The position numbers were made by a program, and so were the translations under genes. A DNA stretch of 48,437 bases, taken from Candidatus Omnitrophota bacterium. Lineage in GTDB: Bacteria; Omnitrophota; Omnitrophia; Omnitrophales; Aquincolibacteriaceae. Where the stretch lies: positions 1-48,437 of the forward strand of contig PLLJ01000008.1 in NCBI GenBank assembly GCA_003140935.1, given 5' to 3'. Every line of letters begins with the position of its first letter. Within the stretch, counting starts at the first letter, position 1. This document shows positions 1 to 48,437 of the stretch, piece by piece. Below the pieces are notes generated by a model that saw nothing but the letters and a program-made list of their open reading frames with translations, made no database searches and was not told the DNA's origin.

Positions 1-1
1 G

Positions 2-334
2 ATGCCGATGTCATCTTCTTCGGTTCCGATGAGTTCGGGATTGCTTGAGGCGCTGCCGGTGCGCGAGGTCTTTGAGGCCTTTCCGACGATGCCCCGCGAT
101 GAAGTGAAGCGAAAACTTGACGGGCTCATGGCCACTTCACGGGAGAAGATCTATCAGCTCGTGTCGGGAGATGACACGGATCCCGCAAAGGTGAACCTGT
201 GGCTCGAGGCCATGGACCTTCTCTACGACTCCAAAGCGGCGCTTGACATGAATGTGAATCAGAAACTGATGGCGACGCGGCTTGCGATCAGGCTGGCGCG
301 GCTTTTTCCGTCTCAGAAAGTGGTTTCTTTATGA
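2..334 (+). CDS. holB: C-terminus of probable DNA polymerase III delta' subunit (partial)
   Basis: The reading frame is open to the left edge, so only the last ~110 residues are present and the true start lies outside the window. The C-terminal part is helical, and its end (LDMNVNQKLMATRLAIRL) resembles the closing helix of clamp-loader delta' proteins, which often carry a pattern of N-x-N-x-K-L. Delta' is part of the complex that loads the sliding clamp during replication. The stop overlaps the metG start as ATGA, so the two are translationally coupled; holB is commonly found just before metG and tatD, which supports the call. The ATPase region cannot be seen, so the identity rests on the C-terminal pattern and gene order only. 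Confidence 0.55.
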   Translation: MPMSSSSVPMSSGLLEALPVREVFEAFPTMPRDEVKRKLDGLMATSREKIYQLVSGDDTDPAKVNLWLEAMDLLYDSKAALDMNVNQKLMATRLAIRLARLFPSQKVVSL

Positions 335-1860
335 CAAAAACTTATTATCTGACAACGCCGATCTATTATGTGAACGGCAAACCGCACATCGGCCATGCCT
401 ATACGAGCATCCTCTGCGATACGTTCGCGCGTTTTCATCGGATGATAGGAGAGAAGGTTTTTTACATCACCGGGACCGATGAGCACGGGATCAAGGTCCA
501 GAAGGCCGCGCTTGAACAAAACAAGGACCCCAAAGCCTTTGTCGATGAGATCGTGCCTCAGTTCAAGGAACTCTGGCGTGTGCTGGGGATCCAATATGAC
601 CTCTTTATACGCACGACCGATGACTACCATAAAAAAACGGTCCAGAAAATCCTGAGCGACCTTGAGGCGAAAGGGGATATTTATAAAGCTTCGTACCATG
701 GCTGGTACTGCACGCCCTGCGAATCATTTTGGACCGCATTGCAGCTTAAAGAAGGAAAATGTCCGGATTGCGGCCGAGGGGTGGACCGGCTCGAAGAAGA
801 GAATTATTTTTTTAAAATGTCCACGTACCAACCGTGGCTCATGGATTACATCCAGAAGAATCCGGATTTTATTCAGCCGGAGTACCGCAAGAATGAAGTG
901 CTCGGTTTCCTGAAAGAACCTTTGGAAGACCTTTGCATTACCCGGCCCAAGGCGCGCCTCACATGGGGGATCGAGTATCCAGGGTCCAAAGACCATGTGG
1001 TTTATGTCTGGTTCGACGCGCTCGTCAATTATCTGAGCGGGGCCGGCTATCTTCAAGACGACAAAAAATTCAATTCTCTTTGGCCGGCGGACCTCCATTT
1101 GGTCGGAAAAGACATTCTTCGCCAGCACGCCGTTTTTTGGCCGATCATGCTCAAGGCCATGGGCGTCAAAATGCCGAAGCTCGTGTTTGCCCACGGGTGG
1201 TGGAAGATCGGCGGCGCCAAGATGTCGAAGTCGACCGGCAATGTCGTGGACCCGGTCGCGCTTGTCCAAAAGTACGGCAGCGATGTGCTCCGGTATTTCC
1301 TTCTGAACGAAGTCACGCTCGGTCTGGACGGTACTTTTTCCGAAGATTTGCTTGTGGAACGCTATTCGAGCGATCTCGCCAACGGTCTCGGCAATCTCTG
1401 GCACCGGACAGCTTCCATGATCGAAAAATACTTTGAAGGGAAGATCCCACAAGGGAAACCGGGGCATCGTCGTTATATTGCCATAGGTTTGTGGGAGGAT
1501 GTCTCGAAAGCGATGCTGGAGCATGATCCGCGCGAGGCGTTGGCCAAAATTTGGTTTGTGATCACTCGTTCCAATCAATTTGTGGAAGAAACGAAGCCGT
1601 GGGTGCTTGCCAAAGACCCTTCAAAAAAAGAAGAACTTGCGGACGTTCTTTTTAATCTGGCAGATAGCGTGGCGCATGTCGCGGTTTTGTTGCAGGCGTT
1701 TATGCCGGAGACTTCGAAAAAGATCCTCGATCGTTTGAAGATCACTGCCTATGAGAAGATCCAGAACGATTCCGATTTTAGCAAGCCGCTTGTGACGCCT
1801 GGAACCGTGATCGAAAAAGGAGAACCGCTTTTTCCGCGTCTTGATGAGAAGACGTCATGA
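331..1860 (+). CDS. metG: Methionyl-tRNA synthetase
   Basis: Class I aminoacyl-tRNA synthetase that charges tRNA-Met. The HIGH signature is exact at residues 19-22 and KMSKS at 297-301. A single zinc knuckle is formed by Cys127, Cys130, Cys144 and Cys147 in the connective peptide. With 509 residues it is the short form: the C-terminal EMAP-like tRNA-binding domain of the longer bacterial enzymes is missing. The start ATG overlaps the upstream stop (ATGA), and its own stop overlaps the tatD start the same way, so it sits inside a tightly coupled operon. Identification is secure. Confidence 0.98.
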   Translation: MTKTYYLTTPIYYVNGKPHIGHAYTSILCDTFARFHRMIGEKVFYITGTDEHGIKVQKAALEQNKDPKAFVDEIVPQFKELWRVLGIQYDLFIRTTDDYHKKTVQKILSDLEAKGDIYKASYHGWYCTPCESFWTALQLKEGKCPDCGRGVDRLEEENYFFKMSTYQPWLMDYIQKNPDFIQPEYRKNEVLGFLKEPLEDLCITRPKARLTWGIEYPGSKDHVVYVWFDALVNYLSGAGYLQDDKKFNSLWPADLHLVGKDILRQHAVFWPIMLKAMGVKMPKLVFAHGWWKIGGAKMSKSTGNVVDPVALVQKYGSDVLRYFLLNEVTLGLDGTFSEDLLVERYSSDLANGLGNLWHRTASMIEKYFEGKIPQGKPGHRRYIAIGLWEDVSKAMLEHDPREALAKIWFVITRSNQFVEETKPWVLAKDPSKKEELADVLFNLADSVAHVAVLLQAFMPETSKKILDRLKITAYEKIQNDSDFSKPLVTPGTVIEKGEPLFPRLDEKTS

Positions 1861-2624
1861 ATTTGACGGACACTCACATCCATCTGCATTTTCCCCAGTA
1901 TGATGCTGACCGGAAGGAAGTGATCGAACGGGCGATCCGGGGCGGCGTCAGTTCCTTTCTGAATATCGGCACCGATCTGGAGGATTCCAGGAAAGCTGTT
2001 GCGATCGCCGAACAATATCCGGAAGTTTATGCCGCAGTCGGATTTCATCCTCACGAAACGAAGACCGCCAATCCCGAAGATCTTGCCGAACTCGAAAAAC
2101 TTTTAACGCATCCCAAGGTGGTTGCGATCGGGGAGGTGGGGCTGGACTATTTTCATGAGCATTCGCCCCGGGGCGTGCAGGAGAAACTTCTGCAGACCTT
2201 TCTTGCCTGGTATGAACAATACCGAAAGCCCATCATTATCCATTGTCGTGACGCCTATGAAGATCTTCTGCGCATCCTCCGGGAACACACCAAGCTCCCT
2301 TACCGGGGAACGCTCCATTGCTATTCCTCGGATGTCGTGACCATGAAAAAATATCTCGATCTTGGCTTCCACATCGCTTTCGGCGGGGCCCTGACGTATA
2401 AAAAGAACGACGGGTTGCGTGAGGCTTGCGCGTTGTGCCCGAAGGACCGTTTGCTTCTTGAGACCGATGGGCCGTACCTTGCTCCCCAGTCAAAGCGGGG
2501 CAAGCGGAATGAGCCTCTTTACATGATCGAAACAGCAGAGTGTGCCGCGGGACTCCATGGCATGAGCGTGGAAAAAATCGCGGAACTGACTACGATGAAC
2601 GCGGAACGCCTTTTCGGCCTATGA
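1857..2624 (+). CDS. tatD: TatD family metal-dependent hydrolase (DNase)
   Basis: TIM-barrel amidohydrolase of the TatD/YcfH family, metal-dependent nucleases with 3'-5' exonuclease activity in characterised members. Metal-binding residues follow the family pattern: H7-x-H9 in DTHIH, E93 in GEVGLDY, H129 in IIHCRDA, H154 in LHCYSS and D204 in LETDGPYL. The length of 255 residues is normal. It is coupled by ATGA overlaps to metG before and the M50 protease after; the metG-tatD order is widespread in bacteria. The physiological substrate of this copy cannot be told from sequence. Confidence 0.95.
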   Translation: MNLTDTHIHLHFPQYDADRKEVIERAIRGGVSSFLNIGTDLEDSRKAVAIAEQYPEVYAAVGFHPHETKTANPEDLAELEKLLTHPKVVAIGEVGLDYFHEHSPRGVQEKLLQTFLAWYEQYRKPIIIHCRDAYEDLLRILREHTKLPYRGTLHCYSSDVVTMKKYLDLGFHIAFGGALTYKKNDGLREACALCPKDRLLLETDGPYLAPQSKRGKRNEPLYMIETAECAAGLHGMSVEKIAELTTMNAERLFGL

Positions 2625-3232
2625 TCTTCATAACCCTTTTATTTCTTCTTGTAGCGATGATCGTCCATGAGATCAGTCATGGGCTTGTGGCGCATTGGCT
2701 CGGCGATGATACCGCCAAACGCGCGGGACGCTTGACGCTGAACCCAATCCCTCATATCGATCCTTTCTGGACGCTTATTTTCCCGGCGTTGCTTTTTTTC
2801 ACGACCGGGGGGCGCTTCATGATCGGGATGGCAAAGCCCGTTCCGGTCGATTTTTCAAAGCTCAGGAATCCCAGGCGTGATATGGTCTGGGTCGCCTTGT
2901 CGGGGCCCCTGTCTAACATCCTGATGGCCGCGGTTCTTGCGTTCTTTTTCAAAATGACACATAATCAGTTGTTTCTTTATGGTGTTTACATGAATTTAGG
3001 CCTCGGAGCGCTCAACTTGATCCCCCTGCCGCCCCTGGACGGATCGCGTATCTTGGCCGGTTTATTGCCCGTGGAGTGGGCGATCCTTTATCTCAGGATC
3101 GAGCGTTTCGGATTTCTTCTCGTTTTGCTTTTTTATTTCGCCGGATTTTTGATGCCATGGGTCCGGATGGGGATGGATTTTTTCTGTTGGTTGCTCCGGG
3201 TCCCAAGCCTGACGCAGTGGCTCACCCAATGA
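2621..3232 (+). CDS. Site-2 protease family (M50) membrane metalloprotease
   Basis: A 203-residue integral membrane protein. The zinc-binding HEISH motif lies at residues 16-20 in the first membrane segment, and the third ligand Asp140 lies in NLIPLPPLDG, the conserved second motif of the compact, PDZ-less M50 group (YwhC/Rip-like). About five or six hydrophobic segments are visible. I chose the ATG at 2621 because it overlaps the tatD stop (ATGA) and places the HExxH at the usual distance from the N-terminus; an upstream in-frame start at 2540 would run inside tatD. The substrate is unknown. Confidence 0.93.
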   Translation: MIFITLLFLLVAMIVHEISHGLVAHWLGDDTAKRAGRLTLNPIPHIDPFWTLIFPALLFFTTGGRFMIGMAKPVPVDFSKLRNPRRDMVWVALSGPLSNILMAAVLAFFFKMTHNQLFLYGVYMNLGLGALNLIPLPPLDGSRILAGLLPVEWAILYLRIERFGFLLVLLFYFAGFLMPWVRMGMDFFCWLLRVPSLTQWLTQ

Positions 3233-3239
3233 GGGATTT

Positions 3240-4310
3240 ATGAAAAATTTGAAAGTACCGTTCGCACCGATCCGTTTCTCAAATAGCACCCTTTATCTTT
3301 TGGACCAGAGGAAGCTTCCGGTCCATGAAATTTGGGTCCCATGCCGGAGTTCCCATGCTGTCTGGAAAGCGATACGTACCATGGTGGTGCGCGGGGCACC
3401 CGCAATCGGCGTTGCGGCGGGTTATGGACTCTATTTGGGGATCCATTCCTTTCACGGAACAAGAGAAGGGTTTCTAAAGAAACTTCGCGCGCAAGCGGCG
3501 TATCTTGATTCCGCGCGGCCTACCGCTAGGAACCTTGCGTACGCGGTCGAAAGGATCGTCCATAGGGTTGCCACGAGCAAGGAAAGGCATGTTCCGAAAC
3601 TCCGGGATCTGGTGCTTCAGGAGGCTAAGGATATCCATACCGACGATATCCTTATTTGCCGGAGCATTGGGAAGTACGGTTCGAAACTTTTCAAGCCGGG
3701 TTCCCGTATTCTTACGCACTGCAACGCCGGGGGACTGGCGACTTCAGGGTACGGAACGGCGCTGGCGGTTTTCTTTGCGATGAAGGAAAAAAAGATCCCG
3801 TTCTTTGTCTATGTGGATGAGACGCGGCCGCTTTTGCAGGGAGCGCGCTTGACCGCCTGGGAGCTTTTCAAAAGCAAGATCCCATCGACTTTGATCTGTG
3901 ACAATATGGCGGCGAGCCTCATGCGGGCCGGAAAGATCAATGGCGTGGTCGTGGGCGCAGACCGTATCGCCATGAACGGTGATACGGCCAACAAGATCGG
4001 TACTTACGGTGTGGCCGTCCTGGCCCATGCCCATAAGATCCCTTTCTATATCGCGGCTCCTAGCACGACCTTCGATCTGAAGACGAAGACAGGGAAAGAC
4101 ATTCCGATCGAGGAACGGCCGCACTCCGAGGTCTCCGAAATGAACGGCAAGCGCCTCGCCCCGAAGGGCATGAAAATTTTTAATCCCTCGTTCGATGTGA
4201 CGCCGCACTCCTACATTTCCGGCATCATCACCGAAGCCGGTGTTTTGAGGCGGCCTTTCAAACGCTCGATCAAGACAATACAACAGCTTCTTAGGGATGG
4301 TGTCCAATAA
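3240..4310 (+). CDS. mtnA: S-methyl-5-thioribose-1-phosphate isomerase
   Basis: Converts methylthioribose-1-phosphate to methylthioribulose-1-phosphate in the methionine salvage pathway. The family shares its fold with eIF2B alpha; catalytic Cys161 in THCNAGGLAT and Asp241 in VGADRIAMNGD match the catalytic pair at nearly the same positions in the Bacillus enzyme, which argues against a translation-factor or ribose-1,5-bisphosphate isomerase role. Other typical blocks are RGAPAIGVAAGYGL near residue 55 and DETRPLLQGARLTAWEL near 200. The length of 356 is normal. A GAGGG ribosome site precedes the ATG, 7 bp after the M50 gene. No other methionine salvage gene is in the window. Confidence 0.97.
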   Translation: MKNLKVPFAPIRFSNSTLYLLDQRKLPVHEIWVPCRSSHAVWKAIRTMVVRGAPAIGVAAGYGLYLGIHSFHGTREGFLKKLRAQAAYLDSARPTARNLAYAVERIVHRVATSKERHVPKLRDLVLQEAKDIHTDDILICRSIGKYGSKLFKPGSRILTHCNAGGLATSGYGTALAVFFAMKEKKIPFFVYVDETRPLLQGARLTAWELFKSKIPSTLICDNMAASLMRAGKINGVVVGADRIAMNGDTANKIGTYGVAVLAHAHKIPFYIAAPSTTFDLKTKTGKDIPIEERPHSEVSEMNGKRLAPKGMKIFNPSFDVTPHSYISGIITEAGVLRRPFKRSIKTIQQLLRDGVQ

Positions 4311-4333
4311 AAGGGATGCTTCTGCGGAAAAAT

Positions 4334-5266
4334 ATGGACGAGTTCTCGTTTATCGAATATCTGAAAAAGAAAACACCTCTTTCTTCCCGGGTCTTGATCG
4401 GGATCGGGGATGATGCGGCTGTGTTGGAAGTCGACAAGAGCAAGAGGTTTGTCGTTTCCACGGACGTGATCGTGGAGGACGTCGATTTCAAGATCAAGAC
4501 GTTGAGTCCCGAGAAGATCGGTCGTAAGGCTTTGGCGGTCAATCTAAGCGATATCGCGGCCATGGGGGCGTTGCCCACGTCGTTTGTGATCAGTATCGGA
4601 AAGCCCTCTTATATCACGGCATCCTGGCTGAAGCGTTTTTATAAGGGTCTTTTGGCTCTGGCCAGACAACATCACATAGTGTGCGTTGGCGGTGATTTCT
4701 CAAGGTCTAAGGAGTTTTTTGCGAACGTGACGATCTTCGGCGAGGCTTTGCCGCGGCAAATGGTCAAAAGGTCCGGCGCGAAACCTGGGGATTGGATCGC
4801 AGTGACCGGCGTTTTGGGCGGTTCACTTTTAAAGCATCATCATGATTTTACGCCGCGTATCCGGGAAGGACTTTTTCTTGTTAAATATGCCAAGCCGACA
4901 GCTATGATCGATATTTCGGACGGTCTCGTTCAGGATTTGTCGCATATTTTGAAGGCTTCGGGGGTGGGGGCGGTGCTTGAGCTTGATAAGATTCCTGTTT
5001 CCCGTGATGCAAAAAAAATAAGTCGCGGGAACAAGGAAAAAGCGTTCGCAAGCGCCTTAAGCGGCGGCGAAGATTTTGAGCTTTTATTCACCGTATCGCC
5101 TCGGCGGAAGAGAAGGCTCGAAAAGATCTGGCAGAAGGAATTTCCTAAAGTGTCTTTGAAATGGATCGGCAAGATCGAGGGGAAAGCCCCTCACATCTCC
5201 TGGCGTCGGGGTAAAGGAAAAGTTGTGCCGCCCAAGCTTCCCCGGAAAGGGTTCTCGCATTTTTAA
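4334..5266 (+). CDS. thiL: Thiamine-monophosphate kinase
   Basis: Phosphorylates thiamine monophosphate to the cofactor thiamine diphosphate. AIR-synthase/ThiL fold with the Mg-ATP motifs GIGDDAAVL at ~22-30, FVVSTDVIVEDVDF, the AVNLSDIAAMGALP helix, GGDFSRS, IDISDGL and LSGGEDFELLF. I prefer the ATG at 4334 (MDEFSFIEYL), which gives the usual ThiL N-terminus and has a GGA 5 bases upstream; an in-frame ATG at 4316 would add six residues. It gives 310 residues, typical for the family. It follows mtnA closely and ends 1 bp before tsaE. Confidence 0.95.
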   Translation: MDEFSFIEYLKKKTPLSSRVLIGIGDDAAVLEVDKSKRFVVSTDVIVEDVDFKIKTLSPEKIGRKALAVNLSDIAAMGALPTSFVISIGKPSYITASWLKRFYKGLLALARQHHIVCVGGDFSRSKEFFANVTIFGEALPRQMVKRSGAKPGDWIAVTGVLGGSLLKHHHDFTPRIREGLFLVKYAKPTAMIDISDGLVQDLSHILKASGVGAVLELDKIPVSRDAKKISRGNKEKAFASALSGGEDFELLFTVSPRRKRRLEKIWQKEFPKVSLKWIGKIEGKAPHISWRRGKGKVVPPKLPRKGFSHF

Positions 5267-5267
5267 C

Positions 5268-5693
5268 ATGAAGAAACAAACAGTCATCACGACATCGGCC
5301 GATGAAACGGTCAGGTTTGCGAAAAGATTTGCCGTCGACCTTGAACCCGGTAGGGTCCTTTGCCTGGAGGGGCAACTCGGAAGCGGGAAGACCACCTTCA
5401 TCAAGGGGCTCGCGGAAGGTCTTGGGTTGAGGCGTCCGGAACAGGTGAAAAGCCCGACCTTTGTCCTGATGCATGTTTACAAGGCCAAGACGCCGCTTTA
5501 TCACTTTGACTGTTATCGTTTAAACTCCCTGGAAGAGTTGGAAAATATCGGTTTTCAGGATTTCATAAGCGATCCGCATGCCATCTCTTGTGTTGAATGG
5601 GCTGAGAAGGCGAAGGAGCTTTTACCCGAGACCGCCCGTCATATTCGCTTTGAGATCCTTGATGCTTCCCGGCGGCGTATCACCGTCTTCTAA
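5268..5693 (+). CDS. tsaE: tRNA threonylcarbamoyladenosine biosynthesis ATPase TsaE
   Basis: P-loop ATPase that works with TsaB and TsaD in making the t6A37 modification of ANN-decoding tRNAs. The Walker A GQLGSGKTT lies near residue 35, followed by the family blocks SPTFVLMHVY, LYHFDCYRL and CVEWAEKA. 141 residues is the normal size. The start at 5268 lies 1 base after the thiL stop; an upstream in-frame start would only overlap thiL. The thiL-tsaE neighbourhood is common in bacteria. The tsaB and tsaD partners are not in this window. Confidence 0.95.
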   Translation: MKKQTVITTSADETVRFAKRFAVDLEPGRVLCLEGQLGSGKTTFIKGLAEGLGLRRPEQVKSPTFVLMHVYKAKTPLYHFDCYRLNSLEELENIGFQDFISDPHAISCVEWAEKAKELLPETARHIRFEILDASRRRITVF

Positions 5694-5711
5694 AAAAAGG
5701 AAAGGTGATTC

Positions 5712-7037
5712 TTGATAAAAAAAATCATTAGGACGTCGATCCTCATAGGTTTTCTGGCGGCAGTTCTTTTGGTGGGAAAAAACAAGTGGATCGAATTTCG
5801 CGACAAGCCGGCGGGCGATCGTTTCAGTCACTCCTCATACAGAAAGGCCATAGATTTTTATCGAAAGATACTTAAGGCGGTTCCCTTTGCAGCCGGGCAT
5901 TATGCTTTGGCGGAGTCGTATCGGGATGAGGGATTGGAGAACCAGGCCGTAGAAGAATATAAAAAGACCTTGGAAATGGATAAACGTTTTATTCCGGCGT
6001 ATTTGGCTTTAGCAGACATTTACTACCAGCGGGAATCCCACGAAGAAGCATGGGATCTGATTCAAAAAGCCGAAGCCGTGATGTCGAACAATCCCGATAT
6101 CAAGGATCTGAAAAAACAAGCCTCTTATGGATATTTTCTTGAAGCTGGAGTGAAAACATTTGAGAAGGGAGACCGGTTAAAGGCTCGAGCGTTGTTTAAT
6201 CAAGCGCTCGCGTCGGGTCCCGATTCTGCCCAATTGCATTATCTGATCGCTTTAACTTTCGATGAGCAGCAGGATTTTTACCGGATCGAGGATTATCTGA
6301 AGAAAGCTGTCGAGCTGGATCCCAAATTTTATTTAGCCCGTAATTTTTTGGGCGATATTTATTTCGGGAAGGGTGATTTTCAGGCAGCGGTCGATCAGTA
6401 TCGGGCTTCTTTGGACGTTAATCGCGACGATCCTTCCATTCTTAACAATTTGGGAATGGCCTATATGAATCTCCAGCGGTATGGTTCGGCCATTCCAAAC
6501 CTGGAGAAAGCTTTGGCCTTTGATCCCGCGAACGTCGAATATTGTCATAATCTGGCGACTGTATACAGAGATTACGGAATGTTGGATAAGGCCGCTGAGG
6601 GGTTTCTTAGGATCATTCAGCTGAAACCCGATGATCCCAATGTTTATAATGACCTTGGCGATATCTACAGGAAAGAAGGACGGGGTGAGGAAGCGCTCGA
6701 GCAATATCGGGCGGGGATTGCATGTGGCAAGAAAGCACTTTCAGGGGGTGTCCGGGACCCCTCGCTTCTTGTTAATCTTGCGTATGCCTATAATGGAGCC
6801 CAAGAATTTCAAACGGCGAAAGATCTGGTCGAAGAGGCGCTCCGTAAGAATCCGGATGATCCCCAAGCCTACATGACTTTGGCGGATGCTTATAAGGGCT
6901 TGAAGCGCCCTGATGCCGCCTTGATTGCTTTAGATAAGGCAAAAAGTTTATCCCCCAAAAATTCTTTTTTTATAGACGAAGCCATTTCTCTTGCGAAAGA
7001 ACAGTTGGCAAAACAAAAGCAGTTGAGTGATTCTTAA
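5712..7037 (+). CDS. Membrane-anchored TPR-repeat protein
   Basis: A 441-residue protein with an N-terminal signal anchor (about residues 5-22, after two to three lysines) followed by roughly ten tetratricopeptide repeats covering residues ~45-430. Repeats show the W/L-G-Y-A-F-A-P pattern, for example FLGDIYFGKGDFQAAVDQYR and NLGMAYMNLQRYGSAIPNLE. Such proteins act as scaffolds for protein complexes, probably on the outer face of the inner membrane here. The start is a TTG at 5712 with an AAGGAAAGG ribosome site; the next in-frame ATG lies well inside the repeats, so TTG is the only sensible start. It closes the metG-tsaE operon. No specific function can be assigned. Confidence 0.85.
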   Translation: MIKKIIRTSILIGFLAAVLLVGKNKWIEFRDKPAGDRFSHSSYRKAIDFYRKILKAVPFAAGHYALAESYRDEGLENQAVEEYKKTLEMDKRFIPAYLALADIYYQRESHEEAWDLIQKAEAVMSNNPDIKDLKKQASYGYFLEAGVKTFEKGDRLKARALFNQALASGPDSAQLHYLIALTFDEQQDFYRIEDYLKKAVELDPKFYLARNFLGDIYFGKGDFQAAVDQYRASLDVNRDDPSILNNLGMAYMNLQRYGSAIPNLEKALAFDPANVEYCHNLATVYRDYGMLDKAAEGFLRIIQLKPDDPNVYNDLGDIYRKEGRGEEALEQYRAGIACGKKALSGGVRDPSLLVNLAYAYNGAQEFQTAKDLVEEALRKNPDDPQAYMTLADAYKGLKRPDAALIALDKAKSLSPKNSFFIDEAISLAKEQLAKQKQLSDS

Positions 7038-7133
7038 GAAAGCGCTTCATAAACGGCTTTTTGCCGCTGCCTGCCCAAGACGGATAAAACATAACCCCAG
7101 CAAGTTCTCTCCCTATAGGATAGTCTCTCATTA

Positions 7134-7158
7134 TGCATATTATGCAATATAATATGCA
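7134..7158. promoter_or_regulatory. AT-rich perfect palindrome upstream of radC promoter (operator-like)
   Basis: Two perfectly complementary 10-base arms (TGCATATTAT at 7134-7143 and ATAATATGCA at 7149-7158) are separated by GCAAT. The palindrome ends 9 bases before the -35 box of the radC promoter, the position of an activator site or an upstream operator. No helix-turn-helix gene lies beside it, so the binding protein, if any, is unknown. The 7038-7133 part of this intergenic stretch shows no convincing terminator. Confidence 0.45.
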
Positions 7159-7167
7159 AAAAAAACA

Positions 7168-7195
7168 TTGACAGGAAAGGGTGTCAGGTTATGAT
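7168..7195 (+). promoter_or_regulatory. Sigma70-type promoter of radC
   Basis: A perfect -35 TTGACA (7168-7173) and a -10 TATGAT (7190-7195, five of six) are separated by 16 bases. Transcription would be expected to begin about 6-7 bases after the -10, that is at or next to the radC ATG at 7201. The mRNA would then be leaderless or nearly so, and no ribosome site is seen between the -10 box and the start codon. Confidence 0.6.
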
Positions 7196-7200
7196 AGGCC

Positions 7201-7881
7201 ATGATTAAAAATATCCGAGAGTGGCCCGAGAACGAAAGACCGAGGGAAAAACTACTTCAAAAAGGGACAGAGTTTCTTTCCGATGCCGAACTTTTGGCCG
7301 TGCTCTTTGGGCATGGGACGCGAGGGCAGGATGTGGTAAGTTTTTCGCGAAGTTTGCTCCTTCAATTTGGAGGTTTACGCGGGGTTCTGGCCCAACAGCC
7401 GGCGTCTTTTAAAAAAGTAAAGGGACTGGGTTTGGCCAAGATCTGTATGATCTTCGCCGTTCGAGAGATAGGCCTCCGTCAGCTTCGTGAAAAAATGATC
7501 GGGCAGAATTTCGTTCGCAGTCCTCAAGCTGTGACCGATTATCTCACTGCCGCGCTCCGGGACCAGAAGCGCGAGATCTTTAAAGTCCTCTTTTTGGACA
7601 AGGCGCTTCGCATCATCGGCGAGCGCGATCTTTTTTACGGGACGGTCGACGAGGCCGCGGTCCATCCGCGCGAGATCGTGAAGGCCGCGCTGGAGTTCCA
7701 CGCCTCGAGCCTGGTGCTTGTCCACAATCATCCCTCCGGTAAAGTCGAACCAAGCCGCGAGGATTATGAAATCACTCAGAAGATCAAAGCTGCCTGTCAA
7801 ACGGTCTCGGTCCGGGTGTTGGACCACATTATTATCGGCGAGAACCGATACTTCAGCTTTTCCGAGCGAAACTCGTTATGA
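7201..7881 (+). CDS. radC: RadC family JAB/MPN-domain protein
   Basis: A 226-residue member of the RadC (UPF0758) family: an N-terminal helix-hairpin-helix region (RPREKLLQKGTEFLSDAELL, then a VKGLGLAKI hairpin) followed by a JAMM-type metal domain with H175-N-H177 in HNHPSG and D188 ten residues on. The family was once linked to DNA repair, but this is disputed and the true activity is unknown. It is transcribed from its own promoter and probably as a leaderless message. The gene converges with the minus-strand HAD phosphatase; only 33 bases separate them. Confidence 0.95.
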   Translation: MIKNIREWPENERPREKLLQKGTEFLSDAELLAVLFGHGTRGQDVVSFSRSLLLQFGGLRGVLAQQPASFKKVKGLGLAKICMIFAVREIGLRQLREKMIGQNFVRSPQAVTDYLTAALRDQKREIFKVLFLDKALRIIGERDLFYGTVDEAAVHPREIVKAALEFHASSLVLVHNHPSGKVEPSREDYEITQKIKAACQTVSVRVLDHIIIGENRYFSFSERNSL

Positions 7882-7914
7882 AAACTCATCAAGGGATCAG
7901 ATCCTTCGGGATAC

Positions 7915-8598
7915 TTACCTGAGGCAGGACATAAAGGCGGGGATGTCGGTTAGATCTTGAAGAATGTGGTCCGGCGGATCTTTCCTGAAGTGTTCCCGGT
8001 TTCTGCCGTTGGTGAGCACGGCGATGCTTTTGAGTCCGGATTTTTTGGCGGCCGCGATGTCGTATTCAGTGTCTCCGATCACGAAGACCCTGTGTTTCTC
8101 AAAATGTTCGCGGGCGAGTTCTTCTGAATAGGCTATCGCCGCGAGGAGGATCTGGTGGCGTTCCCTGGCATCATTTCCGAATCCGCCGGTTAAAAAGTAG
8201 TGTTCGACCGCGCCGCGCTTGAGTTTCATGCGCCCGGCTCGTTCAAAGTTACCGGTGGCGAGTGCGAGGAAGATGCCCGGATCCCGGGAGAGATATTCCA
8301 GGATCTCGATAACGCCCGGCATCAGTTCGAAACGCGATGACTCTTGGATCCGCTCTTCAAAGATCTCTTCGTAGCGGTCCATCAAAAGTTCAAATTCTCC
8401 CGGAGAAAGCAACCGGCCAAGTTTGCGCTGGGCCACTTCATCGAAAATGGCCGGGTCCGTCTTCCCATGAGGGTCGAGGTTGCCCCAAGCGTTGGGGATC
8501 TCGAAGATCTCCTCAAAGGCCTCCTCAAAAGCGATCTTACCGGCGCCACCGGTGAGCAAGAGTGTCCCGTCGATATCAAAAAGAAGAAGTTTTTTCAT
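7915..8598 (-). CDS. HAD superfamily phosphatase (Gph/phosphoglycolate-phosphatase-like)
   Basis: The only clear minus-strand gene. The 227-residue product begins MKKLLLFDIDGTLL with motif I (nucleophile Asp8 and acid Asp10), an alpha-helical C1 cap, motif II in LALATGN, and motif IV in VIGDTEYDIAAAKKSG. These are the features of HAD hydrolases of the Gph/PgmB group; the substrate could be phosphoglycolate, a sugar phosphate or a nucleotide and cannot be fixed. I chose the ATG at 8598 because motif I then sits at the usual place; an in-frame start 20 codons upstream would run through the first hairpin repeat. The start codon itself lies in the arm of that hairpin, so initiation may be affected by folding. 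Confidence 0.85.
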   Translation of the reverse strand: MKKLLLFDIDGTLLLTGGAGKIAFEEAFEEIFEIPNAWGNLDPHGKTDPAIFDEVAQRKLGRLLSPGEFELLMDRYEEIFEERIQESSRFELMPGVIEILEYLSRDPGIFLALATGNFERAGRMKLKRGAVEHYFLTGGFGNDARERHQILLAAIAYSEELAREHFEKHRVFVIGDTEYDIAAAKKSGLKSIAVLTNGRNREHFRKDPPDHILQDLTDIPAFMSCLR

Positions 8599-8650
8599 GG
8601 CGCCCAAGTCTTTATTTTCTTTTTTTGAACGGTGACTTGGGCTGTCATGA
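8595..8650 (+). repeat. Hairpin repeat unit, copy A
   Basis: First of five related hairpins. The inner arms GCCCAAGTC (8602-8610) and GACTTGGGC (8634-8642) pair perfectly around a 23-base pyrimidine-rich loop that starts TTTATTTTCTTTT. A single unpaired T at 8643 is followed by an outer stem (TCATGGC against GTCATGA, one G-T pair). The downstream part resembles the tail of copy E (ATTTATTTTTT, then GGAGGATCATG). It overlaps the start codon of the HAD gene on the other strand. Confidence 0.75.
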
Positions 8651-8728
8651 TTTCCCATTTATTTTTTCGATGGAGGATCATGGATGGAATTTTATCATGG
8701 GGTTGAAAAAAAGGTATGCTATATTACC

Positions 8729-8777
8729 GTCCAAGTCTTTGTCTCCTTTTCATGGATGCCGATTTGGGCAGTCATGA
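8729..8777 (+). repeat. Hairpin repeat unit, copy B
   Basis: The arms GTCCAAGTC (8729-8737) and GATTTGGGC (8761-8769) still pair along all nine positions, two of them as G-T pairs, around a 23-base loop beginning TTTGTCTCCTTTT. The unpaired A and GTCATGA follow as in the other copies, but the left outer arm has decayed. Followed directly by copy C. Confidence 0.75.
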
Positions 8778-8807
8778 TAACTGATTCATTTTTAAATTAA
8801 GGAAAAT

Positions 8808-8882
8808 CATGGCGTCCATGTCTCTTTGCTTTAGTTTCATCAACGTTGGCTTGGACGGCCCCCATTTCAATTCCATTGAAAT
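8808..8882 (+). repeat. Hairpin repeat unit, copy C, plus a second small hairpin
   Basis: A diverged copy headed by AAGGAAAATCATGGCG. Arms GTCCATGTC (8814-8822) and GGCTTGGAC (8848-8856) pair with one mismatch around a 25-base loop. It is followed by a separate perfect hairpin, ATTTCAAT at 8864-8871 and ATTGAAAT at 8875-8882 with a TCC loop, ending 21 bases before the MFS start at 8904. Both could influence translation of the transporter gene. Confidence 0.65.
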
Positions 8883-8907
8883 TGATAAATGTTGGGACCG
8901 CCCATGA
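8809..8907 (+). CDS. Possible 32-residue leader peptide inside hairpin copy C
   Basis: An ATG preceded by AAGGAAAATC opens a 32-codon frame whose TGA stop overlaps the MFS start as ATGA (8904-8907), the same coupling used by many real gene pairs in this window. The peptide (starting MASMSLCFSF) matches nothing I know. It may be a leader peptide coupling translation to the transporter, or an accident of the repeat, whose units all begin with a ribosome-site-plus-ATG sequence. Low confidence. Confidence 0.25.
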   Translation: MASMSLCFSFINVGLDGPHFNSIEIDKCWDRP

Positions 8908-10166
8908 AAAAGTCAGGTTGGTTTCCTCTCGCGATCGTTTTTGCCTCCGTTTATTTTTTTTCCTTGAACGGCCTCGGATCGTTGCCGCTCTTGGCCGTTA
9001 ATTTTTTACTAAAGGATGGGGCCAGGTTGACGCCCGAACAATTGGCCTATTTTCAGGCCGTAACGTTGATCGCGTGGGTGATCAAGCCGCTCTGGGGTCT
9101 TATCTCGGATCTTTTCCCGATCTTCGGTTCAAGGCGGAAGTCTTATCTCATGCTCACTTCGTTTTTGGCGGCAGCGGCATGGCTTATCCTTGCTTACGTG
9201 CCCGATCCCAGCGTCGCCCGGCTGCTTTTACTTTTCATGACGCTGATCTATATGGCTTATGCGTTCCAAGACGTGGTCACGGACGGTCTCATGGTCGAAG
9301 TCGGGCAACCGCTCAACATGACCGGACCATTGCAGTCGATCCAGTGGGCTGCTGTTTATACGGCGATGATCATCACCTCGTTCGCAGGCGGATGGGTTGC
9401 CGAGCTCGCGCAAAAAGGCATCTTGTCTTACCGGGTCATTTTTGGAATGACCGCCGCATTTCCGCTCTTGACGGCCGTGATCGTATTTTTTTTAGTTCAA
9501 GAACCTCTGCGGACCCATCCGGAGAGAAAAGCGGAACTCGGTCTCCGGCACGTTTTCCAGCACCGGAGCATCTGGATCCTTGCAGGCTTTCTTTTTCTGT
9601 GGAATTTTTCCCCTTCATTCGGTGCTCCCTTTTTTTATTACATCGTGGATACACTGAAATTCACCGCGTCTTTTCTCGGCATTCTGCAAGCGGTCACAAG
9701 TGCGGGGGCATTGCTGGGGAGCGTCCTCTACGGCCTGGCTTTTTCCAGATTTCCCGTTCGGAAATTCTTATGGGTCGCAGTTCTTGTCGGAGTGCTTTCG
9801 ACCCTTTCCTATTTTATTTATTTTATCCCCTGGCTCATCGCCCACTCGGCCGCTCTTAAAGGCCTCGCGCTTGTGATGAATTTTTTCCTCGGCGCCGCGG
9901 GCGCCGTGATCTTTCTGGCGCTTCTTAATTTGGCGGCCCGGACTTCGCCTCAATATGCCGGCGGAACGGTCTTTGCTCTCTTGATGTCCTTTTACAATCT
10001 CGGCCAGATGGGGTCGAGCGCTCTCGGAGGGTTCCTGTTCTCTCGGATCGGCCTCGAACCGCTTATCCTGCTTTCCGCGGCTTTTTCACTACTGGCGCTT
10101 TTCTTGATTCCTTACCTTCCAACCCAAACGGCGTCGTTGGAAACAGCCGACATCGAGGCTCAATGA
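8904..10166 (+). CDS. MFS transporter, folate-biopterin (BT1)-like
   Basis: A 420-residue polytopic membrane protein with about twelve hydrophobic segments. The block KPLWGLISDLFPIFG followed by SRRKSYL near residue 70 is the hallmark between helices 2 and 3 of the BT1 (folate-biopterin) family, so folates, pterins or other small organic anions are candidate substrates; AmpG-like carriers are a more distant alternative. I chose ATG 8904, which forms ATGA with a short upstream frame and has GGGA six bases before it; an in-frame ATG at 8889 would add five residues. The stop overlaps the next gene as ATGA. Three hairpin repeats lie upstream. Confidence 0.82.
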   Translation: MKKSGWFPLAIVFASVYFFSLNGLGSLPLLAVNFLLKDGARLTPEQLAYFQAVTLIAWVIKPLWGLISDLFPIFGSRRKSYLMLTSFLAAAAWLILAYVPDPSVARLLLLFMTLIYMAYAFQDVVTDGLMVEVGQPLNMTGPLQSIQWAAVYTAMIITSFAGGWVAELAQKGILSYRVIFGMTAAFPLLTAVIVFFLVQEPLRTHPERKAELGLRHVFQHRSIWILAGFLFLWNFSPSFGAPFFYYIVDTLKFTASFLGILQAVTSAGALLGSVLYGLAFSRFPVRKFLWVAVLVGVLSTLSYFIYFIPWLIAHSAALKGLALVMNFFLGAAGAVIFLALLNLAARTSPQYAGGTVFALLMSFYNLGQMGSSALGGFLFSRIGLEPLILLSAAFSLLALFLIPYLPTQTASLETADIEAQ

Positions 10167-10600
10167 AAAAATATCTCGTGATCATCGTCTTTCTTTTCAT
10201 GCTGGCGGCGGTCCTGTGGAGAGCGTACGACGTTTTCTGGCTTCGCCACCGGTACCTGATCACCGCCTATTGCGATTGTCCGATCTGCATTAATGTCCCA
10301 GAATTCCGGGACGGTAAGTTTGCCAACCTGCGCCCTATTCACTGGGGAGGTGTGGCCGCGGCCAAATCGGTCCCTTTCGGATCGGACGTGGAATTAGTTC
10401 CCGTCACATTGCGGGACTTGCTTGCGGTACGCAATTTTTTAGGCGGTCGACGGCATTTTACGGTCGAGGACCGTGGGGGGAAGATCCACGACCGTCATAT
10501 CGATATTTTTTTCCCTCAATCGCGGGGAGGCCATCAGGCTGCCGTGCGCTGGGGAGCTCGCCGTATGCGTGTCAAGATCAACGGACGGTTAATGGAATAA
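10163..10600 (+). CDS. 3D-domain (double-psi beta-barrel) exported protein
   Basis: A 145-residue protein with an N-terminal membrane anchor or signal (residues 4-23) and a single 3D domain: AYCDCPICI, then GGVAAAKSVPFGSDVELVP, then VEDRGGKIHDRHIDIFF, ending WGARRMRVKI. This is the core fold of MltA-type lytic transglycosylases and of Rpf/YorM-like wall enzymes, with aspartates in the third block as expected. It may cleave peptidoglycan in the periplasm, but many single-domain members are unproven. It overlaps the MFS gene by ATGA, suggesting co-expression. Confidence 0.8.
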   Translation: MKKYLVIIVFLFMLAAVLWRAYDVFWLRHRYLITAYCDCPICINVPEFRDGKFANLRPIHWGGVAAAKSVPFGSDVELVPVTLRDLLAVRNFLGGRRHFTVEDRGGKIHDRHIDIFFPQSRGGHQAAVRWGARRMRVKINGRLME

Positions 10601-10687
10601 AGTTCTCGCCAGTTTACCCCAAGTTTTGACGGATCCAGGGACCCCAGCCTTCGGCTAAAACCGCTTTGGGTAGAGAGAGGAATTGGG

Positions 10688-10716
10688 TATACTAAGGCCT
10701 CAAATTTATCCAGGAG
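10688..10716 (+). promoter_or_regulatory. Possible mutS promoter -10 box and ribosome binding site
   Basis: A TATACT hexamer at 10688-10693 (five of six to consensus) precedes mutS, with only a poor -35 (TTGGGT, 10666-10671) 16 bases upstream. AGGAG at 10712-10716 lies 6 bases before a TTG at 10723 and fixes that as the mutS start. The promoter call is tentative; the ribosome site is convincing. Confidence 0.45.
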
Positions 10717-10722
10717 CAGCCT

Positions 10723-13392
10723 TTGACCCAGACCGATCCGCCAAGCCTAGATGCTCAGATGAAACTTACACCCATGATGGAGCAGTACCGCTCGATCAAG
10801 AAGACCCTGCCCAAAGACACTATCCTGTTCTTTCGCTTGGGGGATTTCTATGAGATGTTCTTTGAGGATGCGATCCGTTCATCCGATATTCTGAATATCA
10901 CGCTGACGGGCCGCGAAGGCGGAGAGGCAGGCCGGGTACCGATGTGCGGTTTCCCTCACCACGCTTTTCAAGGCTACGTCAGAACATTGCTTGATAGCAA
11001 TCTCAAAGTTGCTATCTGCGAGCAGATCGGTGACCCGGCACAGGCCAAAGGCCTCGTGGAACGCAAGGTGACGCGCATCATTACGCCGGCCACTTATCTG
11101 GACGATGAAACCCCCGAGAAAAATCTCCAATATATGGCCGCCATTCTCGCGGGGAAGGACTCGGCGGTCCTGGCTTATCTGGAGCTGAGCACCGGGGAGT
11201 TCTATGTCCGTGAAATCACGCAAGACCGGTTGCTTGATGAATTGACGCTTCTTTGGCCCCGCGAAGTCGTGATGCCGAAGACGTTGGAATCCCGCGAAGA
11301 TCTTTCGACTTTTATCAAAGAAAATCTCAAGGCCGCTCTCACGATCTATGAAGATTGGATCTTCGAGCCTGAGGACTCCATGCGGCTTCTTCAGGAGACC
11401 TTCAAACTGGGTTCGGCGCAAGGCATTTCTTTTCATGATCATCCGCTTGCGGTGGGGGCTTGCGGCGCTATTTTATATTACCTCAAGGATCATTTTCATA
11501 GCGCGCTGGAACATGTCCAAAAGCCCCGGCTATTTAACGTCGCTCAAGCCATGGTGCTCGACCGTCAGGCCCAGCGCAGTTTGGAATTGGTGGCGTCCCA
11601 GAGCGGTCGTAAAGACTACGGCACGCTTCTTTCAATCGTGGACCGTACGCTCACGGCGATGGGGGCGCGCCATCTTTATCATTGGCTTACGCATCCGCTG
11701 TTGGATATTGCCGAAATCTATAAACGCCAGGAATCGATCGCGGAGCTCATCAAAGAACTTCATCATGCGGAGAACCTGGGGCGGCTTCTCAAAGGCGTCA
11801 AGGATATGGAGCGGACTTTGAGCCGTCTGAATTATGGTGTGGCCAATGCGCGGGATCTCGTGAATCTGAAGGCGTTCCTGGACCGCGTCCCGGAGATCCG
11901 TAATATCCTGGGAGTGTTCGATACGGATCTGATACACGGTCTCCAAAAACAGGTCCAGCCGTTCCCGCGATTAAGCGAACTGATCGCACGCTCGATCGTG
12001 GAAGAACCGCCGCTGGGTGTTAAAGATGGCGGCCTGATCCGTGACGGATATTCTGAAGGATTGGACGACCTGCGCCATATCTCCCAAAAGGGCAAGCAAT
12101 GGATCCTAGAATTTCAACGGCGCGAGATCGAGCGCACGGGGATCAAATCGCTCAAGGTGAAATATTCTGGCGTGTTCGGGTATACGCTTGAGGTGAGCCG
12201 TTCTTATCTGAGCCAAGTTCCCGGAGATTACATTCGTCGGCAGACGCTTGCCAATGCCGAGAGATTCATTGTTCCGGAGCTTAAGGAATGGGACGAAAAA
12301 ATCTCCGGCGCTCAGGATAAGATCAAGATGCTGGAATATCAGATCTTTCTCGAGATCCGCGCAAAAGTACTGGAGGATCTCGCGCTCCTCCAGAATATGG
12401 CGAAGGCCGTCGGGACGTTGGATGCTCTCATGTCGCTTTCGAGAGTCGCCCTTGAGAAAAAATGGGTGAGGCCGGAAGTGAGCGACGACAAGATGCTTTC
12501 CGTTCACGGAGGCAGGCATCCGGTGGTGGAGAGTATGCTGCCGGCCGGAAAATTCGTCGAAAATGACGGACTGCTTGATGGCGACAAAAACCAGTTACTG
12601 GTTCTGACCGGGCCGAACATGGCCGGAAAATCGACTTACATCCGTCAGATAGCGCATATCGTGCTTTTGGCCCAAATGGGTTCGTTCGTTCCCGCAAAGT
12701 CCGCGCACGTGGGGCTGGTGGACCGGATCTTTACGCGTATTGGCGCTTCAGACGACCTTGCGCGGGGAGAAAGTACGTTCATGGTGGAGATGCTTGAGAC
12801 AGCGCATATTTTGCAGGAGGCTACGGACCGGAGTCTCTTGATCCTGGATGAAGTGGGTCGCGGCACATCCACCTTTGACGGGGTGAGTATCGCCTGGGCG
12901 ATTTGTGAATATCTGGCGCAGGGGAAGATCCGGCCGCGGACGCTTTTCGCGACGCATTACCATGAGCTGACACAGCTTGAAGACCATTTCCAAGGCATCA
13001 AGAATTATAAAATGACCGTGAAAGAAACTTCGGACGGGATCGTGTTTTTGAGGAAAGTCGCCCGAGGAGCCTCGGAACGGAGTTATGGGATCCATGTGGC
13101 GGAGTTGGCCGGAATCCCGGGGGATGTGACCCGGCGCGCGAAGCAGATCCTGGCGATCCTTGAAAGTGAAAATACCGAAGCCACGGAGATCATCGAGGCC
13201 AAAAAGCCGAAAAGTTCCAGGAAGATCGCAGAAGCGGGGCCCACGCTTTTTGATGTGGCGCAACGGGAGCCGAGCGTTGTGGAAGAAGAATTAAAAAAAC
13301 TGGATGCCGACCGGTTGACGCCGATGGAGGCGTTGCAGAAGATATCGGAGTGGAAGCGAAAGCTTGGGGAGAGCGGAAAAGTTCATGGGTAA
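10723..13392 (+). CDS. mutS: DNA mismatch repair protein MutS
   Basis: Mismatch-recognition ATPase of 889 residues, a full-length MutS1. The mismatch-probing Phe42-x-Glu44 lies in GDFYEMF. The ATPase has Walker A GPNMAGKST (630-638), the STFMVEM signature, Walker B LLILDEVGRGTSTFDG and the FATHYHEL switch. The start is a TTG supported by AGGAG six bases upstream; the first in-frame ATG, 12 codons in, would also keep all domains. The C-terminus includes the short tail used for dimer/tetramer contacts. The end overlaps mutL by 8 bases, so the two are made together. Confidence 0.98.
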   Translation: MTQTDPPSLDAQMKLTPMMEQYRSIKKTLPKDTILFFRLGDFYEMFFEDAIRSSDILNITLTGREGGEAGRVPMCGFPHHAFQGYVRTLLDSNLKVAICEQIGDPAQAKGLVERKVTRIITPATYLDDETPEKNLQYMAAILAGKDSAVLAYLELSTGEFYVREITQDRLLDELTLLWPREVVMPKTLESREDLSTFIKENLKAALTIYEDWIFEPEDSMRLLQETFKLGSAQGISFHDHPLAVGACGAILYYLKDHFHSALEHVQKPRLFNVAQAMVLDRQAQRSLELVASQSGRKDYGTLLSIVDRTLTAMGARHLYHWLTHPLLDIAEIYKRQESIAELIKELHHAENLGRLLKGVKDMERTLSRLNYGVANARDLVNLKAFLDRVPEIRNILGVFDTDLIHGLQKQVQPFPRLSELIARSIVEEPPLGVKDGGLIRDGYSEGLDDLRHISQKGKQWILEFQRREIERTGIKSLKVKYSGVFGYTLEVSRSYLSQVPGDYIRRQTLANAERFIVPELKEWDEKISGAQDKIKMLEYQIFLEIRAKVLEDLALLQNMAKAVGTLDALMSLSRVALEKKWVRPEVSDDKMLSVHGGRHPVVESMLPAGKFVENDGLLDGDKNQLLVLTGPNMAGKSTYIRQIAHIVLLAQMGSFVPAKSAHVGLVDRIFTRIGASDDLARGESTFMVEMLETAHILQEATDRSLLILDEVGRGTSTFDGVSIAWAICEYLAQGKIRPRTLFATHYHELTQLEDHFQGIKNYKMTVKETSDGIVFLRKVARGASERSYGIHVAELAGIPGDVTRRAKQILAILESENTEATEIIEAKKPKSSRKIAEAGPTLFDVAQREPSVVEEELKKLDADRLTPMEALQKISEWKRKLGESGKVHG

Positions 13393-15157
13393 AATACACG
13401 TATTGTCCGAGCATGTAGCTAACAAGATCGCGGCCGGGGAAGTCATTGAAAGGCCGGCCTCTATCGTGAAGGAACTTGTCGAAAATTCCTTGGATGCCGG
13501 TGCTGACCGGATCGAGATTGACATAAAGCATGGCGGAAAAAGTCTGATCCGTGTGGCCGACAACGGTTTCGGGATGACGGTCGAGGATGCCCAGCTCGCG
13601 CTTCAGCGGCACGCGACGAGCAAGATCGAAAAAGCCGAAGATCTTGACCATATCGCCAGTTTCGGATTCCGAGGCGAGGCCCTTCCAAGTATTGCCGCGG
13701 TGTCGCGTTTAACTCTTCAGACCCGGACGGCGGATGCCTCAGCCGGTACCGAACTTGCGGTGGAAGGCGGAAGTCTTGTCAAAGCAAAGGAATGCCCCAC
13801 CGCCGCAGGAACCGTGATCGAAGTCCGTGACCTTTTTTTTAACACACCCGCCCGCCGGAAATTCCTAAAGCAGGATACGACCGAATTCGGGCACATCCTG
13901 GATATGATAACCTGTTTGGCCTTGGCGAATCTTCATGTCCGGTTTGTTCTGAGTTCCGGCGGCAAGGCTGTCCTGGACCTTGTACCGACCCGGGAACTTT
14001 CGGTCCGCGCAGCCGCTATTTTTGGCAATGATTGGGCCGGGCAGACCTTGCCGGTCCAAAGCGAGGTCCCGCACGCGAAGCTCTCGGGATTGATCGGGAA
14101 ACCTTCTTTGGCTTCGGGTAACCGGGCCCAGCAATTTCTCTTCATTAACCACCGGTGGGTCAAGGCTTATGGCTTGAGTTACGGGCTTCAGGCGGGGTAT
14201 CACGGTCTTTTGATGCAACATCAATTTCCCGCGGCGATCCTTTTTCTTGAATTGAACCCGCAATATGTGGATGTGAACGTTCATCCGACGAAGCAGCAGG
14301 TGCGGCTTTCCCATGAGGCCGTGATCAAATCCATGATCGAAAAGACCGTGGCCGCGGCGCTTAAAGAAAGCGGTGATCTGGCGCCGTCTTTTCATGGAAA
14401 GAATGAAAGACCTTCCGCTGCTTTTCATGGGACAAGATTCCAGGAACCGAGTTTCGGGTTCGAAGAACGCATGGCCTCTCACAGCGCTCCGCTTAAAGTC
14501 GCGGAAGCTGTGGTGGCGGACGTGGTGATGCAAAAAGTGGATGCTTCTCAGCCGCTTGAGATCGGTAAGGGGATCAGGATCACGCGCGTGCTCGGGCAAG
14601 TTCACCGCACTTATATTTTAGCGGAGACGGCGGAAGGGTACGTGGTTGTGGACCAGCATGCAGCGCATGAACGGGTGATGTTTGAAGCGCTCATGAAGAA
14701 TTTTGAGTCAGAGCGTCCCGCAAGTCAGGGGCTTTTACTGGAAGAGGTTCTTGAATTGCATCCTCGTCAAGTGGAGATCCTGAAGAAGAAACTTCCTTTT
14801 CTTGCTCAACTGGGGTTTGAAATAGAGTTATTCGGTGAGAAGGCTTTCGTGGTGCGCGGGTTACCCGCTATTTTGAAGGATGAAAATCCGGTAACGATTA
14901 TTAAACAATTTGTCGATGAAAGAGAGGCGGGTAGGGCACAAACCGGGCTTACGAGCGCGCAGGAAGATGTTTCTGCCATGATCGCCTGTAAGCGTAAGTC
15001 CGTGAAGGCCGCGGATCCTTTGACGCTTCCGGCCATGCAGGGGCTTTTGGAGCAGTTGGCGCTTTGCAAGATCCCCTTCAATTGCCCGCACGGACGACCC
15101 TGTATCGTGAAATATTCGCTCTCGGATCTTGAAAAACAATTCAAAAGGAAACTATAA
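13385..15157 (+). CDS. mutL: DNA mismatch repair endonuclease MutL
   Basis: Partner of MutS, 590 residues. The GHKL ATPase has Glu30 and Asn34 in KELVENSLDAGAD, VADNGFGM and FGFRGEALPSI. The C-terminal domain carries the complete endonuclease motif DQHAAHERVMFE (Asp423 to Glu434), with ACKRKSVKA and CPHGRPCIVKY, so this MutL should nick DNA itself. That implies methyl-independent repair, unlike the MutH-dependent E. coli system. I chose ATG 13385; a TTG at 13364 in the same frame would add seven residues not found in homologs. Confidence 0.98.
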   Translation: MGKIHVLSEHVANKIAAGEVIERPASIVKELVENSLDAGADRIEIDIKHGGKSLIRVADNGFGMTVEDAQLALQRHATSKIEKAEDLDHIASFGFRGEALPSIAAVSRLTLQTRTADASAGTELAVEGGSLVKAKECPTAAGTVIEVRDLFFNTPARRKFLKQDTTEFGHILDMITCLALANLHVRFVLSSGGKAVLDLVPTRELSVRAAAIFGNDWAGQTLPVQSEVPHAKLSGLIGKPSLASGNRAQQFLFINHRWVKAYGLSYGLQAGYHGLLMQHQFPAAILFLELNPQYVDVNVHPTKQQVRLSHEAVIKSMIEKTVAAALKESGDLAPSFHGKNERPSAAFHGTRFQEPSFGFEERMASHSAPLKVAEAVVADVVMQKVDASQPLEIGKGIRITRVLGQVHRTYILAETAEGYVVVDQHAAHERVMFEALMKNFESERPASQGLLLEEVLELHPRQVEILKKKLPFLAQLGFEIELFGEKAFVVRGLPAILKDENPVTIIKQFVDEREAGRAQTGLTSAQEDVSAMIACKRKSVKAADPLTLPAMQGLLEQLALCKIPFNCPHGRPCIVKYSLSDLEKQFKRKL

Positions 15158-15161
15158 AGAT

Positions 15162-15527
15162 ATGGCCAAAATACTTATTGCCGATGATGAACCCGATGTT
15201 CTGCTGATCGTCTCGGAGCGTCTGCGCAGGAGCGGCCACAAGGTGGAGTATGCCCCGGACGGAATTCAGGCTAAGCAGAAGGCAGGAGAAAATGTTTATG
15301 ACCTCTTGATCCTGGATATTCGCATGCCCGGGCACACAGGCTTCGAGGTCTGTGAATATAGTAAAAGTTCCGAAAAAAACGGAAAAGCATCGGTTCTTCT
15401 GATCAGCGCCTTTCCGGAAGAACAAAAGGTGTGGCGTCAGAGCAAAGCGGACGCGTTTCTGATGAAGCCTTTTGAGGTAGGTCAACTCATGGCGATGATC
15501 GACCAGCTTCTCAAGGGGAGTGCGTGA
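15162..15527 (+). CDS. Stand-alone response-regulator receiver protein
   Basis: A 121-residue protein made only of a REC domain: acidic pocket D8-D9, phospho-acceptor Asp52 in LLILDIRMPG, Ser/Thr switch in LLISAF and conserved Lys102 in LMKPFE. There is no output domain, so it probably acts by protein-protein contact, as CheY- or Spo0F-like proteins do. The start lies 4 bases after the mutL stop, so it is likely cotranscribed with mutS-mutL. No kinase is directly adjacent; the nearest is 2 kb downstream and paired with its own regulator. Confidence 0.9.
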   Translation: MAKILIADDEPDVLLIVSERLRRSGHKVEYAPDGIQAKQKAGENVYDLLILDIRMPGHTGFEVCEYSKSSEKNGKASVLLISAFPEEQKVWRQSKADAFLMKPFEVGQLMAMIDQLLKGSA

Positions 15528-15558
15528 GAGTGTGGCGACGGATTCAGGAGAATCATTT

Positions 15559-15606
15559 CACCCAAGTCTTTATTTCCTTTTGTTTGATCGATGGCGACTT
15601 GGACTG
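15559..15606 (+). repeat. Hairpin repeat unit, copy D
   Basis: The core arms CCAAGTC (15562-15568) and GACTTGG (15596-15602) pair perfectly around a 27-base loop starting TTTATTTCCTTTT; the outer stem is mostly lost. The tail GGTTTCGATTCCATT resembles the tail of copy C (ATTTCAATTCCATT), showing that the units share more than the stem. Copy E follows directly. Confidence 0.7.
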
Positions 15607-15633
15607 CCAAGGTTTCGATTCCATTTTTTGAGC

Positions 15634-15720
15634 AAGGAAAATCATGACGTCCAAGTCTTTGTTTTCTTTTCATAAGGGACGACTTGGACAGTCATAATTA
15701 TCGATTTATTTTTAATTGAG
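15634..15720 (+). repeat. Hairpin repeat unit, copy E (best preserved)
   Basis: A head AAGGAAAATCATGACG leads into arms GTCCAAGTC (15649-15657) and GACTTGGAC (15681-15689), with an unpaired A at 15690 and an outer stem ATGAC (15644-15648) against GTCAT (15691-15695). Total stem 14 pairs, loop 23 bases. The unit ends with an AT-rich tail and GAGGAAAATTATGACG, which is the ribosome site and start of the metal-efflux gene and nearly repeats the head of the unit. Confidence 0.8.
15644..15697 (+). CDS. Possible 17-residue leader peptide inside hairpin copy E
   Basis: ATG at 15644 with AAGGA seven bases upstream opens a 17-codon frame (MTSKSLFSFHKGRLGQS) that spans the whole hairpin and stops 30 bases before the metal-efflux start. 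The matching frame in copy B reads SKSLSPFHGCRFGQS before a stop but lacks the ATG. The similarity may be only a by-product of the DNA repeat. Offered as a candidate leader peptide, weakly supported. Confidence 0.22.
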   Translation: MTSKSLFSFHKGRLGQS

Positions 15721-15727
15721 GAAAATT

Positions 15728-16615
15728 ATGACGAACGAAGGGATGCAGCAATACCTGAAGGAGGCCCGGCAGGCGATCATCCTGTCTGTGGGGATTGCCT
15801 CACTTTTGACCCTCGTAAAGTTCTCAGCCGGACTTATGACGCATTCTATGGCGATCATGGCATCGGCCTTGGATTCCACGCTGGACATGATGATGTCGGC
15901 ATTGAATTTTTTCGCGTTCCAGGTTGCTTCCAAACCTCCCGATGATGAACACGCTTATGGCCATGGAAAGGTCGAGAGCCTTGCCTCTCTTTTTCAAAGT
16001 CTTTTTATCGGAGCCAGCGGTTCTTTTGTGATTGTGGAGGCCGTGAAGCGGCTGATTCATGGGAGTTATGTTTCAGATATCGGACTGGGGATCGGCGTGG
16101 TCGTTTTTTCCGGGATCGCAACGGCTCTCCTTTCATGGCGCCTGAATAATCTTTCCAGGAGGAACCAGTCACTTATTCTCAGGACGGAAAAGGCGCATTA
16201 TTCCATGGATTTTTTTTCCTATATCGGAGTGATCGCGGCGCTGGCTCTCGTTGGGTGGACGGGAAGTGTCATTTGGGACCTGATCGTGTCAATACTCGTG
16301 GCAGCTTATATCTTTAAAGAGGCGGTCCATATTTTAAAACGAGCCATATCGGAACTTTTGGATCGGGGGCTTTCAAACACCGAGCTTAAAATGGTGAAAA
16401 TGCTTATCCTCCAGCACCATCCGGCGATCGTAGGAGTGCATGGCCTTCGAAGCCGTGTGGTCGGCAACCAGTTGTTCCTGGATTTTCATATTGAGATCCG
16501 GGGTGAGGATAATTTTAAACGGGCGCACGAGATGACCGAATCTCTGATCGATAAGATCAAAATCCACCATCCCAACGCGGATGTGACGGTCCATTTCGAT
16601 CCGGAAGGAGAATAG
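15728..16615 (+). CDS. Cation diffusion facilitator, FieF-like Fe/Zn exporter
   Basis: A 295-residue CDF-family antiporter with six membrane helices and a cytoplasmic C-terminal domain. Transport-site residues match the FieF pattern: D49-x3-D53 in ALDSTLD (helix 2) and H157-x3-D161 in AHYSMD (helix 5), so divalent iron or zinc is likely; DDEHAYGHGKVESLA also matches FieF. I chose ATG 15728, with GAGG eight bases upstream; a TTG at 15716 is an alternative. Two hairpin repeats lie just upstream, and an OmpR-type regulator and sensor kinase follow 9 bases after the stop, suggesting a metal-responsive module. Confidence 0.92.
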   Translation: MTNEGMQQYLKEARQAIILSVGIASLLTLVKFSAGLMTHSMAIMASALDSTLDMMMSALNFFAFQVASKPPDDEHAYGHGKVESLASLFQSLFIGASGSFVIVEAVKRLIHGSYVSDIGLGIGVVVFSGIATALLSWRLNNLSRRNQSLILRTEKAHYSMDFFSYIGVIAALALVGWTGSVIWDLIVSILVAAYIFKEAVHILKRAISELLDRGLSNTELKMVKMLILQHHPAIVGVHGLRSRVVGNQLFLDFHIEIRGEDNFKRAHEMTESLIDKIKIHHPNADVTVHFDPEGE

Positions 16616-16624
16616 GAGAACAAT

Positions 16625-17299
16625 ATGAGGATCTTGATCGTTGAAGATGAAAAAAAGATGGCGAGCTTCTTGGAGCGCGGTCTGAAAGAAGAACACTACA
16701 CCGTGGATATTGCCTACGACGGTGAAAAAGGTTGGGAATATGCCATGACCAACGATTATGATCTCTTGATCCTGGACTGGATGCTTCCCAAAATGAGCGG
16801 CGTGGAGCTTTGCCATAAATTCCGGAAAGAAGGGAAGACCACGCCGGTGCTGATCCTGACGGCGAAGGATTCGGTCGAAGACAAGATCAAGGGGCTGGAT
16901 CAGGGCGCGGATGATTATCTGACCAAGCCGTTCAGTTTTGAGGAGCTGTTGGCGCGTATCCGGGCGCTTTTCCGCCGTCCGACGAATATCACGGATAAGA
17001 CCGTGTTTCAGTGTGGGAATATAAAATTGGATCTCATCAAACGTCAAGTGTGGGTCGGAGACCAGGAGATCTCTTTTTCGCAAAAAGAGTTCGCATTGCT
17101 CGAGTTCCTCATGCGCCACGCGGGCGAGGTCGTCTCGCGGACCGCGATCGCGGAACATGTCTGGGATCTTCATTTCGATCCGATGAGCAATACAATTGAC
17201 GTCTATATCAATTTTCTCCGCAAGAAGATCGGAGAAACTTCCTCGAGAAGCAAGATCGAGACCGTTCGCGGGATTGGTTACCGTCTCGCTTGTCCATGA
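16625..17299 (+). CDS. OmpR/PhoB-family response regulator
   Basis: A 224-residue two-domain regulator: receiver (E7-D8 pocket, phospho-acceptor Asp51 in LILDWMLPKMSG, Lys101 in LTKPF) and a C-terminal winged helix (from ~residue 130, with SQKEFALLEFLMRHAGEVVS and SNTIDVYINFLRKKI). Proteins of this type (CusR/CopR-like) bind direct repeats. Start ATG follows AGGAG. The stop overlaps the kinase start as ATGA. Likely targets are its neighbours, the exporter before it or the gene group after the kinase, where phased TTTAA repeats occur. Confidence 0.95.
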   Translation: MRILIVEDEKKMASFLERGLKEEHYTVDIAYDGEKGWEYAMTNDYDLLILDWMLPKMSGVELCHKFRKEGKTTPVLILTAKDSVEDKIKGLDQGADDYLTKPFSFEELLARIRALFRRPTNITDKTVFQCGNIKLDLIKRQVWVGDQEISFSQKEFALLEFLMRHAGEVVSRTAIAEHVWDLHFDPMSNTIDVYINFLRKKIGETSSRSKIETVRGIGYRLACP

Positions 17300-18780
17300 C
17301 CCCGTTTCGCTCCTTCAAGTCCCGCCTGACGTTTGGTTATGCATTCATGATGACTGTGCTTCTCGCGGGATTTTCTTTTCTGATGTACGTGGAACTTTCG
17401 AGAGCGCTTTATCGGGATGTGGAACGAAATATGTACGAAGAGGGTCAAAGCATCGAGGAAGGGGTGGCCTCCTTTTTCCAGGAACGCGGGGATTCGAAGT
17501 TCTTAGTGCCTCCCAAGATCGAAAAAGGGACCTTGGCGTTTCCGACAGAGTTCCAATCAGAAATGACCGAGACCATTCGCGAGTGGGAGAAGAAACAACG
17601 CCGGGTGACGCGCAGCCTTTTTCTCGTTCGCATTATCGGTTTGGACCGATCCCTGATCGGATCCAATCTGGGGGGGTGGGAACGGGACATTCTTTTTCCG
17701 GACTATGAGCGCGATTCGGTCTTAATGGAAAAAGGGGACTCTTACCAGACGATCCATTTCGAAAAAAATCCGATCCGGCTTTACTACCATTTGGTGCGGT
17801 TCCAGGGCAGGCCGTTTTTTATCATCCAAGTTGCCAAGCCTCTTTACGAGATCAAGAAAACGTTGATTCGTTTGGGACTTATCATTGCGGTGATTATCCC
17901 TCTGGGCGTGGCATTGGCATGTTTTACGGGATGGTTCCTGGCCAAACGCTTTTTAAGTCCTGTGGACCGGATGATCCAGCAGGCTCGGAAGATCACGGCC
18001 GCTTATTTGCAAAGTCGGCTTCCGCGTACGTTCATGCAGGACGAACTGGATCGTTTGGCCGAGACACTGAACGAAATGATCGACCGTCTTGAGGCTTCAA
18101 CGCGCGCGGTGCAAGAATTCAGCTCGAATGTCTCTCATGAATTCAAAACACCTCTTGCGATCATCCGCGGGGAGATAGATCTTGCGCTTCGACGGGCCCG
18201 CTCGCAGGAAGATCTCCGGAAGACGATCGGCGTGATTAGCGAAGAAGTGAATGGGCTTATTCGCTTGGTGGATGACCTCATGTTCCTTGTTCGTAACGAT
18301 GCGAAGCAGCTGAGCCTGCAGAAAAAGAATCTGGCTTTGGTGCCTATTCTGGAGCAAGTGCTTAATCTCTATCACGAACGTGCTCTCCAGGCGAATATTG
18401 AATTGACTCTGGAAGCTCCCACAGCCGCAGAGGTGTACGGGGATGAAATCTACTTGAAGCGCCTTTTCACAAATCTTTTGGACAACGCTCTCAAATTTAC
18501 GGAGCCGAACGGTAAAGTAATTGTCCGTGTCCGAATACTCAGACCCGACAAAGTAACAGTCAGTGTCGAAGATACAGGCGTTGGGATCGATCCCGCAACG
18601 TTGGAAAAACTTGGGACGCGATTTTACAGGACGGATCAGGCCCGCTCTAAGGAGGGGGCTGGCCTTGGCCTTAGCATTGTAAAGGCCATCTGCGTCGCTC
18701 ATCAAGGAGTTCTCTGGTTTGAAAGCCTTCCAAACCAGGGAACGCGAGTCTACATCGAATTGTCGCTTTTAAAAATCTAA
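17296..18780 (+). CDS. Sensor histidine kinase, HAMP/HisKA/HATPase (CusS-like)
   Basis: A 494-residue membrane kinase partnered with the upstream regulator. Two membrane segments (about 14-33 and 195-217) flank a periplasmic sensor of ~160 residues, then HAMP, HisKA with phospho-acceptor His281 in SNVSHEFKTPL, and the ATPase domain with N box NLLDNALKF, G1 DTGVGID and G2 GAGLGLSIVKAI. The architecture is that of heavy-metal sensors, and the adjacent metal exporter fits, but the signal cannot be read from the sensor sequence. Start at ATG 17296 overlaps the regulator stop. Confidence 0.94.
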   Translation: MTPFRSFKSRLTFGYAFMMTVLLAGFSFLMYVELSRALYRDVERNMYEEGQSIEEGVASFFQERGDSKFLVPPKIEKGTLAFPTEFQSEMTETIREWEKKQRRVTRSLFLVRIIGLDRSLIGSNLGGWERDILFPDYERDSVLMEKGDSYQTIHFEKNPIRLYYHLVRFQGRPFFIIQVAKPLYEIKKTLIRLGLIIAVIIPLGVALACFTGWFLAKRFLSPVDRMIQQARKITAAYLQSRLPRTFMQDELDRLAETLNEMIDRLEASTRAVQEFSSNVSHEFKTPLAIIRGEIDLALRRARSQEDLRKTIGVISEEVNGLIRLVDDLMFLVRNDAKQLSLQKKNLALVPILEQVLNLYHERALQANIELTLEAPTAAEVYGDEIYLKRLFTNLLDNALKFTEPNGKVIVRVRILRPDKVTVSVEDTGVGIDPATLEKLGTRFYRTDQARSKEGAGLGLSIVKAICVAHQGVLWFESLPNQGTRVYIELSLLKI

Positions 18781-18832
18781 AATACTTTTTACTAGGAAGG
18801 CTGTCCAAGAGTGTTATATCCCCCCGCAAAAG

Positions 18833-18871
18833 TTTAAAATCATTTAATTAATCTTTAATGCTTCTTTAATG
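18833..18871. promoter_or_regulatory. Helically phased TTTAA direct repeats
   Basis: TTTAA occurs at 18833, 18843, 18854 and 18865, spacings 10, 11 and 11 bases. The last two are extended to identical CTTTAATG boxes. OmpR-family regulators typically bind direct repeats of about one helical turn, and such a regulator is encoded 1.5 kb upstream. A poor promoter (TTGCTC 18872-18877, 17 bases, AATAAA 18895-18900) lies just downstream, as expected for an activated promoter. The rest of 18781-18954 is AT-rich and holds no gene. Confidence 0.45.
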
Positions 18872-18954
18872 TTGCTCCTGCTAGCATTTGCTTGAATAAA
18901 GAAACAAATAAAAATGTTGGTTCAAAAATCAATGTTTTTAAAAAGGATTTAAGA

Positions 18955-19299
18955 ATGGAAATAAGCGATCAGTTGATGAGACCCTTTATTAATAGAATTG
19001 AGACCGAGTGGCGTGATCTTTATCGCGAAATTTCTGACCATACAAGCGAGGAGGCTAATGTGTTAAAGCCTTCCATCGAACAACGCATGCGGCAAATCGA
19101 GAGATTCCGCGTTTCGGCGCTTTATTTTGAAAAAGACGATACAGGGTTAAAAGAGTTTCCGAATTTGCGGGAAGCGCTTCGATTTTTGAAACTTGATCTT
19201 CGGACAGCGCGGCGAAAGTGGCGCCGCTATTTGGTTTCGAAAGTTCGCACTCAAAAAAGACAGGAGCGGGCCGAGCATGGGGTATCTTTTGCTGCCTGA
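18955..19299 (+). CDS. Uncharacterised basic helical protein
   Basis: A 114-residue soluble protein (from MEISDQLM), rich in Arg, Lys and Glu and probably all-helical; the C-terminal third is strongly basic (RTARRKWRRYLVSKVRTQKR). No family is recognised. Start ATG 18955 is chosen for the AAGGA ribosome site eight bases before it; a TTG at 18892 would extend it by 21 low-complexity residues. It overlaps the EIIA gene by 23 bases, so the two are probably coupled and may act together. Function unknown; nucleic-acid or protein binding is possible from charge alone. Confidence 0.6.
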   Translation: MEISDQLMRPFINRIETEWRDLYREISDHTSEEANVLKPSIEQRMRQIERFRVSALYFEKDDTGLKEFPNLREALRFLKLDLRTARRKWRRYLVSKVRTQKRQERAEHGVSFAA

Positions 19300-19774
19300 A
19301 GAAAATATTGTTCCGGGACTTAATGCGCTGAACCGAGAAGTTGCCCTGAAAAAGATCATTGATGTATTGCCGGCCTGGAGCTTGCGTGGAATCAAAAGAC
19401 AAAAAATCTTGGATCTGCTTATTCTGCGCGAACAGATCGGAACTACAGCGATTGGCCAAGGCATTGCCCTCCCTCATTGTTTTTCGCCCGAAATCCACGA
19501 TCCCATCGTGGCTTTTGGCGTTAGTCCTTCCGGCGTCTCTTACCCATCCCTGGACGGACGCCCGGTCCATTTTATTTTTTTATTGATCCTACCTCAACAT
19601 GAAGCAGCGGAACGCCAGAAAAGGAAAATTTTGCAGAATATCAAATGGGTTCTCTGTGATCGCTATCTGCAAGAGCGTCTCAAGGCGGCTCATACCGCTT
19701 CTGAAATTCATCAATTGATTGTCCCGGAGTCACGGCGTATTCCGGCACTTGGAACTTTGCAGTTTTCTCATTGA
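19277..19774 (+). CDS. PTS EIIA type-2 (PtsN-like) protein
   Basis: A 165-residue EIIA domain of the mannitol/fructose/Ntr class. The phospho-acceptor is His67 in AIGQGIALPHCF, matching the family G-I-A-x-P-H site, followed by an FIFLLILP strand. No membrane permease or other PTS component is nearby, so a regulatory PtsN-like role is more likely than sugar uptake. ATG 19277 has AGGAG ten bases upstream. It overlaps the preceding unknown gene, and a structured element begins about 10 bases after its stop. The HPr/EI donor is not in this window. Confidence 0.85.
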   Translation: MGYLLLPEENIVPGLNALNREVALKKIIDVLPAWSLRGIKRQKILDLLILREQIGTTAIGQGIALPHCFSPEIHDPIVAFGVSPSGVSYPSLDGRPVHFIFLLILPQHEAAERQKRKILQNIKWVLCDRYLQERLKAAHTASEIHQLIVPESRRIPALGTLQFSH

Positions 19775-20221
19775 TTTTCAAATAAACAAATCGCCCTGGC
19801 AAAAAACAGTTGAAAGGCGGGGGGGTCTAGCAACTGGGCTAGCCGGGGCGTTTGTTTTTCAGGATCGCACCGCTCTCAGCATGCCGTGTTTTTCTTTCCG
19901 CGCCTTTTTTTTACAGTGTTTTTTTCGATTTTTTCTCTAAGAACCTAGAACGATATTTCTGAAAGAATCTCTTGGGAAAAAATCCGTTCGGAGACATCAA
20001 AAAAAAGATTTTCCCGCTTGCTTTCCTATTTGAAAATCGTAAGATAGCATCAGTTGCATATCATCAGAATTTAACATAGAGAAATCATCGGGACTCATAG
20101 GTCGGGAAGCGGTTTTCAGGGACAACGCGGTTCGTTTTAATTTTAAATTCATAGTCCTCTTGAACTCGTAGTGCTTCTTTCCGTTTGGGCCCCCGGTTCT
20201 CCAGCGACGGGAATTTCAGAC
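19775..20221. other. Non-coding region with structured and T-rich segments
   Basis: About 450 bases without a convincing gene. From left to right: a pseudoknot-like structure (19784-19857), T-tracts of 8, 7 and 6 at 19905-19912, 19919-19925 and 19929-19934, a weak imperfect hairpin (GGGAAAA at 19974 with GATTTTCCC at 20007-20015), and then AT-rich sequence leading to the ATPase gene. I see no promoter I would trust. It may be an untranslated leader or a site of past rearrangement. Confidence 0.5.
19784..19860 (+). other. Compact structured element, possible terminator or cis-acting RNA
   Basis: An outer stem pairs AAACAAA (19784-19790) with TTTGTTT (19851-19857) and CGCCC (19792-19796) with GGGCG (19846-19850). 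Inside, CTAGC (19827-19831) and GCTAG (19838-19842) form a hairpin whose loop AACTG can pair with CAGTT at 19807-19811, giving a pseudoknot. The right side runs into TTTGTTTTTC, so it may serve as the terminator of the EIIA operon. A regulatory RNA for the downstream ATPase is the alternative. No known class fits. Confidence 0.4.
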
Positions 20222-21922
20222 ATGCCTTTTTTGATGCGAGAAGCTGTCCAAATGCGTTTACAAAAACGCGTTGACGATATTGAGAATGGCTATCGCCAAA
20301 ATGTCGGAATTATCGGATCCTTAGGTGTTGGCAAGACACAGCTTCTTTGCGAATTTTTCCAGTCCATCTCGCGTAGTTCCAAACTTCTCCCTGTTTATGT
20401 GAAGGCGGAGACCATCGACGGGCATCAACTCATGCAGCAATGGATGGGCGCTGTGCTGAGTGCCGTGATGCTCGACCGGACCTTGAACATTCCCAAGACT
20501 TTGACGGAACTTCTGCGTGAGGCGGAATCGATCATCCCGAAGACTGTTACCGCGGTGAAACATTTGCAGCGGCTGCTCCGTCAGGACAAGAACTCACTTG
20601 CGATAAAAGAGCTCTTGATGTTAAGCGGAACTCTGGCCAGCGAGACCGGGAAGAAGGTCGTTTTGATGATCGATGAGTTCCAGGCTCTTGAGAAGCTTCC
20701 CGTGTCCGATCCATTCCTCTTGCTCGGAAAACAAATGATGATCGACAAGGAAGTGCTTTATGTGGTGACGAGTTCCACGGTCGATCGTGCGCGTGAGATC
20801 TTCTGCGAAAAGCTTTCACTTCTCTTCGGGAATTTTGAAGTCCTCGAGCTCGTGTCTTTCGGATATATGGAGATGAAACAATATCTTGCCACGCGAATGC
20901 CGGCGCATCGCTGGTCTCCGGAACTGAAAAAATTCTTTTTTCACATGACGGATGGTGAGCCGCTTTACCTGGATCTTCTTCTCCAGAGGCTCGAGCAAGT
21001 CGAAGTCCGCGAATTTCCTCAGGATGTGAGTCCTTCGATTCTTCTCGACGCTTTCTGTCAGGAACTTTTTGATCGGCGTGGTCGTATCGCGCTGATTTGT
21101 GAAAACCGACTTACGCAATGCACGCATTTGGCGAAATATAGCGGTCCCTACGTTCGTGCCGTACTGGCACTGAGCCATGGGCGTCACAAGCTGATTCCCA
21201 TTGCGGCTTTTATCGAGGAGACCGTGGCGGAAACCCAGAAAGTGCTGAAGCGGTTGGTGGAAGATGGTCTGGTGGTCAAAAGCGGTTCTCTTTATCATAT
21301 TCCGGATTTCCTCTTCCGGTTCTGGCTTCGGGAAGTGTTCCAAAAGCGGCATGGGCTGTTTATGCCCGAAGAGCGCATACTCCGAAAACATTTGTTTGAT
21401 GAACTGAACCGGGTTCTGGATTTTTGTTCGAGGATGAACGAAGAGGACTTAGGGTTACGTGTTGAGTTGCTTCTCAAGGAATTCCGGAATGACGCGGTAG
21501 AGATCGATCAGAAGAAAATGTCATGCCCGCAATTTTCGGAGGTAGTTCTTTTAAAACATTTACCGCATTCGATTTTTTCGCTCTTGGGCCGGGGGTTAAA
21601 AGGGCGGTGGCTTTTTTATCTGAGTTCGGAATGGATCGGGGAACCTGAGATTGAAAAAGTGATCGCCGATGCCAAGCGTCTCCTTAAGATCCAGCGCAAG
21701 ATATTGATCGTGCTCGGGGGGATCGACCAGAACGCAAAACTGATCGCTCAGGAAGCAAAAATGCAGATTTGGGACCTTCGGATTTTAAACGGATTGTTGG
21801 ACCTCCACGATCTTCCCAAGATCATTTTGCCATCACACCAGGGAATCCATGAACCTCAAGAGATCCGTGAACCTCATGTGGGCTCCGTGGCGCAAGACCT
21901 ACCTGCGCTCAAGCTCCAGTAA
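20222..21922 (+). CDS. AAA/STAND-like ATPase with winged helix and possible nuclease-like C-terminus
   Basis: A 566-residue protein resembling archaeal-type ATPases. Walker A GSLGVGKT at 32-39, Walker B VVLMIDEFQ with Asp151-Glu152, and a sensor-like VVTSST are in place. A winged-helix region follows (IAAFIEETVAETQKVLKRLV, then IPDFLFRFWLREVF), as in the DUF234-type group. The C-terminal stretch ILIVLGGIDQ…IWDLRILNGLL resembles PD-(D/E)xK folds, but no clear catalytic residues are visible. Start is uncertain: ATG 20222 (GGGAA upstream) or GTG 20171. It overlaps the HIT gene by 74 bases. Function unknown. Confidence 0.75.
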   Translation: MPFLMREAVQMRLQKRVDDIENGYRQNVGIIGSLGVGKTQLLCEFFQSISRSSKLLPVYVKAETIDGHQLMQQWMGAVLSAVMLDRTLNIPKTLTELLREAESIIPKTVTAVKHLQRLLRQDKNSLAIKELLMLSGTLASETGKKVVLMIDEFQALEKLPVSDPFLLLGKQMMIDKEVLYVVTSSTVDRAREIFCEKLSLLFGNFEVLELVSFGYMEMKQYLATRMPAHRWSPELKKFFFHMTDGEPLYLDLLLQRLEQVEVREFPQDVSPSILLDAFCQELFDRRGRIALICENRLTQCTHLAKYSGPYVRAVLALSHGRHKLIPIAAFIEETVAETQKVLKRLVEDGLVVKSGSLYHIPDFLFRFWLREVFQKRHGLFMPEERILRKHLFDELNRVLDFCSRMNEEDLGLRVELLLKEFRNDAVEIDQKKMSCPQFSEVVLLKHLPHSIFSLLGRGLKGRWLFYLSSEWIGEPEIEKVIADAKRLLKIQRKILIVLGGIDQNAKLIAQEAKMQIWDLRILNGLLDLHDLPKIILPSHQGIHEPQEIREPHVGSVAQDLPALKLQ

Positions 21923-22391
21923 ACGATCCGGCTGTCTTTTTTGTTCGCTTCTTCGGGACAAAAGAGATAAGCAGAATCTCGTTCTTTTCCGGACAGCCCA
22001 TTATGCGGTCATCCTCAACCGTTATCCCTACAATAACGGCCATCTTATGATCGTTTCTAAAAGGCACATTGCTTCTTTGTTTCAGATGAATGCACAGGAA
22101 AAGACAGAATTTTTTGAAGTTTTAGAAAAAGTGATGAGCGCGCTAGCCAAGGCGATGAGGCCCCAGGGATTCAATCTGGGCATGAATATCGCCGACGTGG
22201 CGGGGGCGGGGGTCCCGGACCATATGCATTGGCACATTGTGCCGCGATGGAAGGGAGACGTGAATTTTATGCCGGTTCTGGCAGGGACCAAAGTGATTTC
22301 CGAGTCGCTCGAATCGGCGTATGAGGTGCTGAGCCGGGCACTGGGTCCAAAGGCCCGGAGCGTACATCCCGTGGTTAAAAGGACAAAATGA
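21849..22391 (+). CDS. HIT family protein, Ap4A phosphorylase/hydrolase-like
   Basis: A nucleotide-binding HIT protein of 180 residues. The histidine triad H125-M-H127-W-H129 (HMHWHIV) is intact with His127 as probable nucleophile. WAPWRKTYL at the N-terminus, a CLFC zinc pair, and NRYPYNNGHLMIV are typical of the HIT branch related to Ap4A phosphorylase. Likely substrates are dinucleoside polyphosphates or AMP conjugates. ATG 21849 has AGGGA six bases upstream; ATG 21876 would begin directly at MWAPWR and is also plausible. The stop overlaps the next gene by ATGA. Confidence 0.92.
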   Translation: MNLKRSVNLMWAPWRKTYLRSSSSKRSGCLFCSLLRDKRDKQNLVLFRTAHYAVILNRYPYNNGHLMIVSKRHIASLFQMNAQEKTEFFEVLEKVMSALAKAMRPQGFNLGMNIADVAGAGVPDHMHWHIVPRWKGDVNFMPVLAGTKVISESLESAYEVLSRALGPKARSVHPVVKRTK

Positions 22392-23986
22392 CATTTGTGC
22401 AGAATGGAGCAGGAAAAAAAGCAGCGAGGATGCCAAAACGTATTTTGACGCCGCTTGAGAGGTTTCTTTTGCCGAATCCGCAGTGGCAGGAGGGATACGA
22501 GTCTTTTTCGGAGATCTTCGGCAAGCCGGTCGGGTGGTTCGTGCTCTGCGAGGAATACGGGAAACAGCGGTTGATCCGTCTGGACCGCAAACAGAATTGT
22601 TCTTTTTTATGCAAGTCGGTTGAACATCAGAGGGAATGCGAAGCTTTTGTTGCGAAATTTGCTGATCAGCTGTCCCATAACGTGGCGACCATGGACAAAC
22701 TCCCTCTTTTTTATCGGTGTGCGTTCGGAAAAAACTGCATCGTATTTCCGCTTCGTTATCTAGGTGCCTTGAAGGGATTCCTCGTTCTTGATTGTGTGAA
22801 GCGCTCTGAGAGGGAGATCCGTCCTTTGATCGCCCCCTTCGGCTATTTTCTTGCAAGTCAGGTCGAGCTGGCTTTTAAGAATTTCGAGCTCAATAATTTC
22901 TATGAGACGGTCCATCCGCGCGCACTGGCGCTTTCGACCATGCACTCCGTTCACCGGGTCATCAACTCCTCCCTGCGCCTCAAAGAATTGCTTCCTCGCA
23001 TCGGGCGGTTAAGCGCGCAGATCTTAAAAGCTGCGGGCTGTTCGATCATGCTAACGGACCCTGAGAGGCAGTACCTCAATCCGTTCTTTTCTTTCGGCTC
23101 GCATCCCAAGTTCGTCCACAAACAACGCGTCAGGTTCGGCCGCGGCCTTGAAGGCCACATCGCAGATACCGGCGAATTCTGTTTGCACAATCATTACATC
23201 GCTGTGCCGTTCATCGAAGATGACGTGGTGGGCGTGATGACACTTTGGGGAAAAGCGGACCGGCAGTCCTTTACGCGAACAGACCTGGAGATACTCAAAT
23301 CCCTTTCGGAACAGGCGGTCGTGGCGATCAAAAACGCGCAGCTTTTTGAACGCACTGAAGAACTGACGCTTGGCAGCATTAAGACCATTAATGAGCTCAT
23401 GAAACGCCATGTCGGAGATAAACAGGGGGATGTTGAAATTATCGGCGAGGTGGTTCTGGCGATCGGCAAGAGAATGGAACTTCCGAGCTCTGAGCTTGTG
23501 CATCTTGAGCGGGCGATCCTTCTCTTGGATACGGGGCAATTGGCACTGCCGGAGAAGGCCTGGCAAAAGAAAGAGAAGCTTACACGGAAAGAGCAGGAGG
23601 AGATCCGTAGCATTCCCATTCGCGGGGCCAACCTGCTCCGATCGATCAGCTCTCTCAAGCCCGTGCTTCCGATCGTGATGCATCGTCACGAGCGCTACGA
23701 CGGAAAGGGCTATCCCCAGGGGCTGAAAGGCGAGGAGATCCCACTAGGGGCACGTATCGTTGCAGTGGCCGATTCCTTTATGGCCATGGTTTCTAAGCGC
23801 CACTACAGGCAGCAGCTGACGATCAAGGACGCTTTGGAGGAGATCCTCAAACATAAGGGGACTCAATTCGATCCAGTCGTAGTCGATGCGTTTTTAAAGG
23901 TTATGAAAGATAAGGCTATTTTGGAAAAAGTGGAAACCTACGTCAAAAATGATAGGAATACCGAGAAAACATCGCTGGAGGGATGA
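22388..23986 (+). CDS. GAF-HD-GYP protein with degenerate metal site
   Basis: A 532-residue sensory protein: a Cys-rich N-terminal region (about 60-165, with CSFLCKSVEHQREC and YRCAFG, possibly PocR-like), a GAF domain (~185-330) and an HD-GYP domain (~340-520). HD-GYP domains hydrolyse c-di-GMP using a metal cluster. Here the HD motif reads LLLDTGQ (Leu380 for His, Gln384 for Lys), the next His is Ile409, and the HHE motif reads RHE (Arg433). The DGKGYP loop is kept. It probably binds rather than cleaves a ligand. Start overlaps the HIT stop by ATGA. Confidence 0.85.
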   Translation: MTFVQNGAGKKAARMPKRILTPLERFLLPNPQWQEGYESFSEIFGKPVGWFVLCEEYGKQRLIRLDRKQNCSFLCKSVEHQRECEAFVAKFADQLSHNVATMDKLPLFYRCAFGKNCIVFPLRYLGALKGFLVLDCVKRSEREIRPLIAPFGYFLASQVELAFKNFELNNFYETVHPRALALSTMHSVHRVINSSLRLKELLPRIGRLSAQILKAAGCSIMLTDPERQYLNPFFSFGSHPKFVHKQRVRFGRGLEGHIADTGEFCLHNHYIAVPFIEDDVVGVMTLWGKADRQSFTRTDLEILKSLSEQAVVAIKNAQLFERTEELTLGSIKTINELMKRHVGDKQGDVEIIGEVVLAIGKRMELPSSELVHLERAILLLDTGQLALPEKAWQKKEKLTRKEQEEIRSIPIRGANLLRSISSLKPVLPIVMHRHERYDGKGYPQGLKGEEIPLGARIVAVADSFMAMVSKRHYRQQLTIKDALEEILKHKGTQFDPVVVDAFLKVMKDKAILEKVETYVKNDRNTEKTSLEG

Positions 23987-24177
23987 ACGTGTCAAAAATG
24001 AAGATTGAGATCCAAAAGCCACAGTACCTTGCCGCCAAGGAACCTGTCGCGAAAACCGATGAAGGAACGGAAGAGAAAAAAACGCCGTTCTTTTTTCGTT
24101 TATTGCTGATCGCCACTTATATGCTTTCGGGGATGGCGATCTGGTATGTCTACCAGAGATACAGCGCACATTCCTGA
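23983..24177 (+). CDS. Small single-span membrane protein
   Basis: A 64-residue protein with a polar, charged N-terminal half and one membrane helix at about 37-59 (FFFRLLLIATYMLSGMAIWY), probably N-terminus in. Translation is coupled to the HD-GYP gene by ATGA; an internal ATG at 23998 is an alternative start. No homology recognised. Its position between the HD-GYP and OmpA-like genes, in the same operon, suggests an accessory role at the inner membrane. Confidence 0.55.
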   Translation: MNVSKMKIEIQKPQYLAAKEPVAKTDEGTEEKKTPFFFRLLLIATYMLSGMAIWYVYQRYSAHS

Positions 24178-24207
24178 AATTTGTTCGATTTAAAGGAACT
24201 GTTTCCA

Positions 24208-24864
24208 ATGGATGGCAATAAATGGCTTTATTTTCTGGGTTTGACCCTGTTTATCATGGTCGGGTGCGCAAGCGCCGACGATCCGGGAGCGCGTTCGTTG
24301 AACCGCCAACAAGGTGCGACCATTGAAAGCCTTCAGGGAGAGATCCTCCGTCTTAATCAGGAGTTGGATGGAAGGGTCAGTCTGCGCGAGGATCTGCAAA
24401 AGGTAATGCCGAAGGTCGAAAAGATGCTCGCCGCGCAGGTCCTACGCGGAGACGTCCGGGTTGTCTTGGGTCCGAGGGGACTTGTGGTAACGGTGTTGGA
24501 TCATGCGCTCTTTGACCCTGATGATACTCAATTTACTTCGGCCGGCGAAGAGATACTGGGGAAGATCGCCTCTGTGCTGTCTTCTGATCTTTCCAAAAAT
24601 CAGATTGTTTTGGAAGGGCATACGGACAATCAGCCGATCGAAAATGCGAGCGGGGTCACCAACTGGGAATATTCGATCGGGCGTGCGACCGCGGTCCTTC
24701 ACTACTTTATCGATGCCAAAGGACTTGCGCCTGAGAGATTTGGGGTTGCTGGCTACGCGGAGTATCGGCCCGTGGATTCCAATGCCACAGAAGAAGGGCG
24801 TGACAGGAATCGTCGTGTCGAGATCATGATCTTGCCGGGAAAGGGTTCGGATGCGACGGTTTAG
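24208..24864 (+). CDS. OmpA/MotB-like peptidoglycan-binding lipoprotein
   Basis: A 218-residue exported protein with a lipoprotein signal (LFIMVGC, lipidated Cys20), a coiled-coil stretch (~35-65) and a C-terminal OmpA domain. The domain shows EGHTDNQPI, NWEYSIGRATAV and DRNRRVEIMI, the peptidoglycan-binding residues of the OmpA/MotB/Pal group; the TDNQPI-NWELS type is closest to MotB. It likely ties the outer membrane to the wall. I chose ATG 24208 with AAGGA upstream; a TTG at 24181 is possible but would weaken the signal peptide. It overlaps the next gene by 14 bases. Confidence 0.85.
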   Translation: MDGNKWLYFLGLTLFIMVGCASADDPGARSLNRQQGATIESLQGEILRLNQELDGRVSLREDLQKVMPKVEKMLAAQVLRGDVRVVLGPRGLVVTVLDHALFDPDDTQFTSAGEEILGKIASVLSSDLSKNQIVLEGHTDNQPIENASGVTNWEYSIGRATAVLHYFIDAKGLAPERFGVAGYAEYRPVDSNATEEGRDRNRRVEIMILPGKGSDATV

Positions 24865-25357
24865 CCACAAAGGGCCTTTTGTGAAAGGGCTCAAGAGAAC
24901 TGCCTTCGTGCTGGCGGTTTTTTTGGGGTTGAGTGCCGTATCGCTCGCGTTGAATGTCTGGGTTTATCACGAACTCCAGTCACGGCTCAAGATCCGGATG
25001 GGTGGAACCTATGTTCCCGCTATTTTTATCCCATCCTTTGAAGTGAGACAAGGAACTTTTATTTGGGAAGACCGCGTTCAGCTGGTGAACGGGAATTTCA
25101 AGGTCACATTCGACCCGTTGACCTTGGTGTCTCAGCGCGGCATTCGGATCATCCTGACGAGCAAAGCAAGTCAGATCAAGTTCCTTGGTAGTTGGGCCCT
25201 TCAGGAGGGGATCGAGAACGCGACGGTCGATTCCATGCTGGCAGATATTATTCTGGGTCGACGAGGCCTTGCCGGTATCAACGAGATAGAAGTGCGGTCT
25301 CAAAGTTTTCAATTTTCTTTAAAAAATGCCGATAAAAAAGTAACCCAAAGAACCTGA
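24851..25357 (+). CDS. Uncharacterised membrane-anchored protein
   Basis: A 168-residue protein with one N-terminal membrane helix (about 17-36, after a basic segment KGLKR) and an extracytoplasmic, beta-rich domain of ~125 residues. No domain recognised. The ribosome site GGGAAAGGG precedes the start inside the OmpA-like gene. It ends 15 bases before murE, the place where ftsL or ftsI often sit in division clusters, but the sequence does not look like either. Part of the run of genes leading into the wall cluster. Confidence 0.6.
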   Translation: MRRFSHKGPFVKGLKRTAFVLAVFLGLSAVSLALNVWVYHELQSRLKIRMGGTYVPAIFIPSFEVRQGTFIWEDRVQLVNGNFKVTFDPLTLVSQRGIRIILTSKASQIKFLGSWALQEGIENATVDSMLADIILGRRGLAGINEIEVRSQSFQFSLKNADKKVTQRT

Positions 25358-25372
25358 GGTTTTCCGGAATTT

Positions 25373-26863
25373 ATGCGAAAGCGTCTTGACGATCTATTCA
25401 AAGGCATTCCGATCCTCGAGAAATATCACTGGGATTCGAAACGCATCTTCAACAAGATCACTGCCGATTCCCGAGCCGTCGAGTCCGGAGATATCTTTGT
25501 CGCGTGTCCCGGTACCCGGATGGATGGCCATGATTTTCTGGGGCAGGCTATTTATGCCAAGGCTTCTGTCGTCGTGTTCGAAAAGGAACCCACGATCACG
25601 ATCCCTCCGCATGTGACCGGCGTGAGCGTTCGCGATGCCAAGGCTGCGCTTGCGATTATCCTCAACAGATTTCATGATCGCCCGGACCAAAAGATCAAAC
25701 TGGTCGGTGTGACCGGTACGAACGGGAAGACCACCACGACTTATCTCTTGCATAGGCTTCTCCGCGAGAAATTTCCAGTGGCTTCCCTCGGTACGCTTTG
25801 GTATGAGCTTCCATCGGGGAAAACGGCCTCAGTCAACACAACGCCGGGATCGGAAGTCCTGATCCCGATGCTCCATCAGATACAACAGGAGGGGGTTCCG
25901 TATTGTGTGATGGAAGTCTCTTCTCACGCGATCAGCCAAAAGCGCATCCATGGATTGGAATTCGAGCTCGGGATCTTCACTCAGCTTACCCGGGACCATT
26001 TGGATTTTCACCATAGCATGGAAGAATATTTCCAGACCAAACGGAATTTTTTCACAAGTTTTTCTCCACCTCGGCAAATGCTTTTTAACAAGGACTGTCC
26101 CTACGGAAGAAGGTTGATCGAAGAACTGCCCCAAGCTAAGACCTACAGTGTTCTGGAAGAGGCGGATTATTATGTCAAGGACCTTCAGATGAGCTTTCAA
26201 GGGAGCCGTTTCGTCATGTGCTGCCGGGGCCAAGAATTACCGTTCCAGATCCGTTTTCCCATGCGCTATAACATCTCCAATGCTCTGGCGGTTTTAAGTT
26301 CGATTGACCTGCTCGGGTTTGATCTCAATGATTTCCGCGGTGCGTTGGAAGAGATTCCTGCGATCCCCGGCCGGATGGAACGGATCGGGACAGGCATGGA
26401 CTATACGGTATTCGTGGATTACGCCCATACGCCGGACGCTTTTGAACAAGTGCTTCATGATGCTAAGCAGATGGATCCGAAGCGGATCATCACGGTCTTT
26501 GGCTGCGGAGGGGATCGTGATCGCGGGAAACGTCCCCTTATGACCCGTGCTGCGTGCCGTTATTCGGACATCGTGATCATGACCTCGGATAATCCGCGTT
26601 CCGAAGACCCGGAAGATATTTTTCGTGATATGCGAGCCGGGCTTCCGCATCCTTTGACGGTTCCAGGGAGCATCTATGAGATCCAGGATCGGCAGGAGGC
26701 CATTGAAAAAGCTATTTCGCTTGCAAAAACGAACGATGTGATCTTTGTTCTTGGAAAAGGTCATGAAGATTATCAGATCCTTGGTGATGGAAAAATCCCT
26801 TTTAACGACCGCGAGGTTGTTGAGTCCGCGTTAAAAAGACGAAGCCGTGTTTTCTTATCTTGA
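25373..26863 (+). CDS. murE: UDP-MurNAc-tripeptide synthetase (meso-DAP type)
   Basis: Adds the third amino acid to the peptidoglycan stem peptide. The P-loop GTNGKT is at 115-120. NTTPGSEVL, EVSSHAISQ and DYAHTPDAFE are family blocks. DNPR at 406-409 is the signature that selects meso-diaminopimelate over lysine, so the wall should be of DAP type. 496 residues is normal. The murF start lies 17 bases inside its end. It opens the division and wall cluster; no mraZ, rsmH, ftsL or ftsI precedes it. Confidence 0.97.
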   Translation: MRKRLDDLFKGIPILEKYHWDSKRIFNKITADSRAVESGDIFVACPGTRMDGHDFLGQAIYAKASVVVFEKEPTITIPPHVTGVSVRDAKAALAIILNRFHDRPDQKIKLVGVTGTNGKTTTTYLLHRLLREKFPVASLGTLWYELPSGKTASVNTTPGSEVLIPMLHQIQQEGVPYCVMEVSSHAISQKRIHGLEFELGIFTQLTRDHLDFHHSMEEYFQTKRNFFTSFSPPRQMLFNKDCPYGRRLIEELPQAKTYSVLEEADYYVKDLQMSFQGSRFVMCCRGQELPFQIRFPMRYNISNALAVLSSIDLLGFDLNDFRGALEEIPAIPGRMERIGTGMDYTVFVDYAHTPDAFEQVLHDAKQMDPKRIITVFGCGGDRDRGKRPLMTRAACRYSDIVIMTSDNPRSEDPEDIFRDMRAGLPHPLTVPGSIYEIQDRQEAIEKAISLAKTNDVIFVLGKGHEDYQILGDGKIPFNDREVVESALKRRSRVFLS

Positions 26864-28253
26864 AGCGAGCCGGCTGCTCTGCGTCTCTCCTGAATTTAAA
26901 GATCTGTCCCTGATCGTCCGCAGTCTCTCCATCGATACCCGCACACTTAGCCCGGGCGATCTTTTTGTCGCCTTCAAAGGGGAGAAGTGTGACGGACATG
27001 ATTTTCTTGCCACAGCTTTTGAAAAAGGCGCTTCGGGGGCTTTGATCGATACCCGCCAAAAAAAAGCGATTTTCGAAGGCCTTTGCGTGGCCAAGGTTCC
27101 CATCCACAATCTGATCCCGGTCCCGGACCCTCAGGCCGCGATGACCGCACTTGCAGCCGAATACCGCAAAACACTTCCGGTCAAAGTGATCGGAGTGACA
27201 GGAAGCGTGGGGAAGACCACGACCAAGGAATTCCTGTTTTACCTGCTGCGCAAAAAATATTCCGTACTCGCCACTGCCGGAAATCTGAATAATCATTTGG
27301 GGGTTCCCATCATGCTTTCCAGATTGGAGCCTTCTCACCAGTATGGTGTCCTGGAAATGGGCGCGAGCCACCCCGGCGAGATCCGCGCTCTTGTCGAGAT
27401 GGCCATTCCCTCGGGCGGGATTCTTACGCCCATCGGAGCGGCTCATTTGGAAGGTTTTGGATCTCTTGAAAATGTTTACAACACCAAGCTGGAACTGGCG
27501 GATTTCCTAAGGAAAAATGATCCGTTGGTAGTGCCGGAAAGCGATGCCAGGCTTCTTGAGAAGCTCGGCCAAAGAAGCCGCAAGGCCATTACCGTAGGAT
27601 ATTCCGAGCGGGCAGAATACCGGATCGCAGACGTAAAATCGGAGGGCGGAGAAGTCGCGTTTTCATTAAATGACAAGGGGCGGTTCTCTTTTCCGGGGCA
27701 GGCATCTTTTCTTGCGTTGAATGCGGGCCTTGCGATCGCGATGGCTAGGAGTTTGGGGTTGGCGTGGGAAGAGATCCCGCGCAAGTGGGAGGATGTGGGC
27801 TTTGCATTGGGAAGATTTCGTGAGACAATATTGCCCAATGGAGTTCGTGTGATTGACGACAGCTACAACGCGAACCCCGTTTCCTTCGAAGGTGCCTTGG
27901 CTGCGTTTCGATCGCTTTCCTGCGCTGGGAAAAAGATCGTGGTATTTGCGGACATGCTTGAGTTGGGAGCCGGGGAAGAGCGATTCCATTCGGAACTCGG
28001 CGAAAAGATCGCAACGTCCGGTGCAGACTTGGCGTTGGCTTACGGAAAGAGGACCCAGGCGAGCATTGAAGCCCTAGAGAATTCGAAGACGGGCTGTGTT
28101 GCCAGGCATTTTAAAGATAGCCCTGAAGCGCTTGTTGCGCTCAAAGAAGTGTTGCGTCCCGGCGATCTGGTTCTTTTTAAAGGGTCCCGCAGCATGCATA
28201 TGGAAAAAGTTCTGGACGGTATTCGCAATATTTCTTTTTCATCACAAACATAA
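26847..28253 (+). CDS. murF: UDP-MurNAc-tripeptide-D-Ala-D-Ala ligase
   Basis: Joins D-Ala-D-Ala to the UDP-MurNAc-tripeptide in the cytoplasm. P-loop GSVGKT at 119-124, GNLNNHLGVP, EMGASHPGEI, the IDDSYNANP block and FADMLELG are all as in MurF. 468 residues. The start is a GTG that overlaps murE by 17 bases; no ATG occurs near the expected N-terminus. The substrate pair comes from MurE and from Ddl, encoded 6 kb downstream in the same cluster. Confidence 0.95.
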   Translation: MFSYLEASRLLCVSPEFKDLSLIVRSLSIDTRTLSPGDLFVAFKGEKCDGHDFLATAFEKGASGALIDTRQKKAIFEGLCVAKVPIHNLIPVPDPQAAMTALAAEYRKTLPVKVIGVTGSVGKTTTKEFLFYLLRKKYSVLATAGNLNNHLGVPIMLSRLEPSHQYGVLEMGASHPGEIRALVEMAIPSGGILTPIGAAHLEGFGSLENVYNTKLELADFLRKNDPLVVPESDARLLEKLGQRSRKAITVGYSERAEYRIADVKSEGGEVAFSLNDKGRFSFPGQASFLALNAGLAIAMARSLGLAWEEIPRKWEDVGFALGRFRETILPNGVRVIDDSYNANPVSFEGALAAFRSLSCAGKKIVVFADMLELGAGEERFHSELGEKIATSGADLALAYGKRTQASIEALENSKTGCVARHFKDSPEALVALKEVLRPGDLVLFKGSRSMHMEKVLDGIRNISFSSQT

Positions 28254-28275
28254 TTTCCGAGTTACATACTAGATC

Positions 28276-29361
28276 ATGTTTTATTTCTTACATTATCTCT
28301 CAGAGCATTCGATCGTTTTCAATCTTTTCCGCTACATCACGTTCCGTTCCGCGGGCGCGAGTATCACCGCGTTCTTTTTGTCTTTGTGGCTAGGGCCGCG
28401 GTGTATCGTGTGGCTCAAACAGTTGCGCGCGGTGACCAACCAGGAACGCGCCTATGCCGAGGCCATTCACGAGCATTTCAAGCACAAAAAAGATGTGCCC
28501 ATGATGGGCGGGATCCTGATCGTGGCAAGCGTGGTCAGTTCGACCCTTCTTTGGGGTAATCTCACGAACCGTTTTGTGTGGATGATGATCGCGGTCATGT
28601 TGTGGTTCGGCTTCGTGGGCTTTTTGGATGATTGGCTCAAATTGCGTTCAAAAAGTTCGGACGGCCTGAGCTCGATCACAAAGCTCTTCGGTCAGGTGCT
28701 GATGGGGCTTGCGATCGGCATTTATCTTTACTGCGATCCGACTTTTGATAAGTGGCTCTATCTGCCGCTTTTGAAGAAAGGGATTTTTTATCTCGGGTTC
28801 CTGTTCATTCCGTTCGTGGTTCTGGTGCTCACCGGGACCTCGAACGCCCTGAACCTGACGGACGGACTCGACGGGCTCGCGATCGGGTGCACGCTTTTTA
28901 CGACGACCGCGTTCGCGCTGATCATTTATGTCACGGGTCACCATGATTTTGCCGCCTATCTCGCTATCCCGTATGTTTCGGAAGTTGGGGAAGTGACGGT
29001 TTTTTGCGCGGCGTTAGCCGGTGCGAGTGCGGGGTTCCTTTGGTTTAATTCCTATCCTGCGGAAGTTTTTATGGGAGATACGGGGTCGCTTTCTTTGGGC
29101 GGCGCGCTTGGCGCGATCGCGGTGCTTACGAAAAAAGAATTTGTACTCATGATCGTTGGAGGGATTTTTGTGTGGGAGGCGCTCTCCGTGATCCTGCAAG
29201 TCGCGAGTTTTAAACTTCGGAAAAAAAGGATCTTTTTGATGTCTCCCTTCCATCATCATCTGCAGCGCAAAGGCTGGCCGGAGTCCAAGATCACCATCCG
29301 GCTTTGGATCATCGCTTTCATCCTCGCCATTGTGGGTCTTAGCACTCTCAAGGTCCGTTGA
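28276..29361 (+). CDS. mraY: Phospho-MurNAc-pentapeptide transferase
   Basis: Integral membrane enzyme that makes lipid I from UDP-MurNAc-pentapeptide and undecaprenyl phosphate. About ten membrane helices. The catalytic Asp pair region TDGLDGLAIG (Asp196) and MGDTGSLSLGG (Asp268) and the SPFHHHLQRKGWPE loop are conserved. 361 residues, normal length. Starts 22 bases after murF with no strong ribosome site; murD starts one base after its stop. Confidence 0.97.
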   Translation: MFYFLHYLSEHSIVFNLFRYITFRSAGASITAFFLSLWLGPRCIVWLKQLRAVTNQERAYAEAIHEHFKHKKDVPMMGGILIVASVVSSTLLWGNLTNRFVWMMIAVMLWFGFVGFLDDWLKLRSKSSDGLSSITKLFGQVLMGLAIGIYLYCDPTFDKWLYLPLLKKGIFYLGFLFIPFVVLVLTGTSNALNLTDGLDGLAIGCTLFTTTAFALIIYVTGHHDFAAYLAIPYVSEVGEVTVFCAALAGASAGFLWFNSYPAEVFMGDTGSLSLGGALGAIAVLTKKEFVLMIVGGIFVWEALSVILQVASFKLRKKRIFLMSPFHHHLQRKGWPESKITIRLWIIAFILAIVGLSTLKVR

Positions 29362-29362
29362 T

Positions 29363-30643
29363 ATGAAAAGGGCGCCCGGAACAAAGGTAGCGATCTTGGG
29401 ATTACGGGATACCGGATTTTTGAGCGCTCTTTATCTTCACGAAAAAGGCTATCAGGTTTTCGCCTCCGATCTTGCGGACACCGACGATGTCCGGGAGAAT
29501 GTTTCAAAGCTCATGAAGCGGGGAATTCGCGCGGAATGCGGGAAACATTCCATGGACGCGATCTTGGCCGCGGATGGGTTCCTGGTCTCTCCCGGGATCC
29601 CGCCTGGATCCAAGATCTATCAGGCGACCCTCGCCTCGGGAAAACCGATCCATAGTGAGATCGAGGTCGCAAGCTGGTTCTCGCCGGCAAAAACTGTGGT
29701 GGCGGTCACGGGTTCTTGCGGCAAGACGACGACCGCGACCCTGATCGCACAAATGATCGAAGCCAGCGGTCGCAAAGCCGTGCTTTGCGGGAATATCGGG
29801 AATCCCTGGATCGGGGAAATTCCTAAGATCACAGCGGACACCTGGGTCGTGCTCGAGGTCAGCTCTTTTCAATTGATGCATTGCACGAGTTTTGCCCCCT
29901 CGGTCGGATTGCTTCTTAATATTTTCCCCAATCACATGGATTGGCATGCCAACATGAAGGAATATGCCGAGGCGAAACTGAACCTTTTCCGGGCCATGAA
30001 GGACACGGGTGTGATGATCTGCCGGAAAAAGGACGAAACCGATTTTTTTCCGGACTTTCGGACCGCGGCCCGGCGTATTTATTTCGATGAACGTCCGGCG
30101 TCGAATCCCAACGAAGCGGCTCTGCTTTGCGTTGCGAAAGCTTTGGGTTGTCCGGAAGAGCTTGCCGGAAAGGTGATCCGGAATTTCCGTGGGATCGAGC
30201 ACCGGCTTGAGAACTTCGCCGGGCGGGATGGCATTACTTTTGTGAATGATTCCAAGGCGACAACGACCGCGTCACTGGCTTGGGCTCTGGAGAAATTCGA
30301 TGATGGGACCGTCGTACTTGTTTGCGGCGGAAAATACAAAACAGGCGTCGAAGATTTCAAAAGTTTGAGGCCGATGATCGCCCGGAAAGTCCGGTGCGCT
30401 CTATTGATCGGGGCCGCGCGGCCGATCATGAAAGAGGCCTGGCAGGGGATCGTTGAAATGGCAGAGGCCGAGAGCCTCGAGGAAGCATGCCGTTTGAGTA
30501 TGGAAAAGGCCCAAAAAGGAGATACGGTCCTGTTGTCGCCGGCCTGCGCGAGTTTTGACATGTTCAAGAATTATCAGGAACGGGGAAGGTTGTTCAAGGA
30601 AATGATCCGAAAAAGACTTCGGTCTGAGGTTTTGAGGAAATAA
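29363..30643 (+). CDS. murD: UDP-MurNAc-L-alanine:D-glutamate ligase
   Basis: Adds D-Glu as the second residue of the stem peptide. The P-loop reads GSCGKTT (117-123) in place of the more usual GTNGKTT. LEVSSFQLMH, NIFPNHMDWH and NDSKATTTASL are the MurD-specific blocks. 426 residues from ATG 29363, which begins one base after the mraY stop; a TTG at 29330 would lie within mraY. The serine and cysteine in the P-loop are mild deviations and should not abolish ATP binding. Confidence 0.96.
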   Translation: MKRAPGTKVAILGLRDTGFLSALYLHEKGYQVFASDLADTDDVRENVSKLMKRGIRAECGKHSMDAILAADGFLVSPGIPPGSKIYQATLASGKPIHSEIEVASWFSPAKTVVAVTGSCGKTTTATLIAQMIEASGRKAVLCGNIGNPWIGEIPKITADTWVVLEVSSFQLMHCTSFAPSVGLLLNIFPNHMDWHANMKEYAEAKLNLFRAMKDTGVMICRKKDETDFFPDFRTAARRIYFDERPASNPNEAALLCVAKALGCPEELAGKVIRNFRGIEHRLENFAGRDGITFVNDSKATTTASLAWALEKFDDGTVVLVCGGKYKTGVEDFKSLRPMIARKVRCALLIGAARPIMKEAWQGIVEMAEAESLEEACRLSMEKAQKGDTVLLSPACASFDMFKNYQERGRLFKEMIRKRLRSEVLRK

Positions 30644-30645
30644 AT

Positions 30646-31743
30646 ATGTCTAAAGAAGCGCGTTTATTATTCGTTGTCACCTATCTCCTGGTCGGTATCG
30701 GGATCGTCATGATTTATAGCGCCAGCGCGGTGTTGGCATACGACCGGCACGGGAGCGAGATGTTCTTTCTTTTCCGGCAGGGGATCTATGTGATCTTGGG
30801 GACGATAGGATTTTTTATCGCGGCCACCCTCCCGACCGATTTTTACAAAAAGAACGCCCGAGCGTTCATGCTACTTGCGATCATGCTTTTGATAACAGTC
30901 TACCTTCCCGTGATTGGACATTCGGCTGGCGGGGCACGGCGCTGGATCCACATCGGAGGATTCCAGTTTCAGCCTGTGGAGTTCGCCAAGCTGGCTTGCT
31001 GCATCTATTTGGCGGATTACATCGGACGGAAGATCGCCTGGGTCCAAAAAGGGGATGTCCAGGTGTTCATCCCGCCGCTTATTTTGATCGGCATGGTATG
31101 TGGATTGACGATTCTCGAACCGGACCTGGGTTCCGTGGCGTTTATCGTGATGATGACTTCGATCATTTTATTCGTTTCAGGGCTTCGGTTGCGCTACGTG
31201 TTCGGCGCTTTAGCGATTTTGCTTCCGGCCCTTTACTTTTTGATTATTCGCGTACCGTACCGTCTGAGCCGCCTCGAGGCCTATCTGAATCCGTGGGAAG
31301 ATCCCCAAGGGTCCGGTTTCCAGATCATTCAGTCATTTCTTGCGTTCGCTTCCGGCGGAGTGCATGGCGTGGGGCTTGGGCAGAGCACGCAAAAACTTTT
31401 TTATCTTCCGTCAAGCCATAACGATTTTATCCTTGCCGTGATCGGAGAAGAGCTCGGTCTCATCGGTGTCATGATGGTGGTCGTCCTCTATATCCTGTTC
31501 TTTCTCTGCTGTATTCGCATGGCTCGACGGACCGAACAACCGTTCGAAAAACTTTTGATCACTTCGATCACGCTTCTCATTATTTTGCAGGCCGTGATCC
31601 ATATGATGGTCGCGACCGGTCTTGTCCCGACCAAAGGGTTGCCGCTCCCCTTTATCAGCTACGGCGGAAGCTCGATTGTGATGAATTTGATCGCGGTCGG
31701 AATTCTCGTGGCCATCGACCGGCGCAAGCTCCGCAAAGTTTGA
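30646..31743 (+). CDS. ftsW: Septal peptidoglycan polymerase FtsW (SEDS family)
   Basis: A SEDS glycosyltransferase of 365 residues and about ten membrane helices that polymerises lipid II at the division septum. Conserved features are GGARRWIHIGGFQFQPVEFA, NPWEDPQGSGFQ and LPFISYGGSS. Its place between murD and murG marks it as FtsW rather than RodA. Its usual partner, the class B PBP FtsI, is not encoded in the window. Starts 2 bases after murD. Confidence 0.93.
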   Translation: MSKEARLLFVVTYLLVGIGIVMIYSASAVLAYDRHGSEMFFLFRQGIYVILGTIGFFIAATLPTDFYKKNARAFMLLAIMLLITVYLPVIGHSAGGARRWIHIGGFQFQPVEFAKLACCIYLADYIGRKIAWVQKGDVQVFIPPLILIGMVCGLTILEPDLGSVAFIVMMTSIILFVSGLRLRYVFGALAILLPALYFLIIRVPYRLSRLEAYLNPWEDPQGSGFQIIQSFLAFASGGVHGVGLGQSTQKLFYLPSSHNDFILAVIGEELGLIGVMMVVVLYILFFLCCIRMARRTEQPFEKLLITSITLLIILQAVIHMMVATGLVPTKGLPLPFISYGGSSIVMNLIAVGILVAIDRRKLRKV

Positions 31744-31744
31744 T

Positions 31745-32896
31745 ATGCCGAACATCCCGGATTTTTCAAAAAAATCCAGGTCCGCGATGCGCCTTGTGGT
31801 TTACGCCGGTCCTACGGGCGGCCATGTTTTTCCCGCACAGTCCTTTAGCGAAGGATTCCGCAAGCGCTTTCCGGATTCCAGGATCGATCTTGTCACGTGC
31901 CGCCGGGCGAAATCTCTTGTCGATAAAATGCCGCGGGAGATCTTCAATTCGGTTTCATATCTTCCCGAGTTCGGTTTTCCCGGCGGATTTTCCTGGAAGA
32001 CCTTGAAGCCGTTCTTTCTTTTTCCCTATCTCTTTCTCAGGGCGTTCTTTTTCCTGAAGCGGGCAAAACCGGGCCTTTGCGTCGGGTTCGGAAGCTTTGT
32101 GTCGTATCCCGGGATGATGGTCGCGCACGGGCTTGGGATCCCCACGCTCATTCATGAACAGAACAAGATCCCTGGAAAAGCGACCCACTGGCTTCTACCG
32201 CACATGGACGTCGTGGCTGAAAGTTTTGAAGGGACACAGTTTCTGCGAAAGCCCAAAAAGCTCTACACGACAGGACTGCCTTTGAGGTCATTTATCGTGG
32301 ATGCAGCCATGCGGGCAGGGGGTGCATCGGTCCCACGTCCTTTCACTCTGCTTGTGGTCGGCGGTTCGCAAGGCGCCCAAGGATTAAATGCGGTCGTCAC
32401 GGACGCGATTGCTACTTTATCGGATGAAGAAAGGTCAAAAATTGCCGTTATTCATATCACGGGAAAGCGGGATCAAACTCGGGTTGCGGAGCATTACGAA
32501 CGGTTGGCCTTATCATGTGAAGTGCACGCGTTCTACGGTGACATGGATGAGCTTTTTCAAAAGGCAGATCTCGCGATTACCCGGGCCGGTGCAAATACGC
32601 TTTTTGAATTGGCGGCATTCGGGGTTCCGTCGTTCGTAATTCCCTATCCGCATGCAGGCGGTCATCAAAAGTACAATGCGCAAGGCTTCGCGGAAAAAGG
32701 CGGGCTGATCTTTCATGAAGAAGACTCTGGGGCGAAGGATTGGCTTGTCGAGCATCTGCGGAGCGCGATCGAAGATCCGGGATCCCTGGTCGGGACCACG
32801 AGGGCAATCAAATTGCTCTCGCGGCCCAAGGCCACGGAAGAACTCATTGAAATAGCTCGAAAATTGATGGAAACCCATGAAGATTGTACACGATAA
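31745..32896 (+). CDS. murG: UDP-GlcNAc:lipid I GlcNAc transferase
   Basis: Peripheral membrane GT-B glycosyltransferase that turns lipid I into lipid II. The N-terminal glycine loop reads GPTGGHVFPA; GFGSFVSYPG, HEQNKIPGKAT, VVGGSQGAQGLN and RAGANTLFELAAFGVP are diagnostic. 383 residues from ATG 31745, one base after ftsW; an internal ATG at 31787 (MRLVVYAGPTGGH) would remove 14 residues absent from most homologs and may be the true start. It overlaps murC by 20 bases. Confidence 0.95.
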   Translation: MPNIPDFSKKSRSAMRLVVYAGPTGGHVFPAQSFSEGFRKRFPDSRIDLVTCRRAKSLVDKMPREIFNSVSYLPEFGFPGGFSWKTLKPFFLFPYLFLRAFFFLKRAKPGLCVGFGSFVSYPGMMVAHGLGIPTLIHEQNKIPGKATHWLLPHMDVVAESFEGTQFLRKPKKLYTTGLPLRSFIVDAAMRAGGASVPRPFTLLVVGGSQGAQGLNAVVTDAIATLSDEERSKIAVIHITGKRDQTRVAEHYERLALSCEVHAFYGDMDELFQKADLAITRAGANTLFELAAFGVPSFVIPYPHAGGHQKYNAQGFAEKGGLIFHEEDSGAKDWLVEHLRSAIEDPGSLVGTTRAIKLLSRPKATEELIEIARKLMETHEDCTR

Positions 32897-34277
32897 TCTG
32901 ATCCGCGAAAGTCGTGCGGCCTATTTGATCGGGATCGGAGGTTCCGGGATGAGCGGGCTTGCGCGCATTTTAAAGCATCTGGGGCTTTCGGTCTCCGGTT
33001 CCGACTACAAAGAAACATTCGTAACGCAAACTCTCCGCCGCTCCGGTATCCCGGTTCATATCGGGCAAAAGACGATCGGGTTCGGAAACGCCGATCTTAT
33101 TATCTATTCCACGGCGATCGGTAGAGATCATCTGGAGCTCAAAGAGGCCCGTCGGCTCGGACTCAAGGTCCATCACCGGGCCGAGGTGCTCGCTTCACTT
33201 CTTAATCACGCCGAGACCTCCATCGGGGTCTTGGGGACGCACGGCAAGACCACCACATCGGCCATGGTTTCTCACGTGCTGTCACAGATTGGCGTGAATC
33301 CCACCTGCTTCGTAGGCAGTGATATGCTTAATTACAACACCAATATCGTGGCCGGAGGCCGCGATTATTGGGTCAGCGAGGTGGACGAAAGCGATAGCTC
33401 CCATGAGTTTTACGCTCCTCATTATTCGATCATCACGAACCTCGAACCTGAGCATTTAGACCATTATGGCACCTGGGAGAATTTGACGGATTCGTTCCGG
33501 CGTTTTCTCGAGCAAGTCCAGGATCCGGGGCTGGTATCCTATTTCGGCGATGACCCGACGCTCAAGATGCTGGTGCGGGAGAGCGGTCGCCCCTACGTTA
33601 ACTTCGGGTTTTCAGAGGAATGCGTTTATTCGGCCCAAAATATCTCCCTTCACGCATTTGATTCCGAATTCGATCTTTTCGAGTCCGGTCTTTATAGCAC
33701 TCACATGAAACTTTCCGTGCCGGGACGCCACAACATCGCCAATGCCCTTGCGACGTTGTCCATTCTATTGAATTTGGGATTCGATCTGGATCTAGTTCGC
33801 GAAGCGCTTGCTTCGTTCAAAGGGACGAAGCGACGTATGGAGCTCAAAGGACAGACCTCGCAATTCCTGGTTCTCGATGATTACGCGCATCACCCGACCG
33901 AGGTCAAGGCCGTGCTACGCACTCTTCACGAAGCGGGAAAGTACGTGCGCGTTATTTTTCAGCCCCATCGTTACAGCCGCACAAAGAACCTTTACCGGGA
34001 ATTCGCCCACGCGTTCGATGATGCCGATGAAGTCGTTCTGACGGATATTTATAGCGCGGGGGAGCCTAATCCCGACGGAATCAATGTCGAGCTGGTTTAC
34101 CAGGAAGTTCTGAAGACCGGACACAAGCATGTTTCGGTCGTACGTAAAGAACAGATTCTTCCTTTCCTAGCGGAGCATCCGCTTAAAGATGGCGTGATGA
34201 TCTTTATGGGGGCGGGGGATATCGGGGAGATCGCCAGTGAGTTCGTGAGCCACCTCGACGTTTGTGCTTCAACGTAG
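32877..34277 (+). CDS. murC: UDP-MurNAc-L-alanine ligase
   Basis: Attaches L-Ala to UDP-MurNAc, the first peptide step. The N-terminal Rossmann loop GIGGSGMSGLA, P-loop GTHGKTT (120-126), EVDESDSSHEFY, DDYAHHPTE and FQPHRYSRT are all MurC hallmarks. 466 residues. It starts 20 bases inside murG. Contrary to the common order, no murB follows; an 89-bp gap with a possible promoter leads to ddl. Confidence 0.97.
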   Translation: MKIVHDNLIRESRAAYLIGIGGSGMSGLARILKHLGLSVSGSDYKETFVTQTLRRSGIPVHIGQKTIGFGNADLIIYSTAIGRDHLELKEARRLGLKVHHRAEVLASLLNHAETSIGVLGTHGKTTTSAMVSHVLSQIGVNPTCFVGSDMLNYNTNIVAGGRDYWVSEVDESDSSHEFYAPHYSIITNLEPEHLDHYGTWENLTDSFRRFLEQVQDPGLVSYFGDDPTLKMLVRESGRPYVNFGFSEECVYSAQNISLHAFDSEFDLFESGLYSTHMKLSVPGRHNIANALATLSILLNLGFDLDLVREALASFKGTKRRMELKGQTSQFLVLDDYAHHPTEVKAVLRTLHEAGKYVRVIFQPHRYSRTKNLYREFAHAFDDADEVVLTDIYSAGEPNPDGINVELVYQEVLKTGHKHVSVVRKEQILPFLAEHPLKDGVMIFMGAGDIGEIASEFVSHLDVCAST

Positions 34278-34315
34278 CGTTTCCGTTGCGTCTCGCACGG
34301 TTTTACGTACCCGAT

Positions 34316-34343
34316 TTGGAATGAAATATACATAACTTATAAA
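34316..34343 (+). promoter_or_regulatory. Possible promoter before ddl
   Basis: TTGGAA (34316-34321) and TATAAA (34338-34343) are 16 bases apart, a moderate sigma70-type match (four and five of six). The leader would be short but would still include AAAGG at 34354-34358, nine bases before the ddl ATG. It would allow ddl-ftsQ-ftsA to be expressed separately from the mur genes. Confidence 0.3.
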
Positions 34344-34366
34344 GGAAGTCCTAAAGGCTGTTTTGC

Positions 34367-35323
34367 ATGCAAACGGAATTACTGTCGAACCCGAAATTCG
34401 CATCATTCAAGAAAATTAAGATCGGCGTAGTGCGCGGCGGCCTTTCGGCCGAACGGCGCATTTCGCTCCGCTCCGGCCGTGCTGTGACTCGCGCTTTCAA
34501 ACGTGTGGGCATTTCGGCCTTTCCGGTCGATCCTGCCGATAGGAGGGCTTTCTCCCGAAAGATCCGCGAGGCCGATATCCTTTTTATCGCTCTTCATGGC
34601 AAAGGCGGGGAGGACGGCGTACTCCAAAAAATGTTGGAACGGAGAGGCCTTCTTTTCACGGGATCGCCCTCGGGGGCTTGCATAAAAAGTTTTGATAAGG
34701 AGATCAGCAAACGCCATTTTATCAAGCTTGGCGTTCCGACCCCGGAGTATGCGATCCTCGATAAAAAAAACTGGCGCAAAGTGGCCGCGGCGTTCCCAAC
34801 GCCTTATTTTGCCAAGCCGCTTGATGGAGGATCGAGTCAGGGTGTGTTCTTGGTTGAAGATTTTAAAAGATCGGCCGAAAGATTAAAGCGGTCCGTATTA
34901 CGGTTCGGAAGGCTTTTGATCGAAAAAAAGATCATTGGACGTGAATTGACGGCCGGACTTTTGGGGTACCTGAAACTCCCCATCGTGGAAGTGAAACCAT
35001 CGCGCCCTTTTTACGATTACAAGGCGAAATACACCAAAGGAATGACGACCTATGAAGTGCCGGCCAAGATCCCGGCCAAGATCGCCCGAAAGATTCAGGC
35101 CATCGCCTATCGGGTTTACCGGGGTCTCGGGCTCAAGGGATTTTCAAGGGTGGATGTGATGCTGGATCGCAAGAACCGGCCGTATGTGCTGGAGGTGAAC
35201 AGTATTCCCGGGCTTACGGAATTCAGCCTACTTCCGAAGGCGGCGCAGGCGGTGGGGATCGGTTTCGAGGAATTATGCTTGCGCGTTCTTGCGGATGCTT
35301 ACGAACAAAAAGGAAAGAAATAA
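34367..35323 (+). CDS. ddl: D-alanine-D-alanine ligase
   Basis: ATP-grasp enzyme making the D-Ala-D-Ala dipeptide used by MurF. GGLSAERRISLRSG near residue 26, ALHGKGGEDGVLQ, AKPLDGGSSQGV, and RVDVMLDRKNRPYVLEVNSIPG (Mg-binding Glu and Asn) follow the family. 318 residues. The Ser and Glu of LSAE belong to the D-Ala1 site. Located between murC and ftsQ, the classical ddlB position. Confidence 0.95.
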   Translation: MQTELLSNPKFASFKKIKIGVVRGGLSAERRISLRSGRAVTRAFKRVGISAFPVDPADRRAFSRKIREADILFIALHGKGGEDGVLQKMLERRGLLFTGSPSGACIKSFDKEISKRHFIKLGVPTPEYAILDKKNWRKVAAAFPTPYFAKPLDGGSSQGVFLVEDFKRSAERLKRSVLRFGRLLIEKKIIGRELTAGLLGYLKLPIVEVKPSRPFYDYKAKYTKGMTTYEVPAKIPAKIARKIQAIAYRVYRGLGLKGFSRVDVMLDRKNRPYVLEVNSIPGLTEFSLLPKAAQAVGIGFEELCLRVLADAYEQKGKK

Positions 35324-35329
35324 TTTTTC

Positions 35330-36145
35330 ATGAGCAGGAAAAAGTTCAAAAAAGGTAAAAAGGGATGGTTCTTTGCTTCGCTCGGAGCGATGTTCCGGGG
35401 GATCGCCTGGCTTTTTTGGAAATTACTTCCGATCGTGGTGATTGCCGGGGTGCTGGTCTATGCCGGTTTTGTCGTGAAGAAAGGTTTGTGCGAGGATCGT
35501 TGGCTCAGAGTACAATCCATCCAGATTATTCCACCGGATGCCCTTTCGCCTCAGAGTATCCGCACACTCGAGGATAAGATCCTGGGCAAGAATATCCTGC
35601 TCCTGGATCTGAAAAAGATCGCAGGCACGATCGAGCTCGGACCGGGAGCACAAAGCGTGCGCGTGGTCCGTGAGATGCCGACGACGGTCCGTGTCGAGAT
35701 CCGGAAACGCAAGCCCGTCGCGAATGTGCAGCTAAAGCCCGGAGGTCCCTATGCGATCGCGGCGGATGACGGATTCATCATTGAGATCCGCCCGGCGCTT
35801 GACCCCGCATGGATCCTTATGGAGGATTTCAGCGAACCGTTCAAAGAACCCCGGATCGGCGCGCGTCTCCAAAACAAAGGTTTTACCGAAGCCTTGCGAT
35901 TCATGAAGGTTTTTCGGAGACACGAACTTGCGCGTCGAGAGACCGTGACCCGGATCAGTCTGGATCCGAACGGATATGTGACGGTCAGGCTGGGGGAAGG
36001 ACCGGATTTTAAGCTTGGCCGCAAAGCATCCGAGGCCATCGCCTCACTCACCAATGCCGTCTATCTTTTAAAGACCGAGCCTCGTGAGAATGTTGAATAC
36101 ATGGACCTACAATACGACCGCGTGGCGGTTAAAAGGAAATCATGA
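35330..36145 (+). CDS. ftsQ: Cell division protein FtsQ/DivIB
   Basis: A 271-residue bitopic division protein: a basic cytoplasmic start (KKFKKGKKG), one membrane helix (~30-50), a POTRA domain (VQSIQIIPPDALSPQSIRTL) and the FtsQ beta domain. The sequence is divergent, as is normal for FtsQ; the family call relies on topology, the POTRA-like stretch with RVVREMPTTVRVEIRKRKP, and its place between ddl and ftsA. Its stop overlaps ftsA as ATGA. Confidence 0.85.
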   Translation: MSRKKFKKGKKGWFFASLGAMFRGIAWLFWKLLPIVVIAGVLVYAGFVVKKGLCEDRWLRVQSIQIIPPDALSPQSIRTLEDKILGKNILLLDLKKIAGTIELGPGAQSVRVVREMPTTVRVEIRKRKPVANVQLKPGGPYAIAADDGFIIEIRPALDPAWILMEDFSEPFKEPRIGARLQNKGFTEALRFMKVFRRHELARRETVTRISLDPNGYVTVRLGEGPDFKLGRKASEAIASLTNAVYLLKTEPRENVEYMDLQYDRVAVKRKS

Positions 36146-37392
36146 ATCTTCCCGTCGATCTGAAAAGCAAATGCGTGGTGGTTTATATCGGTACCCGGAA
36201 GTTGACGGTGATGTTGGGAGATACGGGCGGCAGCCATCCGCAGGTGCTTCGTCATGAAGAGGTCTTGTTTCCGGAAGGTTTTGAAAAAGGACTGGTCTCG
36301 AATCTCCAGAACGCGAGCACCTCCCTCGAGAAGTTGATGAAAGCGCTTTTGCCATCCGAGATTTGGGAACAGATCCCGATCTATGTGGTGCTTGGGAATA
36401 GCCGTTTCAAGATGTACCGGTTCTCAAGCTGCGAATATTATTCTCCCGAACGTCGTACGATCAGCTCGCATGAGATCCAATCCGTGGTTCAGCAAACGAG
36501 GAATGTTGCCACGCTGCCTCTGAACGAATCGATCTTGCAGGCGATCCCGGAATCTTTCCTCGTGAATGATATGCCGGCGGTGCGCAATCCCTTGGGTCTC
36601 GAGGCCGAGCGTCTGGGAGTGACGCTTCAGATCTACACCATGGAATTTCAGGCCTTTCGTAATATTGCCAAGATCTTTGAGACGCTGGATCTCGATGTGG
36701 AAGGCTATTTCCCGAAGATCTTGCCGCTTTCTGAGGCTGTGCTGGGGGATGCCGAGAAACAGGAAGGGGGCATGATCCTGGACATTGCGGACGATGCGAC
36801 GCAACTGGTGCTTTGGAAAAACGGTCTTTTGGCCGGAGTGCGGACGCTCCCGACGGGCGGACATTATCTCACCCAGTGCCTGGCCAAGGACTGGAATATC
36901 GAGGAGCGGGATGCCGAGAAGGTGAAAGAAAAATTTGCGACACTCGACGTTCGTGAACAAGAGAGCGAGGAACTTGTGCCGCTTGTAACGCGTAACGAGA
37001 AGGTCCAGCAGTCCATTTCGCGCAAGGAATTCCTCCAGAAATTCTTCAAACACGCCCACGGATGGATGACCCAGATCCTGGAGTCCGCGGACAGCTTTAT
37101 GCAGGATGAGAAAGTCCGTTATCCGCACGTCCTTTTTACCGGTGGGGCTGTGATGACGGACGGTTTTCTCGAATGGATCCAAAAAGAATTCTCGCGTGAC
37201 GGGAAGCTTGGGATCTCACGCCACGTCGAGGCCTCGCAGGAACTTGTCCGCGATCCGTCGATGGCGTCCGCGCTCGGCATGTTCCGGTGGATCATGACCT
37301 ACAAGCGCGCCCAGGAAGCTCTCTTCACCCCGCGTGGTCTTGTCGCCAAGACCGCTGCCGCGGCCCGCGCCTGGATCACCAACTACTTTTAG
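36142..37392 (+). CDS. ftsA: Divergent FtsA-like actin-family division protein
   Basis: An actin-like ATPase that normally tethers FtsZ to the membrane. This 416-residue copy keeps the FtsA layout and ends in a probable amphipathic helix (AAAARAWITNYF). The nucleotide motifs deviate: phosphate-1 reads VVVYIGTRKL with Tyr15 where Asp or Glu is usual, and phosphate-2 reads DIADDAT (214-220) instead of DIGGGTT. The adenosine motif FTGGAVMTDG is close to normal. Nucleotide hydrolysis may be weak or lost. No ftsZ follows; the next gene is gcvT. PilM-like relatives are an alternative, but gene order favours FtsA. Confidence 0.8.
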   Translation: MNLPVDLKSKCVVVYIGTRKLTVMLGDTGGSHPQVLRHEEVLFPEGFEKGLVSNLQNASTSLEKLMKALLPSEIWEQIPIYVVLGNSRFKMYRFSSCEYYSPERRTISSHEIQSVVQQTRNVATLPLNESILQAIPESFLVNDMPAVRNPLGLEAERLGVTLQIYTMEFQAFRNIAKIFETLDLDVEGYFPKILPLSEAVLGDAEKQEGGMILDIADDATQLVLWKNGLLAGVRTLPTGGHYLTQCLAKDWNIEERDAEKVKEKFATLDVREQESEELVPLVTRNEKVQQSISRKEFLQKFFKHAHGWMTQILESADSFMQDEKVRYPHVLFTGGAVMTDGFLEWIQKEFSRDGKLGISRHVEASQELVRDPSMASALGMFRWIMTYKRAQEALFTPRGLVAKTAAAARAWITNYF

Positions 37393-37424
37393 GTTTTTTA
37401 CTTTCTTTTTTCTCGGCGAACTTC

Positions 37425-37430
37425 TATAAT
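37425..37430 (+). promoter_or_regulatory. Perfect -10 box of the gcv operon
   Basis: TATAAT stands alone in the T-rich 85-bp gap after ftsA, 47 bases before the gcvT ATG. No good -35 is found at 16-18 bases, so the promoter may need an activator. The 5' leader of about 40 bases is too short for a glycine riboswitch and shows no ribosome site. Confidence 0.5.
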
Positions 37431-37477
37431 CCATCTCAGCTTTTCTCTTCTTTTTTCAATCAATCTGGTTTTTTTAT

Positions 37478-38575
37478 ATGGACATGACGTTAGAAACAGA
37501 ACCGACGAAGCTTCCGCTGCACAATGAGCATCTCCAAAAAGGCGCCCGGATGGGTGATTTTGGGGGATGGCTTGTCCCGCTTTTCTACACCAGCATCATG
37601 GAAGAACACGCCGCTGTTCGCAACAAGGCGGGCGTTTTCGATATTTCCCACATGGGGGAATTTCTGATCGAAGGCCGGGGGGCGCTCGACTATCTTGAAA
37701 AGAACCTGCCGCGGCGCATTGCTCCTCTCCAATTCGGCCAGGCGATCTACATGCCTCTTGTGAACGACCTGGGTGGTATGGTGGATGACATCATCGTTTA
37801 CCGGATGAACGAACAAAAGTTCCTGATCATTGTGAACGCCAGCAATATTGAAAAAGATTTTGAATGGTTCAACGCCCGCGTGACGCAGGGAGTGACCCTC
37901 ACGGACCGGAGCGGCGCGATGGGGCTTTTGGCGCTTCAGGGGCCCTTGAGTCAGACGATCCTTCTCGAATGCTTCGGGGCTTTTTATAAAGATCTCCGCC
38001 GTTTTCATTACAAGGATTTTGAAGGGGGCATCATCGCGCGAACGGGATATACGGGAGAAGACGGCTACGAGATCATGGTCCCCAAAGATAAACTCAAGCC
38101 GGTTTGGGATGTTCTCTTTCGTGTGGGGGCCAAACACGGGCTTTTGCCGATCGGCTTCGGTGCACGCGATACATTACGCCTGGAAGCTGCGATGCCGCTT
38201 TATGGGCATGAGCTCACGGATGAGATCACGCCCCTTGAGGCAGACCTGGAGTGGGCAATCGATCTAAGTAAAGACAAATTCCCGGGAAGCACGATCCTCA
38301 AAAAACAGAAGGCGACGGGGATCCTGAAAAAAAGGGTCGGTTTTGAGATGACCGAGCGAGGCATTCCGCGCCAGGGTTTTGAGATCCAGAAAGACGGCAA
38401 AACGATCGGGACGGTCACAAGCGGCAGTTTCATCCCAACCACGGGCAAGAATATCGGTATGGCGTATGTGCCGACGGCGGTGGCAAAGACCGGGAACACG
38501 ATCCATGTGATGGTGCGCGGGAAACCCGTGAAGGCCGTTCTGGTTTCGCTACCTTTTTATAAAAGAAAAGGGTAG
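37478..38575 (+). CDS. gcvT: Glycine cleavage system T-protein (aminomethyltransferase)
   Basis: Transfers the methylene carbon from the aminomethyl-lipoyl arm of GcvH to tetrahydrofolate and releases ammonia. 365 residues with FGGWLVPLFY near the N-terminus, FDISHMGEF, ALQGPLSQ, RTGYTGEDGYE and ARDTLRLEAAMPLYG, the folate-binding blocks of GcvT. ATG 37478 or 37484 may be used; neither has a clear ribosome site. First gene of the gcv operon, downstream of a perfect TATAAT. Confidence 0.96.
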   Translation: MDMTLETEPTKLPLHNEHLQKGARMGDFGGWLVPLFYTSIMEEHAAVRNKAGVFDISHMGEFLIEGRGALDYLEKNLPRRIAPLQFGQAIYMPLVNDLGGMVDDIIVYRMNEQKFLIIVNASNIEKDFEWFNARVTQGVTLTDRSGAMGLLALQGPLSQTILLECFGAFYKDLRRFHYKDFEGGIIARTGYTGEDGYEIMVPKDKLKPVWDVLFRVGAKHGLLPIGFGARDTLRLEAAMPLYGHELTDEITPLEADLEWAIDLSKDKFPGSTILKKQKATGILKKRVGFEMTERGIPRQGFEIQKDGKTIGTVTSGSFIPTTGKNIGMAYVPTAVAKTGNTIHVMVRGKPVKAVLVSLPFYKRKG

Positions 38576-38628
38576 AATAACCGCAATTCACTTCTGAAAT
38601 TTTCTGACATTCTCAACCGGAGGCAATC

Positions 38629-39021
38629 ATGGATTTTCCAGAAAATTTACGTTACACCAAGACCCACGAATGGATCGCCGTCCAAGGCGCGAAGGCTAAG
38701 GTCGGCGTGACTCAATATGCGCAAGGGGAGATCTCGGACGTCGTATTCGTGGATCTGCCCAAACAAGGCCAGATCGTCCAGCAGGCGAAGATGGCGGCGG
38801 TCGTGGAGTCCGTCAAGGCGGCTTTCGATATCTACGCGCCGGTTTCCGGCAAGATCACGGATGTGAACAAAGCGCTTGAATCGAATCCGGGACTCATCAA
38901 TCAAAGTCCCTACACCGATGGTTGGATCTTTGAGCTGGAGTTTTCCAACCCCGCGGAGTTGAATGCCCTTATGACAGCCGCGCAGTACCAGGAAGTCGTC
39001 CGGCAAACTCCCAAACACTAA
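38629..39021 (+). CDS. gcvH: Glycine cleavage system H-protein
   Basis: The 130-residue lipoyl carrier that shuttles between the P, T and L proteins. The lipoylated residue is Lys63 in VVESVKAAFDIYAP, and FVDLPKQGQIV and PYTDGWIFEL are conserved. A strong GGAGG precedes the ATG. It lies 53 bases after gcvT. The lipoate ligase encoded at the end of the operon is its likely modifying enzyme. Confidence 0.97.
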   Translation: MDFPENLRYTKTHEWIAVQGAKAKVGVTQYAQGEISDVVFVDLPKQGQIVQQAKMAAVVESVKAAFDIYAPVSGKITDVNKALESNPGLINQSPYTDGWIFELEFSNPAELNALMTAAQYQEVVRQTPKH

Positions 39022-39035
39022 AACAAAAAGTTCTC

Positions 39036-40373
39036 ATGCCCTATCTCTCGCTCACAGAAGAAGAAAAAAAATCCATGCTCGGACAGATCGGTGTCCGTTC
39101 ATTCGACGAGCTGATCAAGGATATTCCGGTCTCACTGCGTGATCCCAAGATCGTTTTGCCGTCTTCTTTAAGCGAGCCCGAGATCCAGGACCTGATCTCA
39201 AAGCTCGGGCGCAAAAACACTTCGACGCGGGATGCCCTTTCCTTCCTCGGCGCGGGAAGTTATGAACATTTTATTCCCGCGGCGGCCCTCGAGATCGTCG
39301 GGCGCCAGGAATTCCTTACGGCCTATACACCTTATCAGCCTGAAGCTTCTCAGGGGACTTTGCAGGCCATCTATGAATATCAAAGTCTTATGACGGAATT
39401 GACGGGCCTGGACGTCTCCAACGCTTCTCACTATGACGGTGCTACCAGTCTCGCGGAAGCCGCGCTCGTCGCGCTCAAGCACACGGACCGTCCGAGACTT
39501 CTTGTGGCACGCTCCGTGCATCCTCATTACCGGGAAACCCTATGTACTTACCTCGCGGGAACACCGTACACGGTCGAGGAATTCGGCTTTGACGGGAAGG
39601 GGAATTTTAACCGCGAAGAATTCGCCGCAAAACTCGATCCGGGCGTGGCCGGAGTGATCTTCCAGACTCCGAATTTCTTCGGCAATGTCGAGGACCTCGA
39701 CGGCGTAAGTGAAAAGATCCACGCGAACGGTTCGCTTATGATCCTTACCGCCGATCCTTTGTCTTTGGGACTTTTCAAGTCGCCCGGGGAATGGGGGGCG
39801 GACATCGCGGCGGGAGAGGGACAGCCGCTCGGTCTTTCCATGGAGTTCGGCGGTCCTTATTTGGGTTATTTTGTGACTTCTCGGGCTCTCATGCGCCGTA
39901 TTCCCGGAAGACTTGCGGGCCTGACCCGGGACGCGGACGGGAAACGGGCGTTCTGTCTGACGCTTCAGGCGCGTGAACAGCACATCCGCCGCGAGCGCGC
40001 GAGTTCCAATATTTGCAGCAATCAGGCGCTTTGCGCTTTGGCCGCGTGCGCGTATATGACGCTTCTCGGGAAAAAAGGCATCCGTGAGATCGCCGAGATC
40101 AATTGGGACCGGGCGACTTATCTGCGCGGGAAGATCGCGAAGCTCAAGAATTTTGAAGTGGACCTCACACAACCCATCTTTAACGAATTCAGGGTCAGAT
40201 CGAAGAGGCCCTTCGTGAAGGTCGAAGAGAAGATGACGGCTCAGGGTATTTTCCCCGGGGTTTTGCTGGAGTCCTTTTATCCCGAACTTAAAGACCAGTT
40301 CCTCGTTTGCGCGACCGAAACGAAATCCAAAGAGGACCTTGACCGGTTCGTGGAGGCGTTGGCCCAATGTTGA
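39036..40373 (+). CDS. gcvPA: Glycine dehydrogenase (decarboxylating) subunit 1
   Basis: N-terminal half of the split P-protein, 445 residues. It has the PLP-enzyme fold but not the PLP lysine, which is on subunit 2. Conserved blocks include FLGAGSYEHFIPAA, TAYTPYQPEASQGTLQ, DGATSLAEAAL and TRDADGKRAFCLTLQAREQHIRRE (given here in part). Split P-proteins are usual in Firmicutes, archaea and many deep-branching lineages. It overlaps gcvPB by 7 bases. Confidence 0.94.
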   Translation: MPYLSLTEEEKKSMLGQIGVRSFDELIKDIPVSLRDPKIVLPSSLSEPEIQDLISKLGRKNTSTRDALSFLGAGSYEHFIPAAALEIVGRQEFLTAYTPYQPEASQGTLQAIYEYQSLMTELTGLDVSNASHYDGATSLAEAALVALKHTDRPRLLVARSVHPHYRETLCTYLAGTPYTVEEFGFDGKGNFNREEFAAKLDPGVAGVIFQTPNFFGNVEDLDGVSEKIHANGSLMILTADPLSLGLFKSPGEWGADIAAGEGQPLGLSMEFGGPYLGYFVTSRALMRRIPGRLAGLTRDADGKRAFCLTLQAREQHIRRERASSNICSNQALCALAACAYMTLLGKKGIREIAEINWDRATYLRGKIAKLKNFEVDLTQPIFNEFRVRSKRPFVKVEEKMTAQGIFPGVLLESFYPELKDQFLVCATETKSKEDLDRFVEALAQC

Positions 40374-41866
40374 TCTCCCAGGACGACCGTCTCAGTTTTG
40401 AAAAAAGCAAGCCCGGCCGCAGGGCGATCCGGCTTCCCGAAGAGCGTTACTCGGGCGAGGACCCTCTCAAAAATATTCCGCAGGGTCTTTTGCGCCAAAC
40501 TTCCATAGGATTTCCCGAGCTCGGCGAGCTTGATGTTGTCCGGCATTTCATCAACCTCTCACGTAAGAATTTTTCGGTGGATACGCATTTTTATCCACTT
40601 GGAAGTTGCACCATGAAATATAATCCCAAGGTGAACGAGTGGGCGGCCCGGCAGGAGAAATTCACGGCCCTGCATCCGCTGCAGGACGCAACGACCACGC
40701 AGGGGATGCTTCAGATCCTCTGGGAACTTGAGGAATACCTCAAGGAGATATCGGGGATGGATCGTTTCACGTTGCAACCCGCGGCCGGAGCGCACGGGGA
40801 ACTGACGGGGATGATGCTTGTCCGGGCGTATCACGCTTCCCGGGGCGGGTCCACGCGCACCAAAGTCCTTGTGCCGGACTCCAGCCACGGGACCAATCCC
40901 GCGAGCGCTGCGCTTTTCGGGTATCACGTGGTCGAGATCAAGTCCGATAGCCACGGATGCGTGGATCTGGAAGATCTGAAACAGCATCTGGATGAACATG
41001 TGGCATGCCTGATGCTCACCAATCCGAACACGCTCGGGCTTTTCGAAAAGAATATCCTCGAGATCACGAAACTCGTGCATCAGCACGGCGGGCTTCTTTA
41101 TTATGACGGCGCCAATTTGAACCCGCTCCTTGGGATCGCGCGGCCGGGGGACATGGGCTTTGATATCATTCACATCAATTTGCATAAGACTTTTTCGACC
41201 CCGCACGGCGGCGGCGGACCCGGGTCCGGGCCCGTGGGCGTGAAAAAACATTTGATGCCGTTTCTTCCCGGCCCTCTCATGGAGCGGACAAAAAAAGGTT
41301 ATGCGTGGGCCTCGCCCAGCCCGCAATCGATCGGTCGCGTCAAACTTTTCCACGGGAACGTCGGGGTCATGATACGCGCTTACGTTTATTTAAGGGTGCT
41401 CGGCAAAGAGGGGCTCCGGAAGGTGAGCGAGGCCGCGATCCTGAACGCTAATTACATGAAGGAAATGCTTAAGGACGTTTTCAAGGTCGCGACGGAGGGA
41501 CCGTGCATGCACGAGTTCGTTCTCTCACTCAAGTCCTTTGTCGCGCAAGGGGTTCACGCGGGGGATGTGGGCAAGCGTCTTTTGGATTTCGGTTTTCATG
41601 CGCCAACGGTTCATTTTCCACTGGTCGTGCCCGAGGCCCTCATGATCGAACCTACGGAGACCGAAGCCCGTGAAACACTGGACCTTTTCATTGAGGCGAT
41701 GAAAGAGATCGCTCTTGAGATCGCGACTGATCCTGAAAGAGTGAAAACAGCGCCCCACACGCTTCCGGTGCGCCGTCCCGATGACGTTCTTGCTGCGCGC
41801 AAACCCATTCTTTCCTACCGCGATCAAGTCCGGGAAAAAGTGTTATTGGCCGAAGCTGTGGCATGA
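40367..41866 (+). CDS. gcvPB: Glycine dehydrogenase (decarboxylating) subunit 2
   Basis: PLP-bearing half of the P-protein, 499 residues. The Schiff-base lysine is Lys274 in HINLHKTFSTPHGGGGPGSG; FYPLGSCTMKYNP, PAAGAHGELTGM and DSSHGTNPASAA are equally diagnostic. Together with subunit 1 it decarboxylates glycine and loads the aminomethyl group on GcvH. The stop overlaps the ligase gene as ATGA. Confidence 0.97.
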   Translation: MLISQDDRLSFEKSKPGRRAIRLPEERYSGEDPLKNIPQGLLRQTSIGFPELGELDVVRHFINLSRKNFSVDTHFYPLGSCTMKYNPKVNEWAARQEKFTALHPLQDATTTQGMLQILWELEEYLKEISGMDRFTLQPAAGAHGELTGMMLVRAYHASRGGSTRTKVLVPDSSHGTNPASAALFGYHVVEIKSDSHGCVDLEDLKQHLDEHVACLMLTNPNTLGLFEKNILEITKLVHQHGGLLYYDGANLNPLLGIARPGDMGFDIIHINLHKTFSTPHGGGGPGSGPVGVKKHLMPFLPGPLMERTKKGYAWASPSPQSIGRVKLFHGNVGVMIRAYVYLRVLGKEGLRKVSEAAILNANYMKEMLKDVFKVATEGPCMHEFVLSLKSFVAQGVHAGDVGKRLLDFGFHAPTVHFPLVVPEALMIEPTETEARETLDLFIEAMKEIALEIATDPERVKTAPHTLPVRRPDDVLAARKPILSYRDQVREKVLLAEAVA

Positions 41867-42558
41867 ACTGGAGTCTGCTCCCCACGATCAGCGCGCCCAT
41901 GCCGCTTCAAATGGTCCTGGATGAGCTCCTTTTCGAATCCCAAAAAAGGGAAACCCAAGCTCCCACTCTTCGATTCTACATTTCGGCAGGGCCATGGATC
42001 AGTGTGGGGTGTTCCTTCCGGGATCCTACAGCTCTTTCAAAGTCCGGTCTGATCCTTAAAAATCCGCAGGTGCCTGTCTGCCGGCGCATTACGGGCGGAG
42101 GGTGCGTACTTCATGGCCAGGATCTGATTTTTTCCTTGATCGCAAGATATGACGGGAACCTATCACCGTTATCTTTTGTTTCGGCGAGCTACGGGAAGAT
42201 ACACGAGGGTGTTAAAAGGGGTCTTGAGCTTTGCGGCCTTGATCCGAAATTCTACGGTCCTGAAGATGCAGTGTCCCAAGGAAGTGACTGTTTTGATTTT
42301 CCGGTGGAAAGCGATCTTTCCTGGAAGAAAAAAAAGATCGCTGGAGGCGCGCAGAAGCGCTCCGGGGGCGTGCTTTTGCATCAGGAGTCGATCTTGATCC
42401 CGCCGGGTGTCGAGCGGGAGGATCTGATCCGGGCGATCCGGAAGGGGCTGGAAACGGTTTTTGAAATGACGGTCCGGGACACGGATCTTGACCCGGAGAT
42501 TTTCTTTGAAGCGGAAAGGAAAGCTATGAGTTGCGAGCCATGGGCCTTGAGGCCTTAA
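41863..42558 (+). CDS. lplA: Lipoate-protein ligase A family protein
   Basis: A 231-residue member of the BPL/LplA family with RRITGGGCVLHGQDLIFSL, CFDFPVESDLSW and the catalytic lysine region KKIAGGAQKRSGG. Translation is coupled to gcvPB by ATGA, so GcvH is the obvious target. Whether it uses free lipoate or octanoyl transfer (LipM-like) cannot be decided; it lacks the LplA C-terminal accessory domain, which leaves room for an octanoyltransferase. No lipA is in the window. Confidence 0.85.
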   Translation: MNWSLLPTISAPMPLQMVLDELLFESQKRETQAPTLRFYISAGPWISVGCSFRDPTALSKSGLILKNPQVPVCRRITGGGCVLHGQDLIFSLIARYDGNLSPLSFVSASYGKIHEGVKRGLELCGLDPKFYGPEDAVSQGSDCFDFPVESDLSWKKKKIAGGAQKRSGGVLLHQESILIPPGVEREDLIRAIRKGLETVFEMTVRDTDLDPEIFFEAERKAMSCEPWALRP

Positions 42559-42561
42559 AAG

Positions 42562-42936
42562 ATGGAAGAAGCCGGAAGTTTTCTTAAAAAAATCGAAGCC
42601 ATTCTTGAAAAAGACCCGAACTATAAGTTCGAGGCCTACACGTTCGTTTTGGCGGCGCTTCATGACACGGTGAACAGGCTCAAAACGCCACGGCACATCA
42701 CGGGGAAAGAGCTTGCGCTTGGGATACGCAAGTACGCTCTGGATCAGTTCGGTCCCATGGTCAAGACGGTGCTCCATCACTGGGGGGTTCACACGACACT
42801 TGATTTCGGAAAGATCGTTTTTGCTTTGATCGATGTCCAACTTCTCAGCAGACAACCCGAAGACAAACTCGAAGATTTTGATAAGGTCTATGACTTCGAA
42901 GAGGCTTTCGGGAAATACAAGATCGAAGATGAATAA
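42562..42936 (+). CDS. Minf_1886 (TIGR04138) family protein
   Basis: A 124-residue conserved protein of unknown function. The core YTFVLAALHDTVNRLKTPRH, ITGKELALGIRKYALDQFGP, MVKTVLHHWGVHTTLDFGKI and YDFEEAFG matches from memory the family described mainly from Planctomycetes and Verrucomicrobia. No enzyme motif is evident; it looks like a small helical adaptor. It starts 3 bases after the ligase, so it belongs to the gcv operon, though the link may be only positional. Confidence 0.78.
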   Translation: MEEAGSFLKKIEAILEKDPNYKFEAYTFVLAALHDTVNRLKTPRHITGKELALGIRKYALDQFGPMVKTVLHHWGVHTTLDFGKIVFALIDVQLLSRQPEDKLEDFDKVYDFEEAFGKYKIEDE

Positions 42937-42983
42937 TTCTAAAGAAGTTTACTGTACGCTCTGTGCCGTACCGGGACCCTGAG

Positions 42984-45176
42984 ATGAAAGACCTTCTTGC
43001 CAGTTTGAATGTTTCTCAAAAAGAAGCGGTCACCTGGCCTCCGGTCCGGCCGCTGCTTGTTCTGGCCGGGGCGGGAAGCGGGAAAACGCGCATTCTCACA
43101 CACCGGATCGCCTATTTGATCGAACACGGCGTGCCAGCTTTTAATATCCTCGGGGTGACCTTTACGAACAAGGCCGCACAGGAAATGCGCAACCGCATCG
43201 AAAAACTTGTTTCCCAACGGGTATGGGTAAGTACATTCCATTCCACCTGCCTTCGCATCCTCCGCCAGGACGGGCCCGCTATAGAAATCGATCGGAATTT
43301 CATCATCTACGACGAATACGATCAACTCCAAGTGATCAAAGAGTGTATCGCGGAACTCAAGCTGAACGAGAAGGATGTGAACCCCAAGGCCGCGCGTGAG
43401 GAGATCCAGCGTTCGAAAGATTATCTCGTTTCCCCCGCCCAATACTTGGCGAAGGCGACGGATCTTTTTGAAGATCACGTGGGGAAGGTCTATCAGCTTT
43501 ATGAAACCCGGATGAAACGGCTCAAGGCGTGTGATTTTGGGGACCTTATCATGAAAACCGTGGTGCTTTTTAACAAGAATCCCCAAGTGCTCAAGACCTG
43601 GCAGGACCGTTTTCAGCATGTTCTGATCGATGAGTACCAGGATACGAACCATGCGCAATACCGCTTTGTGAAACTCCTGGCCTCCGCAAGGCGTCAGATC
43701 ACCGTCGTAGGGGACCCGGACCAATCCATTTATGCGTGGCGCGGAGCGGACATCAAGAATATCCTCAATTTTGAAGGGGATTATCCGGAATCCGGTGCGA
43801 TCAGGATGGAGCAGAACTATCGCTCCACGCCCGTGATCCTTGAAGCGGCGAACCATCTGATCAAGAACAATCAGATGCGCAAGCCCAAGGAGCTTTGGAC
43901 CGAGCAGAAGGGCGGTGCGAAGATAGAGCTCTTTAATGCGGAAGATGAGAGCGCGGAGGCCCAATATGTGACCGGCAACGTTTTGAAATACAAGGCCCAG
44001 GGCCGCAGCTTTGCGGATCAGGTGATCTTTTACCGCGTTCACGCTCAATCGCGTGTCATGGAAGAAGAGCTGATGCGCGCGAACATTCCCTACAAGATCG
44101 TGGGAGGAACGCGTTTCTATGACCGTAAGGAGATCAAGGATGTCATCGCTTATCTCCGGATCATCGCCTATGCCTATGATGAAGTAAGTCTGAAGCGCGT
44201 TATCAACGTGCCGCCGCGAGGGATCGGGAAGAAAGCGATGGAAATACTTGAAAATGCGGTCGCCAATATCATGGGGACTCGAATTTTACAAAGCGAGGAA
44301 ACAAACGAGTCCCGAGCGACGAGTCCCGAGTCCCAATTTTCGTCTGATGCCCCGTGGGATGCCGTGCTAGAGAATGCCGGGGCCATCGAAGGATTAACCC
44401 CGCGTGTTAAAAAGAGCCTTGGCGCTTTCTATGCCTGGCTGACGAAGCTCCGGAAAAAGCAGCATGCGTTGACGGTCCACGAGATCCTGGAGCGGATCCT
44501 GGAGGATACGGGGTATGTTGCGGAGCTTGAGGCTGAACGGACTCCGGAGGCCCAGGCCCGTCTTGAGAATATCGAGGAGTTTTTTAGCGTGATCGAGGAC
44601 TTTACGGAAAGGGGGGATTCGGGGTTCGGGACTCGGGACTTGAGAAAACAGGAAATTCCCACGAGTCCCGAGGAATTAGTTTCAAGCCCTCCGGCAAGCT
44701 CGCTGCGAGCGTTTCTCGACTCGATCGAGCTTGTGACCGACCTCGACGCCTGGGACCAAGGGACGAACGTGCTCACACTGATGACGCTTCATACGGCTAA
44801 GGGGCTGGAGTTCCCGATCGTCCACATGGTCGGCATGGAGGAGGGGATCTTCCCGCACGTGAATTCTTTTGTGGGCCCGTCAGACGAGATCGAAGAAGAA
44901 CGGCGGCTTTGTTACGTGGGTATCACGCGTGCCCGGGAGAAATTACATCTTTCCTATGCAACCCAACGGCGCATGTACGGTGCCATGCATCACAATCTTC
45001 CATCCCGGTTCTTAAATGAGATCCCCCCAGATCTTTACGATATCCGGGTCCTGCATTCCGGGAGTGGCTACCGGGATGAAGACGAAGACCAGGACCGCAC
45101 GGGTCATTCCATCCACGATACCGTCATCGAATTCGATGATGATTCCCCATCCTCGCCGGGCCGTTATTCCCGCTGA
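42984..45176 (+). CDS. pcrA: UvrD/PcrA-type superfamily 1 DNA helicase
   Basis: A 730-residue 3'-5' helicase for repair and replication restart. Motif I GAGSGKT (29-35), Ia TFTNKAAQEM, II DEYQD (216-220), III GDPDQSIYAWRGA, IV EQNYRST, V TLHTAKGLEFP and VI VGITRARE are complete. Two tracts in the 2B region (~431-450 and ~545-563) consist of translated GGGACTCG/CGAGTCCC repeats and look inserted. I chose ATG 42984; a GTG at 42963 would add seven residues. Confidence 0.95.
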   Translation: MKDLLASLNVSQKEAVTWPPVRPLLVLAGAGSGKTRILTHRIAYLIEHGVPAFNILGVTFTNKAAQEMRNRIEKLVSQRVWVSTFHSTCLRILRQDGPAIEIDRNFIIYDEYDQLQVIKECIAELKLNEKDVNPKAAREEIQRSKDYLVSPAQYLAKATDLFEDHVGKVYQLYETRMKRLKACDFGDLIMKTVVLFNKNPQVLKTWQDRFQHVLIDEYQDTNHAQYRFVKLLASARRQITVVGDPDQSIYAWRGADIKNILNFEGDYPESGAIRMEQNYRSTPVILEAANHLIKNNQMRKPKELWTEQKGGAKIELFNAEDESAEAQYVTGNVLKYKAQGRSFADQVIFYRVHAQSRVMEEELMRANIPYKIVGGTRFYDRKEIKDVIAYLRIIAYAYDEVSLKRVINVPPRGIGKKAMEILENAVANIMGTRILQSEETNESRATSPESQFSSDAPWDAVLENAGAIEGLTPRVKKSLGAFYAWLTKLRKKQHALTVHEILERILEDTGYVAELEAERTPEAQARLENIEEFFSVIEDFTERGDSGFGTRDLRKQEIPTSPEELVSSPPASSLRAFLDSIELVTDLDAWDQGTNVLTLMTLHTAKGLEFPIVHMVGMEEGIFPHVNSFVGPSDEIEEERRLCYVGITRAREKLHLSYATQRRMYGAMHHNLPSRFLNEIPPDLYDIRVLHSGSGYRDEDEDQDRTGHSIHDTVIEFDDDSPSSPGRYSR
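44274..44334. repeat. Palindromic repeat insertion 1 inside pcrA
   Basis: GGGACTCG (44274-44281) is followed by CGAGTCCC at 44306-44313, 44320-44327 and 44327-44334 (the last two share one base), so the tract can fold into alternative hairpins. It is translated in frame as MGTRILQ…ESRATSPES, in a linker of the 2B domain. The same 8-mer pair recurs 300 bases on. Confidence 0.65.
44628..44672. repeat. Palindromic repeat insertion 2 inside pcrA
   Basis: GGGACTCG (44628-44635) continues as CTCGGGACTTG (44632-44642), which pairs at ten of eleven positions with CGAGTCCCGAG (44662-44672). It is translated in frame (GDSGFGTRDL…TSPEEL) in a flexible region just before conserved helicase motif V. The arms are the same sequence family as in insertion 1. 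Confidence 0.65.
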
Positions 45177-45191
45177 TCCTGCTCGGCTCAG

Positions 45192-45207
45192 GATCCAGTT
45201 CTGGATC
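45192..45207. repeat. Short inverted repeat between pcrA and plsC
   Basis: GATCCAG (45192-45198) and CTGGATC (45201-45207) flank two bases and can form a small hairpin 16 bases after the helicase stop. It is not followed by a T-run, so it is not a typical terminator. Confidence 0.3.
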
Positions 45208-45250
45208 AAGAGGGAAAAAGCTGTTTCCAATAGAGAGTTTGACCGCTAAA

Positions 45251-46048
45251 ATGCCGCCTATGAAGATCCTCAAAGAACACACATTCGGATCCGTGGAAAG
45301 CTTTTTTTATTCGTTGAGCCTTTGGACCGCGGCGGTCTTCTTGACGCTTTTTGCCGCATGCCTGGATCTTTTCATCCTTTACCCATGGTCGCTGTTCTTT
45401 GACCGCGAGACCCGGAAGGTCCTGCACGCTATTTCGGCCGATTGGGGGCGGACCATCATTCGCTGGAGTTCGATCTGGGGGATCGTTGTGATGGGGCGGG
45501 AGCATCTTCAGAAGGGAAAGCACTACATTCTTGTCGCCAATCATCAAAGCCTACTGGATATTCTTGCCGTTTGCGCCGCTCTTCCGATCAATTTCAAGTT
45601 CCTTGCCAAACGCGAGCTTTTTCATATCCCGTTCATGGGCTGGTCGATGACTGCCGCAGGCTACGTTCCGGTCGATCGCGCGAGCCACAAAAGCGGCGGG
45701 GAGGCCGCGCATAGGATCACCCGGGTTCTTAAAAAGGGTGCGAGCGTACTCCTTTTTCCGGAAGGGACACGCAGTCCCGACGGGAAAATCCACGCATTCA
45801 AGATGGGGGCCTTCAAACTCGCGCGTGACAACAAAGTTGAGATCCTTCCGATTGTGATCGACGGGACCGGTCAGGCGCTTCCGAAAAAGTCGTGGCTTGT
45901 TAAAAAGAAGAGCACTTTTATCGTTTCGATCGGGAAGCCCGTATCGCTGGAAGATTTCGCGGATAGCTCGATGGAAGAGGCGAAAGAGAAGATCCGGCAT
46001 GAGATGATCGGCAGGTTAGAACATATACGGCATGGCAAGAAGTCTTGA
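45251..46048 (+). CDS. plsC: 1-acyl-sn-glycerol-3-phosphate acyltransferase
   Basis: Membrane acyltransferase that makes phosphatidic acid. Motif I NHQSLLD (His98, Asp103), motif III FPEGTRS and the P-V-D-R block GYVPVDRAS are conserved. One N-terminal hydrophobic segment (~20-45) anchors it. About 265 residues. The start is uncertain: ATG 45251, ATG 45260 (MKILKEHTF) or TTG 45239, none with a good ribosome site. A long hairpin follows its stop. Confidence 0.92.
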   Translation: MPPMKILKEHTFGSVESFFYSLSLWTAAVFLTLFAACLDLFILYPWSLFFDRETRKVLHAISADWGRTIIRWSSIWGIVVMGREHLQKGKHYILVANHQSLLDILAVCAALPINFKFLAKRELFHIPFMGWSMTAAGYVPVDRASHKSGGEAAHRITRVLKKGASVLLFPEGTRSPDGKIHAFKMGAFKLARDNKVEILPIVIDGTGQALPKKSWLVKKKSTFIVSIGKPVSLEDFADSSMEEAKEKIRHEMIGRLEHIRHGKKS

Positions 46049-46050
46049 GT

Positions 46051-46099
46051 CGTGGGAAACGGGTAACGAAAAGTATTTTTTCGTTCAACGTTTCCCGTG
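46051..46099. terminator. Long hairpin after plsC, possible terminator or repeat
   Basis: Starting 3 bases after the plsC stop, GGGAAACG (46054-46061) pairs with CGTTTCCC (46089-46096), and inside it AACGAAAA (46065-46072) pairs with TTTTCGTT (46078-46085) around a 5-base loop. The internal bulge is symmetric. No T-run follows the right arm, so it is not a textbook intrinsic terminator; an mRNA-processing or repeat element is also possible. Confidence 0.45.
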
Positions 46100-46121
46100 A
46101 ACCGTTTTACGAGGATTTATT

Positions 46122-46862
46122 TTGAAGATACTGACATTGAATACCTGGCAGGAGCGTGGGCCGTGGCGCGACCGGTGGGAGCTTATTCTCAAAGGCCTTA
46201 AGGAATACGCTGCCGACATCGTAGGTTTGCAGGAAGTTTTCAATATGGACTGGGCCAGGGAAATCCACAAACGGAGCGGGTATCCCTATCTTGCCGTGAG
46301 CGGCGAACATTCCGGACTGATCTTTCTTTCGAAATTCAAACCCGTCGAACAAGAATGCCTGGTCATGGCAACGAAGTCGCCTACCGAGGATTATCTTCGC
46401 TATGTTTTTTATCTCCAAGTCGATACGGGTGGAGCGAAAGTCGCGCTTTTTGACACGCACCTTTCATGGAAGGCTGATGAGAACGAGATCCGCCTGAGGC
46501 AGACCATGGAGCTTGGGACGTTTGTGCAGAAGAAGTCCGGTGATCTTTCCATGGCGCTCATGGGAGATCTTAATGCGGGACCGGACACGCCCTCCGTCAC
46601 TTATCTTCGGGAGACGTTGAAATGGTGCGATACCTTTGGTGCGAAGCATCCGGGGGAAGCGGGATGGACCTGGGATTACCGGAATCCTTATGCGGAAGCG
46701 GAGCGGGAGAAGATGGCCGAGCGGCGTATCGATTATATTTTTATCCGCGAGCAAAGGGGGCTTTTCGAGAAGATAAGATCCTCACGTATCGTTTTTAACA
46801 AGCCGTCGGAAAAAGGCGTCTATCCCTCGGACCATTTCGGCGTAATGACCGAGTTCAATTGA
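46122..46862 (+). CDS. Endonuclease/exonuclease/phosphatase (EEP) family hydrolase
   Basis: A 246-residue EEP-fold metal hydrolase. MKILTLNTWQ (Asn), VGLQEV (Glu), GDLNAGPDTPS (Asp, Asn), RRIDYIFIR and SDHFGVM (Asp-His) are the catalytic blocks. Members cleave DNA, phospholipids or small phosphodiesters; with plsC beside it a phosphodiesterase on a lipid or sugar is imaginable but unproven. Start TTG 46122 is supported by GAGG seven bases upstream. No signal peptide seen, so it is probably cytoplasmic. Confidence 0.9.
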   Translation: MKILTLNTWQERGPWRDRWELILKGLKEYAADIVGLQEVFNMDWAREIHKRSGYPYLAVSGEHSGLIFLSKFKPVEQECLVMATKSPTEDYLRYVFYLQVDTGGAKVALFDTHLSWKADENEIRLRQTMELGTFVQKKSGDLSMALMGDLNAGPDTPSVTYLRETLKWCDTFGAKHPGEAGWTWDYRNPYAEAEREKMAERRIDYIFIREQRGLFEKIRSSRIVFNKPSEKGVYPSDHFGVMTEFN

Positions 46863-46864
46863 CT

Positions 46865-47998
46865 ATGGAGCCTGCAGACCTGAAAGCGAAAGAATATCAG
46901 ATCATCCGCCGCAGGTTTTCGCTTTTCCAGCTCGTTCTTACACCCGCGCTTCTCGGGATATTGATCGCAAGCGGGTGGACGTTCGGGATGCGCCAGAATG
47001 CCATTGGATTCGCCGGGGCCCATGATGCTGGCGTTGTGGCGGCCTATTTTTTACTTTTCTCCCTTTTTTTCCTGATCTTCGATCTGCCGCTCGCGTTCTA
47101 TTCGGGATTTGTACTGGAGCATCAATTCGGTCTTTCGAATCAGAACTTCAGTCAGTGGCTTTTGGATCTCGGAAAGAAAACGCTTCTTTCGTTCGGATTG
47201 TCGCTCGCGCTCCTGGAGTGTCTTTACCTGATCATTCGTATGGATCACGCGCATTGGTGGATCTGGGCGTGGGCGGCCTACGCTTTTGTGAGCTATGTCC
47301 TCGGGAAGGTCTTCCCGGTCTTGATCGTGCCGCTTTTTTACAAATATGGTAGGCTTGAAGATAAGGAGCTGGAAGCGAAGGTCCTGAAGCTTGCCACGCG
47401 TTTTGACATGCCGGTCGGGAACGTCTATTCACTCAATTTGAGCAAAACGACCAAGAAGGCGAATGCTGCATTTATGGGGATCGGGAGAACCAAGCGGGTG
47501 GTCTTAAGCGATACGCTCATCCAGAACTTCACGCACGCTGAAGTGGAGGTGGTCGTGGCGCACGAACTGGGCCATTATAAGCACCGCGATGTTTGGCGGC
47601 TTCTGGCGTTTGGCCTCGCGGTTTCGCTTGCCGCGTTTGCCTCCGGGTTTTGGGGAATGAACGCCCTTGCACCCAAGCTGTCTTTGAATTCTCCGGCGGA
47701 TGTGGCGGGCCTACCCCTGCTTTTCTTGATCTTTTATGCCGTTCATCTGGTTCTGATGCCGGTCATGAACGGATATTCCAGGCGGCGGGAGCGGGCGGCT
47801 GATATTTTTGCATTGAACGCGCTTGAGACGCGGGAGGTTTTTATCGCTTGCATGAAAAAATTAGGCGAGCAGAATCTCGCGGATCCCGAGCCTCCGGCGT
47901 GGTATGAATGGTTCTTTTATGACCATCCGTCGATCGCCAAACGTATTGAAATGGCTGGAAAATGGACGACAGACCACAGATCGAAGACGACGGCCTGA
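46865..47998 (+). CDS. M48 (Ste24/CAAX-protease-like) membrane metalloprotease
   Basis: A 377-residue zinc protease with several membrane helices. The active site HELGH lies at 233-237 and the third ligand Glu309 in RRRERAADIFAL. The N-terminal domain with FSGFVLEHQFGLS-like and YKYGRLED blocks is characteristic of the Ste24/CAAX type rather than HtpX. In bacteria such proteases probably act in membrane quality control. It begins 2 bases after the EEP gene; ATG 46865 is preferred over TTG 46859. Confidence 0.92.
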   Translation: MEPADLKAKEYQIIRRRFSLFQLVLTPALLGILIASGWTFGMRQNAIGFAGAHDAGVVAAYFLLFSLFFLIFDLPLAFYSGFVLEHQFGLSNQNFSQWLLDLGKKTLLSFGLSLALLECLYLIIRMDHAHWWIWAWAAYAFVSYVLGKVFPVLIVPLFYKYGRLEDKELEAKVLKLATRFDMPVGNVYSLNLSKTTKKANAAFMGIGRTKRVVLSDTLIQNFTHAEVEVVVAHELGHYKHRDVWRLLAFGLAVSLAAFASGFWGMNALAPKLSLNSPADVAGLPLLFLIFYAVHLVLMPVMNGYSRRRERAADIFALNALETREVFIACMKKLGEQNLADPEPPAWYEWFFYDHPSIAKRIEMAGKWTTDHRSKTTA

Positions 47999-48012
47999 AA
48001 ATAAGGAAACCC

Positions 48013-48437
48013 ATGCGAAATAACAAAGAAATAAGAAGTAAATCTTACGTCGTGCCTTGCGTGTTGTGCTTCGTGCTGATGGGGAGTTTCCTGGCTGCTA
48101 CCGGCGCTTATGCTGGGATCAACGATGACGATCACGGCAAGGAAACCGTAGAGCGTCAGCAGAAGATCGAGATCAATCAATTCTATGCCGGGAAGGGTGG
48201 GAATGCGCCGATGGCACCTATGGCGATCGGGCTTTATAACGACGCGGTCAAGTTCTTTGAGAAAAATGAATTTGACCTGGCCCGCCAGGCGCTTAGCGAG
48301 TCTCTTTCACTGGAACCTCGGAACGCTTTGGCTTTGGAACTCTTAGGCGAGATCGAGAATCTAGGGCAAAATTTTGAAAAGGCGGAGTATTATTACAAGC
48401 AAAGTTATCTTGTGAGTCCTTCGACGCGCTTGCGTCC
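48013..48437 (+). CDS. Exported TPR-repeat protein, 5' part
   Basis: The frame opens at ATG 48013 with AAGGA upstream and runs off the right edge, giving 141 residues. A signal peptide is clear (CVLCFVLMGSFLAATGAYA, cleavage after ~37), followed by a linker and at least two TPR units (AVKFFEKNEFDLARQALSES and NALALELLGEIE with the next repeat). It is likely periplasmic or outer-membrane. The rest lies outside the window; function unknown. Confidence 0.75.
   Translation, partial: MRNNKEIRSKSYVVPCVLCFVLMGSFLAATGAYAGINDDDHGKETVERQQKIEINQFYAGKGGNAPMAPMAIGLYNDAVKFFEKNEFDLARQALSESLSLEPRNALALELLGEIENLGQNFEKAEYYYKQSYLVSPSTRLR

Follow-up and report, generated by a model that had tools for sequence, protein, structure and literature searches.

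In-frame heptamer-built palindromic tracts in a PcrA-type helicase gene of Candidatus Omnitrophota, and a dispersed repeat family of the same build

How do palindromic repeats come to lie inside the reading frame of a helicase, and do they belong to a family that occurs elsewhere in the same genome? This question is raised by a contig of 48,437 bases (C49, hereafter the window) from the draft genome of a Candidatus Omnitrophota bacterium (G000; 2.40 Mb in 55 contigs, 91% complete and 2.6% contaminated). The relevant features are the following:

42963..45176, plus strand: pcrA/uvrD helicase gene, 737 codons, with a GTG start as listed
44274..44334, plus strand: tract 1, a heptamer-built palindromic repeat with one plus arm, an A-rich loop and three minus arms; about residues 438–458
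44274..44313, no strand assigned: hairpin core of tract 1, arms 44274–44281 and 44306–44313
44614..44669, plus strand: tract 2, a heptamer-built palindromic repeat consisting of GGGATTC-GGGGTTC-GGGACTC-GGGACTT, a loop, and then CGAGTCCC; about residues 551–569
44628..44669, no strand assigned: hairpin core of tract 2, arms 44628–44635 and 44662–44669

Two tracts within the helicase gene

An earlier note on this DNA had described two tracts of palindromic 8-mer arms inside the helicase gene. The tracts are where it placed them, and the six copies of GGGACTCG present on both strands of the window (two forward and four as CGAGTCCC) all lie within them, between 44274 and 44669; the arms, however, are asymmetric, and what is repeated is a heptamer and not a palindromic 8-mer. 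With the pattern used, three plus-type arms and one minus arm are recognised in tract 2, a fourth, overlapping unit being GGGACTT; neither tract is a clean symmetrical palindrome, since the plus and minus arms are unequal in number (1+3 and 3+1). Dinucleotide shuffles of the whole window contain on average 2.19 copies of GGGACTCG, and 3 of 100 shuffles reach six; the clustering within 396 bases, together with the genome-wide counts given below, is far stronger evidence than this window-level count. Both pcrA copies fold weakly when compared with shuffles (z of -1.0 and -0.3), and a quadruplex pattern is matched by tract 2 with its flanks and not by tract 1. An Rfam search of four loci gave zero matches at the gathering score, and one weak sub-threshold match located outside the tracts.

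The same note had also proposed that the tracts add Ser/Thr/Arg/Glu-rich linkers in frame and leave the helicase unbroken, and the translation bears this out. The tract peptides, GTRILQSEETNESRATSPESQ and GFGTRDLRKQEIPTSPEE, include GTRD, TSPES and TSPEE, the reading frame is uninterrupted across both tracts, and the 737-residue protein gives full matches to the Pfam domains UvrD-helicase (residues 15–275) and UvrD_C (residues 280–667), the latter of which contains both tracts. The closest named relatives of this protein come from Candidatus Omnitrophota metagenome bins, with 62% and 60% identity. When it is aligned to the solved PcrA 1pjr, the tracts appear as unaligned gaps at 430–452 and 526–529 of the 1pjr chain, in a stretch that we take to be the 2B domain of PcrA.

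A model of the protein obtained with AlphaFold2 from a 39-sequence alignment reached a mean pLDDT of 81.6 and a pTM of 0.63. Around tract 1 the pLDDT fell to 58 (residues 441–450) and 47 (451–460), and around tract 2 to 44, 45 and 54 (551–560, 561–570 and 571–580), against 75–85 for the neighbouring blocks. The tracts were modelled mostly as coil between confident helices, and the helix that precedes tract 1 continues to residue 446. This predicted low-confidence coil fits an insertion in tolerant loops.

Copy number and anatomy of the repeat

The earlier note had suggested counting the 8-mer pair genome-wide, and had named a lack of other genomic copies as the outcome that would speak against a proliferating element; the count revealed instead a repeat dispersed across the source genome. 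The 8-mer occurs 253 times (77 for the control), the 14-mer CGGGACTCGGGACT 26 times against 0 for its reversed, not complemented, control, and the hairpin formed by GGGACTNG, a spacer of 8–38 nt and CNAGTCCC gives 57 matches against 0 in the control on each strand, some of them nested, so that the sites are fewer than 57. In a 448 kb sample of this genome (21 pieces, i.e., the window and 20 stretches picked by contig position) there are 13 clusters of at least two arms, about 29 per Mb. Counted likewise, 160 kb of G001, a second species of the genus, yielded 18 clusters, and 100 kb of G005 and 140 kb of G021 yielded none.

The anatomy was defined on 67 clusters from 41 sources, namely the window, 30 G000 stretches chosen for the elements known to lie in them, and 10 stretches of the G001 contig C1. 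Hairpins account for 56 of these clusters, which were selected partly by that shape. A typical copy reads GGGACTCG-TTCCTCGGGACTCG-(T-rich loop)-CGAGTCCC-GAGGAACGAGTCCC, and measures 50–85 nt, with one to four seven-base units per arm, a T-rich loop of about 19 nt and the inverted arm; among the 56 hairpins the outermost arms span a median of 68–69 nt, and the loop is 18–21 nt long in half (28/56). The arm units are mainly GGGACTC, with the variants GGGACTA, GGGACTT and G(T/C)NNCTC, e.g., GTTCCTC and GTCGCTC, and the spacing between neighbouring arms on the same strand is a multiple of seven in 165 of 173 cases. Folded as single DNA strands and compared with shuffles, the hairpins gave a mean z of -3.1 for the 44 outside ORFs and -2.7 for the 12 inside them. 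A second motif, AAGCCAGTGCAG, precedes elements of both G000 and G001 (locus L148 at about 3033, L160 at about 3063 and 6049, and L145 at about 3031).

Two properties that could have been expected of such an element were discarded. One was that the arms are kept complementary by compensatory change: the identity of units within elements is 30% in the outer and 28% in the inner register, against 34% for shuffled partners. Since the units within a copy match no better than units taken from different copies, the pairing of the arms is a property of the family and is not maintained copy by copy. The other was that the heptamers make the element unusually free of stop codons. The consensus element is open in all six frames; nevertheless, real copies are no more open than dinucleotide shuffles, with 3.0 against 3.3 open frames per copy for the 44 outside ORFs and 3.9 against 4.0 for the 12 inside.

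From this evidence we consider it highly probable that both tracts belong to a palindromic repeat that is built of heptamers, dispersed and specific to this lineage, and that has spread within the genus and occasionally into coding sequence. The repeat would have spread through this Omnitrophota genus and now and then entered genes, where copies would survive only if they are in frame and in exposed, flexible loops, and the survivors would be translated as short disordered linkers. We infer that the repeat is mobile or is copied to other places, that the cell produces an active helicase carrying the inserts, and that the copies are close to neutral.

A different origin, quite unlikely in our view, is that the arrays are not a moving element but simple sequence repeats, which arose and lengthened in place as heptamers slipped during replication. 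The strict 7-nt register, the independent variation of the arm units and the occurrence of pure tandem (GGGACTC)n arrays elsewhere would all be expected from slippage, as would arrays lacking a target-site duplication or a linked transposase. Against it, the inverted pair with its recurring T-rich loop of about 19 nt, found at dozens of sites, requires the copying of whole units, and so does the excess of hairpin matches over the reversed pattern. Slippage may still edit the length of the arms. A general excess of period-7 tandems was not established: exact long runs number 1 in 448 kb of G000 and 3 in 160 kb of G001, and period-7 arrays, although numerous in the TRF output, are less common there than those of period 6.

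If the family is mobile, it could be a classical MITE or a REP moved by a RAYT or IS transposase. Elements of that kind are likewise short, palindromic and dispersed, and Y1 transposase genes are present in four of the six genomes of the genus. This assignment is unlikely nonetheless. The flank matches of the 56 hairpins were at or below those of permuted pairs and none reached 4 nt, with element boundaries uncertain by a few bases, so a target-site duplication appears to be absent. The GTAG and CGTC tags were not above chance in the 12-nt flanks (0–2 of the 56 hairpins per tag and side, against about 1.9 expected). Zero hairpins were located within about 1.5 kb on each side of any of the nine Y1 matches, and the number of Y1 genes (five in G004, two in G001 and one in G000) does not track the number of hairpins.

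Copies in other genes and the same loops in relatives

According to a crude ORF caller, 21 of the 56 hairpins lie in an ORF of at least 70 amino acids and 10 in one of at least 500; the remaining ones are found between genes of the same direction (21), between convergent (10) or divergent genes (3), or at an edge (1). The conserved genes that contain hairpins are pcrA (two copies), valS (one in G000 and two in G001) and a histidine kinase gene of G001, and arrays without the hairpin shape are present in gatB of G000 and in a second histidine kinase gene of G001. Pfam domains match across or beside the inserts in pcrA, valS, gatB and the histidine kinases; L145 and L152, which are large ORFs with copies, had zero Pfam matches. 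Two adjacent paralogous histidine kinase genes on the G001 contig C1 carry a GGGACTC repeat at the same place (L163:1569–1590 and L163:3063–3149), immediately ahead of the conserved portion of the ATPase domain, from which it follows that gene duplication or repeated insertion was involved.

Read in the direction of the gene, the loop is A-rich in eight of the ten copies within ORFs of at least 500 amino acids, T-rich in one and neutral in one, two of the ten being orthologous (valS). The whole contig C1 of G001, a set that overlaps the former, contains 26 hairpins, of which six are in candidate ORFs (three A-rich, one T-rich and two neutral). The T-rich strand would encode runs of Phe, Leu and Val, and the A-rich bias, seen in few copies, hints weakly at selection for a hydrophilic reading.

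The alignment of PcrA from relatives, also proposed in the earlier note, showed the tracts to be present in some and absent from others: G000 alone has tract 1 (1 of 28 aligned Omnitrophota PcrAs), G000 and G001 have tract 2 (2 of 28), and sister species have quite different inserts, or none, at these sites. The element pictured in that note as proliferating is a dispersed family that is presumed to move, with tract 2 common to one other species of the genus. The valS copy is located at one site in both genomes, with diverged sequence. In a tree of PcrA and ValS, G000 and G001 are not sisters; therefore the shared tract 2 and valS copy reflect either an old insertion followed by loss or repeat insertion at one site. 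The common family, with the same PcrA and valS sites and diverged sequence in G001, and the reading frames that stay open, make it hardly credible that the tracts are an assembly chimera or contamination, even for a draft with the contig number, completeness and contamination given above.

The distribution of the hairpin in the genus is patchy (57 matches in G000, 93 in G001, and 7, 1, 1 and 0 in the others). Across the phylum, 24 of 384 genomes have any match; on reading the sequences, a resemblance to the element is seen only in this genus and in g12, another genus of the family (14 in G023 and 2 in G025), and most single matches elsewhere look like chance. G190, with seven matches against six for the control, has a similar array that is G-tailed. 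Arrays of (GGGACTC)n are also present in 17 stretches of uncultivated viral contigs from IMG/VR (L325–L341), whose G+C ranges from 0.32 to 0.68, and three of these (L330, L337 and L338) have inverted arrays of several arms. The GGGACTC unit is not unique to this genus.

A second PcrA alignment, of 39 rows, provides a reference for the length of both loops. The 12 rows from other phyla all have a loop 1 of 21 residues; their loop 2 has 12–14 residues in 8 rows and 23–49 in the other 4, and is thus naturally variable in length. In an Eggerthellales bin, from an unrelated phylum (L203), a peptide repeat of the GETxxxxET type stretches loop 2 to 49 residues.

The tracts could also be selected functional linkers of the helicase, e.g., altering 2B control or partner contacts. 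It is true that both copies are in a regulatory region, that tract 2 is kept in two species, and that UvrD and repair proteins decorated by REPs are described for other bacteria in the account cited here (PMC3733652). The restriction of tract 1 to a single genome, the different inserts or none in sister species, the predicted disorder of the tracts and the presence of the same repeat between genes and in unrelated proteins make this explanation very unlikely.

The PcrA loops that contain the tracts also accept unrelated repeats in other genomes, which refines the earlier reading. In G007 both loop regions hold GTCATTCTGAG...GAATCT repeats, a family with 20 copies in that genome (control 0); pcrA itself contains two of the copies, and another two lie right next to the gene on its contig. 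Loop 1 of G025 has a GATTCCCGC...GCGGGAATGAC repeat, with three copies in that genome (control 0), and a 24-mer form of this repeat occurs 67 times in G036. As for ValS, G000 and G001 have the element in the zinc-loop site, where G037, G031, G036 and others have different sequence, the inserts of G037 and G036 having long stems, and the N-terminal linker has differing inserts in G001, G002, G003 and G004. For GACCACA-like inserts (peptides TDHRPQTTD and TSDQR; G002, G004 and G005), membership of a dispersed family could not be established; nine matches to CAGACCACAGACCA turned up in 30 genomes, and the single one in G004 is the pcrA copy itself. Among the inserted loops, the perfect stem was longer than in 95% of same-gene controls in 9 of 30 cases and not in the other 21, tract 1 included; the loops were extracted by regular expression, which retained 19/27, 24/27, 16/18 and 12/18 rows and mis-cut one pcrA_1 row (G019) to a length of 1.

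Two other repeats were noticed in the window. A GACCACA heptamer array detected by TRF at 47965–47980 forms the last codons of a peptidase-like ORF (46859–47998) that ends in TTDHRSKTTA, a kind of peptide also seen among the inserts that relatives have in PcrA and ValS. Imperfect repeats of about 76–78 nt, CGTCCAAGTCTTTG...GGGCAGTCATGAT, make up a different family, with clusters at 8595–8838 and 15553–15743.

Since relatives have unrelated repeats in the same loops of PcrA and ValS, these loops appear to be recurrent landing sites. A broader proposal, which we put forward as speculative and rather doubtful as a whole, is that a few exposed loops of essential proteins (the PcrA 2B loops, the ValS zinc loop and the ValS N-terminal linker) would be standing landing sites at which unrelated palindromic families replace each other over evolutionary time in Omnitrophota, and that the GGGACTC element would be mobile and modular, handled by an enzyme that reads the seven-base unit and not the whole hairpin. 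The seven-base unit is suggested as what the enzyme reads since the arm units hold the 7-nt register without co-varying.

Comparison with known repeat systems

Palindromes within coding sequence are best known from Rickettsia and Wolbachia, and intragenic REP cases occur elsewhere. An open-access literature search, judged by title and start of abstract, found no paper on palindromic repeats in Omnitrophota. Rickettsia palindromic elements (RPEs) are described in the cited accounts as dispersed, in frame in unrelated genes and tolerated in loops, with orthologous sites of related species able to hold different RPE groups (PMC10969869, PMC3767692). Compared by description, the Omnitrophota repeat is likewise a dispersed palindromic family, and the likeness to RPEs drawn in the earlier note is apt as a way of working, given the in-frame copies in valS, gatB and the histidine kinases. 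The two differ in length, RPEs having 100–150 bp and most Omnitrophota copies 50–85 nt, and also in the heptamer build and in the host, which is not a member of the Rickettsiales.

The unit itself resembles the GGGANTN heptamers of Xanthomonas and Nostoc, which, as summarised in the source, are dispersed, mostly intergenic, prefer four units and form G-quadruplexes, two Xanthomonas genomes having 70 and 75 convergent inverted pairs (PMC4692102). GGGACTC fits GGGANTN, and it is both tandem and dispersed; however, only 3 of the 67 clusters match a quadruplex pattern, so the preference for four units with quadruplex potential is not shared, and most clusters here consist of an inverted pair that encloses a short T-rich loop (56 of the 67, which were chosen partly by shape). 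The TAACTGA heptamers of Beggiatoaceae also form dispersed arrays with a patchy taxonomic spread and a heptapeptide reading; they are reported in the cited account as direct, located before start codons and with stop codons in one direction (PMC4679880), whereas the Omnitrophota arrays are inverted. For intragenic REPs of the GTAG and CGTC families, PMC3733652 describes cases in other bacteria where the gene encodes a UvrD/REP helicase or a tRNA synthetase; the Omnitrophota copies are similar in being short hairpins, some of them inside helicase and tRNA synthetase genes.

The earlier observation is confirmed and its interpretation supported, and the process that places palindromes in coding sequence would also run among the uncultured bacteria of this phylum, where the repeats are built of heptamers. 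The Rickettsia japonica paper, in the part relevant here, leaves open whether a site occupied by different RPE groups is a hot spot or reflects the divergence of a single insert; the present data bear on that question, as at least some of the PcrA and ValS loop inserts come from clearly different families. In these loops PcrA and ValS provide natural insertions, each of which could be tested separately, and the repeats are a possible source of new disordered protein segments. By its combination of heptamer arms, RPE-like coding insertion and loops filled by different families, the Omnitrophota case is filed as neither RPE nor REP.
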